A stretch of DNA of 64,000 nt from Microbacteriaceae bacterium PS02067. GTDB lineage: Bacteria > Actinomycetota > Actinomycetes > Actinomycetales > Microbacteriaceae. Positions 1 to 64,000 of this stretch are shown one piece after another. The notes under the pieces were generated by a model. It was given only the letters and a program-made list of their open reading frames with translations. It did no database searches and had not been told where the DNA came from. The stretch covers positions 1-64,000 of the forward strand of contig JASCPG010000005.1 in the NCBI GenBank assembly GCA_029960085.1, written 5' to 3'. The number at the start of each line of letters is the position of its first letter. Position 1 is the stretch's first letter. Made by a program: the position numbers and the translations under genes.

Positions 1-10
1 GTGCGGGCTC

Positions 11-77
11 GACGTCCGCTCCCTCCCCCCCTGATGCGGACGTCAGTGAGGGGCCGAAGGCGTCTTCGGCCCCTCAC
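11..77 (+). terminator. Two stacked hairpins ending the upstream unit
   Basis: Two perfect inverted repeats follow each other. The first pairs 11-19 (GACGTCCGC) with 36-44 across a 16-base loop. The second pairs 46-59 (GTGAGGGGCCGAAG) with 64-77 across a 4-base loop. The tail is U-poor, as is common in high-GC actinobacteria. They sit just before the rplM promoter, so they probably end the transcript of a gene left of the window. Confidence 0.75.
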
Positions 78-104
78 TTCGGTCATCCCCGCGGCGGCGC
101 GGGT

Positions 105-133
105 TTGGCGCAGGCATCCCCATGCCGTAGGCT
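105..133 (+). promoter_or_regulatory. rplM-rpsI promoter
   Basis: A -35 box TTGGCG (105-110) and a -10 box TAGGCT (128-133) are separated by exactly 17 bases. This is a good match to the housekeeping sigma-70 pattern of actinobacteria. Initiation near 140 would give a 5' leader of about 125 bases before rplM. Such a long leader is unusual here, where many genes look leaderless, and it leaves room for ribosomal-protein feedback control; I see no known leader motif. Confidence 0.7.
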
Positions 134-265
134 TGATCTTTGGTGTCCGGCTCGGCTGATCCGGCACCACGAACGTGAGCCCTCCACTGGCGCCCTTCGC
201 CTCGCGAAGCACCCCGGAGCGGGATTCACGAACCTCTCCGTTCGAATCAAGAAAGCAGCACTACT

Positions 266-712
266 GTGACGCGCACCTACACCCCCAAGGCCGGTGAAGT
301 GACCCGTGAGTGGGTCGTCATCGACGCGACCGACGTCGTTCTCGGACGCCTCGCCTCGCACGCCGCCGCGATCCTCCGCGGCAAGAACAAGCCCACCTTC
401 GCCAACCACATCGACACCGGTGACTTCGTGATCGTCGTCAATGCCGAGAAGGTGGCGCTCACGGGCCAGAAGCTCCAGAAGAAGATGGCCTACCGCCACT
501 CCGGCTACCCGGGCGGCCTCAAGGCGACCTCCTACGCCGAGCTCCTCGAGAAGAACCCGGTCCGCGCCGTCGAGAAGGCGATCCGCGGCATGCTCCCGAA
601 GAACAGCCTCGGCCGCCAGCAGCTCTCGAAGCTCAAGGTCTACGTCGGTGCCGAGCACCCGCACGGTGCCCAGCAGCCGACCCCCTACACCTTCGACCAG
701 GTCGCCCAGTAA
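266..712 (+). CDS. rplM: 50S ribosomal protein L13
   Basis: This is large-subunit ribosomal protein L13, an early-assembly protein that binds 23S rRNA. The 148 residues match the family's usual length of 140-150. The signature MLPKNSLGR is at residues 109-117 and is followed by the conserved AEHPH at 129-133. The start is GTG at 266, giving MTRTYTPK; only a weak GA-rich stretch (GAAAGCAG, 251-258) lies in front. It is the first gene of an rplM-rpsI unit with rpsI 26 bases downstream, the order found throughout bacteria. Expression should come from the promoter at 105-133. Nothing is unusual apart from the long leader. Confidence 0.98.
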
Positions 713-738
713 GCGCCGCCGAGAACAAGGAAACGAAC

Positions 739-1224
739 ATGGCGAAGATCGCTGACTCCATCGAAGAGACCCCCGAGTCCTACACCACCGAGAGCACGCC
801 CGTCGAGGCCGCTGCCGCGCCGCGCCCCGTGCTCTCCGTCCCCGGTGCGGCCGTCGGCCGCCGCAAGCAGGCCATCGCCCGCGTGCGCCTCGTGCCCGGC
901 TCCGGCACCATCACGGTGAACGGCCGCACGATCGAGGACTACTTCCCGAACAAGCTGCACCAGCAGCTCATCAACGACCCGTTCACGGTCCTCGACCTCG
1001 CGGGCGCCTACGACGTCATCGCGCGCATCTCCGGCGGTGGCCCCTCGGGCCAGGCCGGTGCGCTGCGTCTCGGCATCGCGCGTGCGCTCAACGAGATCGA
1101 CGCCGAGAACAACCGCCCGACCCTGAAGAAGGCCGGCTTCCTCTCGCGCGACGCGCGCGTGAAGGAGCGCAAGAAGGCCGGTCTCAAGAAGGCCCGCAAG
1201 GCTCCGCAGTACTCGAAGCGCTAA
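739..1224 (+). CDS. rpsI: 30S ribosomal protein S9
   Basis: This is small-subunit ribosomal protein S9, whose C-terminal tail reaches the P-site tRNA. The conserved core starts near [12 protein letters not shown], about residue 40. The protein ends in the basic tail [12 protein letters not shown], with the terminal Lys-Arg typical of S9. At 161 residues it carries an acidic, alanine-rich N-terminal extension of about 35 residues compared with the 130-residue E. coli protein; actinobacterial S9 often has such an extension. The start is ATG at 739 with AAGGA at 727-731 in front. It is cotranscribed with rplM, and glmM follows after six bases. Confidence 0.98.
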
Positions 1225-1230
1225 AGCTTC

Positions 1231-2574
1231 ATGGCGCTGTTCGGAACGGACGGTGTGCGGGGCCTCGCGAACGGCCCCCTCACCGCTGATCTGGCGCTCT
1301 CCCTGGCCCAGGCGACTGCCGTCGTCCTGGGCCAGGGGCGTATCGCCGAAGCGCGCAAGGCGGCCGGCAAGCGGCTCACCGCGGTCATCGGACGCGACCC
1401 CCGCATCTCGGGGCATTTCCTGTCCGCCGCGGTCGAGGCGGGGCTGGCATCGTCCGGCGTCGACGTGCTCGATGCGGGCACGCTCCCGACGCCGGCCACG
1501 GCCTTTCTCATCGGCGACATCGACGCCGACTTCGGTGTCATGATCTCGGCGTCGCACAACCCGGCGCCGGACAACGGCATCAAGATCTTCGCGCGCGGCG
1601 GAGTGAAGCTCCCCGACGTCGTCGAGCAGCGCATCGAAGAGGCCATGTCGGGCCCCAAGCTCCAGCCCACGGGCGGAGCCGTGGGCCGCGTCATCCGGTT
1701 CGCGGATGCCGAGGATCGCTACGTCATCCATCTGCTCGCCTCCCTGCCGCACCGGCTCGACGGCCTCCACGTCGTCGTCGACTGCGCGCACGGCGCGGCA
1801 TCCGGCGTCTCGCCCGAGACGTTCCGGAACGCCGGGGCGAAGGTCACCGTCATCGGGGCCGACCCCGACGGCATCAACATCAACGAGGGCGTCGGCTCGA
1901 CGCACCTCCGGGGTCTCGCGGCGGAAGTCGTGCGCGTGGGCGCCGACATCGGCATCGCGCACGATGGCGACGCCGACCGGTGTCTTGCGGTCGACGCCGA
2001 CGGAAACGTGATCGACGGCGACCAGATCATGGCGATCCTCGCCGTCTCGATGAAGCAGCGCGGAGTGCTCCGCGAAGACACGCTCGTCGCGACCGTCATG
2101 AGCAACCTCGGTCTGCACCGCGCGATGGCCGAGCACGGCATCCACGTCGAGACGACCGCCGTCGGCGACCGCTACGTCCTCGAGCGCATGAACGAAGGCG
2201 GGTTCTCGCTCGGCGGTGAGCAGAGCGGCCACGTCATCATGAGCAAGTTCGCCACGACCGGCGACGGCGTGCTCACGGGACTCCACCTGTGCGCCGAGAT
2301 GGCCCGTACCGGTCGTTCGCTCGCCGATCTGGCATCCGTCATGACGGTCTTCCCGCAGGTGCTCGTCAACGTCCGCGGCGTCGAGCGCTCCCGCGCCGAC
2401 GACGCCGACGTTCAGGATGCCGTCGCGCGCGCGACGGCGGCTCTCGGGCTCGGTGGACGGGTGCTGCTGCGCCCCTCGGGGACCGAGCCGATGGTCCGCG
2501 TGATGGTCGAGGCGACGACGCAGGACGAGGCTCAACGGATCGCCGACGATCTCGCCGACGTCGTCCGGGGCTGA
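1231..2574 (+). CDS. glmM: Phosphoglucosamine mutase
   Basis: GlmM interconverts glucosamine-6-phosphate and glucosamine-1-phosphate on the route to UDP-GlcNAc for peptidoglycan and EPS. The 447 residues match the family. The phospho-serine loop SASHNP is at 106-111, so Ser108 is the likely phosphorylated residue. The metal-binding loop DGDADR is at 245-250. The sugar-specificity motif GEQSGH and the C-terminal phosphate-binding RPSGTEP are both present. The start is ATG at 1231, six bases after rpsI and without a clear Shine-Dalgarno sequence, so translation may be coupled to rpsI. The partner glmS lies at 45.5 kb, beyond the EPS locus, and the two enzymes frame the amino-sugar-consuming genes. 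Confidence 0.97.
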
Positions 2575-2630
2575 TGCCGCTCCCGGCCGATGCCGTGGTG
2601 CTCCGCTAGCCTGAAGGCGGGGGTAGGGAG

Positions 2631-4124
2631 ATGTTCGGGGAGATAGAGGTCGTCTCGCTCGTGCGCGAGGCGATCACGCGGGGTGCGCACGAACGGGTCG
2701 CCGAGCTGGTCGACGCGTACCCGCTCGAGGTCTGGTTCGGCATGCGTCCGGACGAGTTCCAGCTTGTGGTGGCCGAGGCGTCGCGTTCTCGCGCGGGGCG
2801 TACGGGGGCGGTGGCGCTGTTCGCTCCGGTCTTCGTGGCATCCGGGATCGTGGCGGAGCCGCTGTCGCCGGAGGACTCGACGGGCCTCGAGCGAGATCTG
2901 CACGTCCTGGCTCAGGCGATCGCCACGCGGATGCACGGACACGCGCCGGAGGCGTGGGCGCGCGTTCGCGGCATCGGACTCGTCACCGATCCGGTCCCTC
3001 GCGGCGTCGATCCGACGCGCGGTCTGCGCGCATTCGCGCTCTTCCAAGCAGGCTTCACCGCGTCGCTCGCCGGAGACCTCGGTGAGGCGATGGATCTCTA
3101 CGCGAAAGCGGAACTGTGCCCCGTGCCGAAGTCACTGGACTTTCTGGGCCGACACGCCCTTGTACGCCACGCGCTCATCCACGCGCTCTGCGGAGATCGC
3201 AGTGTCGCGGAGAGGCTCGAGCGCGGGCTGCGCGCGGACGGACGCACCGACAGCTGGGTCGAGCAGGAGATCGACGCGGAGACCGTTCTGCTGCGCTCGC
3301 TGCTGCGGCCCGCGGACGAAGCCGAACAGGCATTCGACGCGATCGCCGCCGTCGACGCGACGGCGGTCGGCGAGATGTGGCCGTTCTACCTGCTGGGTGT
3401 CTTCCGGCTGGCCTTCATCGCGGGCGACCACCGTCGCATGCTGGGGGTGATCGACTGGTTCGATCGCGCGAACCTTGTCGGAAGCGGCGGTCCGGGCCTT
3501 CCCGGGAGCGTCCTGCGTTCTGCTCGGGCCGTCGAAGCTCTCCTCGACGGGGATGCGCGGCGGGCTCGGCGGGCGTTGCGAGGGGCGGACAAGGACCTGT
3601 GGGACACGGGCCTGCTCGTCGCCGCGCTGAGCCTTGTCAGCGGCCGCACCGCGCGCGCCGTCCGACAGCTCGAGGAGCTGGCCTCCGGAACCGCACGACT
3701 GCGTCAGGCGGAGAACCTGCGGGTGATCTGTCTCGCCATGGCGGCGCGCGCCGACGGTGACGAGGAGCTCGCCCTCGCACGGCTTCGTGGCCTGGCCCCG
3801 CATCTCGATCCCTACGCGACCGCGGCTCTGGCCCTGCTCGCGCCCGAGCTGACCGAGGCGGCGTCGACGCGTCTGGAAGGCTGGCCTCGGCCCGCCGCGA
3901 CGGACAGCGGGCTGAAGGGGCTGCGGGTGCGACCCACGCTGACCGATCGCGAGTTCGACATGCTGAAGGCACTCGCGCGGGGGATGACGCGTGAGCAGAC
4001 GGCGGAGGCCCTGTTCGTCACCGTCAACACCGTGAAGACGCATCAGCGCTCGCTCTACCGCAAGCTGAATGCGAACGACCGGGCGACAGCGCTCGTCGAA
4101 GCGCAGCGGCTCGGCCTTTTATGA
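2631..4124 (+). CDS. LuxR-family transcriptional regulator, helical-repeat type
   Basis: This 497-residue protein ends in a LuxR/GerE helix-turn-helix at about 437-497 (LTDREFDML, then VNTVKTHQRSLYRKL). The first ~430 residues look all-helical and alanine/leucine-rich, like degenerate TPR repeats. I see no Walker A P-loop, so it is not a full MalT-type STAND regulator, and no receiver or ligand domain is recognisable. The start is ATG at 2631 with the G-rich AAGGCGGG upstream. A -10-like TAGCCT is at 2607-2612, giving a leader of only about 12 bases. It stands alone between glmM and the convergent ppx. It could regulate cell-envelope genes, but nothing here shows its target. Confidence 0.85.
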   Translation: MFGEIEVVSLVREAITRGAHERVAELVDAYPLEVWFGMRPDEFQLVVAEASRSRAGRTGAVALFAPVFVASGIVAEPLSPEDSTGLERDLHVLAQAIATRMHGHAPEAWARVRGIGLVTDPVPRGVDPTRGLRAFALFQAGFTASLAGDLGEAMDLYAKAELCPVPKSLDFLGRHALVRHALIHALCGDRSVAERLERGLRADGRTDSWVEQEIDAETVLLRSLLRPADEAEQAFDAIAAVDATAVGEMWPFYLLGVFRLAFIAGDHRRMLGVIDWFDRANLVGSGGPGLPGSVLRSARAVEALLDGDARRARRALRGADKDLWDTGLLVAALSLVSGRTARAVRQLEELASGTARLRQAENLRVICLAMAARADGDEELALARLRGLAPHLDPYATAALALLAPELTEAASTRLEGWPRPAATDSGLKGLRVRPTLTDREFDMLKALARGMTREQTAEALFVTVNTVKTHQRSLYRKLNANDRATALVEAQRLGLL

Positions 4125-4169
4125 GACGGTGTTCATTTTCTGGGTGAATCAGGGGGTGAGTTCCTCGTG

Positions 4170-4190
4170 CCTTCCGGGCAACCCGGAAGG
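4170..4190 (+). terminator. Terminator of the LuxR-type gene
   Basis: A perfect 9-base-pair stem, CCTTCCGGG (4170-4178) with its complement at 4182-4190, closes a three-base loop. It lies 46 bases after the regulator's stop codon. Confidence 0.75.
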
Positions 4191-4442
4191 GGCCCTCGAG
4201 TGAGACTGTAGATTCGACTCATCAGCAGCCGAGCGCGGCCTCCCGCGCGGGCTGCGGTCACGCAAGAAGCGCACGCCGCGGTCGGGCCCCCGACGCGTCG
4301 AGACGCATCGGCCGGCCTCTGCCAGGGGCAGGCAAGCGTGTCCGCCGCCCGCGATCATGAGGGATTGGGGCCCTCGCCGTGGGAAGCCGCTGAGCGCGAG
4401 CCGTTTGCCGGGGGCATATGCGGCACGCTACTGGGGGATACG

Positions 4443-4483
4443 GATGCCGGGGTGGGCGGGGCGCCGCCGCCCACCCCGGCATC
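4443..4483 (-). terminator. Terminator of ppx
   Basis: A perfect 17-base-pair stem (4443-4459 with 4467-4483) has a 7-base loop. It begins 16 bases past the ppx stop on the minus strand. It is one of the longest perfect stems in the window and could act in both directions. Confidence 0.85.
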
Positions 4484-4498
4484 GCGCACGATTCCGTG

Positions 4499-5440
4499 TC
4501 AGGTCGGCTCCGACCAGCTGAGCGATTCGATGTACCGCAGCAGCACGCCTTCACGCAGCGCCCACGGGCTCACCTCGAGTTCGTCGACGCGCAGCATCGT
4601 CATCGCGGTGTGCAGCACGACTCCGGCTGCGACGATCTGGAACGTGCGATCGGGCGTGATCCCGGGAAGCTCCTGGCGCGCGGCCGCGGGGATCCGCGCG
4701 AGGCGCGGGATCCACGAGTCGAGCGACCCGCGCGGGAGCAGCATGCGTTCGCTGTCCGACCAGCCGGGGGCGGGATAGCCGGCGAGCTTCGCGAGCGAGC
4801 GGATAGCCTTCGACGATCCGACGACGTGATTCGGTCGGGGCTGACCCATCATCATCTCCGCGACCGGTTCGAGCGTGGCGCGGGCGTGCTCACGCAGACG
4901 CTCCACGGCCTCTTCGCCCGGTGGATCGGTCGGCAGGAACTCGATCGTGGTCCGGCCCGCCCCGAGCGGTAAGGATGCCGCGACGTCGGGGAGCTCGTCC
5001 GCTCCCGCGGCGAGCTCGAGCGAGCCGCCGCCGATGTCGAACAGCAGGATCTGCCCCGCCGCCCACCCGAACCAGCGGCGGACCGCGAGGAAGGTGAAAC
5101 GGGCCTCCGATTCGCCGCCGAGCACCTGCAGGTCCTGACCCAGCGCCGCCTCGATGCGTGCGATCACCTCGGGGCCGTTCGTCGCCTCGCGCACGGCACT
5201 CGTTGCCGTCGCGAGGAGTTCGACGACGTTCTCTGCCCTCGCCGTCTCGCGCGCCTGCGCGACGGCATCCACGAGCGCTCGAACGCCGACCTCGCTGATC
5301 GAGCCGTCGGGCTCGAGGTACCGCATGAGACGCAGGATCGTTCGCTGACTGGTCGCCGCCTGCGGCCTGCCGCCGGGGTGGACATCGGCGACGAGCAGGT
5401 GGACGGTGTTCGATCCGATGTCGAGGACTCCCAAGCGCAA
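4499..5440 (-). CDS. ppx: Exopolyphosphatase / pppGpp phosphatase (Ppx/GppA family)
   Basis: Ppx/GppA enzymes remove terminal phosphate from polyphosphate or from pppGpp and belong to the sugar-kinase/actin ATPase fold. The N-terminal phosphate loop LDIGSNT starts at residue 5. A catalytic-glutamate region GGESEARF is near 108-115 and the second phosphate loop DIGGGS is at 135-140. The chosen start is TTG at 5440 (313 residues, the short actinobacterial form), because the conserved fold begins three residues later and a TAGCCT -10 box lies exactly 7 bases upstream (5453-5448). The frame continues open upstream, but that sequence reads into coaA in antisense and has no family resemblance. It is divergent from coaA across only 34 bases. 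Substrate choice between polyphosphate and pppGpp cannot be read from the sequence. Confidence 0.9.
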   Translation of the reverse strand: MRLGVLDIGSNTVHLLVADVHPGGRPQAATSQRTILRLMRYLEPDGSISEVGVRALVDAVAQARETARAENVVELLATATSAVREATNGPEVIARIEAALGQDLQVLGGESEARFTFLAVRRWFGWAAGQILLFDIGGGSLELAAGADELPDVAASLPLGAGRTTIEFLPTDPPGEEAVERLREHARATLEPVAEMMMGQPRPNHVVGSSKAIRSLAKLAGYPAPGWSDSERMLLPRGSLDSWIPRLARIPAAARQELPGITPDRTFQIVAAGVVLHTAMTMLRVDELEVSPWALREGVLLRYIESLSWSEPT

Positions 5441-5447
5441 GGGAATC

Positions 5448-5467
5448 AGGCTAGCGGCGGATAGAGT
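5448..5467. promoter_or_regulatory. Divergent leaderless -10 boxes, ppx and coaA
   Basis: On the minus strand TAGCCT (5453-5448) is 7 bases before the TTG start of ppx. On the plus strand TAGAGT (5462-5467) is 7 bases before the ATG of coaA. The genes are only 34 bases apart, so both -35 regions must lie inside the opposite gene's promoter or coding start. I see no strong -35 box for either. Confidence 0.55.
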
Positions 5468-5474
5468 GGGCGCG

Positions 5475-6434
5475 ATGTCCACCGAGGAGCACACGAACGA
5501 GCCGGCCACCGACGTCGCCTCGCTGTACCGCGAGGTCGACCGCGCCGAGTGGGCCGCCCTCGCCTCGGGCATCCGGAATCCGCTGAGCGAGACCGAGGTC
5601 GTCCAGCTTCGCGGAATCGGGGACCGGCTCGACCTCACCGAGGTGCGCGAGGTCTACCTGCCCCTCAGTCGTCTGCTGTCGACGTACGCGGAGAACACGA
5701 AGCGTCTCGGGGCGGAGACGGCCGCCTTCCTGCGTGAGCCCGACACGACGACCCCGTTCGTCGTGGGCGTGGCCGGCTCGGTCGCGGTCGGGAAGTCCAC
5801 GATCGCACGCCTGCTGCGCGAGCTCATGAGCCGTTGGCCCGGTACGCCGCGCGTCGAGCTCGTCACGACCGACGGGTTCCTCTACCCGAACGCCGAGCTC
5901 GAGCGCCGCGGCATCATGAGCCGCAAGGGGTTTCCCGAGTCCTATGACCGTCGCGCGCTCGTGCGCTTCCTCACCGACGTGAAGTCCGGGGCCGCCGAGG
6001 CGCGCGCGCCGTTCTACTCGCACGTGCGCTACGACATCGTGCCCGACGCGTACGTCACGGTGCGCCGCCCCGACGTCGTGATCGTCGAGGGTCTCAACGT
6101 GCTGTCGCCGCCTCCGACGCCCAACGACGTCGCCGTGAGCGATCTGTTCGACTTCTCGATCTACGTGGATGCCGGTGCCGACGACATCGCCGGGTGGTAC
6201 GTCGACCGGTTCCTGGCGCTCCGCGAAGGCGCGTTCTCGAACCCGAGCTCGTTCTTCAACGTGTTCGCCGAGCTCTCCGACGCGGAGGCGGTCGAGACCG
6301 CGCTCGGCTACTGGAACGACATCAACCTGCCGAACCTCCGCGAGAACGTCGAACCCACCAAGCACCGCGCGACGCTCGTGCTCGGAAAGGCCGCCGACCA
6401 CACCGTGAAGTCCGTCCTCCTGCGGAAGCTCTGA
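5475..6434 (+). CDS. coaA: Type I pantothenate kinase
   Basis: CoaA phosphorylates pantothenate with ATP, the first and regulated step of coenzyme A synthesis. The 319 residues fit the type I (bacterial CoaA) family. The Walker A loop GSVAVGKS is at 101-108. Further on come the conserved TTDGFLYPN and IVEGLNVL segments and the RRGIMSRKGFPESYD region that shapes the pantothenate site. The start is ATG at 5475, placed by the -10 box TAGAGT seven bases upstream and by the usual N-terminal length. In related actinobacteria coaA commonly neighbours glmS; here about 39 kb of polysaccharide genes separate them. Confidence 0.96.
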   Translation: MSTEEHTNEPATDVASLYREVDRAEWAALASGIRNPLSETEVVQLRGIGDRLDLTEVREVYLPLSRLLSTYAENTKRLGAETAAFLREPDTTTPFVVGVAGSVAVGKSTIARLLRELMSRWPGTPRVELVTTDGFLYPNAELERRGIMSRKGFPESYDRRALVRFLTDVKSGAAEARAPFYSHVRYDIVPDAYVTVRRPDVVIVEGLNVLSPPPTPNDVAVSDLFDFSIYVDAGADDIAGWYVDRFLALREGAFSNPSSFFNVFAELSDAEAVETALGYWNDINLPNLRENVEPTKHRATLVLGKAADHTVKSVLLRKL

Positions 6435-6530
6435 CGCCCCTCGGCCTTCGATCGCCAGTTCGTGCGGGTATGTGGCATCCATTCCCGCGTGTACTGGCAA
6501 ATGAACGGCGCACATCATGCGCGGGAGGCG

Positions 6531-7745
6531 TCAGCGCCGCTCGTCGAGGGCATCGACGAGATGCTCGGCGATCGCGAGTGAGGATGTCGCGCCGGGGGAC
6601 GGGGCGTTGCGCACCAGGGTGGTGGAGCTCGTCTCGTCGATCGCGAAGTCGTCGAGCAGGCGCCCGGAGGCATCCATCGCCTGCGCGCGGATGCCACGGA
6701 CGAGGCGCCTCGCGCGGGCGCCCTCGAGGGCGGGGACGTAGCGCTGCGCCTCCTGCAGGAAGAAGCGCTGCGAGAGCACCGTCCGGGCTTCGCGCACCGC
6801 GCTGCCCGCGTTCGCGGCGGAGAAGCGCCAGAACGCGCCGTCGGTCAGCGTCGCCGCAAGATCCCGGGGTGAGAGCCCCAATCCCCGGTATCCCTCGCGT
6901 GACAGCGACAGGAAGGCGTTGGGCCCCACGGTCATCTCGCCATCGTGGCGCTTCGTGAGGTGCACGCCGAGGAAGGGGTACCTCGGATCGGGCACGGGGT
7001 ACACGAGTCCCTGCAGGATGTCGCGGTACGCGGATTCGAGCAGGAAGTACTGTCCGAAGAACGGCACGATGCTGGGATGCCGGTCGCCGCCGGAGCGGCG
7101 CGCGACGCGGTCCGACTGGAGCCCCGCGCACACGAAGACGTGATCGGCGCTCATCGGACCGGCATCCGTGTGGACCGTCGCCCGCCCGGAGCCCCGCTCG
7201 ACACCCGTCACCTCGCGGCCGAACTCGACGCGTCCGCCCGCCGCCGTGATGTCCTCGATGAGCGCGCGCGTCACGGCGGCGTAGTCGGTGATCGCCGTGG
7301 TGGGGGACACGAGCGCCGCCTGTCCGACGGCTTGCGGCTCGATGTCGCGGATGCCGGCCGCATCCGTCAGACGGACGCCCGGCACCCCGTTGGCCTGCGC
7401 ACGCTCGTGGATGTGTTGCAGACGCGCCTCCTCCGCATCGTCGAGGGCGACGACGAGCTTGCCGCACTCGACATAGGGGAGCGACTTCTCGTCGCAGAAG
7501 TCCTTCAGCAGCGACACGCCGCGGCGGCACAGCCGGGCCTTGAGGCCGCCGGGCTCGTAGTAGAGGCCGGCGTGGACGACGCCCGAGTTGTGGCCCGTCT
7601 GGTGCGCGGCCGCGCGGTCCTCCTTCTCGAGGACCGTGACACTGCTCGACGGGAACCGTCGGGTCAGCTCTCGGCCGACGGCGGCGCCGAGGATCCCGGC
7701 ACCCACCACGACGAACGACTGCGTCGACGTGCCGCCGGCGCTCAT
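6531..7745 (-). CDS. lhgO: L-2-hydroxyglutarate oxidase
   Basis: LhgO is an FAD-dependent oxidase or dehydrogenase that turns L-2-hydroxyglutarate back into 2-oxoglutarate, passing electrons to the membrane quinone pool in E. coli. The 404 residues are the family length. An N-terminal dinucleotide-binding GAGILG (15-20) is followed by the family-typical HNSGVVHAGLYYEPG near 50-65. The start is ATG at 7745, overlapping the acetyltransferase stop by ATGA, so the two are one transcript with the acetyltransferase first. This is a revealing neighbour: WbpB/WlbA-type sugar dehydrogenases can dispose of NADH by reducing 2-oxoglutarate to L-2-hydroxyglutarate, which LhgO would recover. A closely related FAD oxidoreductase with another hydroxy-acid substrate is the alternative. 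Confidence 0.88.
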   Translation of the reverse strand: MSAGGTSTQSFVVVGAGILGAAVGRELTRRFPSSSVTVLEKEDRAAAHQTGHNSGVVHAGLYYEPGGLKARLCRRGVSLLKDFCDEKSLPYVECGKLVVALDDAEEARLQHIHERAQANGVPGVRLTDAAGIRDIEPQAVGQAALVSPTTAITDYAAVTRALIEDITAAGGRVEFGREVTGVERGSGRATVHTDAGPMSADHVFVCAGLQSDRVARRSGGDRHPSIVPFFGQYFLLESAYRDILQGLVYPVPDPRYPFLGVHLTKRHDGEMTVGPNAFLSLSREGYRGLGLSPRDLAATLTDGAFWRFSAANAGSAVREARTVLSQRFFLQEAQRYVPALEGARARRLVRGIRAQAMDASGRLLDDFAIDETSSTTLVRNAPSPGATSSLAIAEHLVDALDERR

Positions 7746-8344
7746 GCGACGAGGCTCAGCGTCTCGCCGTCCTGGGCATAGCGCTCCCCGGTGTCGGGGC
7801 AGACCCAGAGGTCGCCTTCTGCGGCGAGCGGATGCCCGGTGCGCCCGACCCAGCCGATGCGGCGGGCAGGTACGCCCACCACCAATGCGTGAGCGGGGAC
7901 GTCCTTCGTGACCACCGCGCCGGCGGCGACGAGCGCCCACTCGCCGACGCTCACCGGAGCGACGCACACCGCGCGGGCACCGATGGACGCGCCGCGCCCC
8001 ACGGTCACGGCCACGGCGTGCCAGTCGTCGGTGCCCTTCGGCGAGCCGTCGGGGTTCGCCGCGCGCGGGTACTCGTCGTTCGTGAGCACCGCGGCAGGTC
8101 CGATGAAGACACCGTCGCCGAGCACCGCGGGCTCGTACACCAGCGCGTAGTTCTGCACCTTGCAGGCATCCCCCAGAACCACCCCAGGGCCGATGTAGGC
8201 GCCGCGGCCGATGTTGCAGTCGGCGCCGAGTCGCGCATCCTCGCGGACCTGGGCGAGGTGCCAGACCCGGGTGCGTGCGCCGAGCGTCGCGCGCTCGTCG
8301 ACATCGGCGGACGGTTGGACGATCGGGGCGTCGGGCGTGGACAT
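7742..8344 (-). CDS. WbpD/WlbB-like amino-sugar N-acetyltransferase (left-handed beta-helix)
   Basis: This 200-residue protein is built of hexapeptide repeats that fold as a left-handed beta-helix. Segments such as NIGRGAYIGPGVVLG, KVQNYALVYE, VFIGPAAVLTN and GAVVTKDVPAHALVVGVPAR match the WbpD/WlbB group. Those enzymes acetylate the 3-amino group of a UDP-2-acetamido-3-amino-glucuronate using acetyl-CoA. The C-terminal tail has the CPDTGERY pattern that closes many of these proteins. The start is ATG at 8344 because an ideal Shine-Dalgarno AGGAAGG precedes it; the ATG 15 bases upstream would overlap that site. The gene overlaps lhgO by four bases and is divergent from the long EPS operon that holds a matching dehydrogenase and aminotransferases. 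The exact sugar is inferred. Confidence 0.8.
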   Translation of the reverse strand: MSTPDAPIVQPSADVDERATLGARTRVWHLAQVREDARLGADCNIGRGAYIGPGVVLGDACKVQNYALVYEPAVLGDGVFIGPAAVLTNDEYPRAANPDGSPKGTDDWHAVAVTVGRGASIGARAVCVAPVSVGEWALVAAGAVVTKDVPAHALVVGVPARRIGWVGRTGHPLAAEGDLWVCPDTGERYAQDGETLSLVA

Positions 8345-8394
8345 GGCTTCCTTCCTCATGCGGCAGCGCCGCGGGCGTCGTGTTCCGGTCAGTA

Positions 8395-8424
8395 TTGTGC
8401 CAGGCCGCCGATCGTCGCTACACT
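8395..8424 (+). promoter_or_regulatory. Promoter of the main EPS operon
   Basis: A -35 box TTGTGC (8395-8400) and a -10 box TACACT (8419-8424) are 18 bases apart. They drive transcription toward the giant secreted protein gene and leave a leader of about 128 bases. Confidence 0.6.
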
Positions 8425-8445
8425 TTGGATCGGGGAACCCGGATA

Positions 8446-8540
8446 TGTCCGTGCCGCTTGGGGTGCACGGACAGATCGGCGAGTGATCGTCGATCGGTGT
8501 CACGGGCGATTGAGCCTGACCGGCCGATGAGGCGGTCAGG
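8446..8540 (+). promoter_or_regulatory. Two hairpins in the EPS operon leader
   Basis: Within the leader, TGTCCGTGC (8446-8454) pairs with 8465-8473, and CCTGACCG (8515-8522) pairs with 8533-8540; both loops are 10 bases. The second hairpin ends six bases before the Shine-Dalgarno-like GGGGA of the next gene. This could be transcript attenuation or a protected 5' end. No known riboswitch is recognised. Confidence 0.45.
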
Positions 8541-8558
8541 TGACTGGGGAATGAGAAT

Positions 8559-11500
8559 ATGGGGACTTCTCAGCGCGGCGTCTACGTCGGCAAGGCGCGA
8601 TGGCGGAGGGCGGCGGCGATGCTCGGCGCCGCCGCCGTGCTCGTCGCGACGCTCGTGGTCACGTCACAGCCTGACCAGGCGACGGCGGCGAGCCCGTGCG
8701 GTGCCGGCATCAACGCCATCGCGTGCGAGAACCGTCAGCCGGGCACTGATCCGTCGGTGTGGGACATCGACGGCGCCGGCGACCCGTCGATCCAGGGGTT
8801 CGCGACCGACATCTCGGTCAACGCGGGCAATCGCATCGATTTCAAGATCGACACCCCGGCCTCGAACTACACGATCGACATCTACCGCACGGGCTGGTAC
8901 CAAGGACTCGGCGCCCGTCACATCGCCTCCGTCACGCCGTCGGCAACGCTGCCTCAGCGCCAGCCGGAGTGCATCACAGATGTGACCACGGAGCTCTACG
9001 ACTGCGGTACGTGGGGGGTGTCGGCGTCGTGGAACGTCCCCACCACGGCCGTCTCGGGCGTGTACATCGCTTCGCTCAAGCGAACCGACACCGGTGGCCA
9101 GAGCCACATCATCTTCATCGTCCGCAACGACGGCAATCGCTCGGATGTGGTCTTCCAGACCTCCGACACGAGCTGGCAGGCGTACAACACGTACGGCGGT
9201 GCGAGCTTCTACCAGGGTGCGGCCAACGGTCGCGGCTACAAGCTCAGCTACAACCGGCCGTTCGCCACACGCAACTGGGTGCAGGGGCGGGACTTCTACT
9301 TCAGCTCCGAGTACGCGACCGTGCGCTTCATGGAGCGCAACGGCTACGACGTCTCCTACGTGTCCGGTATCGACTCCGCTCGCTATGGCGGCGAACTGCT
9401 CAACCACAAGGTGTTCATGTCGGTCGGGCACGACGAGTACTGGTCGGGAGCGCAGCGCGCGAACGTCGAGGCAGCGCGCGACGCAGGCGTGAACCTGCAG
9501 TTCCTGAGCGGGAACGAGGCATACTGGCGCGTGCGGTGGGAACCCTCGGCGGATTCATCCCACACGGACTACCGGACCCTCGTGTCGTACAAGGAGACCT
9601 GGGGCAATGCCGCCAACAAGGGCGGCGGCAAGATCGACCCGTCGCCGGAGTGGACCGGCACATGGCGCGATCCGCGATTCGCCGACAGTTCGACCGGGGG
9701 CCACCTTCCGGAGAATGCGCTCACCGGCACCATGTACATGGCCAACAACTCCGACCTCCCGGTCACCGTCTCGGCCGCCGAAGGCAAGACACGGCTGTGG
9801 CGCAACACGCCGCTTGCATCCATGGCATCCGGAACGACGACCGCTCTGGCGCCGCACACGGTCGGCTACGAGTCCAATGAGGACATCGACAACGGGTTCC
9901 GGCCCGCAGGGCTGATCCGGCTGTCGACGACGGTCGGGGCGACGCCGGAGTATCTGACTGACTACGGCAATGTGGTCGTGGCGGGTACGACGACGCATCA
10001 CCTGACGCTGTACCGCGCCTCGAGCGGCGCACTCGTCTTCTCGGCGGGTAGCGTTCAGTGGGGCTGGGGGCTCGACGCCGAACACGACGGCGACGGTGCC
10101 GCCGCGGACAGCCGCATGCAGCAGGCGCAGGTGAACCTGTTCGCCGACATGGGCGCGCAGCCGACCACCCTGATGTCGACGCTCAAGGCGGCGACTGCGA
10201 GCTCCGACCGGACCAACCCGACCGTGAGCTTCACATCGCCGGCAGCGGGGGCATCACTGGCATCCGACTCCAACATCACCGTCACCGGCACCGCCGCCGA
10301 CGTCGGGGGCGTCGTCGCGGGTGTCGAGGTCTCGCTCGACGGAGGGCAGAGCTGGCACCCGGCCACAGGGACCACCCAGTGGTCCTATTCGGGTGTGCTC
10401 CGCGGCTCGGGTGCGGCGAGCATCCGCGCCCGCGCGATCGACGACAGCGCAAACTTCGATCGCGCCGGAACCTCGCTGGCGGTCACCGCGGCCGGTCCCT
10501 ACACCTTCTTCGGGTCGGCCGTTCCGGCGACCGCTTCGGCCGATGACAGCGACCCGGTCGAGCTCGGGCTGCGCTTCACGCCGGAATCCGACGGCTTCGT
10601 CACGGGCGTTCGGTTCTTCAAGGGCGGCGCGAACACGGGTACCCACGTCGGCTCGCTCTGGGGCCCCGACGGCACGCGGATGGGAACCGTCACGTTCACC
10701 AACGAGACGGCCACGGGATGGCAGACGGCGACGTTCGCCTTGCCGATCACGGTGACGGCAGGACAGACCTACACGGTCTCCTACACGGCGCCGAAGGGCG
10801 GCTACGCGATGCAGGCGCGCTACTGGCCCTACGCCGCGACGCCGGCGTCGCCGCTCTCGGTCGGCACCGGCCTCGGAGTGGACGCGCCCGGTGTGTTCGG
10901 GGCGGCCGGTGCCCGCCCGACCGCAGTGTGGTTCGATTCCAACTACTTCGTCGACGTCGTGTTCTCGAGCTCGGACACCTCGCCGTTGCGGGTGCTGTCG
11001 CGTACCCCCGCAGCCGATGCAGGCAGCGTGGACCCGTCCGCAACCATCGCGCTCACTCTCAGTCGCGCGGCCGATCCTGCGACGGTCGGCCTCGCCGTCG
11101 CCGACAGCTCCGGCAGGGCCGCGGCCGGCAACGTGACCTACGACGCCGCATCCCGCTCGATCCGCTTCAGCCCGAGTACGCCGCTCGCGCCGCAGACGAA
11201 GTACACGGTGACCCCTTCCGCAAAAGATGCCTCGGGCCGCGCCCTCGAGAGTGGGGCGGCATGGTCGTTCACGACGAGGGGAGCGGATCTGCCCGAGGGC
11301 ACGTGTCCGTGCAGTCTGTTCCCGGAGAGCACGGTGCCCGCGATCGCATCGACGGCCGATCCAGATGCCGTCACGCTCGGCGTGAAGGTCACGGTAGGCG
11401 CGTCGGGTACCGTCTCCGGCCTGCGCTACTACAAGGGGCGGGCGAACACCGGAACGCACGTCGGCATCCTGTGGAGTGCGACCGGCTCCGAACTGGCGCG

Positions 11501-14243
11501 TGCCACCTTCACCGATGACACGGCGGAGGGCTGGCAGGTCGCCACCTTCAGCACTCCCGTCTCGGTCGCTGCCGGCACCACGGTCGTGGCGTCGTACACC
11601 GCTCCCGCCGGTGGATACGCCGTGACCACCGGTCGGTTCGCGTCGCCGTACGCTCGCGGCCCCCTGTCCGTCCCTGCCAACGGAGCGGTGTACACCTACA
11701 CGGGCGGGTTCCCGACATCGCCCTCGAGCACCGACTACGGCGTGGACCTCGTCTTCCAGACCGGGCCGGCGGCTCCGACCGTCGTATCCCTGTCGCCGGC
11801 CGCGGGTGCCACCGGCGTCGCCACCGACGCCGTGGTGTCGGTGAGCTTCTCGACACCCGTGAAGCCGATCAACGGGGCCACCGTCACGAGCGGGGGAGCG
11901 GCAGTCGCAGGATCTTGGTCGCTGGATGCCACGGCGACGACGGCGACCTTCTCGCCGACGAGTGCTTTGCCTGCGGGCGCCCAGATCGCGGTCTCGCTCA
12001 CGGGCATCCGCTCCACCGAAGGCGTCGCGGGAACGGATGTGTCGTGGTCCTTTGAGACTCGGGCGAACGAAGCCGTCACGCGGTTCTTCTCCGGCGCCGT
12101 TCCTCCGCAGGTCGATGCCGATGCATCGCCGGTCGAGTTGGGGCTCGCCTTCCAGACCTCGACCGCCGGCGAGGTGCGCGCGATCCGCTTCTACAAGGCG
12201 ACCGGCAACGGCGGTGTGCACACGGGCAGCCTCTGGGGGCCGAACGGTCAGCGGCTCGCGACGGTCACCTTCGCGAACGAGACGGCGACCGGATGGCAGA
12301 GCGCGACCCTGGACAGCCCGGTCACGATCACGCCCGGCGCCGTCTACACCGTGTCGTACTTCGCTCCGCAGGGGCATCCGTCGTATGCAAGCGGGGCACT
12401 GGCGGGGTCCGTCACAAGTGGTCCCCTCTCGACGATCGCCGGCAACAACGGCCGTTATCGCTACGGCAACGGCGGAGTCGTGCCGACGCAGTCGTGGCAG
12501 TCGTCCAACTACTTCGTCGATGTGGAGTTCGTCGCCAGCACCAACGCGGTGCAGGTGACGAGCACGTCGCCCGAGCGCGGCGCAGGCGCGGTCGCCACGA
12601 CCGTGACGCAGGTGACGGCGACGCTCGTCGGGGCGACGGCTTCGTCGGCCCCGACGCTCACCGTGGCGGGGTCGAGTGGTTCGGTTGCGGGGACGTCATC
12701 GTTCACTCCGTCCTCCGGTCTGCTGTCCTTCACTCCGAGCGCGGCGCTGCCCGCCGAGACTTCCTTCACCGCGACCGTCCGCCTCGGATCCTCGACGCTG
12801 GACACCTGGCAGTTCACGACCGCGCCGGCAGTGCAGACGCTGTTCGGGGATGAGACACCGAATGTGGCCGTGACCACCGACACCGATCCCGTCGAGGTCG
12901 GCACCGCGTTCACCGTTTCGCAGCCGGGCTCGGTCACGGCGCTGCGGTTCTACAAGGGTTCGACCAACACGGGCAGCCATCGCGGGTCGCTGTGGAGCGC
13001 CGACGGGACCTTGCTTGCGCAGGTGGCCTTCACGGGTGAGACCGCGTCGGGGTGGCAGCGCGCTGAACTCGCGACACCGGTGATGCTGGTGCCCGGTCAG
13101 CGCTACGTGGTGTCGTACTTCTCGAGCACGGGGCGATACGCCTACACGACCGCGTACTTCAACACGGAGCGGACGTCGGCCTTCATCAGCGCACCGGCCG
13201 GCGCGAACGGTCTCTATGCGTACGGCCCGAACGGTGGGTTCCCGACGGGATCATTCCGGTCGACGGCGTACTTCGTGGATGCGGAGATCCGCTTCACCGC
13301 GACAGGGGGCGGGACTGCGGCGCCGAGCGCGACGCCGACGCCGACTGCGACGCCCACGCCCACGCCCACGCCGACGCCGACTGCGACGCCCACGCCCACG
13401 CCCACGCCGACGCCGACTGCGACGCCGACGCCGACTGCGACGCCTACGCCGACTGCGACGCCGACGCCGACGCCCACGCCGACCCCGCCCGCCGTCAGTT
13501 CGGCGGCCCCGGCTGGAGGGGCCACGGACGTCGCTCCGACCGCGACGGTCGCAGCGACCTTCGATCGCGACGCGAGCAGCCCGCAGATCGCCGTCACCCG
13601 CGGTTCGACGGCGATCGCCGGTGCCACCGCGTACGATGCGTCGACCCGGACGGCCACCTTCACTCCGACCGCGCCCCTCGAGTGGGCGACGGACTTCGCG
13701 GTGCGCGTCACGAGCGGTGGCGCGGCGGTCACGGGCGGTCAGTGGAGCTTCCGCACTGCGGATGCCCCTCGGGTACTCACCGCCCAGACGATCTTCGGAG
13801 ACGCAACCCCGCAGAATCCCTGGTGGAACGATCCGGACTCCGTTCAGGTCGCGACACGCTTCAGCGTGAGCACCGCCGGATCGGCGACTGGCATCCGCTT
13901 CTACAAGGGCGATGCGAACGCGGGTGTGCACACGGGGTATCTGTGGAAGGCCGACGGCACTCTTCTCTCTCAGATCCAGTTCTCGGGAGAGACGGCGTCG
14001 GGGTGGCAGCAGATGTCCTTCACGACGCCCGTCCATCTCGAGCCCGGGGTCGAATACCGAGTCGGACTGCACAGCACCACGGGGCGCTATGCCGTCGATC
14101 TCGGAGCGCTGGCGCAGCCGACGACGTCGGGGGTGTTCAGCACACCGGCCAACGGGTCCGCGTACACCTATTCGACGGGCTTCCCGGACAGCACGAGTAC
14201 ACACAACTACTGGGTCGACGTCACGTTCACGCCGAACCCGTAG
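8559..14243 (+). CDS. Giant secreted protein: DMFase-like domain, Ig-like domains, five DUF4082 repeats
   Basis: This is an exported 1894-residue multidomain protein. A signal peptide covers about 1-45 (RWRR, a hydrophobic run, then ATAAS). Residues ~50-555 resemble the large domain of the N,N-dimethylformamidase beta-subunit family, with the typical GHDEYW near 289-294. An Ig-like domain follows at ~570-640. Five DUF4082 modules lie at about 645-806, 918-1068, 1173-1325, 1425-1580 and 1741-1894, each with an F/YYKG or FYKA core and a SLW...T.WQ pattern. Four SbsA-type Ig-like (Big_5) domains separate them, and a Thr-Pro-rich linker sits at ~1588-1644. There is no LPXTG or C-terminal membrane anchor, so it is probably released or held by the polysaccharide. 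The start is ATG at 8559 with GGGGA upstream. It leads the EPS operon; a role in binding or modifying the surface polymer is inferred, not shown. Confidence 0.85.
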   Translation: MGTSQRGVYVGKARWRRAAAMLGAAAVLVATLVVTSQPDQATAASPCGAGINAIACENRQPGTDPSVWDIDGAGDPSIQGFATDISVNAGNRIDFKIDTPASNYTIDIYRTGWYQGLGARHIASVTPSATLPQRQPECITDVTTELYDCGTWGVSASWNVPTTAVSGVYIASLKRTDTGGQSHIIFIVRNDGNRSDVVFQTSDTSWQAYNTYGGASFYQGAANGRGYKLSYNRPFATRNWVQGRDFYFSSEYATVRFMERNGYDVSYVSGIDSARYGGELLNHKVFMSVGHDEYWSGAQRANVEAARDAGVNLQFLSGNEAYWRVRWEPSADSSHTDYRTLVSYKETWGNAANKGGGKIDPSPEWTGTWRDPRFADSSTGGHLPENALTGTMYMANNSDLPVTVSAAEGKTRLWRNTPLASMASGTTTALAPHTVGYESNEDIDNGFRPAGLIRLSTTVGATPEYLTDYGNVVVAGTTTHHLTLYRASSGALVFSAGSVQWGWGLDAEHDGDGAAADSRMQQAQVNLFADMGAQPTTLMSTLKAATASSDRTNPTVSFTSPAAGASLASDSNITVTGTAADVGGVVAGVEVSLDGGQSWHPATGTTQWSYSGVLRGSGAASIRARAIDDSANFDRAGTSLAVTAAGPYTFFGSAVPATASADDSDPVELGLRFTPESDGFVTGVRFFKGGANTGTHVGSLWGPDGTRMGTVTFTNETATGWQTATFALPITVTAGQTYTVSYTAPKGGYAMQARYWPYAATPASPLSVGTGLGVDAPGVFGAAGARPTAVWFDSNYFVDVVFSSSDTSPLRVLSRTPAADAGSVDPSATIALTLSRAADPATVGLAVADSSGRAAAGNVTYDAASRSIRFSPSTPLAPQTKYTVTPSAKDASGRALESGAAWSFTTRGADLPEGTCPCSLFPESTVPAIASTADPDAVTLGVKVTVGASGTVSGLRYYKGRANTGTHVGILWSATGSELARATFTDDTAEGWQVATFSTPVSVAAGTTVVASYTAPAGGYAVTTGRFASPYARGPLSVPANGAVYTYTGGFPTSPSSTDYGVDLVFQTGPAAPTVVSLSPAAGATGVATDAVVSVSFSTPVKPINGATVTSGGAAVAGSWSLDATATTATFSPTSALPAGAQIAVSLTGIRSTEGVAGTDVSWSFETRANEAVTRFFSGAVPPQVDADASPVELGLAFQTSTAGEVRAIRFYKATGNGGVHTGSLWGPNGQRLATVTFANETATGWQSATLDSPVTITPGAVYTVSYFAPQGHPSYASGALAGSVTSGPLSTIAGNNGRYRYGNGGVVPTQSWQSSNYFVDVEFVASTNAVQVTSTSPERGAGAVATTVTQVTATLVGATASSAPTLTVAGSSGSVAGTSSFTPSSGLLSFTPSAALPAETSFTATVRLGSSTLDTWQFTTAPAVQTLFGDETPNVAVTTDTDPVEVGTAFTVSQPGSVTALRFYKGSTNTGSHRGSLWSADGTLLAQVAFTGETASGWQRAELATPVMLVPGQRYVVSYFSSTGRYAYTTAYFNTERTSAFISAPAGANGLYAYGPNGGFPTGSFRSTAYFVDAEIRFTATGGGTAAPSATPTPTATPTPTPTPTPTATPTPTPTPTPTATPTPTATPTPTATPTPTPTPTPPAVSSAAPAGGATDVAPTATVAATFDRDASSPQIAVTRGSTAIAGATAYDASTRTATFTPTAPLEWATDFAVRVTSGGAAVTGGQWSFRTADAPRVLTAQTIFGDATPQNPWWNDPDSVQVATRFSVSTAGSATGIRFYKGDANAGVHTGYLWKADGTLLSQIQFSGETASGWQQMSFTTPVHLEPGVEYRVGLHSTTGRYAVDLGALAQPTTSGVFSTPANGSAYTYSTGFPDSTSTHNYWVDVTFTPNP
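13320..13492 (+). repeat. Thr-Pro/Thr-Ala tandem coding repeat
   Basis: About 170 bases consist of ACGCCC, ACGCCG and ACTGCG units encoding (TP)n with TAT interruptions. This is the flexible linker before the last Ig-like/DUF4082 pair of the giant protein. Blocks recur almost exactly, so the copy number is likely to change by slippage. Confidence 0.85.
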
Positions 14244-14284
14244 CGACGAGACGAACGGCATCTGTGCACTGGGGAGGAAGCACA

Positions 14285-15364
14285 ATGGCAGAGAAGATGA
14301 AGGCAGTGGTCGTGGGGGCCGGGTACTGGGGGCCCAACCTCGCGCGCAACTTCCGCGCGAGCGCTGATTGGGACCTCGCGGGCATCTGCGATCTCGACGA
14401 GGATCGCGCCCAGGCCGTGGCGAACGGCGTCGGCGGCGTACCGGTGTGGACTCGGCTCGACGACGTCCTCGCGGACCCCGACGTGGATGCCATCGCGATC
14501 GCGACACCCGCGCGGACCCATCATCCGATCACCCTTGCGGCGCTGGATGCCGGCAAGCACGTCATGGTCGAGAAGCCCCTGGCCGACACCATCGCGCGCG
14601 GGGAGGAGATGGTGACGCGTGCCGAAGAGTGCGGTCTCGTCCTGATGGCCGATCACACCTACTGCTACACTCCCGCGGTCCTCAAGATCCGCGAGATCAT
14701 CGCCGACGGGGGCCTCGGCGACATCCTCTTCGTCGACAGCACGCGCATCAACCTCGGGCTCATCCAGCCCGACGTCGACGTGTTCTGGGACCTCGCCCCG
14801 CACGACCTGTCGATCATGGACTTCGTGCTTCCCGGCGGGCTCGACACGTCGTCGGTGTCCGCGCACGGCTCCGACCCGCTGCGCACCGGCAAGGCCTGCG
14901 TCGGCTACCTCGCGATGCCGTTGCAGGGCGGCGCGATGGCGCACGTCAACGTCAACTGGCTGAGCCCGACCAAGATCCGGCAGATGGTCATCGGCGGCAC
15001 GAAGCGCACGCTCGTCTGGGACGACCTCAATCCGCAGCAGCGCATCAGCGTCTACGACCGCGGTGTCGACATCGACGCCGTGTCCAAGGAGACGACTCTG
15101 GACCGTCGCGCCGCGAACATCTCGTACCGTCTCGGCGACACCTGGTCGCCCGCGCTCGAGGAGCGTGAGGCCCTCGGCGGTGTCGTGGCGGAGTTCGCCG
15201 CGGCCATCCGCGAGTCGCGCCCCGCACGCACGAGCGGTGACGCGGGCATGCGGGTGCTGTCCGTCCTCGACGCGGCGCAGCGCAGCCTCGCGGCGGGGGG
15301 AGCCCCCGCCCCGATGAATCTCGACATCCCACCCCACACGTCTCGCAGAACGGCAGCAGCATGA
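14285..15364 (+). CDS. Gfo/Idh/MocA-family sugar-nucleotide dehydrogenase (WlbA/WbpB-like)
   Basis: This 359-residue NAD(P)-dependent oxidoreductase has an N-terminal Rossmann motif GAGYWG (11-16), the family EKPL (96-99, Lys97 catalytic) and WDLAPHD (168-174). This pattern is shared with dehydrogenases of polysaccharide loci such as WlbA/WbpB, which oxidise C3 of a UDP-N-acetyl-hexuronate and hand the 3-keto sugar to an aminotransferase. The start is ATG at 14285 with a strong GGAGGAAG in front. The gene ends in an ATGA overlap with the epimerase, so the downstream genes are translationally coupled. The presence of matching aminotransferases and a WbpD-like acetyltransferase supports the pathway. 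A different sugar substrate cannot be excluded. Confidence 0.8.
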   Translation: MAEKMKAVVVGAGYWGPNLARNFRASADWDLAGICDLDEDRAQAVANGVGGVPVWTRLDDVLADPDVDAIAIATPARTHHPITLAALDAGKHVMVEKPLADTIARGEEMVTRAEECGLVLMADHTYCYTPAVLKIREIIADGGLGDILFVDSTRINLGLIQPDVDVFWDLAPHDLSIMDFVLPGGLDTSSVSAHGSDPLRTGKACVGYLAMPLQGGAMAHVNVNWLSPTKIRQMVIGGTKRTLVWDDLNPQQRISVYDRGVDIDAVSKETTLDRRAANISYRLGDTWSPALEEREALGGVVAEFAAAIRESRPARTSGDAGMRVLSVLDAAQRSLAAGGAPAPMNLDIPPHTSRRTAAA

Positions 15365-16359
15365 CCCAGCTCGAAGGAACCCGTGTTCTCGTCACCGGCG
15401 GCGCCGGGACGATCGGCTCCACCCTCGTCGACCAACTCCTCGACGCCGGGGCCGCCCAGGTGAACGTCCTCGACAACCTCGTCCGGGGCCGGCGGGCGAA
15501 CCTCGACGCCGCGCTGGCCACCGGCCGCGTCGAACTCATCGACGGCGACGTCCGCGACGCCAAGCTCGTCGACGACCTCACCGCCGACGCCGATATCGTC
15601 TTCCATCAGGCGGCGATCCGCATCACGCAGTGCGCCGAGGAGCCGCGTCTGGCGCTCGAGGTCCTCGTCGACGGGACGTTCAACGTCGTCGAGTCCGCGG
15701 CGCGGCACAAGGTCCGAAAGCTCATCGCGGCTTCCAGCGCGTCCGTCTACGGCATGGCTGAGACGTTCCCGACGGACGAGCGTCATCACCACGAGAACAA
15801 CGACACGATCTACGGCGCCTCGAAGACCTTCAACGAGGGCCTGGTCCGCAGCTTCCGTGCCATGCAGGGACTGGACTACGTCCTGCTGCGCTATTTCAAC
15901 GTCTACGGCCCGCGCATGGACGTGCACGGACTGTACACCGAGGTGCTCGTGCGCTGGATGGAGCGCATCGCCGACGGCCGCCCGCCGCTGATCTTCGGCG
16001 ACGGCAACCAGACGATGGACTTCGTCTGCGTGCCCGACATCGCACGTGCCAACGTCCTTGCCGCGGGAAGCGACGTCGTGGAGGGCACGTACAACGTCGC
16101 GAGCGGCACCGAGACGAGCCTTCTCGAGCTCGCGCAGGCGCTCCTGCGCGTGATGGATGCCGAGGAACTGGGTGTCGAGCACGGCCCCGAGCGCGCGGTC
16201 AACGGTGTGGTCAGGCGCCTCGCCGACACGAGCGCCGCTCGTGACGACCTCGGGTTCGAGGCGGAGATCGGCCTTGAAGACGGTCTGCGGCAGCTCGTCG
16301 AGTGGTGGCGTCCGCTCCGCGAGGAGATCGCCGCCGGCCGAAGCCTGGTGACGACATGA
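15361..16359 (+). CDS. NAD-dependent sugar epimerase/dehydratase (extended SDR)
   Basis: This is a 332-residue extended short-chain dehydrogenase acting on a nucleotide sugar. The NAD-binding GGAGTIG is at 13-19. The catalytic SSASVYG is near 120, and the YGASK motif gives Tyr151 and Lys155. The segment LRYFNVYGPRMD and the C-terminal substrate half resemble UDP-glucose/UDP-GlcNAc 4-epimerases and related enzymes. ATGA overlaps join it to the dehydrogenase before it and the aminotransferase after it. It probably inverts or dehydrates the sugar that this operon builds; which of these is not decidable by eye. Confidence 0.85.
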   Translation: MTQLEGTRVLVTGGAGTIGSTLVDQLLDAGAAQVNVLDNLVRGRRANLDAALATGRVELIDGDVRDAKLVDDLTADADIVFHQAAIRITQCAEEPRLALEVLVDGTFNVVESAARHKVRKLIAASSASVYGMAETFPTDERHHHENNDTIYGASKTFNEGLVRSFRAMQGLDYVLLRYFNVYGPRMDVHGLYTEVLVRWMERIADGRPPLIFGDGNQTMDFVCVPDIARANVLAAGSDVVEGTYNVASGTETSLLELAQALLRVMDAEELGVEHGPERAVNGVVRRLADTSAARDDLGFEAEIGLEDGLRQLVEWWRPLREEIAAGRSLVTT

Positions 16360-17504
16360 CCGACCGCATCAACGTGATGATCCCCTGGCTGGGCCAGGAG
16401 GAGGCGGACGCCGTCGCCGAGGCGATCGCGTCCGGTTGGGTCGCGCAGGGCCCGCGCGTCGCCCGCTTCGAGGAGGAGTTCGCCGAGGCGATGCAGGCGT
16501 CGTACGCGGTCGCGACGAGCAGCTGCACGACCGCCCTGCATCTGGCCCTCATCGTTGCCGGGATCGGACCCGGCGACGAGGTGATCGTGCCGTCCTTCTC
16601 GTTCATCGCGACGACGAATGCCGTCGCCTACGTGGGCGCCACTCCCGTGTTCGTCGACGTCGACCTCGAGACGGGCAACATGACGGCCGCAGGCTTCCAG
16701 AACGCCCTGACGTCCGCGACCCGCGCCGTCATCGTCGTCGACCAGGGCGGGGTGCCGGTGGACCTCGACCCCATCCGCGAGGTCGCCGACCCGCTCGGCA
16801 TCGTGGTGATCGAGGATGCCGCGTGCGGCGCCGGTTCGACCTACCGGGGTCGCCCCGTCGGCGCAGGGGCGGACATCGCGGCCTGGTCGTTCCACCCGCG
16901 CAAGCTCCTCACGACGGGGGAGGGCGGGATGATCACGACGTCGCGCGCCGACTGGGCGGCGCGCGCGCGTCGTCTTCGCGAGCACGCCATGACCGTGTCG
17001 GCCGCGGATCGCCACCTGAGCGTGCTGCCGCCCGCAGAGGAGTACTCCGAGGTCGGGTTCAACTTCCGCATGACGGACCTGCAGGCCGCGGTGGGGCTCG
17101 TGCAGCTGCGCAAGCTCCCTGCCATCGTCGCCCGACGTCGCGAGATCGCCACGCGCTACCGCGCCGGCATCCGCGGTGTCGACGGGCTTCGCACCGTCGG
17201 CGACCCCGACTACGGGACCGGCAACGTGCAGTCCTTCTGGGTGGAGGTGCAGGACAGCTATCCGACGGATCGTGACGGGCTGCTCGTCGCGCTCGCCGAA
17301 GCGGACATCTCGGCGCGTCGGGGCATCATGTCCACGCACCGTCAGCCGCCCTATCGTGACCTGGCCGCAGCCGGTTCCCTCCCGAACACGGAGCACCTCA
17401 CGGACAACACGCTGATCCTGCCCGTCTACCACACGCTCTCGAACGCGGATCAAGACAGGGTGATCGCGGTCCTGCGAGATCCGCTGAAAGAGGCCATCGG
17501 ATGA
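16356..17504 (+). CDS. DegT/DnrJ/EryC1 PLP sugar aminotransferase 1
   Basis: This 382-residue fold-type I enzyme of the DegT/DnrJ/EryC1/StrS family aminates a keto nucleotide-sugar, usually with glutamate. The PLP-binding lysine is Lys183 in FHPRKLLTTGEGG. The N-terminal half has the expected SSCTTALHLAL and VIVPSFSFIATTNA segments, and EDAACGAG contains the cofactor-ring aspartate. ATGA overlaps on both sides place it between the epimerase and the NeuD-like acetyltransferase. Fed by the upstream dehydrogenase or epimerase, it would yield an amino sugar that one of the two beta-helix acetyltransferases then acylates. Confidence 0.88.
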   Translation: MTDRINVMIPWLGQEEADAVAEAIASGWVAQGPRVARFEEEFAEAMQASYAVATSSCTTALHLALIVAGIGPGDEVIVPSFSFIATTNAVAYVGATPVFVDVDLETGNMTAAGFQNALTSATRAVIVVDQGGVPVDLDPIREVADPLGIVVIEDAACGAGSTYRGRPVGAGADIAAWSFHPRKLLTTGEGGMITTSRADWAARARRLREHAMTVSAADRHLSVLPPAEEYSEVGFNFRMTDLQAAVGLVQLRKLPAIVARRREIATRYRAGIRGVDGLRTVGDPDYGTGNVQSFWVEVQDSYPTDRDGLLVALAEADISARRGIMSTHRQPPYRDLAAAGSLPNTEHLTDNTLILPVYHTLSNADQDRVIAVLRDPLKEAIG

Positions 17505-18130
17505 CCGCCGGGCTGCTCCTTGTGGGGGCGAGTGGCCTGGCTCGTGAAGTCCTCGCGGCGGGGATCACCGGTGTCGTCGGCATCATCGACGACGACGTGG
17601 AGCGCCACGGGAGCGAGATCGCCGGTGTGCCCGTGCTGGGCGGTACCGCCCTCGCGGCGACGAGCGAGGATCAACTGCTCCTGTGCATCGGCCCGAGCGC
17701 GGTGCGCCGCGAAGTCGCACGTCGGCTCATGCGTGCAGGTGTCGACGATGACCGCTTCGAGACGTTCGTCGCGCGTACCGCGCGGATCGGTCGGACGTGT
17801 GATGTCGGGCCCGGTTCGATCGTCCTCGACGGGGTCGTCGTCACCGCTGATGCGCGCCTCGGGCAGCACGTCGTGGTGATGCCGAACTGTACGATCACGC
17901 ACGACGACGAACTCGGCGACTTCGCGACTCTCGCGGCCGGTGTCGCCTTGGGCGGTAGCGTGCACGTCGGCAAGCGTGCCTACGTGGGGATGAACGCCTC
18001 GGTTCGCCAGGGTGTGATGATCGGGAACGATGCCACCATCGGCATGGGTGCGGTCGTGTTGCACGACGTGCCCGAGGGAGAGACGTGGGCCGGTGTTCCG
18101 GCGAGACGATTGGGGAGAGCAGATGACTGA
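17501..18130 (+). CDS. NeuD/PglD-like sugar acetyltransferase
   Basis: This 209-residue acetyltransferase has an N-terminal small Rossmann-like domain (LLLVGASGLAREVL) and a C-terminal left-handed beta-helix of hexapeptide repeats ending in VPARRLG. His134 in NCTITHDDELGDF aligns with the catalytic histidine of PglD, which N-acetylates a UDP-4-amino-sugar; NeuD relatives O-acetylate sialic acid. The gene overlaps the aminotransferase before it (ATGA) and by eight bases the second aminotransferase after it. Sitting between two aminotransferases, N-acetylation of an amino sugar is the likeliest role. Confidence 0.85.
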   Translation: MTAGLLLVGASGLAREVLAAGITGVVGIIDDDVERHGSEIAGVPVLGGTALAATSEDQLLLCIGPSAVRREVARRLMRAGVDDDRFETFVARTARIGRTCDVGPGSIVLDGVVVTADARLGQHVVVMPNCTITHDDELGDFATLAAGVALGGSVHVGKRAYVGMNASVRQGVMIGNDATIGMGAVVLHDVPEGETWAGVPARRLGRADD

Positions 18131-19262
18131 GCAGACGATCACACAGCAGGCGGTTCCGTTCCTCGACCTTGCCGCACAGCAAGCGGAAGTGATGGACGAC
18201 GTGCTCCCTGTGTGGCAGCGCCAGCTCACGGACGCGGCTTTCATCGGCGGCGCGGAGGTCGCCGCGTTCGAGCGCGAATACGCCGACTACATCGGCACCG
18301 GTCACGTCGTCGGCGTCTCGAACGGCACGGATGCCCTCGAGCTGGCGTTCCGCGCCGTCGGCGTCGCTTCCGGCGATGAGGTCATCATGCCGGCCAACAC
18401 GTTCATCGCGACGGCTGAGGCCGTCTCGCGCATCGGCGCTGTCCCGGTGTTCGTGGATGTCGACGACGCGCACCTGCTCATCGACCCGGATGCGATCGAC
18501 GCCGCGGTGACGACCCGCACGCGTGCCATCGTCCCCGTGCACCTCTTCGGGCAGACGGCTCCCATGGCCGAGGTCGCGGCGATCGCCGACCGCCATGGTC
18601 TCGCCGTCGTGGAGGACGCGGCCCAGGCGCAGGGCGCTTCCGGTCCCGCGGGACGCGCGGGCGCCCTCGGGCGCGTCGCGGCGACGAGTTTCTACCCCGG
18701 CAAGAACCTCGGCGCAGCCGGCGATGCCGGGGCCGTCATGACCGATGACGAGGGGCTCGCGGACGTCGTCCGGAACCTCGCCGCGCACGGCAGCTCCGTC
18801 AAGTACGTGCATGACCGCATCGGCATGAACGCCCGTCTGGATGCTGTCCAGGCGACGGTGCTGCGTGCGAAGCTGCGGCGGCTCGAGGGGTGGAACACCT
18901 CGCGCCGGGCGGCGGCGGCCCGCTACGCGGGCCTCCTCGGCGACATCGCGGGGGTGCGTCTGCCGGAGGTGCGCGAGGGCAACACCGACGTCTGGCACCT
19001 CTATGTCGTCCGCGTCGCGGAGCGGGACCGCGTGCTCGCAGAACTCGGCGCAGCGGGGGTGGGCGCGGGCATCCACTACCCGACCGTCGTTCCGCTCACC
19101 GAGGCATACGCCGGGCTGGGGCACCGCCCGGGCGAGTTCCCCGTCGCCGAAGCGGCCGCGGCATCGATCCTCTCGCTTCCGATGTTCCCGCACCTCACCG
19201 AAGCGCAGCAGGCGCGGGTGGCAGAGATGCTTCGACGCAGCCTCGACGGCGACGGGTCATGA
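18123..19262 (+). CDS. DegT/DnrJ/EryC1 PLP sugar aminotransferase 2 (WbpE-like)
   Basis: This 379-residue aminotransferase of the same family as its neighbour is only distantly similar to it. The PLP lysine is Lys194 in FYPGKNLGAAGDAG. The segments GVSNGTDALELAF, IMPANTFIATAEA and VEDAAQAQGA are typical of the branch containing WbpE and the dTDP-3-amino-sugar enzymes. The start is ATG at 18123, preceded by GGGGAGAGCAG; it lies inside the end of the acetyltransferase gene. The last bases overlap the glycosyltransferase start (ATGA). A second aminotransferase implies either a diamino sugar or two different amino sugars. Confidence 0.88.
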   Translation: MTEQTITQQAVPFLDLAAQQAEVMDDVLPVWQRQLTDAAFIGGAEVAAFEREYADYIGTGHVVGVSNGTDALELAFRAVGVASGDEVIMPANTFIATAEAVSRIGAVPVFVDVDDAHLLIDPDAIDAAVTTRTRAIVPVHLFGQTAPMAEVAAIADRHGLAVVEDAAQAQGASGPAGRAGALGRVAATSFYPGKNLGAAGDAGAVMTDDEGLADVVRNLAAHGSSVKYVHDRIGMNARLDAVQATVLRAKLRRLEGWNTSRRAAAARYAGLLGDIAGVRLPEVREGNTDVWHLYVVRVAERDRVLAELGAAGVGAGIHYPTVVPLTEAYAGLGHRPGEFPVAEAAAASILSLPMFPHLTEAQQARVAEMLRRSLDGDGS

Positions 19263-21559
19263 TCGGCAGCGGGGAAGGCGGCCGCGTGCGGGTGCTCGTC
19301 GCCCCGCACAACTTCGAGCTCGGCGGCAGCCAGCTCAACGCGCTCGAGCTCGTCGAGAAGATGTCGACCGATCCCCGGTTCGAGTTCGTGTTGTATGCGC
19401 CGGACGGCATCCTCGTCGAGCGTGCCCGCAAGCTCGGCATCGAGATACACCTCACCCGGTTGCGTGACCAGGGGGCATCCGTGCGTCGGATGCGGGAACT
19501 GTCGCGGATCGTGCGCGACCGTCGAATCGACCTCGTGCACGCCTACGAGTGGATGCCGACGGTGGATGCCGCGTTCGCGGTCGCGTGGCGACGGGGGGTC
19601 CCCGTGCTCTCCACAGTCCTGTCGATGGACTATCCGTACCTTCTGCCCGCGTCCGTTCCGCTCGTCCTCGGAACGAGGTCGCTCGTCGCGCGTGCGCTCG
19701 GTGAGGGCCGCGAGGCGTACCTCCTGGAGCCGCCGGTGGACACCGAGCTGTTCCGTTCCGACGCATTGGCGGATGATGTCGTGCTCGAGGCTCGACGCGA
19801 GTGCGGCGCGGGTCCCGATGACGACCTCGTCGTGGTCGTCGGGCGTCTCGTGCAGCTGCTGAAGCTCGAGGGCCTGCTCACCCTCATCGAAGCGGTCGGG
19901 CGCCTGGCGCGCACGCGTCCCGTGCGTCTCGCCGTCGTCGGCGACGGACCCGAGCGCGTCACCGTCGAAGCGGCGGTTCGCCGGGCGAATGCCGAGGCCG
20001 GGACTGCGGCGGTGCGATTGCTCGGTGCCCGCTACGACCCGCTGCCGTACTACCTCGCAGCCGACATCGCGGTGGGCATGGGCGGTTCGGCCCTCCGCGC
20101 GATGGCCGTCGAACGGCCGCTTCTGGTCCAGGGAGAAGCCGGATTCTGGGATGTGGTCGACGCGGAGAGCATCCCCGTCTTCCTCGAACAGGGCTGGTAC
20201 GGCGTCGGCGATGGGCGCGACGCCACGGACAGATGCGCCCACGAGCTCGCGCACCTGCTCGATCTCAGCGTCGCGCAGCGGGCCGAACTCGCCCGTGCGG
20301 GCCGCCGTCTCGTCGTCGAGGAATACAGCCTCGACGTCGCCGCGCGACGCCTCGCCGACCGCTATCTGGGCACTCTCGCGGCGCCGCCGCGCCTGCGCGA
20401 GCGTGTCTTCGGGCCCCTGCGACTGGGGCTCGAGCTGGTCAAGTCCTCACTGTCGGTGCGGATCCCGGCGCTCCGACGGTGGTCACGTCGACTGCGCGGA
20501 CGGCCGGTGGCGCCGTCGGCCCCGCGGACGGAGGACGCAGCACGCGCCGTCTCGGTGGTGATCCCGTGCCACAACTATGTGGACTACCTCGATCAAGCCA
20601 TCCGTTCCGCACTCGAGCAGGACGGTGTCTGCGTCGATGTCACGATCATCGACGACGGGTCCACCGATGGGAGCGTCGACATCGCGCGCAGGTGGGCCGA
20701 GCGGGATGACCGGGTGCGGCTCGTCGCCCACGAGCGAAATCGGGGGCACATCGCCACCTTCAACGAAGCGCTCGACGCCGCCACCGCGCCATACGTCATG
20801 AAGCTCGATGCCGACGACGTGCTCACTCCCGGTTCGCTGCGCCGCGCGGTGGACGTGTTGGAGGCGTGCCCGACGGTCGCGTTCGTCTACGGGCAGGTTC
20901 AGCATGTGCGTGGGCCGCTGCCGCAGGTGCCCGATGTCGCGACCCCCTCGTGGCGTCTCGTGTCCGGCGAGAGCTGGATCCGCACCGTGGCGCGCCATCG
21001 CGGGAGGAACCCCATCTCCCAGCCGGAGATCGTCATCCGCCGATCGCTCCTCGAGCGGGCAGGCGGACATCGGGCCGAGGTGCCCGGCACGAGCGACCTC
21101 CACCTGTGGCTGCGCCTCGCATCGCTCGGCGACGTCGCCTGGATCCGCAACGCGGTGCAGGGCCTGTACCGGGTGCACGGTGCGAGTATGCGCGCCACGA
21201 TCCACTCGGGGCTGCTCCACGACGTCCGGGCGCGCCGCGATGCGTTCGAGCTCTTCCTCGCCGAACGGGGCGGCCCGCTTGCGGATGATCCCGCCTTCGC
21301 GCGGTCGGTGCGGCACGGGCTCGCGAGGGATGCGCTCACGAACGCGTTCCTCGACGTCGAGGCAGGGCATGACCCTCAGCCGCTGTTGGACGAGGCGGTC
21401 TCGCTGGACCCGTCCGTCCGCCGCACGATCGCGTGGTGGATGATGTCGCGCCAGCGAGGTCGGGGAGCCTCCGCCGCTCTGACGACCCGTCTCGGGCGCT
21501 TCGCCCGACAGATGTCGGCTCGGTGGCGCTGGCACCGCCAGAGACTGTTCGGGCAGTAG
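19259..21559 (+). CDS. Bifunctional glycosyltransferase, GT4 fused to GT2
   Basis: This 766-residue protein joins two glycosyltransferases. Residues 1 to ~385 are GT-B/GT4-like: HNFELGGSQLNALELV at the start, VVGRLVQLLKLEGL in the middle, and a nucleotide-sugar-binding region in the second Rossmann domain. Residues ~431-660 are a GT-A/GT2 domain with VVIPCHNYVDYL, IIDDGSTDGS and the metal-binding DADD near 518-521. A basic linker (~390-425) joins them. The last 100 residues are helical. The start is ATG at 19259, in ATGA overlap with the aminotransferase. It probably adds two successive sugars to the lipid-linked repeat unit at the inner membrane face. Confidence 0.85.
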   Translation: MIGSGEGGRVRVLVAPHNFELGGSQLNALELVEKMSTDPRFEFVLYAPDGILVERARKLGIEIHLTRLRDQGASVRRMRELSRIVRDRRIDLVHAYEWMPTVDAAFAVAWRRGVPVLSTVLSMDYPYLLPASVPLVLGTRSLVARALGEGREAYLLEPPVDTELFRSDALADDVVLEARRECGAGPDDDLVVVVGRLVQLLKLEGLLTLIEAVGRLARTRPVRLAVVGDGPERVTVEAAVRRANAEAGTAAVRLLGARYDPLPYYLAADIAVGMGGSALRAMAVERPLLVQGEAGFWDVVDAESIPVFLEQGWYGVGDGRDATDRCAHELAHLLDLSVAQRAELARAGRRLVVEEYSLDVAARRLADRYLGTLAAPPRLRERVFGPLRLGLELVKSSLSVRIPALRRWSRRLRGRPVAPSAPRTEDAARAVSVVIPCHNYVDYLDQAIRSALEQDGVCVDVTIIDDGSTDGSVDIARRWAERDDRVRLVAHERNRGHIATFNEALDAATAPYVMKLDADDVLTPGSLRRAVDVLEACPTVAFVYGQVQHVRGPLPQVPDVATPSWRLVSGESWIRTVARHRGRNPISQPEIVIRRSLLERAGGHRAEVPGTSDLHLWLRLASLGDVAWIRNAVQGLYRVHGASMRATIHSGLLHDVRARRDAFELFLAERGGPLADDPAFARSVRHGLARDALTNAFLDVEAGHDPQPLLDEAVSLDPSVRRTIAWWMMSRQRGRGASAALTTRLGRFARQMSARWRWHRQRLFGQ

Positions 21560-21568
21560 GCGGCCGCG

Positions 21569-23200
21569 ATGATCAACGCAGAATCAGGGCAGCCGTCCGA
21601 CCCGGTGCAGGCATCGCTCGACGAGCTGGCCGTCGACAGCGTCATGGCCGAACGCGTCGAGGAAGAGCGCGCGGAGGAATCCGGCGCGGCCGCGGATGAG
21701 AGCATCGGGCGCCAGGCGACAGCCGGGGTGTTCTGGCTGACCGCGCAGCGGTGGGCCATCCGTCTGCTCGGCTTCGTGACGATCGCCGTCCTCACGCGCC
21801 TCCTGTCGCCCGAGGACTTCGGGACGGTCGCGGCCGCGTCGACGGTGCTGCCGTTCTTCTTCCTCATCGCCGATCTCGGGTTCGCCGCCTACATCGTCCA
21901 GGTGAAGGATGCCGACCGGCGCATGCTCAGTACGGCGTTCTGGTTCTCTCTCATCGCCGGCGTGCTGCTGTGCGCGGTGATGGTCGCGATCGCGCCGTTG
22001 CTCGGTGTGGTCTTCCACGATGAGCGCGTGACCCCCGTGCTGCAGTCGCTCTCGCTGTGGGTGGTGCTGACCGCGTTCGGGTCGGTCCCGATGGCGCTGC
22101 TGCGCCGGCGCATGCAGTTCCGGATCCTCGCACTGCAGGGGGCGGTGGCCGCCGTCATCGCGCAGGTGGTGGCGATGGCCGTCGCATTCGCCGGTCTCGG
22201 AGTGTGGGCGCTCGTGGCGCAGAGCCTCGTGGCCCCGGCCGTGACCACTCTGCTGGCGTGGATCACGTCCCGCTGGCGTCCGGCGATGCTCTTCTCCTGG
22301 CGGGAGTTCCGCGTCATGGCGGGCTTCGGCGGTCAGGTTCTCGGGGTCGAATTCGTCGCGATGCTCCGTGCGTGGGGTGAGGCCGCCGTCATCTCGGGCA
22401 CGCTGGGCATCGCCGCGCTCGGCTACATGAGCATCGCGCAACGCCTCGTGCAGGTCGTCCAGGACCTCACGGGCAGCGCGATCGTCCCCGTGACGACGGT
22501 CGCCTTCGCCAAGATCCGCGAAGCGCGGGATCGGCTGCGCGACGCGTACCTGCGCGCGGTCCGGATGACGTATGCGGTGCTGTCGCTGCCCCTCACCGTC
22601 ATCGCCGTCACAGCACCGCTCGTCGTGCCGATCGTCTTCGGCGACGGGTGGGAGCAGAGCTACACGGTTGCCCGGATCCTCGCCCTCGGCGGTGTCCTCA
22701 CGGTGGGCGCAGCGCTCGATCATGGGCTCTTCTATGGACTCGGAAAACCCGGAACGTGGTTCGTGTACGCACTCGTGATCGATGGGCTCACCCTCGGCAC
22801 GACGTTCTTCCTCGCCTCGCAGGGACTGGTCGCGATCGCATGGGGATTCCTGGGAGTGTGCATCGTCGCGACCGTCAGCCGCTGGTTCCTCACGGGGAGA
22901 CTTCTGGAGACGTCCGCCTGGACGGTCGCGGGCCCCTTCGGCTACCTCGCCGTCGCCGTGATCCTCTCGGGAGGTGCCGGCTGGCTCACCCTCACGCTCA
23001 CCGCCACGTGGCCCGCCGTGCTCTCGATCATCCTCGTGGGAGCCGTCGTGAGCGTCCTCCATCTCGCCGTGACCAGGCTCATGGCTCCCGACGTGCTCAC
23101 CGAGGGGTTCGCGATGCTCGCGCGCTCGAAGGTCGGAGCGCGTCTGCCGTTCGTCCGCGGGGCGCGTGAGCGCGCCGCATCCAGAGAGGTCAACACATGA
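21569..23200 (+). CDS. Wzx-type oligosaccharide flippase
   Basis: This 543-residue membrane protein of the MOP/polysaccharide-export superfamily has an acidic cytoplasmic N-terminus of about 45 residues, then roughly 12-14 predicted membrane helices. The segment GVFWLTAQRWAIRLLGF followed by LTRLLSPEDFGTVAAAS is the usual entry of Wzx/TuaB-like flippases. It would move the undecaprenyl-linked repeat unit to the outer face of the membrane. It begins 9 bases after the fused glycosyltransferase and overlaps the next one by ATGA. Confidence 0.9.
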   Translation: MINAESGQPSDPVQASLDELAVDSVMAERVEEERAEESGAAADESIGRQATAGVFWLTAQRWAIRLLGFVTIAVLTRLLSPEDFGTVAAASTVLPFFFLIADLGFAAYIVQVKDADRRMLSTAFWFSLIAGVLLCAVMVAIAPLLGVVFHDERVTPVLQSLSLWVVLTAFGSVPMALLRRRMQFRILALQGAVAAVIAQVVAMAVAFAGLGVWALVAQSLVAPAVTTLLAWITSRWRPAMLFSWREFRVMAGFGGQVLGVEFVAMLRAWGEAAVISGTLGIAALGYMSIAQRLVQVVQDLTGSAIVPVTTVAFAKIREARDRLRDAYLRAVRMTYAVLSLPLTVIAVTAPLVVPIVFGDGWEQSYTVARILALGGVLTVGAALDHGLFYGLGKPGTWFVYALVIDGLTLGTTFFLASQGLVAIAWGFLGVCIVATVSRWFLTGRLLETSAWTVAGPFGYLAVAVILSGGAGWLTLTLTATWPAVLSIILVGAVVSVLHLAVTRLMAPDVLTEGFAMLARSKVGARLPFVRGARERAASREVNT

Positions 23201-24579
23201 CTGCGTCGTCCCGCCGTTCGCGCGTGCTCGTGATCGTGCAGAACCTGCCCGTCCCCCTGGACCGTCGGGTCTGGCTGGAATGCCAGGCGCTGCGCGCTCA
23301 GGGGTACGAGGTCTCCGTCATCTGCCCCAAGGGCCCGGGCGACCCCGGCTATGAGGAGATCGATGGCGTGCACATCCACAAGTACGCTCCCGCACCCGAG
23401 GCGAAGGGGTTGCTCGGCTTCGCGATCGAGTTCGCATATTCGTGGGTGCGCACGGCGCTGCTGTCCCTGCGCGTTCGGCGCCGGCATGGCTTCGATGTCA
23501 TCCAGGCGTGCAACCCGCCCGACACGTACTGGCTGCTGGCTCTGCTGTGGCGCATCCGCGGCGTGAAGTTCGTCTTCGATCAGCACGATCTGAATCCTGA
23601 GCTCTACATCTCGCGGTTCGGCAAGCCCGCAGGGCTCGCTGGGCGCATGCAACTCGGTGCTCTGGCGCTCCTCGAGCGCAACTCCTATCGCGTCGCGGAC
23701 CGTGTCATCTCGACCAACGGCTCCTACAAGCGGGTCGCAGAACGCCGCGGCGGGCTCGACCCGGCGCTCGTGACAGTCGTCCGCAGCGGTCCCGACACGA
23801 CGGTGATGCGGCCGATCTACCCCGATCCGGCCATCCGCGCCGGTGCCGAGCATGTGCTCGCCTACATCGGGATCATGGGCCCGCAGGACGGCGTGGAGAA
23901 CATCCTCGCCGTCATGGACGAGCTCGTCCACCGGCGCGGACGGACGGGCGTGCGCGCCGTGCTGATGGGGTTCGGCGATTGCCTGGAAGACCTGCGTCGC
24001 GAATGCACCGAGCGACGCCTCGACCAGAATGTCGTGTTCACGGGGCGAGTGGGCCCGGCCGAGATCGCGCAGAACCTGAGCGCCGCGGATCTCGGTCTCG
24101 GTCCGGACCTGAACACGCCGCTGAACAACGTGTCGACGATGAACAAGACGATGGAGTACATGGCCTACGCGCTGCCGTCGGTGTCGTTCGACCTGGTGGA
24201 GACGCGCGTGTCGGCAGGGGAGACCGGAGTCTTCATCCCCTCCGGGGACATCGTCGGTTTCGCAGACGCCGTCGAGGCGCTCCTGGATGATCCGGAGCGA
24301 CGCACGCAACTCGGCCTGGCGGCACGCCGGCGCGTCGTCGCGGAGCTCGACTGGAAGCCACAGGCCGAGGCCTACGTCGGCGTGTTCGACGCACTGATGG
24401 ACGAGTATCCGGATGCCGCCCGCCTGGCCGTCTGGCCGTACGCGGCGCGACCGGAGAAGGCGACCTCGGCGGACCGCGCATCGGTGGACCTCGACGACGC
24501 GGAGGAGTTCGCGCGCTTCGTCCGGGAACGCACCGCGCCGTCGGCCGTCGCGCCGTCACGGCGCTCCGAGGACGGCTGA
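23197..24579 (+). CDS. GT4 glycosyltransferase
   Basis: This 460-residue GT-B enzyme of family 4 has an N-terminal domain opening with VLVIVQNLPVPLDRRVWLE. The C-terminal domain holds YIGIMGPQDGVENIL and the EX7E-type region around TMEYMAYALPSVSFD, which binds the nucleotide sugar. The opening resembles the WbuB/FucNAc-transferase-like group. An acidic and basic tail of ~40 residues follows the fold. ATGA overlaps link it to the flippase and to the next glycosyltransferase. It is soluble or peripheral on the inner membrane face; donor and acceptor are unknown. Confidence 0.87.
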   Translation: MTASSRRSRVLVIVQNLPVPLDRRVWLECQALRAQGYEVSVICPKGPGDPGYEEIDGVHIHKYAPAPEAKGLLGFAIEFAYSWVRTALLSLRVRRRHGFDVIQACNPPDTYWLLALLWRIRGVKFVFDQHDLNPELYISRFGKPAGLAGRMQLGALALLERNSYRVADRVISTNGSYKRVAERRGGLDPALVTVVRSGPDTTVMRPIYPDPAIRAGAEHVLAYIGIMGPQDGVENILAVMDELVHRRGRTGVRAVLMGFGDCLEDLRRECTERRLDQNVVFTGRVGPAEIAQNLSAADLGLGPDLNTPLNNVSTMNKTMEYMAYALPSVSFDLVETRVSAGETGVFIPSGDIVGFADAVEALLDDPERRTQLGLAARRRVVAELDWKPQAEAYVGVFDALMDEYPDAARLAVWPYAARPEKATSADRASVDLDDAEEFARFVRERTAPSAVAPSRRSEDG

Positions 24580-25427
24580 TGATGCTCGACCATCTGCTGC
24601 TCACCCGTTTCAACCTCCCGACCGGTGGAGTGGAGGCGCGCATCCGCGCGAGTGAGACGTGGCTGACCAACCGGTGGGCGCTGTTCGAACGCTATTGTGC
24701 GCCGTCGGTGAGCCGCCAGAGCACCGACGATTTCACGTGGCTGATCTTCTTCGACCCCGAGAGCCCGCAGTGGCTCAAGGATGCGATCGCCCCGTACGCC
24801 GAGGCGGGCCTGTTCACGCCCTGCTTCCGCGTCGAAGTCACGCCGGAGTCGCTGCTCGAGGACATCCGAGTCGTGGCTCGTCACACGGACGGCATGCTGC
24901 TGACGACCAACCTCGACAACGACGATGCGATCGCCGTGGACTTCCTCGAGCGCGTGCGCGCAGCCGTCGACTTCGACGACCGGCGGGCGCTCTACGTGCC
25001 TGAAGGGCTCGTCAAGGGGCCTGACGGCCTGTATCAGCACCGCGACGAACACAATGCCTTCTGCTCGGTCGCGACCCCGTGGTCGCGACCGTCCACGTCG
25101 TGGGACGAGTGGCACAACATGCTCGGACGCACGATGCCTGTCGTCCTGATCGACGGGGCGCCGGGATGGCTGCAGGTCGTCCACGGAGAGAACGTCAGCA
25201 ACCGGGTACGCGGCCATCTGGCCTCGCCCGCGCGGTGGCGGTCGGCGTTTCCGGGCGCGCTCGACGACGTCGCAGACCCGGGGCGTGGGGCGCTCCTGCG
25301 CGACCGCTTCGTGAGCGGGCCGGCCCGCCGCCTGCGCGATGCCGGCCGCAGCGGCATCCGGCGTACGGCGATCGCGGTACTCGGCAAAGATGGGCTGCTA
25401 CGCCTTAAGGCGCGACTGCGCCCGTAA
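24579..25427 (+). CDS. Putative rhamnosyltransferase (PF11316 type)
   Basis: This 282-residue protein resembles the putative rhamnosyltransferase family. It has LLTRFNLPT at the start, FTWLIFFDPESP after ~45 residues and the acidic TTNLDNDDAIA, which probably provides the metal and nucleotide site. The start is ATG at 24579 within TGATG; a second ATG three bases later is possible. It ends the first group of glycosyltransferases and is followed by a 94-base gap before the co-polymerase genes. The assignment to rhamnose is by family name only. Confidence 0.75.
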   Translation: MMLDHLLLTRFNLPTGGVEARIRASETWLTNRWALFERYCAPSVSRQSTDDFTWLIFFDPESPQWLKDAIAPYAEAGLFTPCFRVEVTPESLLEDIRVVARHTDGMLLTTNLDNDDAIAVDFLERVRAAVDFDDRRALYVPEGLVKGPDGLYQHRDEHNAFCSVATPWSRPSTSWDEWHNMLGRTMPVVLIDGAPGWLQVVHGENVSNRVRGHLASPARWRSAFPGALDDVADPGRGALLRDRFVSGPARRLRDAGRSGIRRTAIAVLGKDGLLRLKARLRP

Positions 25428-25487
25428 TGGCGGGATATTCACAGAACGTGCGCCGTCGCAGCCGAGTATGCTGGCCGGAATCGCGCT

Positions 25488-25514
25488 CTGTGTGGGGAGA
25501 CACTGTGTGGGGAG
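25488..25514 (+). repeat. Direct repeat carrying the Shine-Dalgarno site
   Basis: CTGTGTGGGGAG occurs at 25488-25499 and again at 25503-25514, a 15-base period. The second copy runs into GGGGAG, the ribosome binding site of the next gene. The first copy could be a duplicate or decoy ribosome site. Confidence 0.7.
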
Positions 25515-25521
25515 GGGAGCG

Positions 25522-26229
25522 ATGACGTTTCGCGACGTCCTGGGGGCTGTCTGGCGACGCCTGTATGTGGTGTTGGCCGTCGTCGTGGCATTCGCCGTGC
25601 TCTACCAGTCCCTCGCCCGCGATGGCGGTTCGTACTACACCCACAGCACCGTGACCTTCACGCTCCCCCTGCGATCCACCCTTCTCCCTGGCAGCGGCAC
25701 GACCGACGCGAGTGTCATCGCGTTCGCCGGGTCGGTCGCCGCCGAACTCAACGGCGGTCGCCCCGTGCTCAGCTATTCGACGCTGGATGCCCCGTACTAC
25801 GGCGCCGGCATCCGTGAGGGAGTCGTCGTCGGGCTTCGCAACGACGGCAATCAGTGGATGTCGATCTTCCCGTCGGCGACGATCGACATCCGGATCGTCG
25901 GACGCACGAAGGAGTGGGTGGCGGAGCGTCAGAGCGCACTGCTCGACGAGGTTCTCGGCATCGCCGAAGGACAGCAGGTCGCGGCGTCGACCGCGCCGGA
26001 AGATCGGATCACGGCGACCGTCGGTCCCCTCAGCACGGAGATCTCGCAGGTCTCCCCGTCCCGTACGGAACAGATGATGGCCCTCGCGGCCATGATGCTG
26101 GCCGCACTGATCGTGGGGGTGTCGGGCGCCATCGGCCTCGATCGCCTCCTGCGCACACCGAAGCGCCGGTCGCTTCGACGTGGCCTCGCCACCGCGAGCT
26201 CACCCCAAAGAGGAAGCACAATCTCATGA
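25522..26229 (+). CDS. Wzz-like polysaccharide co-polymerase 1
   Basis: This 235-residue membrane protein has two membrane segments, at ~12-28 (LYVVLAVVVAFAVLY) and ~187-207 (MMALAAMMLAALIVGV). Between them is an extracytoplasmic loop of ~160 residues. This is the topology of chain-length determinant proteins that work with Wzy. No kinase domain is attached. The start is ATG at 25522, chosen for GGAGGGGAGC directly upstream; longer upstream reading has no coding character. It overlaps the next, similar gene by ATGA. Confidence 0.75.
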   Translation: MTFRDVLGAVWRRLYVVLAVVVAFAVLYQSLARDGGSYYTHSTVTFTLPLRSTLLPGSGTTDASVIAFAGSVAAELNGGRPVLSYSTLDAPYYGAGIREGVVVGLRNDGNQWMSIFPSATIDIRIVGRTKEWVAERQSALLDEVLGIAEGQQVAASTAPEDRITATVGPLSTEISQVSPSRTEQMMALAAMMLAALIVGVSGAIGLDRLLRTPKRRSLRRGLATASSPQRGSTIS

Positions 26230-27146
26230 ACGTTGCAGATACCCTTCGAGGTCTGCTCCGACGCTGGTACGTCACCGTGCCCGGTCTCGTCCTCGCGTTC
26301 GCTCTCGCCGTCGCCACCTATGTGATGGTTCCGCCGGTGTATCAGCGCACCGCGACCCAGCTGCTCATGCCGGGCGAAGGCACGGTGCCGCCGGGAGCGA
26401 CGAACCCCTACCTGTACCTGGGTGGGCTGACGCAGGCCGCCGACATCGTCGTCCGCGTGATGCAGTCCAACGAGGTGCTGGGCCCCGTGGCGGAGAAGCA
26501 CCCGGACGCTGAGCTCAAGGTCGCGCGCGATTCGCAGGTGTCCGGCCCAGCGATCCAGATCACGGTCACGGCGTCGAGCGATGCCGCGGCGGCGTCCGCG
26601 CTCGATGCGCTCGTCGATCAGACCGGGGTCGTGCTCGAGCGTCTGCAGACTCAGCAGAAGGTCACCCCCGACGATCAGATGCGGGTCGCCACGCTGACGG
26701 AGGACACCCAAAGCACCCTCCAGCAGAAGAACCGGCTGGTGCTCGCCGCCGCGGTCGGATTCGCCGCGGTGCTGCTGACGCTCGTGGTCGCGAGCATGGT
26801 CGACGGTCTGATCCGACGGGCGCGACGCTCCGGACGCGGCGGGGTGCGAAAGCGCGCCACCGCGATCGCGGCAGAGGACGTTGATGAGAGCGCCGCGGAG
26901 GTCGACGCCGATGACGTCACGCCCGATGCCGTGGTGGCGGATGCCGAGGGAGCCGACGGCCCGGTGACCGAAGCCGCGACGACGGATGCCGAAACGGGCT
27001 CCGCTTCGAAGACCGCGGCCGAGGCGGCGGTCGATGAGCCGGTGGAGGCGGACCTCGACGGCTTCGAGCCGTCCGCCGAGGAGGTCGACGCCGACGACAC
27101 GACCGACGATGCCGATCGCCCGCGCGTGGGGCGTCTCTCACGCTGA
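26226..27146 (+). CDS. Wzz-like polysaccharide co-polymerase 2, acidic tail
   Basis: This 306-residue protein shares the topology of its neighbour: a membrane segment at ~14-34 (VTVPGLVLAFALAVATYVM) followed by PPVYQRTATQLLMP, typical of Wzz/YveK proteins. The second segment is at ~170-195. The last ~105 residues are cytoplasmic, first basic and then strongly acidic and rich in Asp, Ala, Glu and Val. That tail lacks a Walker motif or tyrosine cluster, so it is not a bacterial tyrosine kinase; it may bind a partner. The start is ATG at 26226, four bases inside the previous gene. Confidence 0.78.
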   Translation: MNVADTLRGLLRRWYVTVPGLVLAFALAVATYVMVPPVYQRTATQLLMPGEGTVPPGATNPYLYLGGLTQAADIVVRVMQSNEVLGPVAEKHPDAELKVARDSQVSGPAIQITVTASSDAAAASALDALVDQTGVVLERLQTQQKVTPDDQMRVATLTEDTQSTLQQKNRLVLAAAVGFAAVLLTLVVASMVDGLIRRARRSGRGGVRKRATAIAAEDVDESAAEVDADDVTPDAVVADAEGADGPVTEAATTDAETGSASKTAAEAAVDEPVEADLDGFEPSAEEVDADDTTDDADRPRVGRLSR

Positions 27147-27150
27147 TCCG

Positions 27151-28620
27151 ATGACTCTGCACAGCGAAGCGCCACCGGTTGCGGTGGGGACCACGGGGAT
27201 ACACGAGAGATCGAGCGGCGTGAGCGCCGCGACGATGCTCACGGTGTACCTCGTGCTGCTGTTCGCTGTGCCGTCCTACCTCACGATCAGTCCGCTCGGC
27301 GGGCTCGGTCGGCCCTCCGTGCTGTGGGGGCTCGTGCTGCTGTTCTGGTGGATTCTCGCCGCACTGCAGCGGCGGGGGGCCCCGCTGCTGCGCGTCGCGC
27401 AGCCCGTGCGCATCTTCTTCCTGGCGCTCGTGGTCGTCGCCCTGGTGAGTTTCGCCGCCGCGCTCTTGCGAGGCCAACCCGCCGACCAGATCAGTCCCGC
27501 CGCGACGGCGCTCGTGCGGTTGGCGTCGTGGGGTGGGGTTCTGCTCGTCGCGATAGACGGCATCCGCACCCACGCCGACGCGGCCCGTCTCGCTCGACGA
27601 CTGGCCCTCGCAGGTGTGCTCTTCGCGGCGTTGGGGCTTGCCCAGTTCCTCACCGGGCAGTCGCTCCTCGGGTGGATCAACCTCATCCCCGGTCTCGGCG
27701 CCGACGCCGGCGACGTCGCGACCCGCGGTGCCTTCACCCGGCCGTCCGCCACCGCGACCCACCCTCTGGAGTACGGCACGGTCGTCGTCGCGGCACTCCC
27801 GCTCGCGATCACCGCCGCCGTCAACCGGGGGTTCCGAAGTGCCGCCGCCACCGCCAGCGCCCTCTGGTGGTGGCTGGGCGTCGGCATCCTGCTGCTCGCG
27901 TCGCTTCTGACGGTGTCGCGGTCTGCGCTCATCGGTCTCGGTGTGGCGCTCATCGCATCTCTGCCCGCGATTCCCCGCGCCTATCGCTGGTTCGTCGCTG
28001 TCGGGGGTGTCATGATCGCCGGCGTCGTCTTCGCGCTCATCCCAGGGATGTTCGGCACGCTCGTGAACCTGTTCGCGGGTGCCTCCAACGATCCGAGCAC
28101 GTTGTCACGGCAGGCAGCCCTGGCCCGAGTGCCCGACTTCCTGGCATCCTCGCCGATGATCGGCCAGGGGTTCGGCACGTTCCTGCCGCGCTACTACATC
28201 TTCGACAACGGGTGGGTGCTGCTCACGGTGGAGCTCGGTGCACTCGGCGTCGCCTGCATGGCGGCGATGGTGCTCTCGGGGATCTTCAGCGCACTCTGGG
28301 CGAGCCGTCACTCGCCGTACGAGGAGACCCGCGCGATGAGCCGCGCCCTCGCCGCCTCGCTGCTCACCGCCGCCGTGCTGCTGCTGTTCTTCGACGGTCT
28401 GTCGTTCCCGATGTCGGCGGGGCTCATCTTCTTCCTCGCCGGGCTCTGCGGCGCGCTCCGCACGATCGCCGCGTCGGACGACCTGCTCGTGCGCGATCTG
28501 GGGCGGGTCTCGCGCGCCGAGCCGGAGGACAGCGTCTCCGGCGAGGGCGTCCGTCCGTCGAGCATCGCCGCGCGCGACCCCGCTTTCCGCTTCGCCACTG
28601 CCCGATCCGAGGACACCTGA
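27151..28620 (+). CDS. Wzy/WaaL-type O-antigen polymerase or ligase
   Basis: This 489-residue integral membrane protein has about eleven predicted helices and a large outside loop. The segment TLSRQAALARVPDFLASSPMI, ending in GQGFGTF, around 325-350 is the conserved Wzy_C/O-antigen-ligase region, with an arginine before the loop and a GxG after it. It would join repeat units on the periplasmic face of the membrane. The start is ATG at 27151, four bases after the co-polymerase stop. It shares a base with the following ligase start (TGATG). The cytoplasmic tail of ~55 residues is polar. Confidence 0.85.
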   Translation: MTLHSEAPPVAVGTTGIHERSSGVSAATMLTVYLVLLFAVPSYLTISPLGGLGRPSVLWGLVLLFWWILAALQRRGAPLLRVAQPVRIFFLALVVVALVSFAAALLRGQPADQISPAATALVRLASWGGVLLVAIDGIRTHADAARLARRLALAGVLFAALGLAQFLTGQSLLGWINLIPGLGADAGDVATRGAFTRPSATATHPLEYGTVVVAALPLAITAAVNRGFRSAAATASALWWWLGVGILLLASLLTVSRSALIGLGVALIASLPAIPRAYRWFVAVGGVMIAGVVFALIPGMFGTLVNLFAGASNDPSTLSRQAALARVPDFLASSPMIGQGFGTFLPRYYIFDNGWVLLTVELGALGVACMAAMVLSGIFSALWASRHSPYEETRAMSRALAASLLTAAVLLLFFDGLSFPMSAGLIFFLAGLCGALRTIAASDDLLVRDLGRVSRAEPEDSVSGEGVRPSSIAARDPAFRFATARSEDT

Positions 28621-30200
28621 TGCGCATCCATCTCCACGACCTGCTCGCCGAGCGAGCATTCACGCATCCGAACGACCCGGCGCTCACGTCCGGCGATCGG
28701 ACGCTGAGCTACGGAGAGCTGTGGGCGCAGACTCGCGATACGGCGTTGCAGTTGCGCGCTCTCGGCGTCACCCGCGGTGATCGAGTCGCGATCTACCTCG
28801 AGAAGCGTCTGGAGACCGTCGCGGCGATCTTCGGCACGTCCGCTGCCGACGCCGTGTTCGTGCCGATCAACCACGTGCTCAAGCCCGCGCAGGTCGGGCA
28901 CATCCTCGCTGACAGCGGCGCACGTGTGCTCATCACCTCAGCCGACCGTCTCGCCCAGCTGGCGGGCGTGCTGGAGGAGACCGCCGTCACCGATGCGATC
29001 GTCGTCGGCGCCGCCGCTTCCCCCGACGCCGGGCGCGTCGCCGTTCAGGCGTGGCATCCGCAGGGGTCCTCGGAGAGCGCAGAGACTGCCTTTTCCGTCG
29101 AGCTGCCACCCCCGGCGTCCATCGACCTCGACCCCGCGGCCATCCTCTACACCTCCGGGAGCACGGGCAAGCCGAAGGGCGTCGTGCTGAGCCACCGCAA
29201 TCTCATCGTGGGGGCCGAGAGCGTCAGCACCTATCTGCACAACACGAGCGACGACGTCATCCTGAGCGTGCTGCCGCTGAGTTTCGACGCCGGCTTCAGC
29301 CAGGTCACGACCGCATTCGCCGTCGGCGCGCACTGCGTGCTCATGAACTATCTGCTGCCGCGCGACGTCGTGCGCCTGTGCGAGAAGCACGGGGTGACAG
29401 GGCTCACGTGCGTGCCGCCACTGTGGTTGCAGCTGATGTCGGTGCCGTGGCCGGAACCTGTCGCGGCGCGCCTGCGATACTGGGCCAACACCGGTGGACG
29501 GATGCCGCGCAGCACGCTCGACCGCCTGCGGGAGACCTTCTCGGGTGCGGCGCCCTACCTCATGTACGGTCTCACCGAGGCGTTCCGCTCGACCTACCTC
29601 GACCCGGCCGAGGTCGACCGTCGTCCGGACTCCATCGGCAAGGCGATCCCGAACGCCGAGATCCTCGTCCTCCGCCCGGACGGCACCGTCTGCGAGCCCG
29701 GCGAGGAGGGAGAGCTCGTGCATCGGGGAGCCCTCGTGGCACTCGGCTATTGGAACGATGCGGCACGCACGGCCGAGCGATTCCGCCCGATCGTGCGCCC
29801 CGACCAGCCGTGGCGGGCTCCTGAGACGGCGGTATGGTCCGGTGACACTGTCGTGGCTGATGAGGAAGGCTTCCTGCGGTTCGTCGGTCGCGCCGACGAC
29901 ATGATCAAAACGTCCGGCTACCGAGTGAGCCCGACGGAACTGGAAGAGGCCGCGTATGCGACCGGTCTGGTCGGGGACGTCGTGGCGGTCGGGGTGGAAG
30001 ACCCCGCCCTCGGCCAGCGCATCGTGATGGTCGTCACGGCAGCCGGCGACGCCCTCGAGGAGCAGGCGCTCGTCGCCGCGCTGCGGCCGCGTCTGCCCGC
30101 CTACATGCTCCCTTCCCGCGTGGTGATCTGCTCGGAGCTGCCCCGATCCCCGAACGGCAAGTTCGACCGCCCTCTCATCGTCCGCGAGGTATCCGCATGA
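28620..30200 (+). CDS. ANL-superfamily adenylating ligase (exosortase-A-associated type; VinN-like role)
   Basis: This is a 526-residue AMP-forming acid ligase. The ATP loop TSGSTGKPKG is at 178-187, MYGLTE at ~315-320, the hinge region RADDMIKTSGYRVSP near 447 and the catalytic lysine in PNGKFDRP near 514. SFDAGF (221-226) has an Asp at the position that holds the amino group in amino-acid-activating domains, though this alone is not proof. The sequence type matches ligases annotated as exosortase-A-associated. No exosortase or PEP-CTERM signal is seen in the window. It overlaps the polymerase by one base and the decarboxylase by ATGA, and an acyl carrier protein follows. It most likely loads an acid, perhaps an amino acid, onto that carrier. 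Confidence 0.85.
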   Translation: MRIHLHDLLAERAFTHPNDPALTSGDRTLSYGELWAQTRDTALQLRALGVTRGDRVAIYLEKRLETVAAIFGTSAADAVFVPINHVLKPAQVGHILADSGARVLITSADRLAQLAGVLEETAVTDAIVVGAAASPDAGRVAVQAWHPQGSSESAETAFSVELPPPASIDLDPAAILYTSGSTGKPKGVVLSHRNLIVGAESVSTYLHNTSDDVILSVLPLSFDAGFSQVTTAFAVGAHCVLMNYLLPRDVVRLCEKHGVTGLTCVPPLWLQLMSVPWPEPVAARLRYWANTGGRMPRSTLDRLRETFSGAAPYLMYGLTEAFRSTYLDPAEVDRRPDSIGKAIPNAEILVLRPDGTVCEPGEEGELVHRGALVALGYWNDAARTAERFRPIVRPDQPWRAPETAVWSGDTVVADEEGFLRFVGRADDMIKTSGYRVSPTELEEAAYATGLVGDVVAVGVEDPALGQRIVMVVTAAGDALEEQALVAALRPRLPAYMLPSRVVICSELPRSPNGKFDRPLIVREVSA

Positions 30201-31423
30201 CTCCGCACGAACACGCGACCCGCTTCGGCACGATCGACGGCGAGCTCCGCCTCGGCGGCCAACCGCTGAGCCGCGTGGCGGCGCGCGTCGGACAGACACC
30301 GTTCTTCGCGTACGACCGGTCGCTGCTCGACGCCCGAGTCGACGAACTGCGCGGCCTTCTGCCCGCGCGTGTCGAGCTCAGCTACGCCATGAAGGCGAAT
30401 CCCATGCCCGCGCTCGTGCAGCACCTCGCGCGTCGCGTCGACCGCATCGACGTCGCCTCGGCGGGGGAGATGCAGCACGCGCTGGACACCGGCATCCGTG
30501 CCGATCGGGTCAGCTTCGCCGGACCCGGGAAGACCCCCGCGGAGATCCGGCAGGCCGTCGCTGCCGGCATCATCGTCGAGGTCGAGTCGGCGACGGAGCT
30601 CGCGCGCGTCACCGCGGCGGCGGGGCAGCTCGGGGTGCGCGCGCTCGCCGCGGTGCGCGTCAATCCCGATTTCGCCGTCAAGGGCTCGGGTATGCGCATG
30701 GGCGGCGGGCCGCAGCAGTTCGGGATCGATGCCGAACAGGTACCGGACGTCCTCGCGTGCGCCGGCGACGCGGTGGACATCCTCGGATTCCATGTGTTCG
30801 CGGGTTCGCAGAATCTGCAGGCGGACATCATCGCGGAGGCGCAGCGGCGCACCGTCGACCTCGTGACGGACCTCGCCGAGCACCTGCCCGGACCGCTGCG
30901 ATACCTGAACCTCGGCGGCGGTTTCGGCATCCCTTACACCGCCCGCGACCAGCCGCTGGATCTGCGCGCTGTCGCCGAAGGGCTGGCGGAACTCGTCGAT
31001 GGGCCGATCGCCGCGCGATTCCCCGAGGCGAGCCCCGTCATCGAGCTGGGGCGCTTCCTCGTGGGGGAGTGCGGGGTCTACGTCACGCGGGTCGTCGATC
31101 GCAAGGTCTCGCGCGGCAAGACGTTCGTCGTCGTCGACGGCGGCATGCACCACCAACTGGCCGCGTCGGGCAACTTCGGCCAGGCGATCCGCCGCAACTA
31201 CCCGGTCGTCGTCGGCAATCGCGCGACCGATGCGAAGGACGACGATGTCGTGACGGTCGTCGGATGCCTCTGCACGCCACTCGACCTGCTGGCCGACGAC
31301 GTGCCGCTGCCGGACGCCGACATCGACGACCTGATCGTCGTGTTCCAGCAGGGCGCGTACGGACTCACCGCCAGCCCCACCGCCTTCCTCGGACACCCGG
31401 CACCCGCCGAGGTGCTCGTCTGA
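30197..31423 (+). CDS. Fold-type III PLP decarboxylase, carrier-protein-associated type
   Basis: This 408-residue enzyme of the diaminopimelate/ornithine decarboxylase fold binds PLP through Lys66 in SYAMKANP. GFHVFAGSQ and the glycine-rich LNLGGGFGIPY bind phosphate. The C-terminal half has LCTPLD, carrying the active-site cysteine, and the Tyr in QGAYG. The LCTPLD form is that of decarboxylases found with a ligase and a carrier protein (exosortase-A-associated, BtrK and VinO groups), rather than LysA. BtrK and VinO act on amino acids held on a carrier protein. It is in ATGA overlap with the ligase, and the carrier gene begins 25 bases downstream. Confidence 0.88.
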   Translation: MTPHEHATRFGTIDGELRLGGQPLSRVAARVGQTPFFAYDRSLLDARVDELRGLLPARVELSYAMKANPMPALVQHLARRVDRIDVASAGEMQHALDTGIRADRVSFAGPGKTPAEIRQAVAAGIIVEVESATELARVTAAAGQLGVRALAAVRVNPDFAVKGSGMRMGGGPQQFGIDAEQVPDVLACAGDAVDILGFHVFAGSQNLQADIIAEAQRRTVDLVTDLAEHLPGPLRYLNLGGGFGIPYTARDQPLDLRAVAEGLAELVDGPIAARFPEASPVIELGRFLVGECGVYVTRVVDRKVSRGKTFVVVDGGMHHQLAASGNFGQAIRRNYPVVVGNRATDAKDDDVVTVVGCLCTPLDLLADDVPLPDADIDDLIVVFQQGAYGLTASPTAFLGHPAPAEVLV

Positions 31424-31448
31424 CCCCCGATCCGAACCAGGAGACCCC

Positions 31449-31706
31449 ATGGCCACCGACACTCTGAACGCCGTGCGCGAGGTGCTCATCGACGCGCTCG
31501 ATCTCACGCAACAGCCCGACGAGCTCACTCGGGAGACCGCGCTGTTCGGCGCACTCCCCGAACTCGACTCCTTCGGCGTCGTCGCGCTCGTCGGCGCGCT
31601 CGAGGACCGTTTCGACATCGTGATCGACGACGACGAGTTCGGAGCCGAGCTGTTCGAGAGCGTCGGCACGCTCACCGACTTCGTCGACGCGAAGCTCGCG
31701 GTCTGA
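31449..31706 (+). CDS. Acyl carrier protein
   Basis: This is an 85-residue acidic helical protein with Ser41 in LPELDSFGVV, the phosphopantetheine attachment site. The segment FDIVIDDDEFGAELFES matches helix III. The start is ATG at 31449 with AGGAG about nine bases upstream. It is the last gene of the long plus-strand run. It is a dedicated carrier, not the fatty-acid AcpP, as its neighbours are the adenylating ligase and PLP decarboxylase. AcpS at 47.5 kb is a plausible activating enzyme. The cargo is likely an amino-acyl group; this is inferred. Confidence 0.92.
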   Translation: MATDTLNAVREVLIDALDLTQQPDELTRETALFGALPELDSFGVVALVGALEDRFDIVIDDDEFGAELFESVGTLTDFVDAKLAV

Positions 31707-31711
31707 CAGGC

Positions 31712-31746
31712 GGTGACGCGCCGCGCGCTGCCCGCGGCGCGTCACC
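31712..31746. terminator. Bidirectional terminator between carrier protein and GNAT genes
   Basis: A perfect 14-base-pair stem (31712-31725 with 31733-31746) has a 7-base loop. It begins six bases after the carrier protein stop codon. Its right arm contains the stop codon of the convergent GNAT gene (31742-31744). Confidence 0.85.
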
Positions 31747-32599
31747 AGGCGAGCAGTGCGAGCTCGCTGTACATGTAGTCCACATCGGCGTCGGCCACGT
31801 CCCCGCGCACCATCTTCGGGCGCGGGTGCGCGAGTGCGCGACCCAGTCCGTCGGTGAAGCCGAGGATCCGGCGCTCGGCGAGGGTGAACGGCAGACGGTG
31901 TCGCAACAGAATGCGTGACCGGACGCCGCCCCATGCCTCTCTCAGCAGCCCGCGGTCGCCGCCAACGTACAGGGGCGCCGCGAACAGTCGCAGGCGTTTA
32001 CGGGACGTCGCGCGGAACACCAGGTACGCGTAGTCGCTGCCGCGCTGCACGAGCAGGTGACGCGCAGCCGAGGCATCCGCGTGATCCCGGTAGACCTCGG
32101 CGTCGCGGTCGCGGAGCACGCTGCCCAGAGCGGCCGGGTCCTCCGTGAGACGCACACCGCGCGGGGCGGGGCGGGGGCCGTTCACGATGAGTCGCGTCGT
32201 GCTGTCGAGCGTGCGCATGCCGAGGCGCTCGTTCATCGCGATGACGTTGCCGCTCGGCGAGAAATCGGTGAACACGTAACCGGGCTGCGCGAGCAGGGCG
32301 CGCACGAGTTTGAGGCTGTGCATGCGGTACTCCTCGCGCACGCAGAACGCCGCGAGGTTGCATGTGGTGAGGGGGCCCGTGCTGGTCTCGCGGCGCGCGT
32401 ACACGGCGGCGTAGACCCCGACGACCTCGCCGTCGACGGTGAGCTGGAACCCCCGATTCGGCCCCGCGTCCGGCCACGAAGGTTGCAGCAGCGCCTGCCA
32501 GCGGGCGACGCTGACCGCGGAGTTGAGCTCGGTGTGGAGGAACCGGGCCGCGGGCCCGGTGTCATCTGCGGTGATCGGCGAGGTCTCGACGCGTGCCAT
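31742..32599 (-). CDS. GNAT-like acyltransferase of the EPS locus
   Basis: This is a 285-residue protein. Its first ~150 residues have GNAT character: an N-terminal strand-helix, a central GEVVGVYAAVYARRE strand, a CVREEYRMHSLKLVRALL acceptor-helix region with the acyl-CoA pyrophosphate-loop position, and NVIAMNERLGM as the late helix. The C-terminal ~130 residues are not recognised and may bind the acceptor. The start is ATG at 32599, four bases after the GT4 stop, so it is the third gene of a GT2-GT4-GNAT transcript. It faces the ligase-decarboxylase-carrier trio end to end and is a good candidate to move the carried acyl group to the polysaccharide. An ordinary acetyl-CoA enzyme is the alternative. 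Confidence 0.65.
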   Translation of the reverse strand: MARVETSPITADDTGPAARFLHTELNSAVSVARWQALLQPSWPDAGPNRGFQLTVDGEVVGVYAAVYARRETSTGPLTTCNLAAFCVREEYRMHSLKLVRALLAQPGYVFTDFSPSGNVIAMNERLGMRTLDSTTRLIVNGPRPAPRGVRLTEDPAALGSVLRDRDAEVYRDHADASAARHLLVQRGSDYAYLVFRATSRKRLRLFAAPLYVGGDRGLLREAWGGVRSRILLRHRLPFTLAERRILGFTDGLGRALAHPRPKMVRGDVADADVDYMYSELALLAW

Positions 32600-32603
32600 G
32601 GGC

Positions 32604-34031
32604 TCAGCCTCTTTCCCGGTGAGCGTTATGCGCGGCGGCCGCGCGGATGACAGCCGCGTGCCCCGCGAGCATCGCCTCGACTCCCGAACGCTCGTCATCG
32701 GCAGCACCCGTCGCGGCGGCGCCCCCGGAGCGTTCACGGAGGACCGTTGCGGCGATCCGACGCACACCCTCGCGAAGCTCGGCGGCGTTGGACTGGCGAC
32801 GCGAGCGCCGGCGGGCTGCCCGCACGCGACCGTCGCTGACGGCGTCGGCCGCGCCGGTCGCATTCGCGATCAGCACCGAGCGCCCCGCATCCCGTTCCAC
32901 GAGTTCTCGCGCCCCGCCGACGTCGCTGAGCAGCACGGGGTGCCCGAACGCCATCGCCTCGGTCGCCGCCACGGGCCACCCCTCGAAGAAGGAATCGAGG
33001 ACGAAGGCATCCGCCGCAGAAAGGAGTGTGCGGGCATCCGAGTTGCCGAGCAGATGGATGCGGTCAGCGGCGGGACCTGAGCGGCGTAGCGCGTCGGTGC
33101 GGCGCACCTCGACGCGGTCGGACGCGTCCCCCGCGCAGATCAGATGGACGGGGGGCGACGTGTCCGCCAGCGCCGGGGCGATCGCCGCGACGAGCCCCGC
33201 ATAGTTCTTCTGCGCGTCGTAGCGGGCGAGACTCACGAACACGATCGCGTCCCCCAGGTCGTGCTCGATCGCGAGGGAGAGCGCGGTGCGTGCGGCTGCC
33301 CGCTCCTGTGCGGTGGGTCGTGCCACGGTGGGGGCGCCGTTCGGCACCACCGTCACCGGAACGCGGATGTCTGCGCGCTGCAGATGGAAGTCGCGCACGG
33401 TGGCGCTCACCGCAATGGCCGCCACCGATCCCGCGGCGAGGGCGGTGAACTCGCGCCAGCGCGCCGGTGTGTAGTGGATCTCGGTGTTGTGCATCACCGG
33501 AATGAGCGGTACCCCGCTCGCGAGGAGTGCGCGTTCGATGAACGGCGAGGCGCTGTGCGACTGCGCCACATCGGGGCTGAGGCGGGCGATCGCCGCGGAT
33601 GCCTCCGCCTCGTCGCCGACCGAGACGACGTCGATCCCCGCGGAGCGAAGCCGGGCGGCGCGCTCGCCGTCACCGCGGCAGAGCACGATGGGCCGGACCT
33701 CGTACCGGTCGAGTCCGCGTGCGAGCATCTCGATCACGGTTCCGATGCCGCCCACGTCGAGCCCGTCCGCCGCGAGCAGGCACACCGTCGGCGCACCGCG
33801 ATCCGTTCCCGAGTCGGTCTCGCTCGCGGCAGGGGAGGCCGACGCGGGCGATGGTCGTTCGGGTGCGTCGTCGGCCGCGCGCAGGGTCGGGAGCGGACGG
33901 CGGAGCACGGCAGCGGTCAGTCGATGCACGTACCCGTAGCGCACGCGAGGAGGCAGACAGTCGGTGAGGAACACCACGACGCCCCACGCCGATGCGGCGA
34001 GGCCGGCGGCGCGGCGCCGGGCGTCAGGCAA
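32604..34031 (-). CDS. GT4 glycosyltransferase
   Basis: This 475-residue GT-B enzyme has its N-terminal domain at ~80-250 (VCLLAADGLDVGGIGTVIEML, then PVMHNTEIHYTP). The C-terminal domain has SLARYDAQKNYAGL and DSFFEGWPVAATEAMAFGHP, the family 4 nucleotide-sugar site. An N-terminal extension of ~80 residues includes one hydrophobic stretch and may attach it to the membrane. The likely start is TTG at 34031, overlapping the upstream gene by eight bases (TTGCCTGA). The C-terminal 70 residues are basic and alanine-rich. Confidence 0.82.
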   Translation of the reverse strand: MPDARRRAAGLAASAWGVVVFLTDCLPPRVRYGYVHRLTAAVLRRPLPTLRAADDAPERPSPASASPAASETDSGTDRGAPTVCLLAADGLDVGGIGTVIEMLARGLDRYEVRPIVLCRGDGERAARLRSAGIDVVSVGDEAEASAAIARLSPDVAQSHSASPFIERALLASGVPLIPVMHNTEIHYTPARWREFTALAAGSVAAIAVSATVRDFHLQRADIRVPVTVVPNGAPTVARPTAQERAAARTALSLAIEHDLGDAIVFVSLARYDAQKNYAGLVAAIAPALADTSPPVHLICAGDASDRVEVRRTDALRRSGPAADRIHLLGNSDARTLLSAADAFVLDSFFEGWPVAATEAMAFGHPVLLSDVGGARELVERDAGRSVLIANATGAADAVSDGRVRAARRRSRRQSNAAELREGVRRIAATVLRERSGGAAATGAADDERSGVEAMLAGHAAVIRAAAAHNAHRERG

Positions 34032-35220
34032 GGCCCGGGACGGGTTGGTTGCGCCACGACGGCCAGAGGGACGCGAGTTCGGCGGCGGTGACCCCGAACA
34101 GCGCCCACTGGCCGGTGGAGTGAGAATTGCCGAGAAGATGGGGCTCGTCCTCGAGCGGGCCCCACGCGGCCAGGACGTCGGGGGTGAGGCTCGCGACGAA
34201 GATCAGCTCGTCGGGTTGACGCTCGGCGATCATCCGGCGCGCCTCGTCGGCACCTGCCGCCGTGACACGGAACGGCCGGCCGAACCGGTCGAGGTGCTGC
34301 GAGAAGGTCGCGACAGCCTCCGGGTCGAGGTCGATGACGTGCAGGGATGCCTTGCCACCCGTTTCGAGGGCGTCGTCGATCAGCATCCGAATGTCCGCGA
34401 GCACCTGTGCGCTGTCGGGGCTCGCCCGGCGCGTCGTCCGGGCGACGAGCGACTCGTTCCACCACAGCCGCGCACTGTTGTAGCGCCGGAGCCCCGCCGA
34501 GAGCCGGTCGGCCGTGGCCCCCGAGCGGCGGATCGTGCCGCAGGTCGTGTGCAGCGGAAGCAGTTCGGGGTACGCGTCTCCCACGTGTCGATGCGCGAGG
34601 TCGAGCTTGGCGAGGTTCGTGCTCAGGCTGTTGTGCGTGAGCGGGATGTCGCGTGCGACCGCTCGCAGCCCGGCGCGCCGCATCCGGGCCGCGTACTCGA
34701 CGCCGTAGGCATGCCACGCCAGGAGCGGCTCTTCGGCGAACGGCTCGCGGAGGATCTGGTCGCGCGTCGTCATCAACAGGACCTCGTCGAGGGAGTCCAC
34801 GTCGCGCGGAGTCGGTGCGAGCTCACCGATCGGCACGATCCGGTCGCGGATCCGGCCGACGATGCTGCGGTCGGCGTCGATGCCGCAGGCGCCCAGGATG
34901 CCGATGTCGGTGGCATCCAGCAGCTCCGCGGCGACCTCTTCGAGCCGCGGCAGCGAATGGAGCACGACATCCTGGTGCACGAAGACGACCACGGGATTCC
35001 GTGCGATCCGAGCGCCGTGGTTCAGCGCCGCACCTGCGGTCGAGAACCGACCCTCACGGTTGTCGACCGCGATCAGCTCCGTTTCGGGGGCATCCGTGCT
35101 CTGGGCCCTCACCGATTGGCGCAGGCACGAGTCCAGAACGGCCTCGTCGTTGTAGACGCACACGATCGAAACGGGTGCGCGGCGGGCGTTCTCGGCGTTG
35201 TGATCGGATGTCGAGGACAC
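34024..35220 (-). CDS. GT2-like glycosyltransferase
   Basis: This 398-residue protein opens as a GT-A domain (VSIVCVYNDEAVLDSCL) with the acidic VFVHQDV at the metal-binding position. The LTHNSLSTN segment at ~205-215 fits the catalytic end of the fold. The last ~150 residues are separate, with the pattern of a small Rossmann-like domain (LHVIDLDPEAVATF), and may be a degenerate methyltransferase-like or binding domain. Two GTG codons are in tandem at 35223 and 35220. I prefer 35220 because a TAGAAT -10 box lies six bases before it. It is the first gene of the GT2-GT4-GNAT unit. Confidence 0.75.
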   Translation of the reverse strand: MSSTSDHNAENARRAPVSIVCVYNDEAVLDSCLRQSVRAQSTDAPETELIAVDNREGRFSTAGAALNHGARIARNPVVVFVHQDVVLHSLPRLEEVAAELLDATDIGILGACGIDADRSIVGRIRDRIVPIGELAPTPRDVDSLDEVLLMTTRDQILREPFAEEPLLAWHAYGVEYAARMRRAGLRAVARDIPLTHNSLSTNLAKLDLAHRHVGDAYPELLPLHTTCGTIRRSGATADRLSAGLRRYNSARLWWNESLVARTTRRASPDSAQVLADIRMLIDDALETGGKASLHVIDLDPEAVATFSQHLDRFGRPFRVTAAGADEARRMIAERQPDELIFVASLTPDVLAAWGPLEDEPHLLGNSHSTGQWALFGVTAAELASLWPSWRNQPVPGLA

Positions 35221-35226
35221 CACAGA

Positions 35227-35249
35227 ATTCTACGGGGGATCACTAGGCT
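35227..35249. promoter_or_regulatory. Divergent leaderless -10 boxes between two GT2 genes
   Basis: TAGAAT on the minus strand (35232-35227) is six bases before GTG at 35220. TAGGCT on the plus strand (35244-35249) is six bases before GTG at 35256. The two genes are only 35 bases apart, and neither has a Shine-Dalgarno sequence in the gap. Confidence 0.55.
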
Positions 35250-35255
35250 GGACCA

Positions 35256-36155
35256 GTGGAAATCGATGTCGCTGCCGTCGTCGTGACATACAACAGCGAG
35301 GATCACGTCGCGGGGCTGCTGGACAGTGTCGGTCCCGCGCTCGGGGCGCTCTCGGGAGCGATCGTCGTGGTGGACAACGGCTCCACCGACCGCACTCTCG
35401 AGATCCTCGACGAGCGCACCGACTGCGTCGTCATCCGCTCCACGAACATCGGGTACGCGGCGGGCATGAACCGCGCCATCGCCGCCGCGCCCGAGGCGCG
35501 GGCATTCCTCATCCTCAACCCCGACGCCACGCTCGACCCGGACTCGGTCGAGACGATGATGCGCGTGTTGGCGCAACCCGGAGTGGGGATCGTCGCCCCG
35601 CGCGTTCGGGAGAGCGACGGATCGCTGTCGCCGTCGCTGCGCCGGCGTCCGACGCTCGGCCGGGTGGGCGGCCTGAGCTTCACGGGGCTCGCAGCCTTCA
35701 CCGAGCGCATCGAGGACCCGCGCGAGTACGAGAGCGCGCACGACGTCGATTGGGCGGTCGGCGCTGTCCTCCTCGTCGATGCGGGCTGCTACACGGCGCT
35801 CGGGGGCATGGACGAGTCGTTCTTCCTCTACTCGGAAGAGACGGATCTGAGCCTGCGCGCGCGTGCGGGCGGATGGGCGACGCGCTACACGCCCGATGCC
35901 GGGGCCGTGCACGTCGGTGGCGGTTCGGGCGAGAGCGACTTCACCCACACGCTGAAGATCGTGAACCGCGTCCGCATCTACCGCCGCCTCACCGGGCCCG
36001 TGCGCGGCTGGATGTACCTGTGGGCGAGCGTGTTCGTCGAGTTGCGCCGCGCAGCCCTCGGGCGCCGCGAATCGCGGGCCGCGGTGAAGGCGCTGCTCGT
36101 TCCCTCGGCGCGGCCCGAGGTGCTCGGCCTCGGATCGGTGTTCGTTCCGCGCTGA
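35256..36155 (+). CDS. GT2 glycosyltransferase (rhamnosyltransferase-like)
   Basis: This 299-residue GT-A enzyme has AVVVTYNSEDHVAGLL at the start, VVVDNGSTD near 38-46, the metal-binding LNPDATLDPD near 87-96 and DESFFLYSEETDLSLRARAGG, whose EETDL carries the catalytic base. This spacing is that of the WbbL/rhamnosyltransferase-like branch. The start is GTG at 35256, six bases after the TAGGCT box, so the transcript is probably leaderless. It is a single-gene unit ending at the hairpin 36214-36254. Confidence 0.88.
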   Translation: MEIDVAAVVVTYNSEDHVAGLLDSVGPALGALSGAIVVVDNGSTDRTLEILDERTDCVVIRSTNIGYAAGMNRAIAAAPEARAFLILNPDATLDPDSVETMMRVLAQPGVGIVAPRVRESDGSLSPSLRRRPTLGRVGGLSFTGLAAFTERIEDPREYESAHDVDWAVGAVLLVDAGCYTALGGMDESFFLYSEETDLSLRARAGGWATRYTPDAGAVHVGGGSGESDFTHTLKIVNRVRIYRRLTGPVRGWMYLWASVFVELRRAALGRRESRAAVKALLVPSARPEVLGLGSVFVPR

Positions 36156-36213
36156 GCACGCAGCACCGCCCGGCACCGGATCGAGCTGCCGGATCGAACG
36201 GCGCCGCGTCGAA

Positions 36214-36254
36214 CCGGAACGGCCGGCCCGCATTGCGCGGACCGGCCGTTCCGG
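36214..36254. terminator. Bidirectional terminator
   Basis: A 13-base-pair perfect stem (36214-36226 with 36242-36254) has a 15-base loop. It lies between the convergent GT2 gene and the secreted beta-helix gene and can serve both. Confidence 0.8.
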
Positions 36255-36269
36255 GTGGGGGAGCGGGCG

Positions 36270-38003
36270 TCACTCCTCGGGGCGTCCGATCGCCGCGCCG
36301 TCGCTGAATCGGTTGTTCGACCAGACGTTGCCGTTCGGCGCGCCGGCCTTGTTCAACGAGTTGGTCGGGCCGTAGACGCCGCACTTGCCGGATCCGCCGC
36401 GGGCGAACACATTGTCGGTGACCGTGAGGTTCCGCGTGTTCGGGTACGGCTTGCCGGGGTAGTAGCCGGGGTTGAGGCAGTAGCCGGCTTGGGTGTGCTT
36501 GCCGGCGTCGCTCATATCGAACGTGGATGCCAGGTAGTTCTTCGTGATGGTGATGTTCTGGATCGGCCCGTAGTCGCCGTAGAACCCGATCACCGCCGAG
36601 CAGCCGGCATCCTCGACGCGACTGGAGTAGGCCGACCAATCACCGCAGGTGGCGTAGTTGTGCTCGATGCGGAAGCCATCGGTGCCGTTCCCGCCGAAGG
36701 CGTTGTAGTGGTAGGCGCCGCCGAGTTCCATCCCGTGGACCCAGTTGTCCTTGGCCTCGCAGTTGGTGTCGCACTTGATCACGCCTTCACCGCCGTGCGA
36801 GTTCACGCGGTAGGCGAAGAAGTTGCTGCGACCGATGTTCTCCCACCACGGAAGGTCCGGCGGGGCCACTTCGGTGTCCTCGATGAGCACGGGGCCGTAG
36901 CTCGACTTCTCCGCGAAGATGACGCCCTTCACGAGGGAGTTGCGGATCGTGACGCATGGAGTGCTCTTCGATGTCGTGCCGTTGCCGGCTTCGATGATGA
37001 TCGATTCGTTCACGATCTTCGAGTCGATGACGACGCCGCAGGAGCGGATGGTGGTCGGGCCCGTGTACGTGGTGAGGGTGACGGGCTTGCGGGAGTCGCC
37101 GGGCAGGCCCTGCGGGTAGCCGGTGTTCTGCGGTCCTGGCCAGCATCCGCCCCACGGGTCCGGTCCGCCGGGGGTGTTGGCCGCGCCCACGCACGAGCCC
37201 GGGGTCGCCGGAGCGGACGTCGCCGACGGCGTCGGTGTGGGGGTCGCCGTCGGTGTCGGGGTGGACGTCGGTGTCGGTGTCGGCGTGGGCGTCGCGGTCG
37301 GCTTCGGCGTGGGGGTCGCGGTCGGCTTCGGCGTGGGCGAGGTCGACGGGGTCGGGCTGGACGACGGAAGCGGCTTCGCATCGCCGGATGCCGCGAAGAC
37401 GATGTCGACCAGATAGTTCGAGCCGCGGTACGTGCTCTGCGGGACGCTGCTCGTCGCGCCGTAGCGGTACACACCGGCGCTCGAGTCGAGGCGGAAGCCG
37501 TTCTGGGTCTTGCTGCGCACCAGATCCTGCTCTCGCACCGGATAGGCGCCCTCCGGTGCCTGGTATGAGGCGACGTACCGCTTGCCTGCGCTGAGTTTGA
37601 CGGGGTTGTCGAGGGCGACCGTCCGCCACCCGACGGTGCGATCCGCGGGGAACGACGCGCGTGCGAGTACGGTACCGTCCGCGGACCACAGCGTCGCGGA
37701 CGTCACATCCGTCGTGGCGCTGCCCTGGTAGTACTGCAATGCGGTGACCGATCCCGAACGCTCCGGGCTGAATCGGATGCCGAGTTCGACCGGAACCCGA
37801 TCGGGATCGACGGCGACGGTGGGCTTGAGTTGGTCGGAGAAGATGCCGGTCGTCGTGGGGGCGGCGACGGCAGGGGTGATGATGGCCAGTCCTGTGATGG
37901 ACAGTCCGGCCGCGATGAGTGCGGCGACGGCGACGCGGAGATTCCGCGTCAGGTGGGAGCGCACGCGGACGCGTTCGCGAGGGGTGGGGGCTTCGGCAGA
38001 CAT
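36270..38003 (-). CDS. Secreted DUF4082 and parallel beta-helix protein
   Basis: This is a 577-residue exported protein. A long signal or anchor segment covers ~22-48 (VAVAALIAAGLSITGLAIITPAVAA). One DUF4082 module (~53-205) is closely similar in layout to the five in the giant protein at 8.6 kb. A Ser/Thr-Pro linker (~214-268) follows. Residues ~290-577 resemble a right-handed parallel beta-helix with NGTTSKSTPCVTIRNSLV and short N-rich turns such as HNYATCG, and several cysteine pairs. Such folds bind or cleave polysaccharides, but no catalytic residues can be assigned. There is no cell-wall sorting signal. The start is ATG at 38003. Matrix binding or processing of the EPS is inferred. Confidence 0.8.
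   Translation of the reverse strand: MSAEAPTPRERVRVRSHLTRNLRVAVAALIAAGLSITGLAIITPAVAAPTTTGIFSDQLKPTVAVDPDRVPVELGIRFSPERSGSVTALQYYQGSATTDVTSATLWSADGTVLARASFPADRTVGWRTVALDNPVKLSAGKRYVASYQAPEGAYPVREQDLVRSKTQNGFRLDSSAGVYRYGATSSVPQSTYRGSNYLVDIVFAASGDAKPLPSSSPTPSTSPTPKPTATPTPKPTATPTPTPTPTSTPTPTATPTPTPSATSAPATPGSCVGAANTPGGPDPWGGCWPGPQNTGYPQGLPGDSRKPVTLTTYTGPTTIRSCGVVIDSKIVNESIIIEAGNGTTSKSTPCVTIRNSLVKGVIFAEKSSYGPVLIEDTEVAPPDLPWWENIGRSNFFAYRVNSHGGEGVIKCDTNCEAKDNWVHGMELGGAYHYNAFGGNGTDGFRIEHNYATCGDWSAYSSRVEDAGCSAVIGFYGDYGPIQNITITKNYLASTFDMSDAGKHTQAGYCLNPGYYPGKPYPNTRNLTVTDNVFARGGSGKCGVYGPTNSLNKAGAPNGNVWSNNRFSDGAAIGRPEE
37208..37345 (-). repeat. Pro-Thr linker coding repeat
   Basis: Repeated GGCGTGGGGGTC/GGTGTCGGCGTG units on the plus strand encode (Thr-Pro)n with Ala and Ser interruptions on the minus strand. 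It is the linker between the DUF4082 and beta-helix parts and resembles the linker of the giant protein. Confidence 0.8.
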
Positions 38004-38210
38004 CTCGTTCCGTAAGTGGGAAGCGACCCGGCGGGTTTTCGGGGAGAGGACCGGGTCTGACGATCAGGTTCTAGGGAAGTATGACCGCAGTGTAGGGCCT
38101 CCTCGGAACGAATGAGAGAACACTCACATGCAGACCGTTCGGATATGCTCCTGCAGGAGCAGCGTCGGCGGGGGCACCGTCTGCGATGCGGCCACCTGGG
38201 GAGGGGCGTG

Positions 38211-38636
38211 ATGGGACGACGGAGTGCCGCTATCGGACTGGGGGTGTACGGGGTGGCCGCTGCGGTCATCCTTCTGGCGCCTGTCTCGTACGGCGACATC
38301 GTTCAGGCGATCGCCGACGTCCTGGCCCGTCTTTTCGGTCTGGACGGGTTCGGCTCCGGCTGGGTCGAGTTCGTCGCCAACATCCTGCTCTTCACGCCGC
38401 TCGGGTTCCTCCTGACGGTGTTGTTGTACCCGCGCTGGTGGGCGGTGCCGCTCGCGATCGCCTTGTCGGCATGCGTGGAACTTGCGCAGATCGTCATCCC
38501 CTCGCGGCAGCCGAGCCTGCGAGATGTGCTCGCCAACAGTCTGGGCGCCCTCGTCGGCGCGTTGGTCGCGTTGCTCGTCATCGGATGGCGGGCACGGCGT
38601 CGTCGGCGCCGCGAGAGGATCAGCGCAACCGTTTGA
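38211..38636 (+). CDS. VanZ-family membrane protein
   Basis: This 141-residue protein has four membrane segments (~6-22, ~45-67, ~73-90, ~107-124). The VanZ pattern ANILLFTPLGFLL and SACVELAQIVIPSRQPSLRDVLANSLG is clear. VanZ proteins are linked to resistance to lipoglycopeptides such as teicoplanin, but many family members sit in envelope or EPS loci with no known activity. The start ATG 38211 is preceded by GGGGAGGGG; an ATG at 38112 is in frame but lacks such a site. The last 17 bases overlap the convergent deacetylase gene. Confidence 0.82.
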   Translation: MGRRSAAIGLGVYGVAAAVILLAPVSYGDIVQAIADVLARLFGLDGFGSGWVEFVANILLFTPLGFLLTVLLYPRWWAVPLAIALSACVELAQIVIPSRQPSLRDVLANSLGALVGALVALLVIGWRARRRRRRERISATV

Positions 38637-39273
38637 CGAGGCTTGCGGCGGCGTTCCGCGCCTCGGACGCCCCGCTCCGGCGCGTGACGAGAGCGCTGAC
38701 CGACTCGGCGGTGTCATGCTCGGTGACGCTGTAGCGCGCACGCATCCATGCTCCCGGCCGACTCCGGTAGCGGTCGCTCGTGTACAGCACCCGGTACCCG
38801 GCGGCGCGGACCCGGCGCACGGTGTTCCGGTCATACCGGCCGAGAGGGAGCGCCGCCTCGGTGGGGGTCGTGCCCGACGCCTCCTGGATGGCATTGCGCG
38901 CGTCGAACAGTTCGCGCCGTGCCGCCGCGTCGTCGAGCGCGCGCCACGGGGTGTGGGTCCACCCGTGGTTTCCGATGGACATCCCCGCCGCGACCAGCGA
39001 GCGCAAGTCGTGCGCGTTCAGGCTCGCGGGGTCGTCGAGGCGTCCCGCGAGCACGAAGAACGTCGCCCGCAACCCGCGCTCCGTGAGCGCCGGGAGAGCG
39101 ATGTCGAGGTCGGACCGATTGCCGTCGTCGAAGCTCAGTTCGACGTCGGATCGGTCCGCGAGGGCGTCGAGCGTGCGCAGGAAGGTGTCCTCCGCCATCC
39201 AGTACCGGGCTTCGCCGCTTTCCCGCTCATCGGCGCAGACGCCGATGCCGTGGAAGCAGATGTGCGTGGTCAC
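38620..39273 (-). CDS. Polysaccharide deacetylase (NodB-type)
   Basis: This 217-residue carbohydrate esterase 4-like protein has motif 1 LSFDDG (Asp49-Asp50) and motif 2 HGWTH (His103, His107), which together hold the metal and catalytic base. RATFFVLAG is the typical following strand. It removes N- or O-acetyl groups from sugars. There is no signal peptide or membrane anchor, so unlike most EPS deacetylases it may act on a cytoplasmic intermediate. The start is GTG at 39273 in GTGA overlap with the upstream GT2 gene. It is the last of five coupled minus-strand genes. Confidence 0.85.
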   Translation of the reverse strand: MTTHICFHGIGVCADERESGEARYWMAEDTFLRTLDALADRSDVELSFDDGNRSDLDIALPALTERGLRATFFVLAGRLDDPASLNAHDLRSLVAAGMSIGNHGWTHTPWRALDDAAARRELFDARNAIQEASGTTPTEAALPLGRYDRNTVRRVRAAGYRVLYTSDRYRSRPGAWMRARYSVTEHDTAESVSALVTRRSGASEARNAAASLVKRLR

Positions 39274-40124
39274 GTGACGTTCTCCTCAGGTCGTGCTCGC
39301 GTGCTCGTGTCGTGTCCCCAGCCGACCGCCTGCCCACGTCGCCCGCGCCGCCCTGCGATCGCGGTGATCACGACATAGGGCACGGCCGCGGGCGCGAGCC
39401 AGGGATTCGGCACCACGACGTCGCGCAGCCAGGCCCAGCGATCCGACGGTCGGACGGTGATCGCGACCTCCCCGGACGCCGCCGCCGCCCGCAGCTGCGC
39501 GTTGCCGCGGCGCACGCGAACCAGCCGGGCGAGAAGATCGGAGGTGCGCATCGGAGCCTCGACGACGACCTCGATCGCCGCGACTTCGCGCTTCTCCGCA
39601 TCGTCGAAGAGTGAGTCGAGGAAGAGGTCATCCGCAACCAGCGTCGGGAAATCCGCGAACCGATCTCGCCCCTCCTCGGAGAGCGCGATCAGGCCGCGTC
39701 CGAACAGCCCTCGCCGAAAGACCGGGAGCCGTGAACTGATCGCCGTGTAGGCGCGCACGGGCCAGGAGCGGCCTACGACCTCGATACGTCGAGCCGGAAC
39801 CGCAGCGAGGATGCCGGGCGCGTCGAGCGACTCGCACAGCGCGGTCAGACCCCCGGGAGGGACGACGATATCGGCATCGAGGTAGATGCGCGGAAAGCTC
39901 CCGGCGACGTCTTCGGCGGCGTTGAGCGCCGCCGCCTTGCCAGGCTCGGAGCGATCGATGACGACCGCTCCGCGACGGGCCGCGATCTCGGCGGTGCGAT
40001 CCGCGCATCCGTTGGCGCTGACGATGATCTCCAGTCGCCCGGCCACATCCTGCGCAAGAAGCGCGGTGAGACACCGGTCGATGACCGCTTCCTCATTGTG
40101 CGCTGCGATGATGACGCTGACCAT
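39270..40124 (-). CDS. GT2 glycosyltransferase
   Basis: This 284-residue GT-A enzyme has VSVIIAAHNEEAVIDRCL at the start, IIVSANGCADRT, and the metal-binding IYLDADI near 85-91. DFPTLVADDLFLD carries the late acidic motif. The C-terminal ~80 residues contain one or two hydrophobic segments. The start is ATG at 40124, five bases after the beta-propeller gene. It is probably an inner-membrane transferase that adds one sugar to the EPS unit. The next gene is a deacetylase with a four-base overlap. Confidence 0.82.
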   Translation of the reverse strand: MVSVIIAAHNEEAVIDRCLTALLAQDVAGRLEIIVSANGCADRTAEIAARRGAVVIDRSEPGKAAALNAAEDVAGSFPRIYLDADIVVPPGGLTALCESLDAPGILAAVPARRIEVVGRSWPVRAYTAISSRLPVFRRGLFGRGLIALSEEGRDRFADFPTLVADDLFLDSLFDDAEKREVAAIEVVVEAPMRTSDLLARLVRVRRGNAQLRAAAASGEVAITVRPSDRWAWLRDVVVPNPWLAPAAVPYVVITAIAGRRGRRGQAVGWGHDTSTRARPEENVT

Positions 40125-40129
40125 GGGCT

Positions 40130-41155
40130 CTACCCTCGCCCCCGCACCACCGACGGCGACCAGGCGTGTTCGATGAACACGCTCGGCTCGCTCGAGCCGT
40201 CCGCCGCCAGCTTCCAGACGTCGTAGTCGCCCACGGCACCGTCTCGAGGCATCCCGTAGAGAATCGTGCCGTCGTCGAGCCACTCGATCTGGTCGTCGAT
40301 GCTGCGCGTCTCCGGCAGCAGGGTGACCGCGCCGGTGGCGATGTCGTAGACCGCGGGTGTCCAGTGCACGGTGGGGCCGGAGCCCGATGTGACGCGTTTG
40401 AACGCGATCCGCGTGCCGTCGGGGGAAAGCGAGGGACACTCGACGTTGGCGGCGATCGCATCGAGGGACCGGGTGGAGATCGATCCCTTCACGAGGTAGG
40501 TGGTGCCGACCGTCGTCATCCCGACGGTCGCGTAGAAGGTGTCGTCATCGACGAACGTGATGCCCCAGTAGTTGCGGTCCACCGGTGCGCTCGGCCGGCC
40601 GTCGATCGTCAGCGACCAGTCTTCGAGAGTGCCGAGGTCCTCTCCCGTCGTCGTGTGGATGCGGGTGTCGGTCGAGAAGCCGATGGTCGCGTAGGAGTGT
40701 CCTGTCACGAACGACGTGGAGGCGATGAGGGTGCCATCGGATGAGATGCGGGTGCGACTCGGGAGACCGGGAAGGGGCCATGAGGCGGCTTCAGTGCCGT
40801 CCGCCCGATACAGCGTGCCGGTATAGCTCGGAGTGATGCCGCGTACTGTCCGCAGGCAGCTGAACTCGAGGGGCGTGGCATCCACGCGGTCGCAGACGAC
40901 GTCGGAGATCGCGCGCGGACCGCTGGGATCGGTCAGCGGCACCGAGGCGACGTGGCCGTACTCGGCACCCGAGGCGGTGCTCCGGAAGACCACGCGATCG
41001 GATCCGATCACCGGTGCGGCCTCGGTCGCCACATCGCTCGGAGCCTGCTGCCGCGCCTGATACTGCTGCCATGCGACGATGCCCACGACGCCGGTCGCAG
41101 CGAAAGCCAGGACCGCGAGGACCGCGATCAGGATCCAGCGCGCGCGAACACTCAC
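40130..41155 (-). CDS. Membrane-anchored beta-propeller protein
   Basis: This 341-residue protein has one N-terminal membrane segment (~8-30) and then an extracytoplasmic domain of repeated blades. Motifs such as RISSDGTLIASTSF and SLSPDGTRIAFKRV are like TolB/WD40-type propellers. Two cysteines (CDRV and CLRTV) may pair. The start is GTG at 41155 in GTGA overlap with the MFS gene. A role as a scaffold or sensor on the cell surface is possible; I do not recognise a precise family. Confidence 0.7.
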   Translation of the reverse strand: MSVRARWILIAVLAVLAFAATGVVGIVAWQQYQARQQAPSDVATEAAPVIGSDRVVFRSTASGAEYGHVASVPLTDPSGPRAISDVVCDRVDATPLEFSCLRTVRGITPSYTGTLYRADGTEAASWPLPGLPSRTRISSDGTLIASTSFVTGHSYATIGFSTDTRIHTTTGEDLGTLEDWSLTIDGRPSAPVDRNYWGITFVDDDTFYATVGMTTVGTTYLVKGSISTRSLDAIAANVECPSLSPDGTRIAFKRVTSGSGPTVHWTPAVYDIATGAVTLLPETRSIDDQIEWLDDGTILYGMPRDGAVGDYDVWKLAADGSSEPSVFIEHAWSPSVVRGRG

Positions 41156-42417
41156 GGCGTCCCGCCCTTCTCCGCCTTCGCCGGCCGGTGCAGCACCGGA
41201 CGCAGGAGAACTGCGACGAGGGGAATCGCGAGCGCGAGCACGATCGCCACTGCGATCATCGCCGCGTCGCGGCCGGCGACGAACCACAGGACGCCGAAGC
41301 CGGCTGCCGAGACGAACCGCGTGAGCGCCACGACCGTCTGCGCGGTGGCGATCGCCGTGCCTCGACTGTCCGGGGGTGCCAGTTGTGAGACGAGAGCCGA
41401 AAGCACCCCGTCGGTCGCGGCGTAGAACGCGCCCAGGAACACGAGACAGAGGATCGTCGCGGCCACATCGGCGAGCGGCAGCACCGCGATGACATAGGCG
41501 GCGAGCAACCCCAGGTGGCCCCAGACGAAAACGCGGGCTCGGCCGACCCGGTCGGCGAGGCGCCCGAGAGGGACGGCGAATGCCAGGAAGGCCACGTTCG
41601 TGCCGACATACAGCAGGGGGAACCAGAGCGCGGCGAAATCGCTTCGGGCCTGCAGCACCAGGTAGACGAAGCCGTCACCGATCGTGACGAGTCCGAGGGT
41701 GCCCGCGGCGGCGAGGACGCGCCGCATGGGTCCTCGGACCACGGCGCGCCAGTCCACCTTCCGACGTGCTTCCGCGCGCCGTGCTCGAACGTTCGGGACG
41801 ACGAGACCGAGGATCAGCACGCCGAGCGTGGCGAAGACGAGCGACGCGACGAAGACGATGTGGAACCCGTCCGGCACCACCAGCAGGATGAGGAACGCGA
41901 GGAACGGACCGATAGCGGCCCCGATGTTGTCGAGCATCCGATGCACGCCGAAGGCGTTGCCGAGCCGTTCGGGATCGCTCGTCGCCGTGATGAGGGCATC
42001 TCGCGGCGCTGTGCGGATGCCCTTGCCGATCCGGTCCGCGGTGATCACGGCCGTCATCGCGGCGAACCCGCTCCACAGCAGGAGTCCCACACGTGCGACC
42101 GCAGCCAGCGCGTACCCCACGAACGCCACCCATTTGGGCTGATCGAGGCGGTCAGAGGCGTAGCCCCCCGCGATGCGGACGATCGCGCTCGTGCCCTGGT
42201 ACAGACCGTCGAGCACGCCGAAGGCGATCGTCGAGAGGCCGAGGAACCCGGTGATGTACAGCGGAAGGATCGCCGAGACGGACTCGGAGGAGATGTCGGT
42301 CAGCATCGAGACGATACCGAGCGTCACCACGGTGGACGACACGGTGCGCACGCCGGCCGGTGCGCCGCCGCGTGGCTTGTCTGCCGGGGAGTTGGTGAGC
42401 GAGATGTACACGGTCAC
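41152..42417 (-). CDS. Major facilitator superfamily transporter
   Basis: This 421-residue, 12-helix transporter has the loop 2-3 MFS signature near GGYASDRLDQPKW and a second in GRLADRVGRARV at the start of the C-terminal half. DRIGKGIRTAPRDALI is typical of the DUF894/drug-efflux-like branch. The start is GTG at 42417, four bases inside the upstream gene. Cargo is unknown; its place in an EPS operon with a propeller protein and a Pro-rich anchored protein suggests envelope export, but an unrelated drug exporter is equally possible. Confidence 0.85.
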   Translation of the reverse strand: MTVYISLTNSPADKPRGGAPAGVRTVSSTVVTLGIVSMLTDISSESVSAILPLYITGFLGLSTIAFGVLDGLYQGTSAIVRIAGGYASDRLDQPKWVAFVGYALAAVARVGLLLWSGFAAMTAVITADRIGKGIRTAPRDALITATSDPERLGNAFGVHRMLDNIGAAIGPFLAFLILLVVPDGFHIVFVASLVFATLGVLILGLVVPNVRARRAEARRKVDWRAVVRGPMRRVLAAAGTLGLVTIGDGFVYLVLQARSDFAALWFPLLYVGTNVAFLAFAVPLGRLADRVGRARVFVWGHLGLLAAYVIAVLPLADVAATILCLVFLGAFYAATDGVLSALVSQLAPPDSRGTAIATAQTVVALTRFVSAAGFGVLWFVAGRDAAMIAVAIVLALAIPLVAVLLRPVLHRPAKAEKGGTP

Positions 42418-43091
42418 TCCGTCCGCAGCGTGCCGAACAGCTTGTAGACGAGGCCCGTCGCGGTCTCACTGGTGGTGAGCGAGATCGAGGTGAAGGGGCC
42501 GGAGTATGAGACGGTCGAGTCATCGCCGCCGGCGGGAGCGAGTCCGAGTGAGGCCCAGAGGGCGCGATAGTGATCGGCGATCTCTGCGGCGCTCTGCTCG
42601 GTCCGCGCGGTGAGACCCGCCTGCATCCTCGTGCCCTCTGAGGCGATCGACGAGTAGATGATCTCCGCGCCCGCCACCGGAGCCGCGACAGAAGTGGGGA
42701 AGCCGTCCACGAGCTTCCCCTGGGCGGTGGCGTCGGGCGGGAGCGGTGCGGCCACAAGCGGCGACGCCTGCGTCCGCTCGGGCAGTCGCGCGGCGTCCGA
42801 CTGGCCTGTCTCCGGTGGCAGTACTTCGCTGCCGTCGACGGGCGTGGGCGCTGTGGTCGGTGTGGTCGGTGTTCCAGGCGACTCGGTCGTCCCCTGGGTC
42901 GGTCCCTGGACCGACCCAGACCGCGCTGTGTCGGCACTCCCGCCCGCGCCAGGCCGCTCGACAAGCAGCGATCCCGCCCAGATGAGCCCCGCGGCGACGA
43001 TCACGGCGATGCCGATCAGCGCCCATCGCATTCCGCGCGTCAGCGCGCGCGTCTTCGTCTCGGGCGCATCTGCGCCCTCAGTCGTCCCCAT
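42414..43091 (-). CDS. Membrane-anchored hypothetical protein with Pro/Thr linker
   Basis: I do not recognise this 225-residue protein. It has a short cytoplasmic N-terminus, one membrane helix (~21-42, MRWALIGIAVIVAAGLIWAG), a Pro/Thr/Gly-rich linker of ~65 residues and a small C-terminal domain (~120-225) that looks alpha/beta, with SAAEIADHYRALWASLGL. The start is ATG at 43091 with GGGGA upstream. It leads a coupled operon of five: this gene, MFS transporter, propeller, GT2, deacetylase. Confidence 0.65.
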   Translation of the reverse strand: MGTTEGADAPETKTRALTRGMRWALIGIAVIVAAGLIWAGSLLVERPGAGGSADTARSGSVQGPTQGTTESPGTPTTPTTAPTPVDGSEVLPPETGQSDAARLPERTQASPLVAAPLPPDATAQGKLVDGFPTSVAAPVAGAEIIYSSIASEGTRMQAGLTARTEQSAAEIADHYRALWASLGLAPAGGDDSTVSYSGPFTSISLTTSETATGLVYKLFGTLRTE

Positions 43092-43433
43092 TTACGGATC
43101 CCCACATGCTCCGTACCGCCACTGCTTCCCACACTCGTTCGTCCGACATGATCGGCCGCCGTCCCCGGGGCAGATCTGTGCGGGCGATCGCCTCCTCAGA
43201 ATCTACTCAGCTTCCCCCTCGTGCCGATAGCCACGTCCCGCGCAACCTCGGTGAACGGCGCGCCCGCCCTCGTGTGGGAGGAAGGGCGGGCGCGCCGCGT
43301 GGTGGCCGGCGCATACCCGCCGGGGGTCGGCATACCGCACCCGTGCGCGCGCACGAGGAGCACCCACCGACCCTGCCCGAAGGCGGGATCGTCTGCGTGG
43401 GTCGGCTGGGCCGGGCATGCTCGGTCACCTCTT
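43092..43433. other. Intergenic region with a terminator
   Basis: These 342 bases separate two minus-strand genes. They hold the hairpin at 43257-43296 that should end the sugar transferase transcript. The last ~160 bases before 43091 would contain the promoter of the five-gene operon. I see no convincing -35/-10 pair, open frame or RNA gene. Confidence 0.55.
43257..43296 (-). terminator. Terminator of the sugar transferase gene
   Basis: A perfect 14-base-pair stem (43257-43270 with 43283-43296) has a 12-base loop. It lies about 140 bases beyond the sugar transferase stop. Confidence 0.75.
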
Positions 43434-44951
43434 TCAGTACGCTCCGCTCGGGCGGACCATGACGGCCGCAGTGCGGAGGATGATCTTCACATCGGCCAGG
43501 AGCGACCAGTTCTCGACGTAGTTGAGGTCGAGGCGCACGCTCTGTTCCCAGGACAGGTCGCTGCGTCCGCTCACCTGCCACAGGCCCGTGATGCCGGGCT
43601 GCACGTACAGTCGCCGCAGCACCTGATGGTCGTAGTCGGCCACCTCGCTCGGCAGCGGAGGCCGAGGGCCGACGACGCTCATGTCACCGACGAGCACATT
43701 CCAGAACTGCGGCAGCTCGTCGAGCGAGAACTTCCGCAGCACCGCACCGACCCGGGTGACACGGGGGTCGTTGCGCAACTTGAAGAGCGGTCCCGAGCCC
43801 TCGTTGGATGCCGCGAGTTCGGCCTTTCGGGCCTCGGCATCCACTCCCATCGTGCGGAACTTCAGGATCTCGAACACCTGGCCGTCACGCCCGATGCGAC
43901 GCTGGCGGAAGAACACCCCGCCCGGGCTGTCGAGGACGATCAGAAGTGCGATCAGCGGCGTGATGAGGGCGATCGGCACGAGCGCGAGCGTGGCGACGAC
44001 GACGTCCAGTGCGCGCTTGGCGCGCAGCGTGGAGCGGTCGAAGCGGGGCAGGCTCACGTGGGTCAGCGCGAGCCCGTGCGTACGGTCGAAGGCGATCCGC
44101 GAGCGGTCGACGTCGGTGAGGCGCGTGGCGAGGATCAGGTCGGTCGCGGCCCCCTCGAGGCTCCAGCTGAGCCGGCGCAGATAGTCGGCGTCGTGGACAC
44201 CGTCGGCGACGATCACGGTCTCGATGCAGAGCTCCTTGGCGAGGCGCGCGACCTCCTCCGGGCGGCCCAAGGTGGCGAATGTCCGGCCGGCCACCTCGAC
44301 GCTGGTGCCTTCGTCGCCGAGCAGGGCGACACCCAGCACGTTGTGGATGAGGCGTGAGTCGGCCAGAAGCGACGTCAGCGCGTACTCGACGCTGCTGCGC
44401 GAGCCCACGACGATCGTGCGCGGCCCCATGGTGCGGTGCGGCGGTCGGCGCCGGGCGAAGGTGCGGCGCGTTGCGCGCACCGCCACGAGCGTCGCCGCAC
44501 CGAGCGGCACGGTGAGCAGCAGGTGCGGCCCGAGCACGGGCCAGCCGGTCACGACCGACAGCGTCGCGATCGCCGCGACGCCCACCATCGTGGAGTGCAG
44601 GATCGGCGCGAGTTCGAAACGCTCGCCGGCCCCCCGCCGGTGCGCGTGATCGCTCAGCACGATGAGCGTCGCCGCCCACGCGGCCACGATGACGACCGCA
44701 GCCGTGACCGACATGCGATCGAGCTCGGTCGCCGGCGCCACCGCGTGCAGAACGGTGGTCAGAGCGGCGGCCGACGCGATGATCGCGGTGTCGATGAGCG
44801 CGAAGCGTGCCCGTCGACGCCGGCCCTGACTCAGTCGCCGCTCGAGCACCGGCATGACCTTCGGCGCGCCGATCGTCTGCGTGATCGGCGCCGGCGTCGT
44901 TGCGACGTGCGATGCGACGTGCGTCGGCGCACCCGACACGAGCGCGGTCAA
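43434..44951 (-). CDS. Polyprenyl-phosphate sugar phosphotransferase (EPS initiating enzyme)
   Basis: This enzyme moves a sugar-1-phosphate from a nucleotide sugar to undecaprenyl phosphate and so starts the EPS repeat unit. At 505 residues it has the WbaP/CpsE layout: about four N-terminal membrane helices (~55-175), a CoA-binding-like Rossmann domain (~180-300, with IVVGSRSSVEYALT), and the bacterial sugar-transferase domain (~315-505). That domain has KRALDVVVATLAL, LKFRTM, KFSLDELPQFWNVL, GDMSVVGPRPPL and PGITGLWQVSGRS. The start is TTG at 44951 because GAGGGAG lies seven bases upstream; GTG at 44939 is the alternative. It is separated from the rest of the cluster by a terminator and has its own long upstream region. 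Confidence 0.92.
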   Translation of the reverse strand: MTALVSGAPTHVASHVATTPAPITQTIGAPKVMPVLERRLSQGRRRRARFALIDTAIIASAAALTTVLHAVAPATELDRMSVTAAVVIVAAWAATLIVLSDHAHRRGAGERFELAPILHSTMVGVAAIATLSVVTGWPVLGPHLLLTVPLGAATLVAVRATRRTFARRRPPHRTMGPRTIVVGSRSSVEYALTSLLADSRLIHNVLGVALLGDEGTSVEVAGRTFATLGRPEEVARLAKELCIETVIVADGVHDADYLRRLSWSLEGAATDLILATRLTDVDRSRIAFDRTHGLALTHVSLPRFDRSTLRAKRALDVVVATLALVPIALITPLIALLIVLDSPGGVFFRQRRIGRDGQVFEILKFRTMGVDAEARKAELAASNEGSGPLFKLRNDPRVTRVGAVLRKFSLDELPQFWNVLVGDMSVVGPRPPLPSEVADYDHQVLRRLYVQPGITGLWQVSGRSDLSWEQSVRLDLNYVENWSLLADVKIILRTAAVMVRPSGAY

Positions 44952-45412
44952 CGCTCTGCTCCCTCGATCGCGGGCGCGATGGATCGGCGCTCCCGGCGCG
45001 CGCAGGCGCGCGCCACAGTGATTCCCCCCATGAGATTCCCCAGTGTTCCCCGTTGCAGGCCGAAGCCCGCGATCCCCAGCGGCGGAACCAGTCCGCCATT
45101 CCCCGTTCTCCCCGACTGCCCCCGGATCGACTCCCACATCGACCCCGGGACCGGACTGGAGGACGCCGACCCCTCGGCATCCGTCCTGCCTTTCGACAGC
45201 CGGTTGGGGATGAGTATTGCACATCCGCGCCTCCCTGGGAAGCACCCGTGAAACGAAGCTTCCCCGGGCGGTCGAGGCGCCCGCGTGTCGTGCCCGAAGT
45301 CCGGGGCCCCGCCCCTCCCGGCGGCGAGAATGGAGGTGCCAGTACGATCGCCGGTCGTCCCCAGCGGCTCGTGCCCTCGGAGTCCCCAGCTTGAGGGCCA
45401 GGCGATGTGGCG

Positions 45413-45462
45413 GAGGCCTTCGCGGGCGCTCCCTCCCGGAGAGCACTGCCCGCGAAGGCCTC
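45413..45462. repeat. Long inverted repeat upstream of glmS
   Basis: A perfect 15-base-pair stem (45413-45427 with 45448-45462) encloses a 20-base loop that can itself fold (CTCC with GGAG). Terminators are not expected between divergent genes, so it may end an unannotated short transcript or shield glmS. Confidence 0.7.
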
Positions 45463-45517
45463 ACTTCGCGAAGCCCTCGGACGGTTTTGCGAGGGGTCCG
45501 ACCAAACCTCGGCGGGC

Positions 45518-45523
45518 TACCCT
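45518..45523 (+). promoter_or_regulatory. glmS -10 box, leaderless type
   Basis: TACCCT ends seven bases before the glmS ATG. No Shine-Dalgarno sequence fits in the gap and no clear -35 box is seen at the normal distance. Confidence 0.55.
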
Positions 45524-45530
45524 TGACCCT

Positions 45531-47381
45531 ATGTGTGGAATCGTCGGATACGTGGGCCCGCGCGAAAGCCAGGCCATCCTCCTCTCGGGTCTCGCCCGCC
45601 TCGAGTACCGCGGCTACGACTCGGCCGGCATCGCCGTCATCGACGGATCGGGCGACCTCGACATGCGCAAGCGGGCCGGCAAGCTCCAGGTGCTGCGCGA
45701 CGACCTCGCGGCCCACCCGATGCCCGACGGCACGACGGGAATCGGTCACACCCGCTGGGCGACGCACGGCGGTCCGACGGATGCCAACGCGCATCCGCAC
45801 CTCGCCGACGACGGCAAGCTCGCCGTCATCCACAACGGCATCATCGAGAACTTCGCCGAGCTGAAGGCGGAACTGCTCTCGCTCGGCTACACCTTCCGCT
45901 CCGAGACGGACACCGAGGTCGCGGCGGTCCTGCTCGGACACGAGTACGGCACCTCCGGCGATCTCACGGCAGCCTTCCGGTCGGTCGTCTCGCGCCTCGA
46001 GGGTGCCTTCACGCTGCTCGCGATGCACCAGGACCAGCCCGGACTCGTCGTCGGCGCGCGCCGGAACTCGCCGCTCGTGATCGGCCTCGGCGACGGCGAG
46101 AACTTCCTCGGGTCGGATGTCGCCGCGTTCGTCGAGCACACGCGCAGCGCCCTCGCCATCGGCCAGGACGAGATCGTCGCGATCACTCCCGGCGGCGTCG
46201 AGATCACCGACTTCGAGGGCGTTGCCGTCGAGGCGTCCCCGTTCGAGGTCGTCTGGGACGCTTCCGCAGCGGAGAAGGGCGGCTGGTCCTCGTTCATGGC
46301 CAAGGAGGTCTCCGAGGAGCCCGAGGCCGTCGCCAACACGATCCGCGGGCGCGTCCACGACGGCGAGGTCGTGATCCCGGAGCTCGACGGTCTCGACGAT
46401 CTGTTCACCGGCATCCGTCGCATCATCGTCATCGCGTGCGGCACCGCCGCCTACGCGGCCCAGACCGGTGCGTACGCCATCGAGCAGTGGACCCGCGTCC
46501 CCGTGAGCGTCGAGCTCGCCCACGAGTTCCGTTACCGCGATCCCGTCATCGGCGACGACACTCTCGTCGTGTCGATCTCGCAGTCCGGCGAGACGATGGA
46601 CACCCTCATGGCCGTCAAGTACGCGCGCGAGTGCGGCGCCAAGACGCTGTCGATCTGCAACACGCAGGGCGCGACGATCCCGCGCGAGTCGGATGCCGTG
46701 ATCTACACCCACGCGGGGCCCGAGGTCGCCGTGGCATCCACGAAGGCGTTCGTCGCCCAGATCACCGCGCTGTACCTGCTCGCCCTCCATGTCGGCCGAC
46801 TGCGCGGGGTGCTCTCCGCCGCCGAGTCCGCCGATCACGTGCGGGAGCTCGAGGCGGTCCCCGCGAAGATCCAGCGCGTGCTGGACGAGGAGCAGACGCA
46901 CATCGAGCAGTTCTCGCGTTGGATGGCAGACACCCAGTCGGTGCTCTTCCTCGGCCGTCACGTCGGGTTCCCCATCGCGCTCGAGGGGGCCCTCAAGCTC
47001 AAGGAGATCAGCTACATCCATGCCGAGGGGTTCGCCGCAGGCGAGCTCAAGCACGGTCCGATCGCGCTGATCGAGCCGGGGCAGCCGGTCTTCGTGATCG
47101 TGCCGTCGCCGCGCGAGTCGGCGGAGCTGCACAAGAAGGTCGTGTCGAACATCCAGGAGATCCGCGCGCGCGGAGCCCGGGTGATCGTCGTCGCGGAAGA
47201 AGGGGATGCCGCGGTGCTGCCCTTCGCCGACGAGGTGCTGCGGATCCCGCTCGCGGGGCCCTTCTTCGAGCCGCTGCTGGCGGTCGTGCCGCTGCACATC
47301 TTCGCGATGGGCCTCGCGACGGCGAAGGGTCTCGATGTCGACCAGCCGCGGAACCTCGCGAAGTCCGTCACCGTCGAGTGA
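45531..47381 (+). CDS. glmS: Glutamine-fructose-6-phosphate aminotransferase
   Basis: GlmS makes glucosamine-6-phosphate from fructose-6-phosphate and glutamine, the entry to amino-sugar synthesis. At 616 residues it is of usual length. Cys2 in MCGIVGYVG becomes the N-terminal nucleophile of the class II amidotransferase domain (1 to ~215), with GHTRWATHG as a glutamine-site motif. Two SIS domains follow (~290-430 and ~465-605) with SISQSGETMDT and VASTKAF, and the end is LAKSVTVE. The start ATG 45531 is fixed because Cys must be residue 2; upstream in-frame sequence is non-coding. Divergent from the EPS sugar transferase, it likely supplies the amino sugars used there. Confidence 0.98.
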   Translation: MCGIVGYVGPRESQAILLSGLARLEYRGYDSAGIAVIDGSGDLDMRKRAGKLQVLRDDLAAHPMPDGTTGIGHTRWATHGGPTDANAHPHLADDGKLAVIHNGIIENFAELKAELLSLGYTFRSETDTEVAAVLLGHEYGTSGDLTAAFRSVVSRLEGAFTLLAMHQDQPGLVVGARRNSPLVIGLGDGENFLGSDVAAFVEHTRSALAIGQDEIVAITPGGVEITDFEGVAVEASPFEVVWDASAAEKGGWSSFMAKEVSEEPEAVANTIRGRVHDGEVVIPELDGLDDLFTGIRRIIVIACGTAAYAAQTGAYAIEQWTRVPVSVELAHEFRYRDPVIGDDTLVVSISQSGETMDTLMAVKYARECGAKTLSICNTQGATIPRESDAVIYTHAGPEVAVASTKAFVAQITALYLLALHVGRLRGVLSAAESADHVRELEAVPAKIQRVLDEEQTHIEQFSRWMADTQSVLFLGRHVGFPIALEGALKLKEISYIHAEGFAAGELKHGPIALIEPGQPVFVIVPSPRESAELHKKVVSNIQEIRARGARVIVVAEEGDAAVLPFADEVLRIPLAGPFFEPLLAVVPLHIFAMGLATAKGLDVDQPRNLAKSVTVE

Positions 47382-47440
47382 GGTTCCGCGCGGCTGACGG
47401 CGTCGCCGTCGGCGCCCGCATCCGCCCCGACCGGCGCCGG

Positions 47441-47446
47441 TAGGCT
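47441..47446 (+). promoter_or_regulatory. acpS -10 box, leaderless type
   Basis: TAGGCT ends seven bases before the GTG start of acpS. It gives acpS-alr their own start separate from glmS. Confidence 0.55.
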
Positions 47447-47453
47447 GGATGCC

Positions 47454-47882
47454 GTGATCGTCGGTATCGGCGTCGACCTCGTCGACATCCCACGCTTCGA
47501 GCGGTCGATCGCGCGCACGCCGCGGCTCCTCGAGCGGCTGTTCGCACCGGGGGAGCGCGCCCTGAAGCCGCACTCGCTGGCTGCGCGCTACGCCGCGAAA
47601 GAGGCCCTCATCAAGGCCCTCGGCGGCTCGGAGGGCGTGCACTGGACCGATATCGAAGTGGCCTCCGAGCCGAGCGGGCGGCCGGTGTTCGCGCTGACCG
47701 GTGAGACGGCCGAGACGGTGGATGCCCGCGGCATCCGCTCGCTTCACCTGTCGCTCAGTCATGATGCGGGCCTTGCGACCGCGTACGTCATCGCCGAATC
47801 GGTGGGCGTCTCGCCCGCCGCCTCGACACACGTGCCCACGGAGGCCGCGGTCGCCACCCCGGCCGAAGGAGCCTCGGCATGA
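47454..47882 (+). CDS. acpS: Holo-acyl carrier protein synthase
   Basis: AcpS moves phosphopantetheine from coenzyme A to the serine of acyl carrier proteins. GVDLVDIPRFE at 6-16 includes the metal-binding Asp8. AARYAAKEALIKALG (~43-57) includes the second metal ligand, a glutamate. SLSHD near 102 is also conserved. The 142 residues include ~20 extra C-terminal residues rich in Ala/Thr/Pro. The start is GTG at 47454 by the leaderless -10 box. It overlaps alr by ATGA. Beyond the fatty-acid carrier it may also activate the EPS-locus carrier protein at 31.4 kb. Confidence 0.96.
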   Translation: MIVGIGVDLVDIPRFERSIARTPRLLERLFAPGERALKPHSLAARYAAKEALIKALGGSEGVHWTDIEVASEPSGRPVFALTGETAETVDARGIRSLHLSLSHDAGLATAYVIAESVGVSPAASTHVPTEAAVATPAEGASA

Positions 47883-49003
47883 GCAGCCTCCCCGCCGGCG
47901 TCCTGCGCGAAGCGCTCATCGACACCGCCGCCATCACCGAGAACGTGAGGCATCTGCGCCGCGTCACCGATTCCGACGTGATCGCCGTCGTCAAAGCGGA
48001 CGGCTACGGTCACGGCGCTGCGCGTTCCGCCGCCGCCGCTCTCGCCGGCGGCGCGAACCGGATCGGCGTCTCCGACATCTCCGAGGCGCTCGCGCTCCGC
48101 AGGGCCGGGATCGGCGCGCCGATCCTCGCGTGGCTGCATGCGCGCGGGGCATCCTTCGTGGAGGCGGCCGCCGCGCGGATCGAGCTCGGCATCTCGAGTT
48201 TCGAGCAGCTCGAGGCGGCTGCGGCCGCGGCATCCGGCGACGGTCCTGTCGCGGTGCACCTCAAGGCCGAGACGGGTCTCGGACGCAACGGCATCGCCCC
48301 CGCCGACCTCGGCCGCGTGTTCTCCGAAGCGGCGCGCCTCGAACGCATCGGGCGGCTGCGTGTCGTCGGGATCTTCAGTCATCTCTCGAACACGAGCGAG
48401 GCCGACGACCTCGCCGCGGTCTCCCGTTTCGAGGGCGCGCTCTCGCTCGCAGCGACGCACGGGCTTGCGCCGCAGGTGCGGCACATCGCCGCCTCGCATG
48501 CGGCGATCGCCCTGCCCCAGGCGCGCTTCGGGTGCGTGCGGCTCGGGATCGCGATCTACGGACTCTCGCCCTTCCCCGACCGCACCTCGGCCTACCTCGG
48601 CCTTCGCCCCGCGATGACCTTGCGCGGGGCGGTCGCGGCCGTGCGACGGGTGCCCGCGGGGCAGGGAGTGTCGTACGGCTACGTGCACCGCACGGAGGAG
48701 GAGACGACGCTCGCCCTCGTGCCGCTCGGCTACGCCGACGGTGTGCCGCGCGCGGCCTCCGGCGCTGCGGCCGTGCGCATCGGCGGCGCGACGTTCCCGG
48801 TCGCGGGTCGCATCGCGATGGACCAGTTCGTCGTGGATGTCGGGTCGCACCCCGTCGCCGTGGGCGATGAGGCGGTGCTGTTCGGCGACCCGACCCTCGG
48901 TCACCCGCCGGTGGAGGCCTGGGCCGACGCCGCGGACACGATCAACTACGAGATCGTCACACGGATCGGCCCGCGCGTGCCCCGCCGCGAGGTCGCACGA
49001 TGA
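47879..49003 (+). CDS. alr: Alanine racemase
   Basis: Alr interconverts L- and D-alanine with PLP for peptidoglycan synthesis. At 374 residues, PLP binds Lys39 in VVKADGYGHG. The second catalytic residue is the tyrosine of SYGYVHRT, and RIAMDQFVVDV and INYEIVTRIGPRVPR are family-typical. It is a barrel plus C-terminal beta domain, soluble. The start is ATG at 47879, four bases inside acpS. A 229-base gap with an inverted repeat separates it from tsaE, unlike the tight spacing upstream. Confidence 0.97.
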   Translation: MSSLPAGVLREALIDTAAITENVRHLRRVTDSDVIAVVKADGYGHGAARSAAAALAGGANRIGVSDISEALALRRAGIGAPILAWLHARGASFVEAAAARIELGISSFEQLEAAAAAASGDGPVAVHLKAETGLGRNGIAPADLGRVFSEAARLERIGRLRVVGIFSHLSNTSEADDLAAVSRFEGALSLAATHGLAPQVRHIAASHAAIALPQARFGCVRLGIAIYGLSPFPDRTSAYLGLRPAMTLRGAVAAVRRVPAGQGVSYGYVHRTEEETTLALVPLGYADGVPRAASGAAAVRIGGATFPVAGRIAMDQFVVDVGSHPVAVGDEAVLFGDPTLGHPPVEAWADAADTINYEIVTRIGPRVPRREVAR

Positions 49004-49101
49004 CCCGGCATGCGCGCGCCGGGGCCACGCCCTTCGTCAGCGCGACCCCCGCTGTCGCGGGGCTCGGCGGGCATCCGTTCGGCTTCTTCGCCGACTCTCG
49101 C

Positions 49102-49199
49102 GAACCGTATTCAGTCCGCAGCGCGGGCGCACGGGGCCGGAGCCGCGGAAACACGGGGCCCGGCCGCGGCGCCCGCTCCGCGCAGACTGAATGCGGAAC
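49102..49199. repeat. Imperfect inverted repeat between alr and tsaE
   Basis: The arms 49102-49130 and 49169-49199 are imperfectly complementary, sharing CATTCAGTC/TATTCAGTC cores and GCGGGCGC ends. They enclose a GC-rich centre that can fold again. No convincing gene is present in the gap. It could end the acpS-alr transcript or be a small repeat element. Confidence 0.55.
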
Positions 49200-49232
49200 G
49201 GCGAGTGCGGGGCGCGGATCGGTGGAGGCGGC

Positions 49233-49736
49233 ATGAGCGGGCTGGATGCCTTCGTCGGCGAGCGCGAGATCGCCTCGCCGTCCGAGATGGAGGCCCTGGG
49301 TCGTGAGCTCGGCGGGGCGCTCGCGGGCGGTGACCTGGTCGTGCTCACGGGCGCGCTGGGTGCCGGAAAGACCACCCTCACCAGGGGAATCGCCGCGGCC
49401 TTGGGCGTGCGCGGGCGGGTGCAGAGCCCGACGTTCGTGATCGCGCGCACGCATCCGTCGCTCGGTGACGGTCCGTCGCTCGTGCACGTGGATGCGTACC
49501 GGCTCGGCACAGACGGAGAGCTCGACGATCTCGACATCGACTATCCGCACTCCGTCGTCATCGCGGAGTGGGCGGCGCCTTATGCCGCAGCCGTCGCCGA
49601 CACGTGGTGGGAGGTCGAGATCGACCGCGGCTGGTCGGGCACCGGGGTCGACAACGCGTGCGGCACGGCGGGACCGCACGTCGCCGACATGGAGGATGCC
49701 GCGCCCCGGCTCGTCCGCATCTCGCGCCGCCCCTAG
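49233..49736 (+). CDS. tsaE: tRNA t6A synthesis ATPase TsaE
   Basis: TsaE is the ATPase that works with TsaB and TsaD in making the t6A modification of ANN-decoding tRNAs. The Walker A loop GALGAGKTT is near 40-48. SPTFVIA and HVDAYRLG are family signatures, and VVIAEWA is the third motif. At 167 residues it is slightly long, with an insertion after EVEIDRG. The start is ATG at 49233 with GGTGGAGG in front. tsaB follows after 45 bases with its own -10 box. Confidence 0.95.
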   Translation: MSGLDAFVGEREIASPSEMEALGRELGGALAGGDLVVLTGALGAGKTTLTRGIAAALGVRGRVQSPTFVIARTHPSLGDGPSLVHVDAYRLGTDGELDDLDIDYPHSVVIAEWAAPYAAAVADTWWEVEIDRGWSGTGVDNACGTAGPHVADMEDAAPRLVRISRRP

Positions 49737-49769
49737 CCCTGCCGAGCCGCCCCTCCGCCGGGGCCCGAC

Positions 49770-49775
49770 TACCCT
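49770..49775 (+). promoter_or_regulatory. tsaB -10 box, leaderless type
   Basis: TACCCT ends six bases before the GTG of tsaB. The intervening GGAGAG also resembles a Shine-Dalgarno site, so read-through transcripts from tsaE could be translated as well. Confidence 0.5.
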
Positions 49776-49781
49776 GGAGAG

Positions 49782-50462
49782 GTGATCCTCGGCATCGACA
49801 CCTCGCTCGGCACGGCCGTGGCCGTCGTCGACCTCGACGGAGTCGTACGCGCCGAGGCATCCAGCGACAACCCGCTCGGACACGCCGAGGTCATCGGCGA
49901 CCTGCTGCAGGCCGCGCTCGCGGATGCCGCGCGCGGGCCACTCGGGCAGACCGGCGCCATCGAGCCCGTGACCCTGACACATGTTGCCGCGGGAATGGGC
50001 CCGGGCCCGTTCACGGGGCTGCGGGTCGGGATCGCCGCCGCGCGCGCCTTCGCCCTGGGTCGGGGGCTCCCGGTCGTCGCCGTACCGAGCCACGACGCGG
50101 CGGCGCTCGAGGTGTTCCTCGCGAGCGCGCTCACAGATCCCTTCGCCGAGGTGCCTCGCTTCGGCATCGTCACTGATGCTCGCCGTCGGGAGTTCGCCTA
50201 CACCGTCTATGACGGCATCGACGACGATGGCCTCCCGGTGCGGGTCGCCGGCCCCGCCCTCACTCCGCGCGACGAGATTGACACCGTGCTCGCAGGCTTC
50301 GGAGCCGAACGCCGCGACGCCGTCTCGATCTCGGCGGCGATGCTCGCCACGGTCGCCGCCCGGGCGGTCGCCGCGGGGCGTGGGCTCACCGGCCCCGAAC
50401 CGCTGTACCTCCGCGCGCCCGACGTCACGCTGCCGCGTGCGCCCAAACGGGTGACCGCATGA
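49782..50462 (+). CDS. tsaB: tRNA t6A synthesis protein TsaB
   Basis: TsaB is a Gcp/actin-fold partner without its own catalysis that pairs with TsaD. It is 226 residues. ILGIDTSLGTAVAV opens the fold, GMGPGPFTGLRVGIAAARAFA is the family signature and VVAVPSHDAAALE follows. The start is GTG at 49782. It overlaps rimI by ATGA, so the acetyltransferase is made in step with it. Confidence 0.94.
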   Translation: MILGIDTSLGTAVAVVDLDGVVRAEASSDNPLGHAEVIGDLLQAALADAARGPLGQTGAIEPVTLTHVAAGMGPGPFTGLRVGIAAARAFALGRGLPVVAVPSHDAAALEVFLASALTDPFAEVPRFGIVTDARRREFAYTVYDGIDDDGLPVRVAGPALTPRDEIDTVLAGFGAERRDAVSISAAMLATVAARAVAAGRGLTGPEPLYLRAPDVTLPRAPKRVTA

Positions 50463-50956
50463 GCCTCCGGCCGGCGACCTCCGCCGATCTCGCCGCCATC
50501 ATGACGATCGAGCGCGCCGCGTTCCCGTCGGATGCCTGGAGCGCGGCCATGATGGCGGAAGAGCTCGCTTCGCCGCACAACCACTATGTCGTCGCCGAGC
50601 GCGCAGGTCGCGTCGAGGGGTACGCGGGGCTTCGTGCACCGGCGGGCGCGAACGACGGCGACGTGCAGACGATCGCGCTCGCCGAGCCCGCCCGCGGACG
50701 CGGGACCGGGCGGGCCCTTCTCGTGGCGCTCCTCGAACAGGCCGCGCTGCGGGATGTGCGGCACGTGTTCCTCGACGTCCGCGACGACAACCCGGTGGCG
50801 CACGCGCTGTACGTGTCGGAGGGGTTCCGCGAGATCGGCCGGCGCGCGAACTACTACGCCGCCGACGGCGTCGACGCGATCGTCATGCAGCTCGACATCC
50901 CGGCCTGGGCCGCGGCGCGTGTGCCGCAGCCCTCCGATGCGGGAGCGTGCTCGTGA
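50459..50956 (+). CDS. rimI: Ribosomal protein S18-alanine N-acetyltransferase
   Basis: This is a 165-residue GNAT enzyme. The acetyl-CoA loop [20 protein letters not shown] near 78-97 and the C-terminal [18 protein letters not shown] are typical of RimI, which acetylates the N-terminus of S18. Its place between tsaB and tsaD is the usual one. ATGA overlap with tsaB. A 115-base gap with an inverted repeat follows before tsaD. Confidence 0.92.
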
Positions 50957-50960
50957 ATCG

Positions 50961-51036
50961 GTTCCGAAAGCAGGGCGAACTGCGCCCGGAGTGGCGCGTA
51001 GCCGCGCGGCGCCCCGCTTCGCCCTGCTTCCGCAAC
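50961..51036. repeat. Imperfect inverted repeat between rimI and tsaD
   Basis: The arms 50961-50987 and 51010-51036 match at about 20 of 27 positions around an identical core AAGCAGGGCGAA. They can form a hairpin in the tsaD leader. The core differs from the alr-tsaE element, so the two are not copies of each other. Confidence 0.5.
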
Positions 51037-51071
51037 GGAGAGCCCGTCTCTCGCATCGGAAAGGGCGTCGC

Positions 51072-52184
51072 ATGACTCGCGCCGAACCGCTCGTGCTCGG
51101 CATCGAGACGAGCTGCGACGAGACCGGCATCGGCATCGTGCGGGGCCGGACCCTCCTGTCGAACACGATCGCGAGCTCGATGGACGAGCACGCCCGCTAC
51201 GGCGGCGTCGTCCCCGAGGTGGCCGCGCGAGCGCACCTCGAGGCGCTGCAGCCCGCGATCGAGGCGGCCGTCGCGGAGGCCGGGATCACGCTCGATGAAC
51301 TGGATGCCGTCGCCGTGACGAGCGGCCCCGGCCTCGCCGGCGCGCTCATGGTCGGCGTCGGGGCGGCGAAGGCGCTCGCCGTCAGCCTCGGCAAGCCGCT
51401 CTACGCCGTCAACCATCTCGTCGGCCACATCGCCGCCGACATCCTCACGGGGGACGAGGTCGAGTACCCGACGATCGCGCTCCTCGTCTCGGGCGGGCAC
51501 ACGTCGCTTCTGCTCGTCCGCGACCTGACGACCGACGTCGAACTCCTCGGTGAGACGATGGACGACGCCGCCGGCGAGGCCTTCGACAAGATCGCCCGGA
51601 TCCTCGGGCTGCCCTACCCCGGCGGCCCCGAGATCGACCGTGCGGCAGCGGCCGGCGACCCGAACGCGATCCGCTTCCCGCGCGGCCTCTCCCGCGCGTC
51701 GGACATGGCAGAGCACCGGTACGACTTCTCGTTCTCGGGGCTGAAGACCGCCGTCGCCCGGTGGGTCGAGCAGTCCTCGCTCACCCCGGGCGAGGGCGCC
51801 AGCGAGGCGTCGCCGGAGACCGGCCCGGGCGCGCCAGGTGGCCCCAGCGCCGCTGACGTCGCCGCATCGTTCCGCGAGGCGGTCGTCGACGTGCTGGTGA
51901 CGAAGGCGTTGGATGCCTGTGCCCGCCACGGCGTGCCGCGACTGCTCCTGGGCGGCGGCGTCGTCGCCAATCGCCGTCTGCGCGAGGTCGCGCTCGACCG
52001 CGCCGAGGCCGCGGGCGTCACCGTGCGCATCCCGCCGCTCAGCCTCTGCACGGACAACGGCGCGATGATCGCCGCGCTCGCTGCCCAGCTCATCTCGAGC
52101 GGACGCCGCCCGTCGACCCTCGCCTTCGGGGCGGATTCGACGCTGCCCGTGACGGAGATCCAGATCTCCGAGGAGGCCCCGTGA
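51072..52184 (+). CDS. tsaD: tRNA t6A N6-threonylcarbamoyltransferase TsaD
   Basis: TsaD transfers the threonylcarbamoyl group to A37 of tRNA. At 370 residues it opens with [15 protein letters not shown]. The metal-binding [18 protein letters not shown] and NHLVGHIAA give the conserved histidines, and the C-terminal CTDNGAMIA is present. A low-complexity Gly/Ala/Ser/Pro insertion of ~20 residues sits near 245-260. The start is ATG at 51072. It overlaps the next gene by GTGA. Confidence 0.96.
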
Positions 52185-52705
52185 GCGACCCTCGAGACCA
52201 CGACCGAGACGCCGCCGAACCCGCTGCATCGGCGGCCGCGCCCGCTCCCGCCACGTCAGCCGAGTACCCGACCGCACCCGCACCCGCAGCATCGCCCTCC
52301 CTCCCGCTCGGTGCGCCTTCGGACGATGTCACCGTCGCCGCGTCGGCGGCGCTCCCGGGCGAGCACCGCGGCGGCTTCCAGCGCGAGTTGACGGCGCCCG
52401 TCCCGATCACGGCGACGGTCCACACGGAGTTCGCGTGGACCGAGCCCCCGGCCCCTGCTCCCGCACCGACGCACCTCGGTTCGTGGGCACTGACGTTCGC
52501 CGTCGTGGGCCTCGCCGTGTCGTTCCTCGTCGGGTGGGGTTTCCTCATCGGCCTCGTGGGCGTCGTACTCGCGATCCTGGCCCTCCGACGCCCCTGGGAG
52601 TCGCGGTCGATCGCGGTGTGGGCGCTGTGCCTGAGCGCGCTCTCGCTCGTCTACAGCGCCGGCTGGCTGTGGTGGGCGTCGACGCAGGGCCCGCTGTTCG
52701 GCTGA
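52181..52705 (+). CDS. DUF4190-like membrane protein with disordered N-terminus
   Basis: This 174-residue protein has ~95 residues rich in Ala, Pro and Ser followed by two membrane helices (~100-130 and ~145-165), the usual form of small DUF4190-type actinobacterial proteins. I do not know its function. The start is GTG at 52181 in GTGA overlap with tsaD, so it is coupled to tsaD. It ends 11 bases from the convergent methyltransferase. Confidence 0.7.
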
Positions 52706-52716
52706 CCGCCTGCCCG

Positions 52717-53904
52717 CTACACCCGGTCGGCGAGCAGCGTCGTGCGCGTGTGCCCGATACGAGTGACGAACAGCGTCGCGGACTCCGCTCCGGAGGGCTT
52801 CAGCTTCGTCCGCAGGACGGCGGGGTCGATGTCGACCCCGCGCTTCTTGATCTCGAGGGTCCCGATCCCGCGGTCGCGGAGCGCCCGGCCCAGCGCCTTG
52901 ATATCGTTCGGCAGCTGCTCGCGCACGCGGAAGCTCTGTACGAACGGGCTGGATGCCGGGGCATCCGATGTCAGGTACGCGATGCGCTGATCGAGCATCC
53001 CGGCGCCGATCGTGCGGGCGACCTCGCCGATGAGCCGCGCCCGGATGACGGCGCCTTCGGGTTCGTGCAGGTATGCGCCGAGGCCACGCACGGGCGCGTC
53101 GGGCGCATCGCCGGATGCCACGAGCTCCGCCGCCTGCCCGCCGCGGATGACGAGGGCCGCCCGCCGCACGCCGGGGCGCGCGAGGATGCCGGTCCACACG
53201 ACGAGTTCGATCGTCGACCCGTCGACGGAGATCCACTGCGCCTCGGCGTCGTCGGGGATGAGCGAGCGGTCGAAGGCCGGCCCGAGCTTGATCCCGGCCG
53301 GCAGGCGCGCCGACAGGCCGAACACCCAGTCGAGCGGGGGTGACCAGTCGCCCGCACCGACGCGGGTCGTCTCGCCGTGGCCCGCGGTGCGGCGGGCGGG
53401 GTCGAGCCACACGGCGTCGATCCCGGTGAGGTCGACATCCTCGGCGCGGCCGCTGCGCACGGAGACGCCGTCCCCGAACGGCGCGAGGTTGTACGCCGCG
53501 AGCGCCGCCGTGATCTCGTCGGCGTCGACGGCAAGCACGTCGAGTCCGATCCCGGCGAGCGCGAGCGCGTCGCCGCCGATCCCGCACCCGAGGTCGGCGA
53601 CCCGGGTTACGCCGGCATCGCGGAAACGCCCTGCGTGGCGCGCCCCGACCTCGAGGCGGGTCGCCTGTTCGAGGCCGGCGCGGGTGAACAGCATGCGATC
53701 GGCGAACGCCCCGAACTTCTGCCGTGCGCGGGTGCGCAGGCGCGCCTGGCCGACGACCGCCGAGACCAGCTGCGGGGAGTGACCGGCGGCGCGCAGGCGT
53801 GAGACGGCGGATGCCACGGCATCCGTCGAATCGATCGCAGAGGCCTCGTCGACGAGTCGCAGGCCCTCGGGGGTGAGGAGGGCATCGAGTTCGGCGCGGT
53901 CCAT
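52717..53904 (-). CDS. SAM-dependent methyltransferase with THUMP-like domain
   Basis: This 395-residue protein has an N-terminal helical region (~1-90), a class I methyltransferase core (VADLGCGIGGDALAL at ~102-116, VDADEITAALAAYN, then AVWLDPARR) and a C-terminal THUMP-like RNA-binding domain (~290-395, KKRGVDIDPAVLRTKLK). The combination suggests an RNA methyltransferase; the substrate is not known. The start is ATG at 53904. A -10-like CAGGCT lies six bases upstream on the minus strand. Its promoter region is close to the groES operators but points away. Confidence 0.85.
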   Translation of the reverse strand: MDRAELDALLTPEGLRLVDEASAIDSTDAVASAVSRLRAAGHSPQLVSAVVGQARLRTRARQKFGAFADRMLFTRAGLEQATRLEVGARHAGRFRDAGVTRVADLGCGIGGDALALAGIGLDVLAVDADEITAALAAYNLAPFGDGVSVRSGRAEDVDLTGIDAVWLDPARRTAGHGETTRVGAGDWSPPLDWVFGLSARLPAGIKLGPAFDRSLIPDDAEAQWISVDGSTIELVVWTGILARPGVRRAALVIRGGQAAELVASGDAPDAPVRGLGAYLHEPEGAVIRARLIGEVARTIGAGMLDQRIAYLTSDAPASSPFVQSFRVREQLPNDIKALGRALRDRGIGTLEIKKRGVDIDPAVLRTKLKPSGAESATLFVTRIGHTRTTLLADRV

Positions 53905-53952
53905 GGAGCCAGCCTGCCACGGCCCGACGAGCGACGCCGCACGTCACGCGAA

Positions 53953-53979
53953 CTGGCACTCGCGTTGCACGAGTGCCAA
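53953..53979 (+). promoter_or_regulatory. CIRCE operator 1 upstream of groES
   Basis: CTGGCACTC (53953-53961), a 9-base spacer and GAGTGCCAA (53971-53979) form a CIRCE-like HrcA operator. Both halves differ from TTAGCACTC/GAGTGCTAA at one or two outer bases but remain almost fully complementary to each other. Confidence 0.85.
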
Positions 53980-53993
53980 CGGCGCCCTAGACT
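53965..53993 (+). promoter_or_regulatory. groES promoter
   Basis: The -35 box TTGCAC (53965-53970) lies inside the spacer of CIRCE 1, and the -10 box TAGACT (53988-53993) is 17 bases on. Transcription would start near 54000, in the first arm of CIRCE 2. HrcA bound at either site would block RNA polymerase. Confidence 0.8.
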
Positions 53994-53998
53994 TGCGG

Positions 53999-54025
53999 TT
54001 AGCACTCCGACCCCTCGGGTGCTAA
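53999..54025 (+). promoter_or_regulatory. CIRCE operator 2 upstream of groES
   Basis: TTAGCACTC (53999-54007), nine bases and GGGTGCTAA (54017-54025) match the CIRCE consensus with one change. It covers the start point of transcription. Confidence 0.95.
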
Positions 54026-54076
54026 TCAGTCTTTTCCGTGACCGCGGCCGTGCGCCGCACCAGAAAGAGGTGAACC

Positions 54077-54373
54077 GTGTCGGTTTCCATCAAGCCGCTC
54101 GAGGATCGCATCGTCATCAAGCAGGTCGAGGCCGAGCAGGTCACGTCCAGCGGGCTCGTCATCCCCGACACCGCCAAGGAGAAGCCCCAGGAGGGCGAGG
54201 TCGTGGCGGTGGGCCCCGGCCGCATCGACGACAACGGCAACCGTGTGCCGCTCGACGTCGCCGTCGGCGACCGTGTCATCTACTCGAAGTACGGCGGCAC
54301 CGAGGTGAAGTTCGGCGCCGACGAGTACCTCGTCCTGTCGGCTCGCGACGTGCTGGCGGTCGTCGTCCGCTGA
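54077..54373 (+). CDS. groS: Co-chaperonin GroES
   Basis: This 98-residue 10-kDa chaperonin forms the heptameric lid of Gro[13 protein letters not shown] at the start, a mobile loop around [18 protein letters not shown] and the [21 protein letters not shown] end are all typical. The start is GTG at 54077 after AGAAAGAGGTG. Heat induction through HrcA is indicated by the two CIRCE sites. No groEL follows; the transcript ends at the hairpin 54401-54432, so groEL lies elsewhere. Confidence 0.98.
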
Positions 54374-54400
54374 GACGGCGCCTGCGACACCGCAGACCTG

Positions 54401-54432
54401 AAGGGCCCGGATGCCTCGGCATCCGGGCCCTT
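54401..54432 (+). terminator. groES terminator
   Basis: AAGGGCCCGGATGCC (54401-54415) pairs perfectly with 54418-54432; the tightest two bases act with the 2-base gap as a four-base loop. It starts 28 bases after the stop. Confidence 0.9.
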
Positions 54433-54544
54433 CGTCGTTCCCACGGGCGGCCGTGGCGGCCGTGGCGGATGCCGCGGGCGCGGCGTGGCGGTCATCCGAC
54501 GCGAAATGGCAGGCGCCGCGACCCCCGCGGTGTCACGACCGTTC

Positions 54545-54550
54545 TAGGCT
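54545..54550 (+). promoter_or_regulatory. rarD -10 box, leaderless type
   Basis: TAGGCT ends seven bases before the ATG at 54558, the same arrangement as at acpS. Confidence 0.55.
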
Positions 54551-54557
54551 CGGACCC

Positions 54558-55490
54558 ATGACACCCGACGAGTCCGCCCGCGAAGAGCGCGTCGGCGGGG
54601 TCTACGCCTTCGCGGCGTACTTCCTCTGGGGGTTCCTGCCGCTCTACTTCCTGATGCTCGCCCCGGTCGGACCGTGGGAGATCGTCGTCTGGCGCATCCT
54701 CTTCTCCCTGCTGTTCTGCGCCGTGCTGCTCACCGTCACGCGCACGTGGGGCAAGCTGTTCGCGATCCTGCGCGACCGCCGCCTCGTCTTCTGGACGGTG
54801 ATCGCGGGCCTGCTCATCTACGTCAACTGGCAGGTGTTCCTCATCGGCATCCTCACCGGGCATGTCATCGAGGGGAGCCTCGGCTACTTCATCAACCCGA
54901 TCGTCACCGTGCTCCTCGGGGTGCTGGTCCTCGGCGAGCGGCTGCGCCCGGCGCAGTGGGTCGCGATCGCGATCGCCGGCGTCGCCGTGCTCGTCATCGT
55001 CGTGGCGTACGGCTCGTTCCCGTGGATCGCCCTCACCCTCGCGGCGAGCTTCGGCCTGTACGGGCTCGTCAAGAAGCAGATCGGGCCGCGCGTGGATGCC
55101 ATCAGCGGGCTCACCCTCGAATCACTCTGGCTCACCCCCATCGCCATCGGGCAGCTCATCGTCGTCGCCTCCACCACCGGCCTCGTCTGGGGAACGCAGG
55201 GAGCGTGGCACACCGCCCTCGTGCCGATGGCAGGCATCGTCACCGCGGTGCCGCTGCTCCTCTTCGCCGCGGGAGCGCGGCGCGCGCCCCTGACCGTCAT
55301 CGGGCTGCTCCAGTTCGTCGCGCCGATCCTGCAGTTCCTCACCGGCTGGTGGCTCCTGCACGAGCCGATGCCGCTGGAGCGGTGGATCGGGTTCGGGCTC
55401 GTGTGGCTTGCGCTCGTCATCCTGTCTGTGGACTCGCTGCGGCACGCGCGTCGCTCCCGCGCAGCATCGGATGTGAGCGACCTCGTCTGA
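54558..55490 (+). CDS. rarD: EamA/RarD-family permease
   Basis: This 310-residue, ten-helix drug/metabolite transporter of the RarD type has GVYAFAAYFLWGFLPLYF and VVWRILFSLLF at the start. GYFINPIVTVLLGVLVLGERL is in the first repeat, and GLLQFVAPILQFLTGWWLLHEPM in the second. The start is ATG at 54558 by the -10 box; earlier in-frame codons overlap the groES terminator. Substrate unknown. Confidence 0.9.
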   Translation: MTPDESAREERVGGVYAFAAYFLWGFLPLYFLMLAPVGPWEIVVWRILFSLLFCAVLLTVTRTWGKLFAILRDRRLVFWTVIAGLLIYVNWQVFLIGILTGHVIEGSLGYFINPIVTVLLGVLVLGERLRPAQWVAIAIAGVAVLVIVVAYGSFPWIALTLAASFGLYGLVKKQIGPRVDAISGLTLESLWLTPIAIGQLIVVASTTGLVWGTQGAWHTALVPMAGIVTAVPLLLFAAGARRAPLTVIGLLQFVAPILQFLTGWWLLHEPMPLERWIGFGLVWLALVILSVDSLRHARRSRAASDVSDLV

Positions 55491-55522
55491 ATCAGCGCGG
55501 CCGCGCAGCGTCGCCGCTCAGA

Positions 55523-55550
55523 TAACGATTTGGTCGCGAATCGCTAACGA
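55523..55550 (+). promoter_or_regulatory. Spaced TAACGA repeats upstream of the ABC binding-protein gene
   Basis: TAACGA occurs at 55523-55528 and 55545-55550, 22 bases apart, so on nearly the same face of the helix. GAATCG/CGAATC/CGATT words lie around them. It could be a regulator site for the substrate-binding protein gene. No known consensus is matched with confidence. Confidence 0.35.
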
Positions 55551-55654
55551 ATCCTCACCGATTGCACGCTCGAAAACACTCCGAAACAAAGCGGCCATAG
55601 TGTGACGGCACGCGCGGTCTGGATCCGCGCATCCGAGTGAAAGGACGAACCCGC

Positions 55655-56977
55655 ATGGTTCAATCCACAAAGCGGTGGCTGCCGCTGATCGCCGTCGCGG
55701 GAGCCGCAGCTTTCGCGCTGGCGGGGTGCAGCTCCTCCGGCACCCCGTCGCCAACGTCGTCGGGCGATTCCGGAGCTGCCTCCGAGACGTACAAGAACCT
55801 CGACTGTGCGAGCGGCACCACCACCGCCGACTCGCTGAAGGTCGGAACCCTTCTTCCGGTCACCGGCACGCTCGCCTTCCTCGGCCCGCCCGAGATCTCC
55901 GGCGTCGGCCTGGCCGTCTCCGACATCGTCGCCGCCGGCGACAAGGCGTGTACGTTCTGGACCGACTCGGGCGACAGCAACGACATGACCGTCTCGTCGG
56001 CCTCCGCGGACAAGCTCATCAACGAGGGTGTCTCGCTCGTCGTCGGCGCCGCCTCCTCCTCGGTCTCGCTCAACGTCGTCGACAAGCTGACGAAGGGCGC
56101 CAACCCGATCGTGCAGATCTCGCCGGCGAACACCGCGGCGTCGCTGTCGGGCTACTCCGACTTCTACTTCCGGACCGCTCCGCCGGACACGGTGCAGGGT
56201 TCGGCGCTCGGTTCGCTCATCACGAGCGACGGCAACGCCAAGATCGCGTTCCTCGTCTTCAACGACGCCTACGGAACCGGCCTTCGCGACGTCATCGAGA
56301 AGACGGTGAAGGATGCCGGCGGCTCGGTGACCTACGGTGCGACCGGCGCGGGTCAGGAGTTCCCTCCCGGCCAGACTACGTTCTCCTCCGAGGTGACGGC
56401 GGCGCTCGCCACCAAGCCCGACGCGATCGTCGTGGTCGCCTTCGATGAGACGAAGGCCATCGTGCCGGAGCTCGTCGCGCAGGGCTGGGACATGTCGAAG
56501 ACCTACTACACCGACGGCAACACGTCGGACTACTCGAAGGTCTTCGAGGCAGGCACGCTCGACGGCGCCCAGGGCACCATCCCGGGTGCGAACCCCGCCG
56601 ACGACTTCAAGAAGCGCGCCTCGGCGTGGCACAAGCAGGTCGAGGGCTCGGAGCTGTCCGACTACTCCTACTCTGCCGAGTCCTACGACGGTGTCATCCT
56701 GTCGGCTCTCGCCGCACTCAAGGGCGGCGCGAACGACGCGAAGACCATCCAGGCGAACCTGGCCGCGGTCTCCGGCGCGAACGGCGGCACCGAGTGCACG
56801 TCGTACGCGGACTGCAAGAAGGCGATCGAGGCCGGTGGCGACATCCACTACAAGGGTGTCTCGGGCGCCGGTCCGTTCAACGACAAGAACGACCCGTCGA
56901 GCGCCTTCATCGGCATCTACAAGTTCGACAAGGACAACAAGCCGATCTGGGTGAGCGCGGTCGAAGGCAAGTCCTGA
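55655..56977 (+). CDS. livK: Branched-chain amino-acid-type ABC substrate-binding lipoprotein
   Basis: This is a 440-residue exported lipoprotein. The signal peptide ends in the lipobox FALAGC, so Cys30 is the lipidated residue. The mature part is a type I periplasmic-binding fold (KVGTLLPVTGTLAFLGPP at its start) like LivK/UrtA proteins. The start is ATG at 55655, preceded by GAAAGGACG; the GTG 18 bases upstream overlaps that ribosome site. The gene converges on the permease-ATPase operon and is separated from it by terminators. Ligand may be a branched-chain amino acid, but urea- or amide-type ligands occur in the same family. Confidence 0.9.
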   Translation: MVQSTKRWLPLIAVAGAAAFALAGCSSSGTPSPTSSGDSGAASETYKNLDCASGTTTADSLKVGTLLPVTGTLAFLGPPEISGVGLAVSDIVAAGDKACTFWTDSGDSNDMTVSSASADKLINEGVSLVVGAASSSVSLNVVDKLTKGANPIVQISPANTAASLSGYSDFYFRTAPPDTVQGSALGSLITSDGNAKIAFLVFNDAYGTGLRDVIEKTVKDAGGSVTYGATGAGQEFPPGQTTFSSEVTAALATKPDAIVVVAFDETKAIVPELVAQGWDMSKTYYTDGNTSDYSKVFEAGTLDGAQGTIPGANPADDFKKRASAWHKQVEGSELSDYSYSAESYDGVILSALAALKGGANDAKTIQANLAAVSGANGGTECTSYADCKKAIEAGGDIHYKGVSGAGPFNDKNDPSSAFIGIYKFDKDNKPIWVSAVEGKS

Positions 56978-56990
56978 TCGATGCTCCGCG

Positions 56991-57015
56991 GCCGCCTCGC
57001 TGACAGCGAGGCGGC
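56991..57015 (+). terminator. First terminator after livK
   Basis: GCCGCCTCGC (56991-57000) pairs with 57006-57015 over a five-base loop, 14 bases after the stop codon. Confidence 0.75.
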
Positions 57016-57028
57016 GACCGGACGGTGA

Positions 57029-57079
57029 ACCGGCCCCCGGGGGCGGACTGAGTCATCAGTTCCGACCCCGGGGGCCGGT
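57029..57079 (+). terminator. Second, long terminator after livK
   Basis: A 14-base-pair stem (57029-57042 with 57066-57079) continues inward through CGGACTGA/TCAG-TCCG with one bulge, over a four-base loop. It is followed by CTTTG. This is the strongest hairpin downstream of livK. Confidence 0.85.
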
Positions 57080-57155
57080 CTTTGCCGTCTGCGCCCCGCG
57101 GTCACGGCGGCCCACCCCGCACCGACTCCGGCACGACGTCGTCGCGCGGGCAGAA

Positions 57156-57189
57156 CGAAACCCCCGGGAATCCCTTCCCGGGGGTTTCG
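57156..57189 (-). terminator. Terminator of the livHMGF operon
   Basis: CGAAACCCCCGGGAA (57156-57170) pairs perfectly with 57175-57189 over a four-base loop. On the minus strand it follows the livF stop by 23 bases and leads into TTCTG. Confidence 0.9.
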
Positions 57190-57212
57190 TCACACGGCGG
57201 TGACCGAAACGA

Positions 57213-57998
57213 TCAGGCGTCGGTGTCGATGATCTTGTTGGCGGCGGTCTCCGCCTCGACGTCGGCAGCCAGCGTGCCGAGGTAGAGGGCGATGACCTTC
57301 GGGTCCTGGGCGAGCTCGCGTCCCGTCCCGGTATACGCGTCGCGGCCCTGATCGAGTACGTACGCGCGGTCGCAGATCTGCAGGCAGCGGCGGGCGTTCT
57401 GCTCGACCATGATGACGCTGACCCCGGCACGGTTGATGCGTCGGGTGCGCAGGAAGGTCTCGTCCTGACGTACGGGGGACAGGCCCGCAGAGGGCTCGTC
57501 GAGCAGGAGCACCGACGGGTCCATCATGAGCGCCCGCGCCATCGCCACCGACTGCCGTTCGCCGCCGGAGAGCGACCCCGCCCGCTGAGAGCGGCGGTCG
57601 GCGAGCACCGGGAAGATGTCGAAGATCTTCTCCAGCTGCGCGGCGAACTCCTTGGGCTTCTGGTAGATGCCCATCTGCAGGTTCTCCTCGATCGACAGCG
57701 AGGGGAACACGTTGTTCGTCTGCGGCACGAAGCCGACGCCCGCGCGCACGAGGCGATTCGGCTTCCAGCCGGTGATGTCGGCGCCCTTCAGCGAGACGCT
57801 CCCGCCGCGGATCGACACCTGGCCGAACACGGCCTTCAAAAACGTCGACTTGCCCGCGCCGTTGGGGCCGATGATGCCGATGAGCTCACCCGGTCGTGCC
57901 TCGATGTTGACGCCATTGAGGATATTGATCCCGGGCAGGTAGCCCGCATGCAGATCCTTCGCGACCAGCACCGGTTCTTCTGCAGTGGCTGTGCTCAT
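57213..57998 (-). CDS. livF: ABC transporter ATP-binding protein, LivF type
   Basis: This 261-residue ATPase has the Walker A loop GPNGAGKST near 43-51, signature LSGGERQSVAMARAL, Walker B VLLLDEPSAGLSP and the switch segment VIMVEQN, in which the usual histidine is replaced as in many LivF proteins. It energises uptake with LivG. ATGA overlap with livG. Last gene of the operon. Confidence 0.94.
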   Translation of the reverse strand: MSTATAEEPVLVAKDLHAGYLPGINILNGVNIEARPGELIGIIGPNGAGKSTFLKAVFGQVSIRGGSVSLKGADITGWKPNRLVRAGVGFVPQTNNVFPSLSIEENLQMGIYQKPKEFAAQLEKIFDIFPVLADRRSQRAGSLSGGERQSVAMARALMMDPSVLLLDEPSAGLSPVRQDETFLRTRRINRAGVSVIMVEQNARRCLQICDRAYVLDQGRDAYTGTGRELAQDPKVIALYLGTLAADVEAETAANKIIDTDA

Positions 57999-59026
57999 GC
58001 CTGGGTGTCCTTTCGGGGCTCCGTGCGGTCACCGTGACCGAGGGCGTCGGCGACACGACCTTCCTCAGCCGACTCCTCACGCGCCACTTCGTCAGCGATG
58101 CGGATCGTCGCGGTCTCCGTGAGGAGCGCATCGTCTCCGAGGTCGGTGTCGTGGTGGGCGCCGAGATAGGCGTCGATGACGGCCGGCTGGTCCATGACGT
58201 CGGCCGCAGGGCCTTCGGCCACGACGGCGCCCTGCGCCATGACGACGACCCAGTCGGAGATGTGCCGCACCATGTGCATGTCGTGCTCGACGAACAGCAC
58301 GGTGGTGCCGTCGTCGCGCAGGGCCTGGATGTGCCCGAGCAGCGACTGTGTGAGGGCGGGGTTCACGCCTGCCATCGGCTCGTCGAGCATGATCATCTTC
58401 GGGTCGCTCATGAGCGCTCGTGCCATCTCGAGCAGCTTCTTCTGCCCGCCCGAGAGCGAACCGGCCATGTCTTCGCGCTTCTCGTAGAGCTTGAACCGCT
58501 CGAGCAGATCCGCCGCCTTCTCGGTGATCTCCGCCTCGCGGCGCGACCACAGCGGGCGTACGAGGGCCGTGAGCATGTTTTCGCCCGGCTGATCGCGTGC
58601 CCCGAGCAGCATGTTGTCCATCACCGTCATGCGTGACAGGGCCTTGGTCAGCTGGAACGTGCGCACCATCCCCGACCGGGCGACCTGCGACGCCCCGGTG
58701 TTCGCGATCGTCCTGCCGTCGAAGGTCCAGCGTGCCGCCTTGTCCGCCGGGACGCCCCCGATCAGCCGCTTCGCGCTCGTCGGCTTGTCGAACCCGGTGA
58801 TGAGGTTGAAGAACGTTGTCTTTCCGGCGCCGTTCGGCCCGATGAGGGCGGTGATGACGCCACGCTGCACCTCGAGGTGGCCGACGTCGACGGCGGTCAT
58901 GCCGCCGAACTGTCGCACGATGTTGTCCACGACGAGGATGGGGTCGGGCTTGGCTGCACCGGGCTTGTGGGGGACCGAAGCCAGCGCGGCGCGGGCGGCG
59001 GATGTGGCCGTCGTGGTCTCAGACAC
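57995..59026 (-). CDS. livG: ABC transporter ATP-binding protein, LivG type
   Basis: This 343-residue ATPase has the Walker A loop GPNGAGKTT near 63-71, signature LSGGQKKLLEMARAL and DEPMAGVNP, typical of LivG, and FVEHDM as the switch. It is longer than E. coli LivG (255) by ~30 residues at the start and ~55 polar residues at the end. The start is GTG at 59026, eight bases inside livM. Confidence 0.94.
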   Translation of the reverse strand: MSETTTATSAARAALASVPHKPGAAKPDPILVVDNIVRQFGGMTAVDVGHLEVQRGVITALIGPNGAGKTTFFNLITGFDKPTSAKRLIGGVPADKAARWTFDGRTIANTGASQVARSGMVRTFQLTKALSRMTVMDNMLLGARDQPGENMLTALVRPLWSRREAEITEKAADLLERFKLYEKREDMAGSLSGGQKKLLEMARALMSDPKMIMLDEPMAGVNPALTQSLLGHIQALRDDGTTVLFVEHDMHMVRHISDWVVVMAQGAVVAEGPAADVMDQPAVIDAYLGAHHDTDLGDDALLTETATIRIADEVAREESAEEGRVADALGHGDRTEPRKDTQA

Positions 59027-60005
59027 TGAAGCTCAACTCCTTCTTGTTGCCGAGGATGCCCTGTGGTCGGAAGATCACGAGGAGCATCAGTGCGATGCCG
59101 ATCACGATGTAGGAGAACTGCTCGGTCTGCTGTGTGGACATCACGTTCGACGGGACGACCATCGCGGTCACGCCCTGCACGAAAATGCGCACGACGAAGA
59201 AGAGGACTGCGCCGAGCACCGGCCCGAAGATCGTGGCGGCACCACCCAGCAGGAGCGCCGTCCAAATGAAGAACGTGGTCGAGCGCCCCATGGCATCCGG
59301 CTGCACGGAACTCGGCAGGACGTAGATGATGCCGGCGATCGCGCCGATCACCCCACCGAGGACGAGTGCCTGCATCTTGAACGAGAACGCGCTCTTGCCG
59401 AGGCTGCGCACGGCATCCTCGTCCTCGCGGATGCCCTTGAGCACGCGGCCCCACGGGCTGCGGATCAGCAACCAGACGAGCAGGCACAGGAGAGCGACGA
59501 GGGCCCAGGCCACGAAACGGATCCACCAACCCGACACGCCCGTGTTCTCGAATGTGAACCACAGGAGCGTCGACGAGCCGGGCGGGAAGAAGGACAGGTC
59601 GTTGAACGCATCGCGGTACTGCGCGCCCGGGATGCCGTTGCTGCCGCCGGTGATTGGGCCCATGATCGACGAGCGGCCGATCATGCGGACGATTTCGGCG
59701 GCCGCGATGGTCACGATGGCGAGGTAGTCGCCGCGCAACTTCAGCGTCGGGACGCCGAGGATGAGCGCGAAGACCATCACCACGACGAGGGCGATGAGCA
59801 CGGCCGGCCAAAAGCCCAGGCCGGACTGCACGGAGATCGCGAACCCGTAGGCGCCGAGGAGCATGAAGCCCGCCTGGCCCATGTTCAGCAGCCCCGTATA
59901 GCCGAAGTGCAGGTTGAGTCCGATCGCGGCGATCGCGAACGCCGCCGTCGCCGGGGAGATGGCGATGGCCGAGAGCTGGTACAGCAGATCGAGGATTCCG
60001 TTCAC
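59019..60005 (-). CDS. livM: ABC transporter permease, LivM type
   Basis: This 328-residue membrane protein has about ten helices. NLHFGYTGLLNMGQAGFMLLG is the LivM entry motif. RGDYLAIVTIAAAEIVRM and GRVLKGIREDEDAVRSLG is the ATPase-contacting loop. The start is GTG at 60005, three bases after livH. Confidence 0.94.
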   Translation of the reverse strand: MNGILDLLYQLSAIAISPATAAFAIAAIGLNLHFGYTGLLNMGQAGFMLLGAYGFAISVQSGLGFWPAVLIALVVVMVFALILGVPTLKLRGDYLAIVTIAAAEIVRMIGRSSIMGPITGGSNGIPGAQYRDAFNDLSFFPPGSSTLLWFTFENTGVSGWWIRFVAWALVALLCLLVWLLIRSPWGRVLKGIREDEDAVRSLGKSAFSFKMQALVLGGVIGAIAGIIYVLPSSVQPDAMGRSTTFFIWTALLLGGAATIFGPVLGAVLFFVVRIFVQGVTAMVVPSNVMSTQQTEQFSYIVIGIALMLLVIFRPQGILGNKKELSFSV

Positions 60006-60008
60006 CGG

Positions 60009-61394
60009 TCAGCCCACCCGTTCCTTGCGTCCGAACAGTCCCTGCGGCCGCACGAGGAGCAGCAGGATCAGCAGCAGCAGCGCCGTCGCGTACTTGAAGT
60101 CGCCGGGCAGCCAGATGTTGGTCAGCTCCACGGTCATGCCGATGATCAGCGCGCCGAACAGGGCGCCGAACGCCGTGCCGAGCCCGCCGAGGGTCACGGC
60201 AGAGAACAGCAGTAGCAGCAGCTGCATGCCGGTCATCCAGTTGATGCCGTTGAGAACGAGTCCGAGGAGGATGCCGGCGAGACCCGCGAGTGCCGCGGAG
60301 GAGGTCCAGATGAGCCGGATGACCCCGTCGACGTTGATGCCGGAGGCGGCCGCGAGGGAGGGATTGTCGCTCACCGCGCGGGTTGCTCGACCGACTCGCG
60401 TGTAGAGGAGGAAGAGGCCGACCCCGATGAGAACGACCACCGCGATCCCCATCGCGATCAGCGAGTCGAGGCTAAGGGTCACCGGGCCGAGCTTCACGGG
60501 CACCGGGTTCGTGGTCACGATCCGCACGGTCGATGCTCCGATGAAGAACTGGAACGTGTACTGCAGCGCGAGCGACAGTCCGATGGTCACGATCATCAGC
60601 TGGGGCAGGCTCAGTCGTCGTCGTCGCAACGGCTTCCAGATCACGACGTCCTGGAAGTAGCCGAAGGCGCCGCAGAGGACGATGACGATGATCGCGGCGA
60701 GCCAGAGGTTCATCCCCAGCAGGTTCGCGAAGACGAAGGCCAGCAGGCCGCCGAGGGTCACCATCTCACCCTGGGCGAAGTTGGAGATGCCCGTGGTGCC
60801 GTAGATGAGGGAGAGACCGACGGCGGCGAGGGCCAGCAGCAGACCCAACCGGAGCCCGGAGGCCGCCTGCTGGGCGAGGCGGTCCCAGTCGAACCCTCCC
60901 GTCACAGCCGAACCGCCGCCTCCGCTTCCGCCGCCGCTGGAGGCCCCGTCGAGCGAGAAGAGGACCGCCGTGTTCGCGCCGAGGGTGACCGGACGCACTT
61001 GCGGGTCGGTCGCGCGCAGCGTGACACCGTCGGGGAGGGTGTCCGCGTCGACCGTCACGGAATAGTCGCCCGCCTGAGCGACCGAGAGCGCCCAGCGGCC
61101 CTCCTTGTCGGTCTTCGTGGTGATCGAGCCCCCCGGGCCCGTTGCCGTGACCGCAACGCCGTCAGCGACGCCGTTGAGGCGCCCGGAGAGGCATCCGACG
61201 GTCGAGCTGGGTGTGCAAGTCCCCGTCTGAGCTGAGTCGCCGGGAGCGGTCGTGGCATCCGCGGCACGCGTCGTATTTGTCGCGTGCGCCGCACCGGGCT
61301 GCGCCAGCAGAAGCAGCGACGCGGCCAGCAGCGCGCCGAGGAAGAGCACGATCCACCTCAGTGGATTTCGCGCGGTGACGGTCGTGGGTCTCAA
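60009..61394 (-). CDS. livH: ABC transporter permease, LivH type, with an extracytoplasmic N-terminal domain
   Basis: The C-terminal ~290 residues (from about 170) are a LivH permease: GLSLIYGTTGISNFAQGEMV is the entry motif, and RVGRATRAVSDNPSLAAASGI is the loop that meets the ATPase. Ahead of it are ~165 residues rarely found in LivH: a signal-type helix (~12-38, ending PGAAHA), a small beta-sandwich of the carboxypeptidase-regulatory/CNA-B kind (GCLSGRLNGVADGVAVTATG ... LSVAQAGDYSVTVD), and a Gly/Ser linker. The start is TTG at 61394 with GGAGGA just upstream; no later start would remove the domain cleanly. First gene of the livHMGF operon. Confidence 0.9.
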   Translation of the reverse strand: MRPTTVTARNPLRWIVLFLGALLAASLLLLAQPGAAHATNTTRAADATTAPGDSAQTGTCTPSSTVGCLSGRLNGVADGVAVTATGPGGSITTKTDKEGRWALSVAQAGDYSVTVDADTLPDGVTLRATDPQVRPVTLGANTAVLFSLDGASSGGGSGGGGSAVTGGFDWDRLAQQAASGLRLGLLLALAAVGLSLIYGTTGISNFAQGEMVTLGGLLAFVFANLLGMNLWLAAIIVIVLCGAFGYFQDVVIWKPLRRRRLSLPQLMIVTIGLSLALQYTFQFFIGASTVRIVTTNPVPVKLGPVTLSLDSLIAMGIAVVVLIGVGLFLLYTRVGRATRAVSDNPSLAAASGINVDGVIRLIWTSSAALAGLAGILLGLVLNGINWMTGMQLLLLLFSAVTLGGLGTAFGALFGALIIGMTVELTNIWLPGDFKYATALLLLILLLLVRPQGLFGRKERVG

Positions 61395-61427
61395 AGGATC
61401 CTCCAGTCCGGCGCACCAAACGAGTGA

Positions 61428-63134
<1,707 letters not shown>

Positions 63135-63172
63135 CCGCGCGGGCGGGGCGCGGGCACCCACGGGCGCCGCGC

Positions 63173-63248
63173 GAACTCCGCAGAATTACACGAACTCCGC
63201 ACCCGTTCCCGCGATCGGGTGCGGAGTTCGTCACTTTCTGCGGAGTTC
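63173..63248. repeat. Cruciform of four GAACTCCGCA words
   Basis: Two 33-base arms (63173-63205 and 63216-63248) are complementary except for four central bases, around a 10-base loop. Each arm holds two direct copies of GAACTCCGCA, so the element has four copies in mirror order. It lies 38 bases after guaB and may act as its terminator, but the internal direct repeat is unusual for one. Confidence 0.8.
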
Positions 63249-63343
63249 ATCGCCTCCTCCCCGGGCAGGGCCGGGCGGGAGTTGTCCACGAGAGCGGGTT
63301 CGCGGAGGCATCCGAGAGTCACCGGCGCGGCAGGATGCCGGGT

Positions 63344-64000
63344 ATGCACCTGCTTCCCATCACAGAGCGCCTGCGCGGCGCGGCGGCGCATCGCGAACAG
63401 CTCCGCGACGAGGGCTATCGCGACACCCACCTGCGGGCGGCCGTGCACGCGGGTGAGGTGGACGTGTTCCGCCGCGCGTGGTTCGTGTCGCCGGATGCCC
63501 CGGACGAGCTCCGCACGGCGGCGCAGTGGGGCGGGCGGATCACGTGCACGACGTTCGCACGGCACCGCGGATGGTGGATGCCGGAGGGTGCCGACGACGC
63601 CGTGCACCTGCACTTTCCACCCGGGTCGACGGGCCCGCGGATGCCGTGGACCGGCGTAGCCCACTGGACGCAGCCGGTAGCTCCCGTCGGCAGGGCGCTG
63701 GTTGCGACGGTCGAGGACGCCCTCGCCCACATCGCGGTGTGTCAACCTCCCGCGGTCGCGCATGTGCTCTGGGAGTCGGCCGCCCGTGTCGAGCAGCTCT
63801 CGCCGGAGGCGCTGCGCGCGATCCGCTGGCCATCGCATGCCGCACGCGAGCTCGCCACCGAGATCACGGGTCTCGCCGATTCGGGGCTCGAGGTGCTCGT
63901 GTGCCGCCCGCTGCGGCGGCTGCGTGTGCAGGTGCGGCAGCAGGTGGTCCTCGCCGGAAAGCCGGTCGACGCCCTCGTCGGCGAGTGGCTCGTCCTGCAG
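63344..64000 (+). CDS. DUF559-type (Vsr-like) protein, N-terminal part, cut by window end
   Basis: An open frame of 219 codons runs off the window. From ATG at 63344 it reads MHLLPITERLRGAAAHREQL and then a region with FARHRGWWMPEGADDAVHLH and VATVEDALAHIAVCQPPAVAH. This is the layout of actinobacterial proteins with an AbiEi-like N-terminal region and a C-terminal DUF559 endonuclease-like domain, whose first strand (VDALVGEWLVLQ) is just visible. The catalytic part is outside. Function of the family is unproven; it may be a nuclease or remnant of a mobile system. It is the only gene in the window with an accessory flavour outside the EPS locus. Confidence 0.6.
   Translation, partial: MHLLPITERLRGAAAHREQLRDEGYRDTHLRAAVHAGEVDVFRRAWFVSPDAPDELRTAAQWGGRITCTTFARHRGWWMPEGADDAVHLHFPPGSTGPRMPWTGVAHWTQPVAPVGRALVATVEDALAHIAVCQPPAVAHVLWESAARVEQLSPEALRAIRWPSHAARELATEITGLADSGLEVLVCRPLRRLRVQVRQQVVLAGKPVDALVGEWLVLQ

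Follow-up and report, generated by a model that had tools for sequence, protein, structure and literature searches.

Why should a gene for an L-2-hydroxyglutarate oxidase lie among genes for amino-sugar biosynthesis, and what would supply its substrate? Bacterial L-2-hydroxyglutarate has been described as a product of CsiD. In the LhgR paper the neighbours of lhgO are glutarate genes or a GntR regulator, and a search of its main text for the word polysaccharide gave no match (PMC8206213). No report of lhgO together with nucleotide-sugar genes was found in the open-licence literature. We analysed a stretch of 64,000 nucleotides from Microbacteriaceae bacterium PS02067 (the window; G+C content 70%), in which lhgO has such neighbours, together with the corresponding genes of related genomes.

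Gene organization of the locus

The features of the locus are listed in Table 1. The stop codon of the acetyltransferase gene and the start codon of lhgO share four bases (ATGA), as read in the sequence, and the operon divergent from this pair comprises the genes for the DUF4082 protein, GfoB, the SDR, DegT1, NeuD and the WbpE-like enzyme. Coordinates and profile matches confirm this arrangement, lhgO overlapping the acetyltransferase gene with sugar genes in a divergent operon, as described in the first-pass annotation. The closest named relative at the locus is Microbacterium memoriense (LhgO 77%, GfoB 86%, CoaA 84%), and on this basis the genus is taken to be Microbacterium.

Table 1. Features of the lhgO locus and their positions in the window.
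Feature	Position	Strand	Basis
lhgO, predicted L-2-hydroxyglutarate oxidase (FAD, 404 aa)	6531..7745	-	NF008726; similarity to 8w75 with conserved contact residues
WbpD-like hexapeptide N-acetyltransferase, predicted (200 aa)	7742..8344	-	3mqg, 137 bits
DUF4082 / DMFA2_C / Big-domain protein, head of the locus	8559..14243	+	Pfam; matches in many related loci
gfoB, predicted sugar dehydrogenase of the Gfo/Idh family, closer to GnnA/GenD2 than to WlbA	14285..15364	+	NF040723, Foldseek
Extended SDR, predicted UDP-GlcNAc 4-epimerase scaffold	15361..16359	+	Foldseek
ASSASVYG, SDR catalytic motif: GalE-type Ser, no dehydratase acid/base pair	15730..15753	+	Alignment; classes of PMC8987622, Table 1
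degT1, predicted sugar aminotransferase nearest TlmJ, perosamine synthase and ArnB	16356..17504	+	Similarity
neuD, predicted NeuD/PglB/VioB-family sugar acetyltransferase	17501..18130	+	TIGR03570
wbpE-like predicted DegT sugar aminotransferase	18123..19262	+	Top matches of known structure include 2oga, WbpE 3nu7 and QdtB 3frk

Predicted functions of the encoded proteins

LhgO matches the NCBIfam model for L-2-hydroxyglutarate oxidase with 482.7 bits (cut-off 299) over residues 10-398, and the Drosophila L2HGDH structure 8w75 with 316 bits. In the Drosophila enzyme, 2-oxoglutarate is contacted by Ser88, His92, Tyr289, Leu299, His302 and Arg393 (PMC10726252). All six residues are present in the LhgO of the window. 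The complete set is retained in 134 of 136 LhgO stretches, with two exceptions: L059, which has Leu in place of His, and L027, a partial match. We regard LhgO as a predicted L-2-hydroxyglutarate oxidase with intact substrate residues.

The best solved relative of the acetyltransferase is 3mqg, whose entry names it an acetyltransferase for lipopolysaccharide biosynthesis and which is presumably WlbB; the match spans residues 9-190 and is full-length, and the similarity is that expected of a putative WbpD/WlbB N-acetyltransferase. The wbpE product is nearest to transaminase 2oga, which we take to be DesV, with WbpE and QdtB close behind; DesV, WbpE and QdtB act at C3. The relatives closest to DegT1 (Table 1) act at C4. 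NeuD scores 185.7 bits against its family model (cut-off 160.8).

The Gfo/Idh enzyme does not fit the name WlbA/WbpB-like given to it at first. Its best model is that for UDP-GlcNAc 3-dehydrogenase, with 148 bits and below the cut-off of 450. Among solved structures, 6nor (74.9 bits) and 7bvj (71.5 bits), annotated in Foldseek as GenD2 and GnnA, both precede 3q2k (49 bits, 35th in the list, where it is named oxidoreductase), which we assume to be WlbA. Foldseek comparison of the predicted fold (pLDDT 84.5) listed GenD2, 1,5-anhydrofructose reductase and glucose-fructose oxidoreductase first, glucuronide-3-dehydrogenase and GnnA further down, and 3q2k was absent among the 50 folds listed. An assignment as WbpB/WlbA UDP-GlcNAcA 3-dehydrogenase was not supported, close similarity in sequence or fold not being found, and the protein appears nearer to sugar dehydrogenases of the GnnA/GenD2 type. 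The name first given to the dehydrogenase was loose; the WbpE- and WbpD-like enzymes are clear relatives of their namesakes.

The SDR carries ASSASVYG and YGASK, a [ST]..YxxxK pattern without the acid/base residues of a dehydratase. According to the motif classes in Table 1 of PMC8987622, 4,6-dehydratases have a catalytic Glu or Lys beside Ser/Thr, where the window protein has Ala-Ser; the SDR lacks this Glu/Lys, and its assignment as a nucleotide-sugar 4,6-dehydratase was not supported. NCBIfam scores are nearly tied and all below cut-off (GalE 143.9, RmlB 142.8 and LegB 140.2 bits). Since the score against the curated GalE model TIGR01179 lies under its cut-off of 262.3, the protein is filed as epimerase-type and not as GalE itself. 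Its predicted fold (pLDDT 89.2) is similar in Foldseek to UDP-Glc and UDP-GlcNAc 4-epimerases, and motif and modelled fold decide, over the near-tied scores, for a putative SDR of the epimerase type. It may be an ordinary epimerase. We know of no assay for this SDR subfamily.

Co-occurrence of lhgO with the sugar locus

The genus sample comprised 149 genomes, the window's own included. lhgO was found in 27, gfoB in 32, wbpD in 60 and the SDR gene in 26 of these (cut-offs: lhgO E 1e-40 for the genus, or 1e-60; gfoB 1e-60; SDR 1e-70, or 1e-45 for the order); the per-genome search scored part of the candidates and some genomes are incomplete, so that some absences may be misses. Apparent in-frame stops in gfoB of G113 and in the SDR gene of G484 are natural gene ends.

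lhgO and the SDR gene occur together in 23 of the 149 genomes (Fisher p 7e-20), and the overlap of gfoB with lhgO is the identical set. Dependent and independent models of gain and loss were compared on a tree of the single gene glmM covering 144 genomes; G030, G039, G091, G096 and G124 gave no glmM match and are off the tree, G091 having lhgO, gfoB and SDR. Dependent evolution was found for lhgO and SDR (LR 73.0, p 5e-15), with 19 parsimony changes for the pair; the LR was 62.4 for lhgO with gfoB and 38.2 with wbpD. The association persists on the gene tree, and a clade confound was rejected. Without the SDR gene, neither gfoB (0/6 genus genomes with lhgO, LR 5.4, p 0.25) nor wbpD (2/34, LR 7.3, p 0.12) is associated with lhgO, and wbpD was dismissed as the driver. 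Among the genes tested, the SDR gene is the best predictor of lhgO. Four of the 27 lhgO genomes have no window-type SDR match.

In the 23 genus genomes, lhgO and SDR are less than 16 kb apart in seven, on the same contig at more than 65 kb in nine, and on different contigs in seven, so that physical proximity is not enough to account for the association. Genus and family together, the two genes lie within 20 kb on one contig in nine of the 37 genomes that have both (23 genus, 14 family; naive p 3e-10, which ignores shared ancestry). The association of lhgO with the sugar locus is strongly supported as more than chance neighbourhood; the two have co-evolved.

The first-pass annotation had stated that its proposal would be refuted if relatives without these sugar genes had lhgO next to coaA. 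Among 28 genus lhgO loci read, this arrangement did not occur: lhgO adjoins coaA away from the locus only in G147 and G078, and both have gfoB, SDR, degT1 and wbpE elsewhere. Linkage to coaA as the reason for the neighbourhood was discarded, lhgO being found in several other contexts in the genus (flanking genes judged by eye). A role in the CsiD/glutarate pathway was rejected for this genus: CsiD (PF08943) was found in none of the 149 genus genomes, with a positive E. coli control.

The family sample contained 279 genomes, 274 of them outside the genus, and the order sample 133, with 124 outside the family. In the family outside the genus, lhgO occurs in 28 genomes and gfoB in 26, with 13 in common (p 3e-8); the SDR gene occurs in 21, of which 14 also have lhgO (p 3e-11). 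In the order outside the family, lhgO is present in 37 genomes and an SDR homologue (E 1e-45) in seven (G502, G439, G445, G485, G484, G514, G451), all with lhgO (p 1.4e-4). Apart from that of the tree test, all these co-occurrence p values ignore shared ancestry. Half of the 28 family lhgO genomes have no window-type SDR match; several of these 14 show catabolic-looking neighbourhoods, by eye, and three belong to a second, divergent locus type (G172, G216, G319; SDR 36-39%), which fell below the SDR cut-off of the family search. At these loci lhgO shares a stretch of 20 kb with genes for DegT, an SDR of the SSAS type, a hexapeptide enzyme, and Gfo and WbpE-like enzymes. G514 has the DegT-SDR-hexapeptide part of this type, with lhgO 1.7 kb off. 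In G451, a genome with 7% estimated contamination, lhgO is 2.3 kb from a Glu-bearing SDR (SSAEVYG).

The position of lhgO at the locus varies. It follows wbpD in the window and M. memoriense, lies between wbpD and the DUF4082 gene in G090 and G113, stands directly behind wbpE in G203 and G276, occupies the cluster's far end in G011, G017, G045 and G065, and is found about 2 kb or less from wbpD in G384, G329 and G202.

Dependence of lhgO on the SDR type

The surroundings of gfoB were read in all 58 gfoB-positive genomes of genus and family, some with short contigs or a 4-kb locus; the M. memoriense locus L029, which ends at gfoB, was left out of the motif count. lhgO is present in 36 of 46 genomes with an SSAS-type SDR, in none of five with a Glu-type SDR (G054, G390, G346, G381, G232) and in none of seven without an SDR match within 4 kb (G015, G056, G120, G079, G145, G227, G413; p 7e-7). 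Grouped by hand into lineages, the counts are 11/15 for SSAS-type and 0/9 for the others (p 6e-4). By identity, 43 genomes have an SDR that matches the window's protein at 70% or more, and lhgO is found in 36 of them; in the other 15, whose SDR is more remote or missing, lhgO was not found.

The cleanest exchange is seen in G054, where gfoB (81%), degT1 (73%), neuD (68%), wbpE (78%) and wbpD (76%) are retained, the SDR is only 39% identical and carries Glu, and lhgO is absent. Both forms also occur within one genus, g3, with SSAS and lhgO in G150 versus Glu and no lhgO in G346 and G390. A Glu-bearing SDR (36%) without lhgO was further detected in G034, within the genus, at the E 1e-45 cut-off. 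Two Glu-type SDRs were scored, and the best model was the LegB 4,6-dehydratase, with 207 and 213 bits. Ten of the 46 SSAS-type genomes gave no lhgO match (G019, G047, G123, G409, G314, G185, G200, G193, G263, G317; the SDRs of the last three are 65% identical to that of the window), so that the locus can either do without lhgO or rely on substitutes for it.

The specificity of the association for one SDR form of one locus, its survival in the tree-based test and the different positions of lhgO at the locus speak against a function of LhgO in unrelated catabolism, with co-occurrence caused by shared lifestyle or co-transfer. Such a function would suit the lhgO genes elsewhere that adjoin, by eye, apparent transporters, GntR regulators and catabolic enzymes, and also the 80 nearest named LhgO loci, where gfoB/wbpD are nearby only in M. 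memoriense and seven others have weak SDR or Gfo matches only. In the LhgO tree, which omits the partial L027, the proteins of SDR-positive genomes are scattered over several separate places (judged from leaf order, not branch support), a further point against this explanation, which we consider very unlikely.

Proposed source of L-2-hydroxyglutarate

The absence of CsiD from the genus sample, the tie of lhgO to the locus and the intact LhgO residues make recycling of L-2-hydroxyglutarate the best reading. To this extent the first-pass proposal, that the locus carries its own repair enzyme for this compound, holds; the source it named, a WbpB-like dehydrogenase, is not supported. On that proposal NADH would stay bound to GfoB and be used, in the manner of WbpB, to reduce 2-oxoglutarate, here to L-2-hydroxyglutarate, and LhgO would repair the product. 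The coupling in WbpB is published (PMC8651671), gfoB and lhgO share 23 genus genomes with an LR of 62.4, and gfoB is present, by definition, in all 36 genomes with lhgO and an SDR beside gfoB. However, 12 genomes have gfoB but no SDR of the SSAS type beside it, and lhgO is found in none of them; the SDR gene is the better predictor, gfoB without SDR is unassociated with lhgO in the genus, and the enzyme is not close to WlbA; gfoB was rejected as the driver. Of these 12 genomes, G413 has a gfoB of only 44% identity, and in G015, G056 and G120 the degT1 next to gfoB lacks the expected PLP lysine, so that possible decay of the locus makes these three less strong as controls.

The stereochemistry also argues against GfoB. 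In the one chirality measurement found, bound NADH of Pseudomonas aeruginosa PAO1 WbpB reduces 2-oxoglutarate to D-2-hydroxyglutarate (PMC8651671), contradicting the assumption that the WbpB/WlbA product is the L form. A D product would not be expected to serve as substrate for an L-specific oxidase. An enzyme-nomenclature comment gives the L form for the WbpB-type product, so that the literature may disagree. Taken together, we regard GfoB as an unlikely source.

We propose, with a probability of about one half, that LhgO was recruited to recycle L-2-hydroxyglutarate arising at the SDR/DegT1 step of the amino-sugar locus. The locus would comprise two modules. In a C3 module, GfoB would oxidize C3, the WbpE-like enzyme transaminate and the WbpD-like enzyme acetylate; in a C4 module, the SDR would form a 4-keto sugar, which DegT1 would transaminate with glutamate and NeuD acetylate. 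A 4,6-dehydratase hands the hydride back to the sugar (PMC8987622) and for this reason can work without an external acceptor. An epimerase-type SDR would be left with NADH once the aminotransferase has taken the 4-keto product, which places the source of L-2-hydroxyglutarate at this step. Trapping of the 4-keto sugar by DegT1 would leave the hydride on the NADH of the SDR instead of returning it to the sugar; 2-oxoglutarate released by DegT1 would clear this NADH, most likely on the SDR itself, giving L-2-hydroxyglutarate, and LhgO would convert the latter back to 2-oxoglutarate and pass the electrons on to an acceptor. More specifically, and tentatively, the SDR might be a net UDP-sugar C4 oxidase on a 4-epimerase scaffold that passes its hydride to 2-oxoglutarate with formation of the L product, while the aminotransferase would do two things, capture the 4-keto sugar and provide the 2-oxoglutarate.

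Alternatively, the SDR could be a UDP-sugar 4-epimerase of the ordinary kind, as is favoured by its fold and motif, those of UDP-GlcNAc 4-epimerases, and L-2-hydroxyglutarate could be raised otherwise by the pathway or by some linked activity, for example by NADH release that leads malate or lactate dehydrogenase to reduce 2-oxoglutarate as a side reaction. LDH and MDH form L-2-hydroxyglutarate in mammals and plants (PMC8206213), which provides a precedent. Loci with gfoB and wbpE only (G079, G145, G227, G413) should also yield NADH, yet are without lhgO. DegT1 is also most similar to aminotransferases of the C4 type, and these require a 4-keto sugar as substrate. We consider this alternative improbable.

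Comparison with known systems

Recycling of 2-hydroxyglutarate from sugar oxidation is already known in its D form. As in the D2HGDH-WbpB system of P. aeruginosa, where a flavoenzyme recycles 2-hydroxyglutarate from nucleotide-sugar oxidation coupled to 2-oxoglutarate reduction and O-antigen is reduced on loss of D2HGDH (PMC8651671), a flavoenzyme would serve a sugar pathway here. The partners differ: there the D enantiomer, D2HGDH and WbpB, here an oxidase of the L family in or co-evolving with the locus, and an SDR as marker. With the CsiD-LhgO glutarate pathway of E. coli and P. putida the locus shares oxidase family and predicted reaction, but CsiD is missing from the genus sample and the neighbours are sugar genes. 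The WbpB/WbpE/WbpD route to UDP-GlcNAc(3NAc)A has clear relatives here in the WbpE-like and WbpD-like enzymes, whereas the dehydrogenase appears nearer to GnnA/GenD2, and the locus additionally has the SDR, NeuD and another aminotransferase. No nucleotide-sugar 6-dehydrogenase was found among the window proteins scanned, which cover part of the window.

For the C4 module, a precedent is ArnA-ArnB, which makes UDP-4-amino-4-deoxy-L-arabinose, ArnB being among the nearest relatives of DegT1. In this pair the SDR, ArnA, carries out a net C4 oxidation; the resulting 4-keto sugar goes to the C4 aminotransferase and the NADH formed is released, and ArnA decarboxylates a uronic acid. The SDR of the window has a GalE-type motif instead, and no 2-oxoglutarate step is known for it. 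With the UDP-sugar 4-epimerases GalE and WbpP the SDR shares predicted fold and catalytic motif, but it would lose its 4-keto intermediate to DegT1, so that the hydride is not returned.

Loci that differ in SDR form but match in other respects offer a direct natural comparison, and the D-2-hydroxyglutarate case in P. aeruginosa lends credibility to the general idea. If the proposal is true, these bacteria would have a new physiological source of L-2-hydroxyglutarate, a second and anabolic one tied to surface polysaccharides, which would account for the presence of LhgO with the locus and could explain orphan lhgO genes. They would also make 4-amino sugars without 6-deoxygenation, by a route needing no dehydratase, and the locus would be a new example of a biosynthetic locus that carries a metabolite-recycling enzyme.

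Related amino-sugar loci and features of the window

A second, divergent type of amino-sugar locus, lhgO (the L-2-hydroxyglutarate oxidase gene) included, is found at L398, L399 and L400. Its other genes encode two DegT aminotransferases, an SSAS-type (epimerase-type) SDR and a Gfo enzyme, along with LpxA-like and short hexapeptide enzymes. Many related amino-sugar loci are headed by the same type of large protein as in the window, where it combines a DMFA2_C domain, five DUF4082 segments, Big domains and a Thr-Pro repeat.

Large protein and decarboxylase in the window
Feature	Position	Basis
DMFA2_C/DUF4082/Big-domain protein	8559-14243	domain content
PLP-dependent decarboxylase, exosortase A-associated type	30197-31423	TIGR03099, 557 bits

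The decarboxylase is set in the window's actinobacterial polysaccharide region, and its gene adjoins one that by eye resembles an acyl-CoA ligase gene.

The expected PLP lysine is missing from the aminotransferase gene degT1 adjoining the sugar dehydrogenase gene gfoB in all three of G015 (L121), G120 (L123) and G056 (L124). Because of this loss, the gfoB-degT1 pairs of these genomes may be decayed or have another role.

Other settings of lhgO

At L005 (G147) and L008 (G078), lhgO is flanked by coaA and by a gene resembling glmS by eye; both genomes also carry the sugar locus, at a distance from this lhgO. At L305 and L306, and at L280 and L281, its neighbours appear by eye to code for enzymes of the Ldh_2 and FAH types, or else for a transporter of the MHS type together with a GntR regulator. 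There, the use of lhgO is apparently catabolic.
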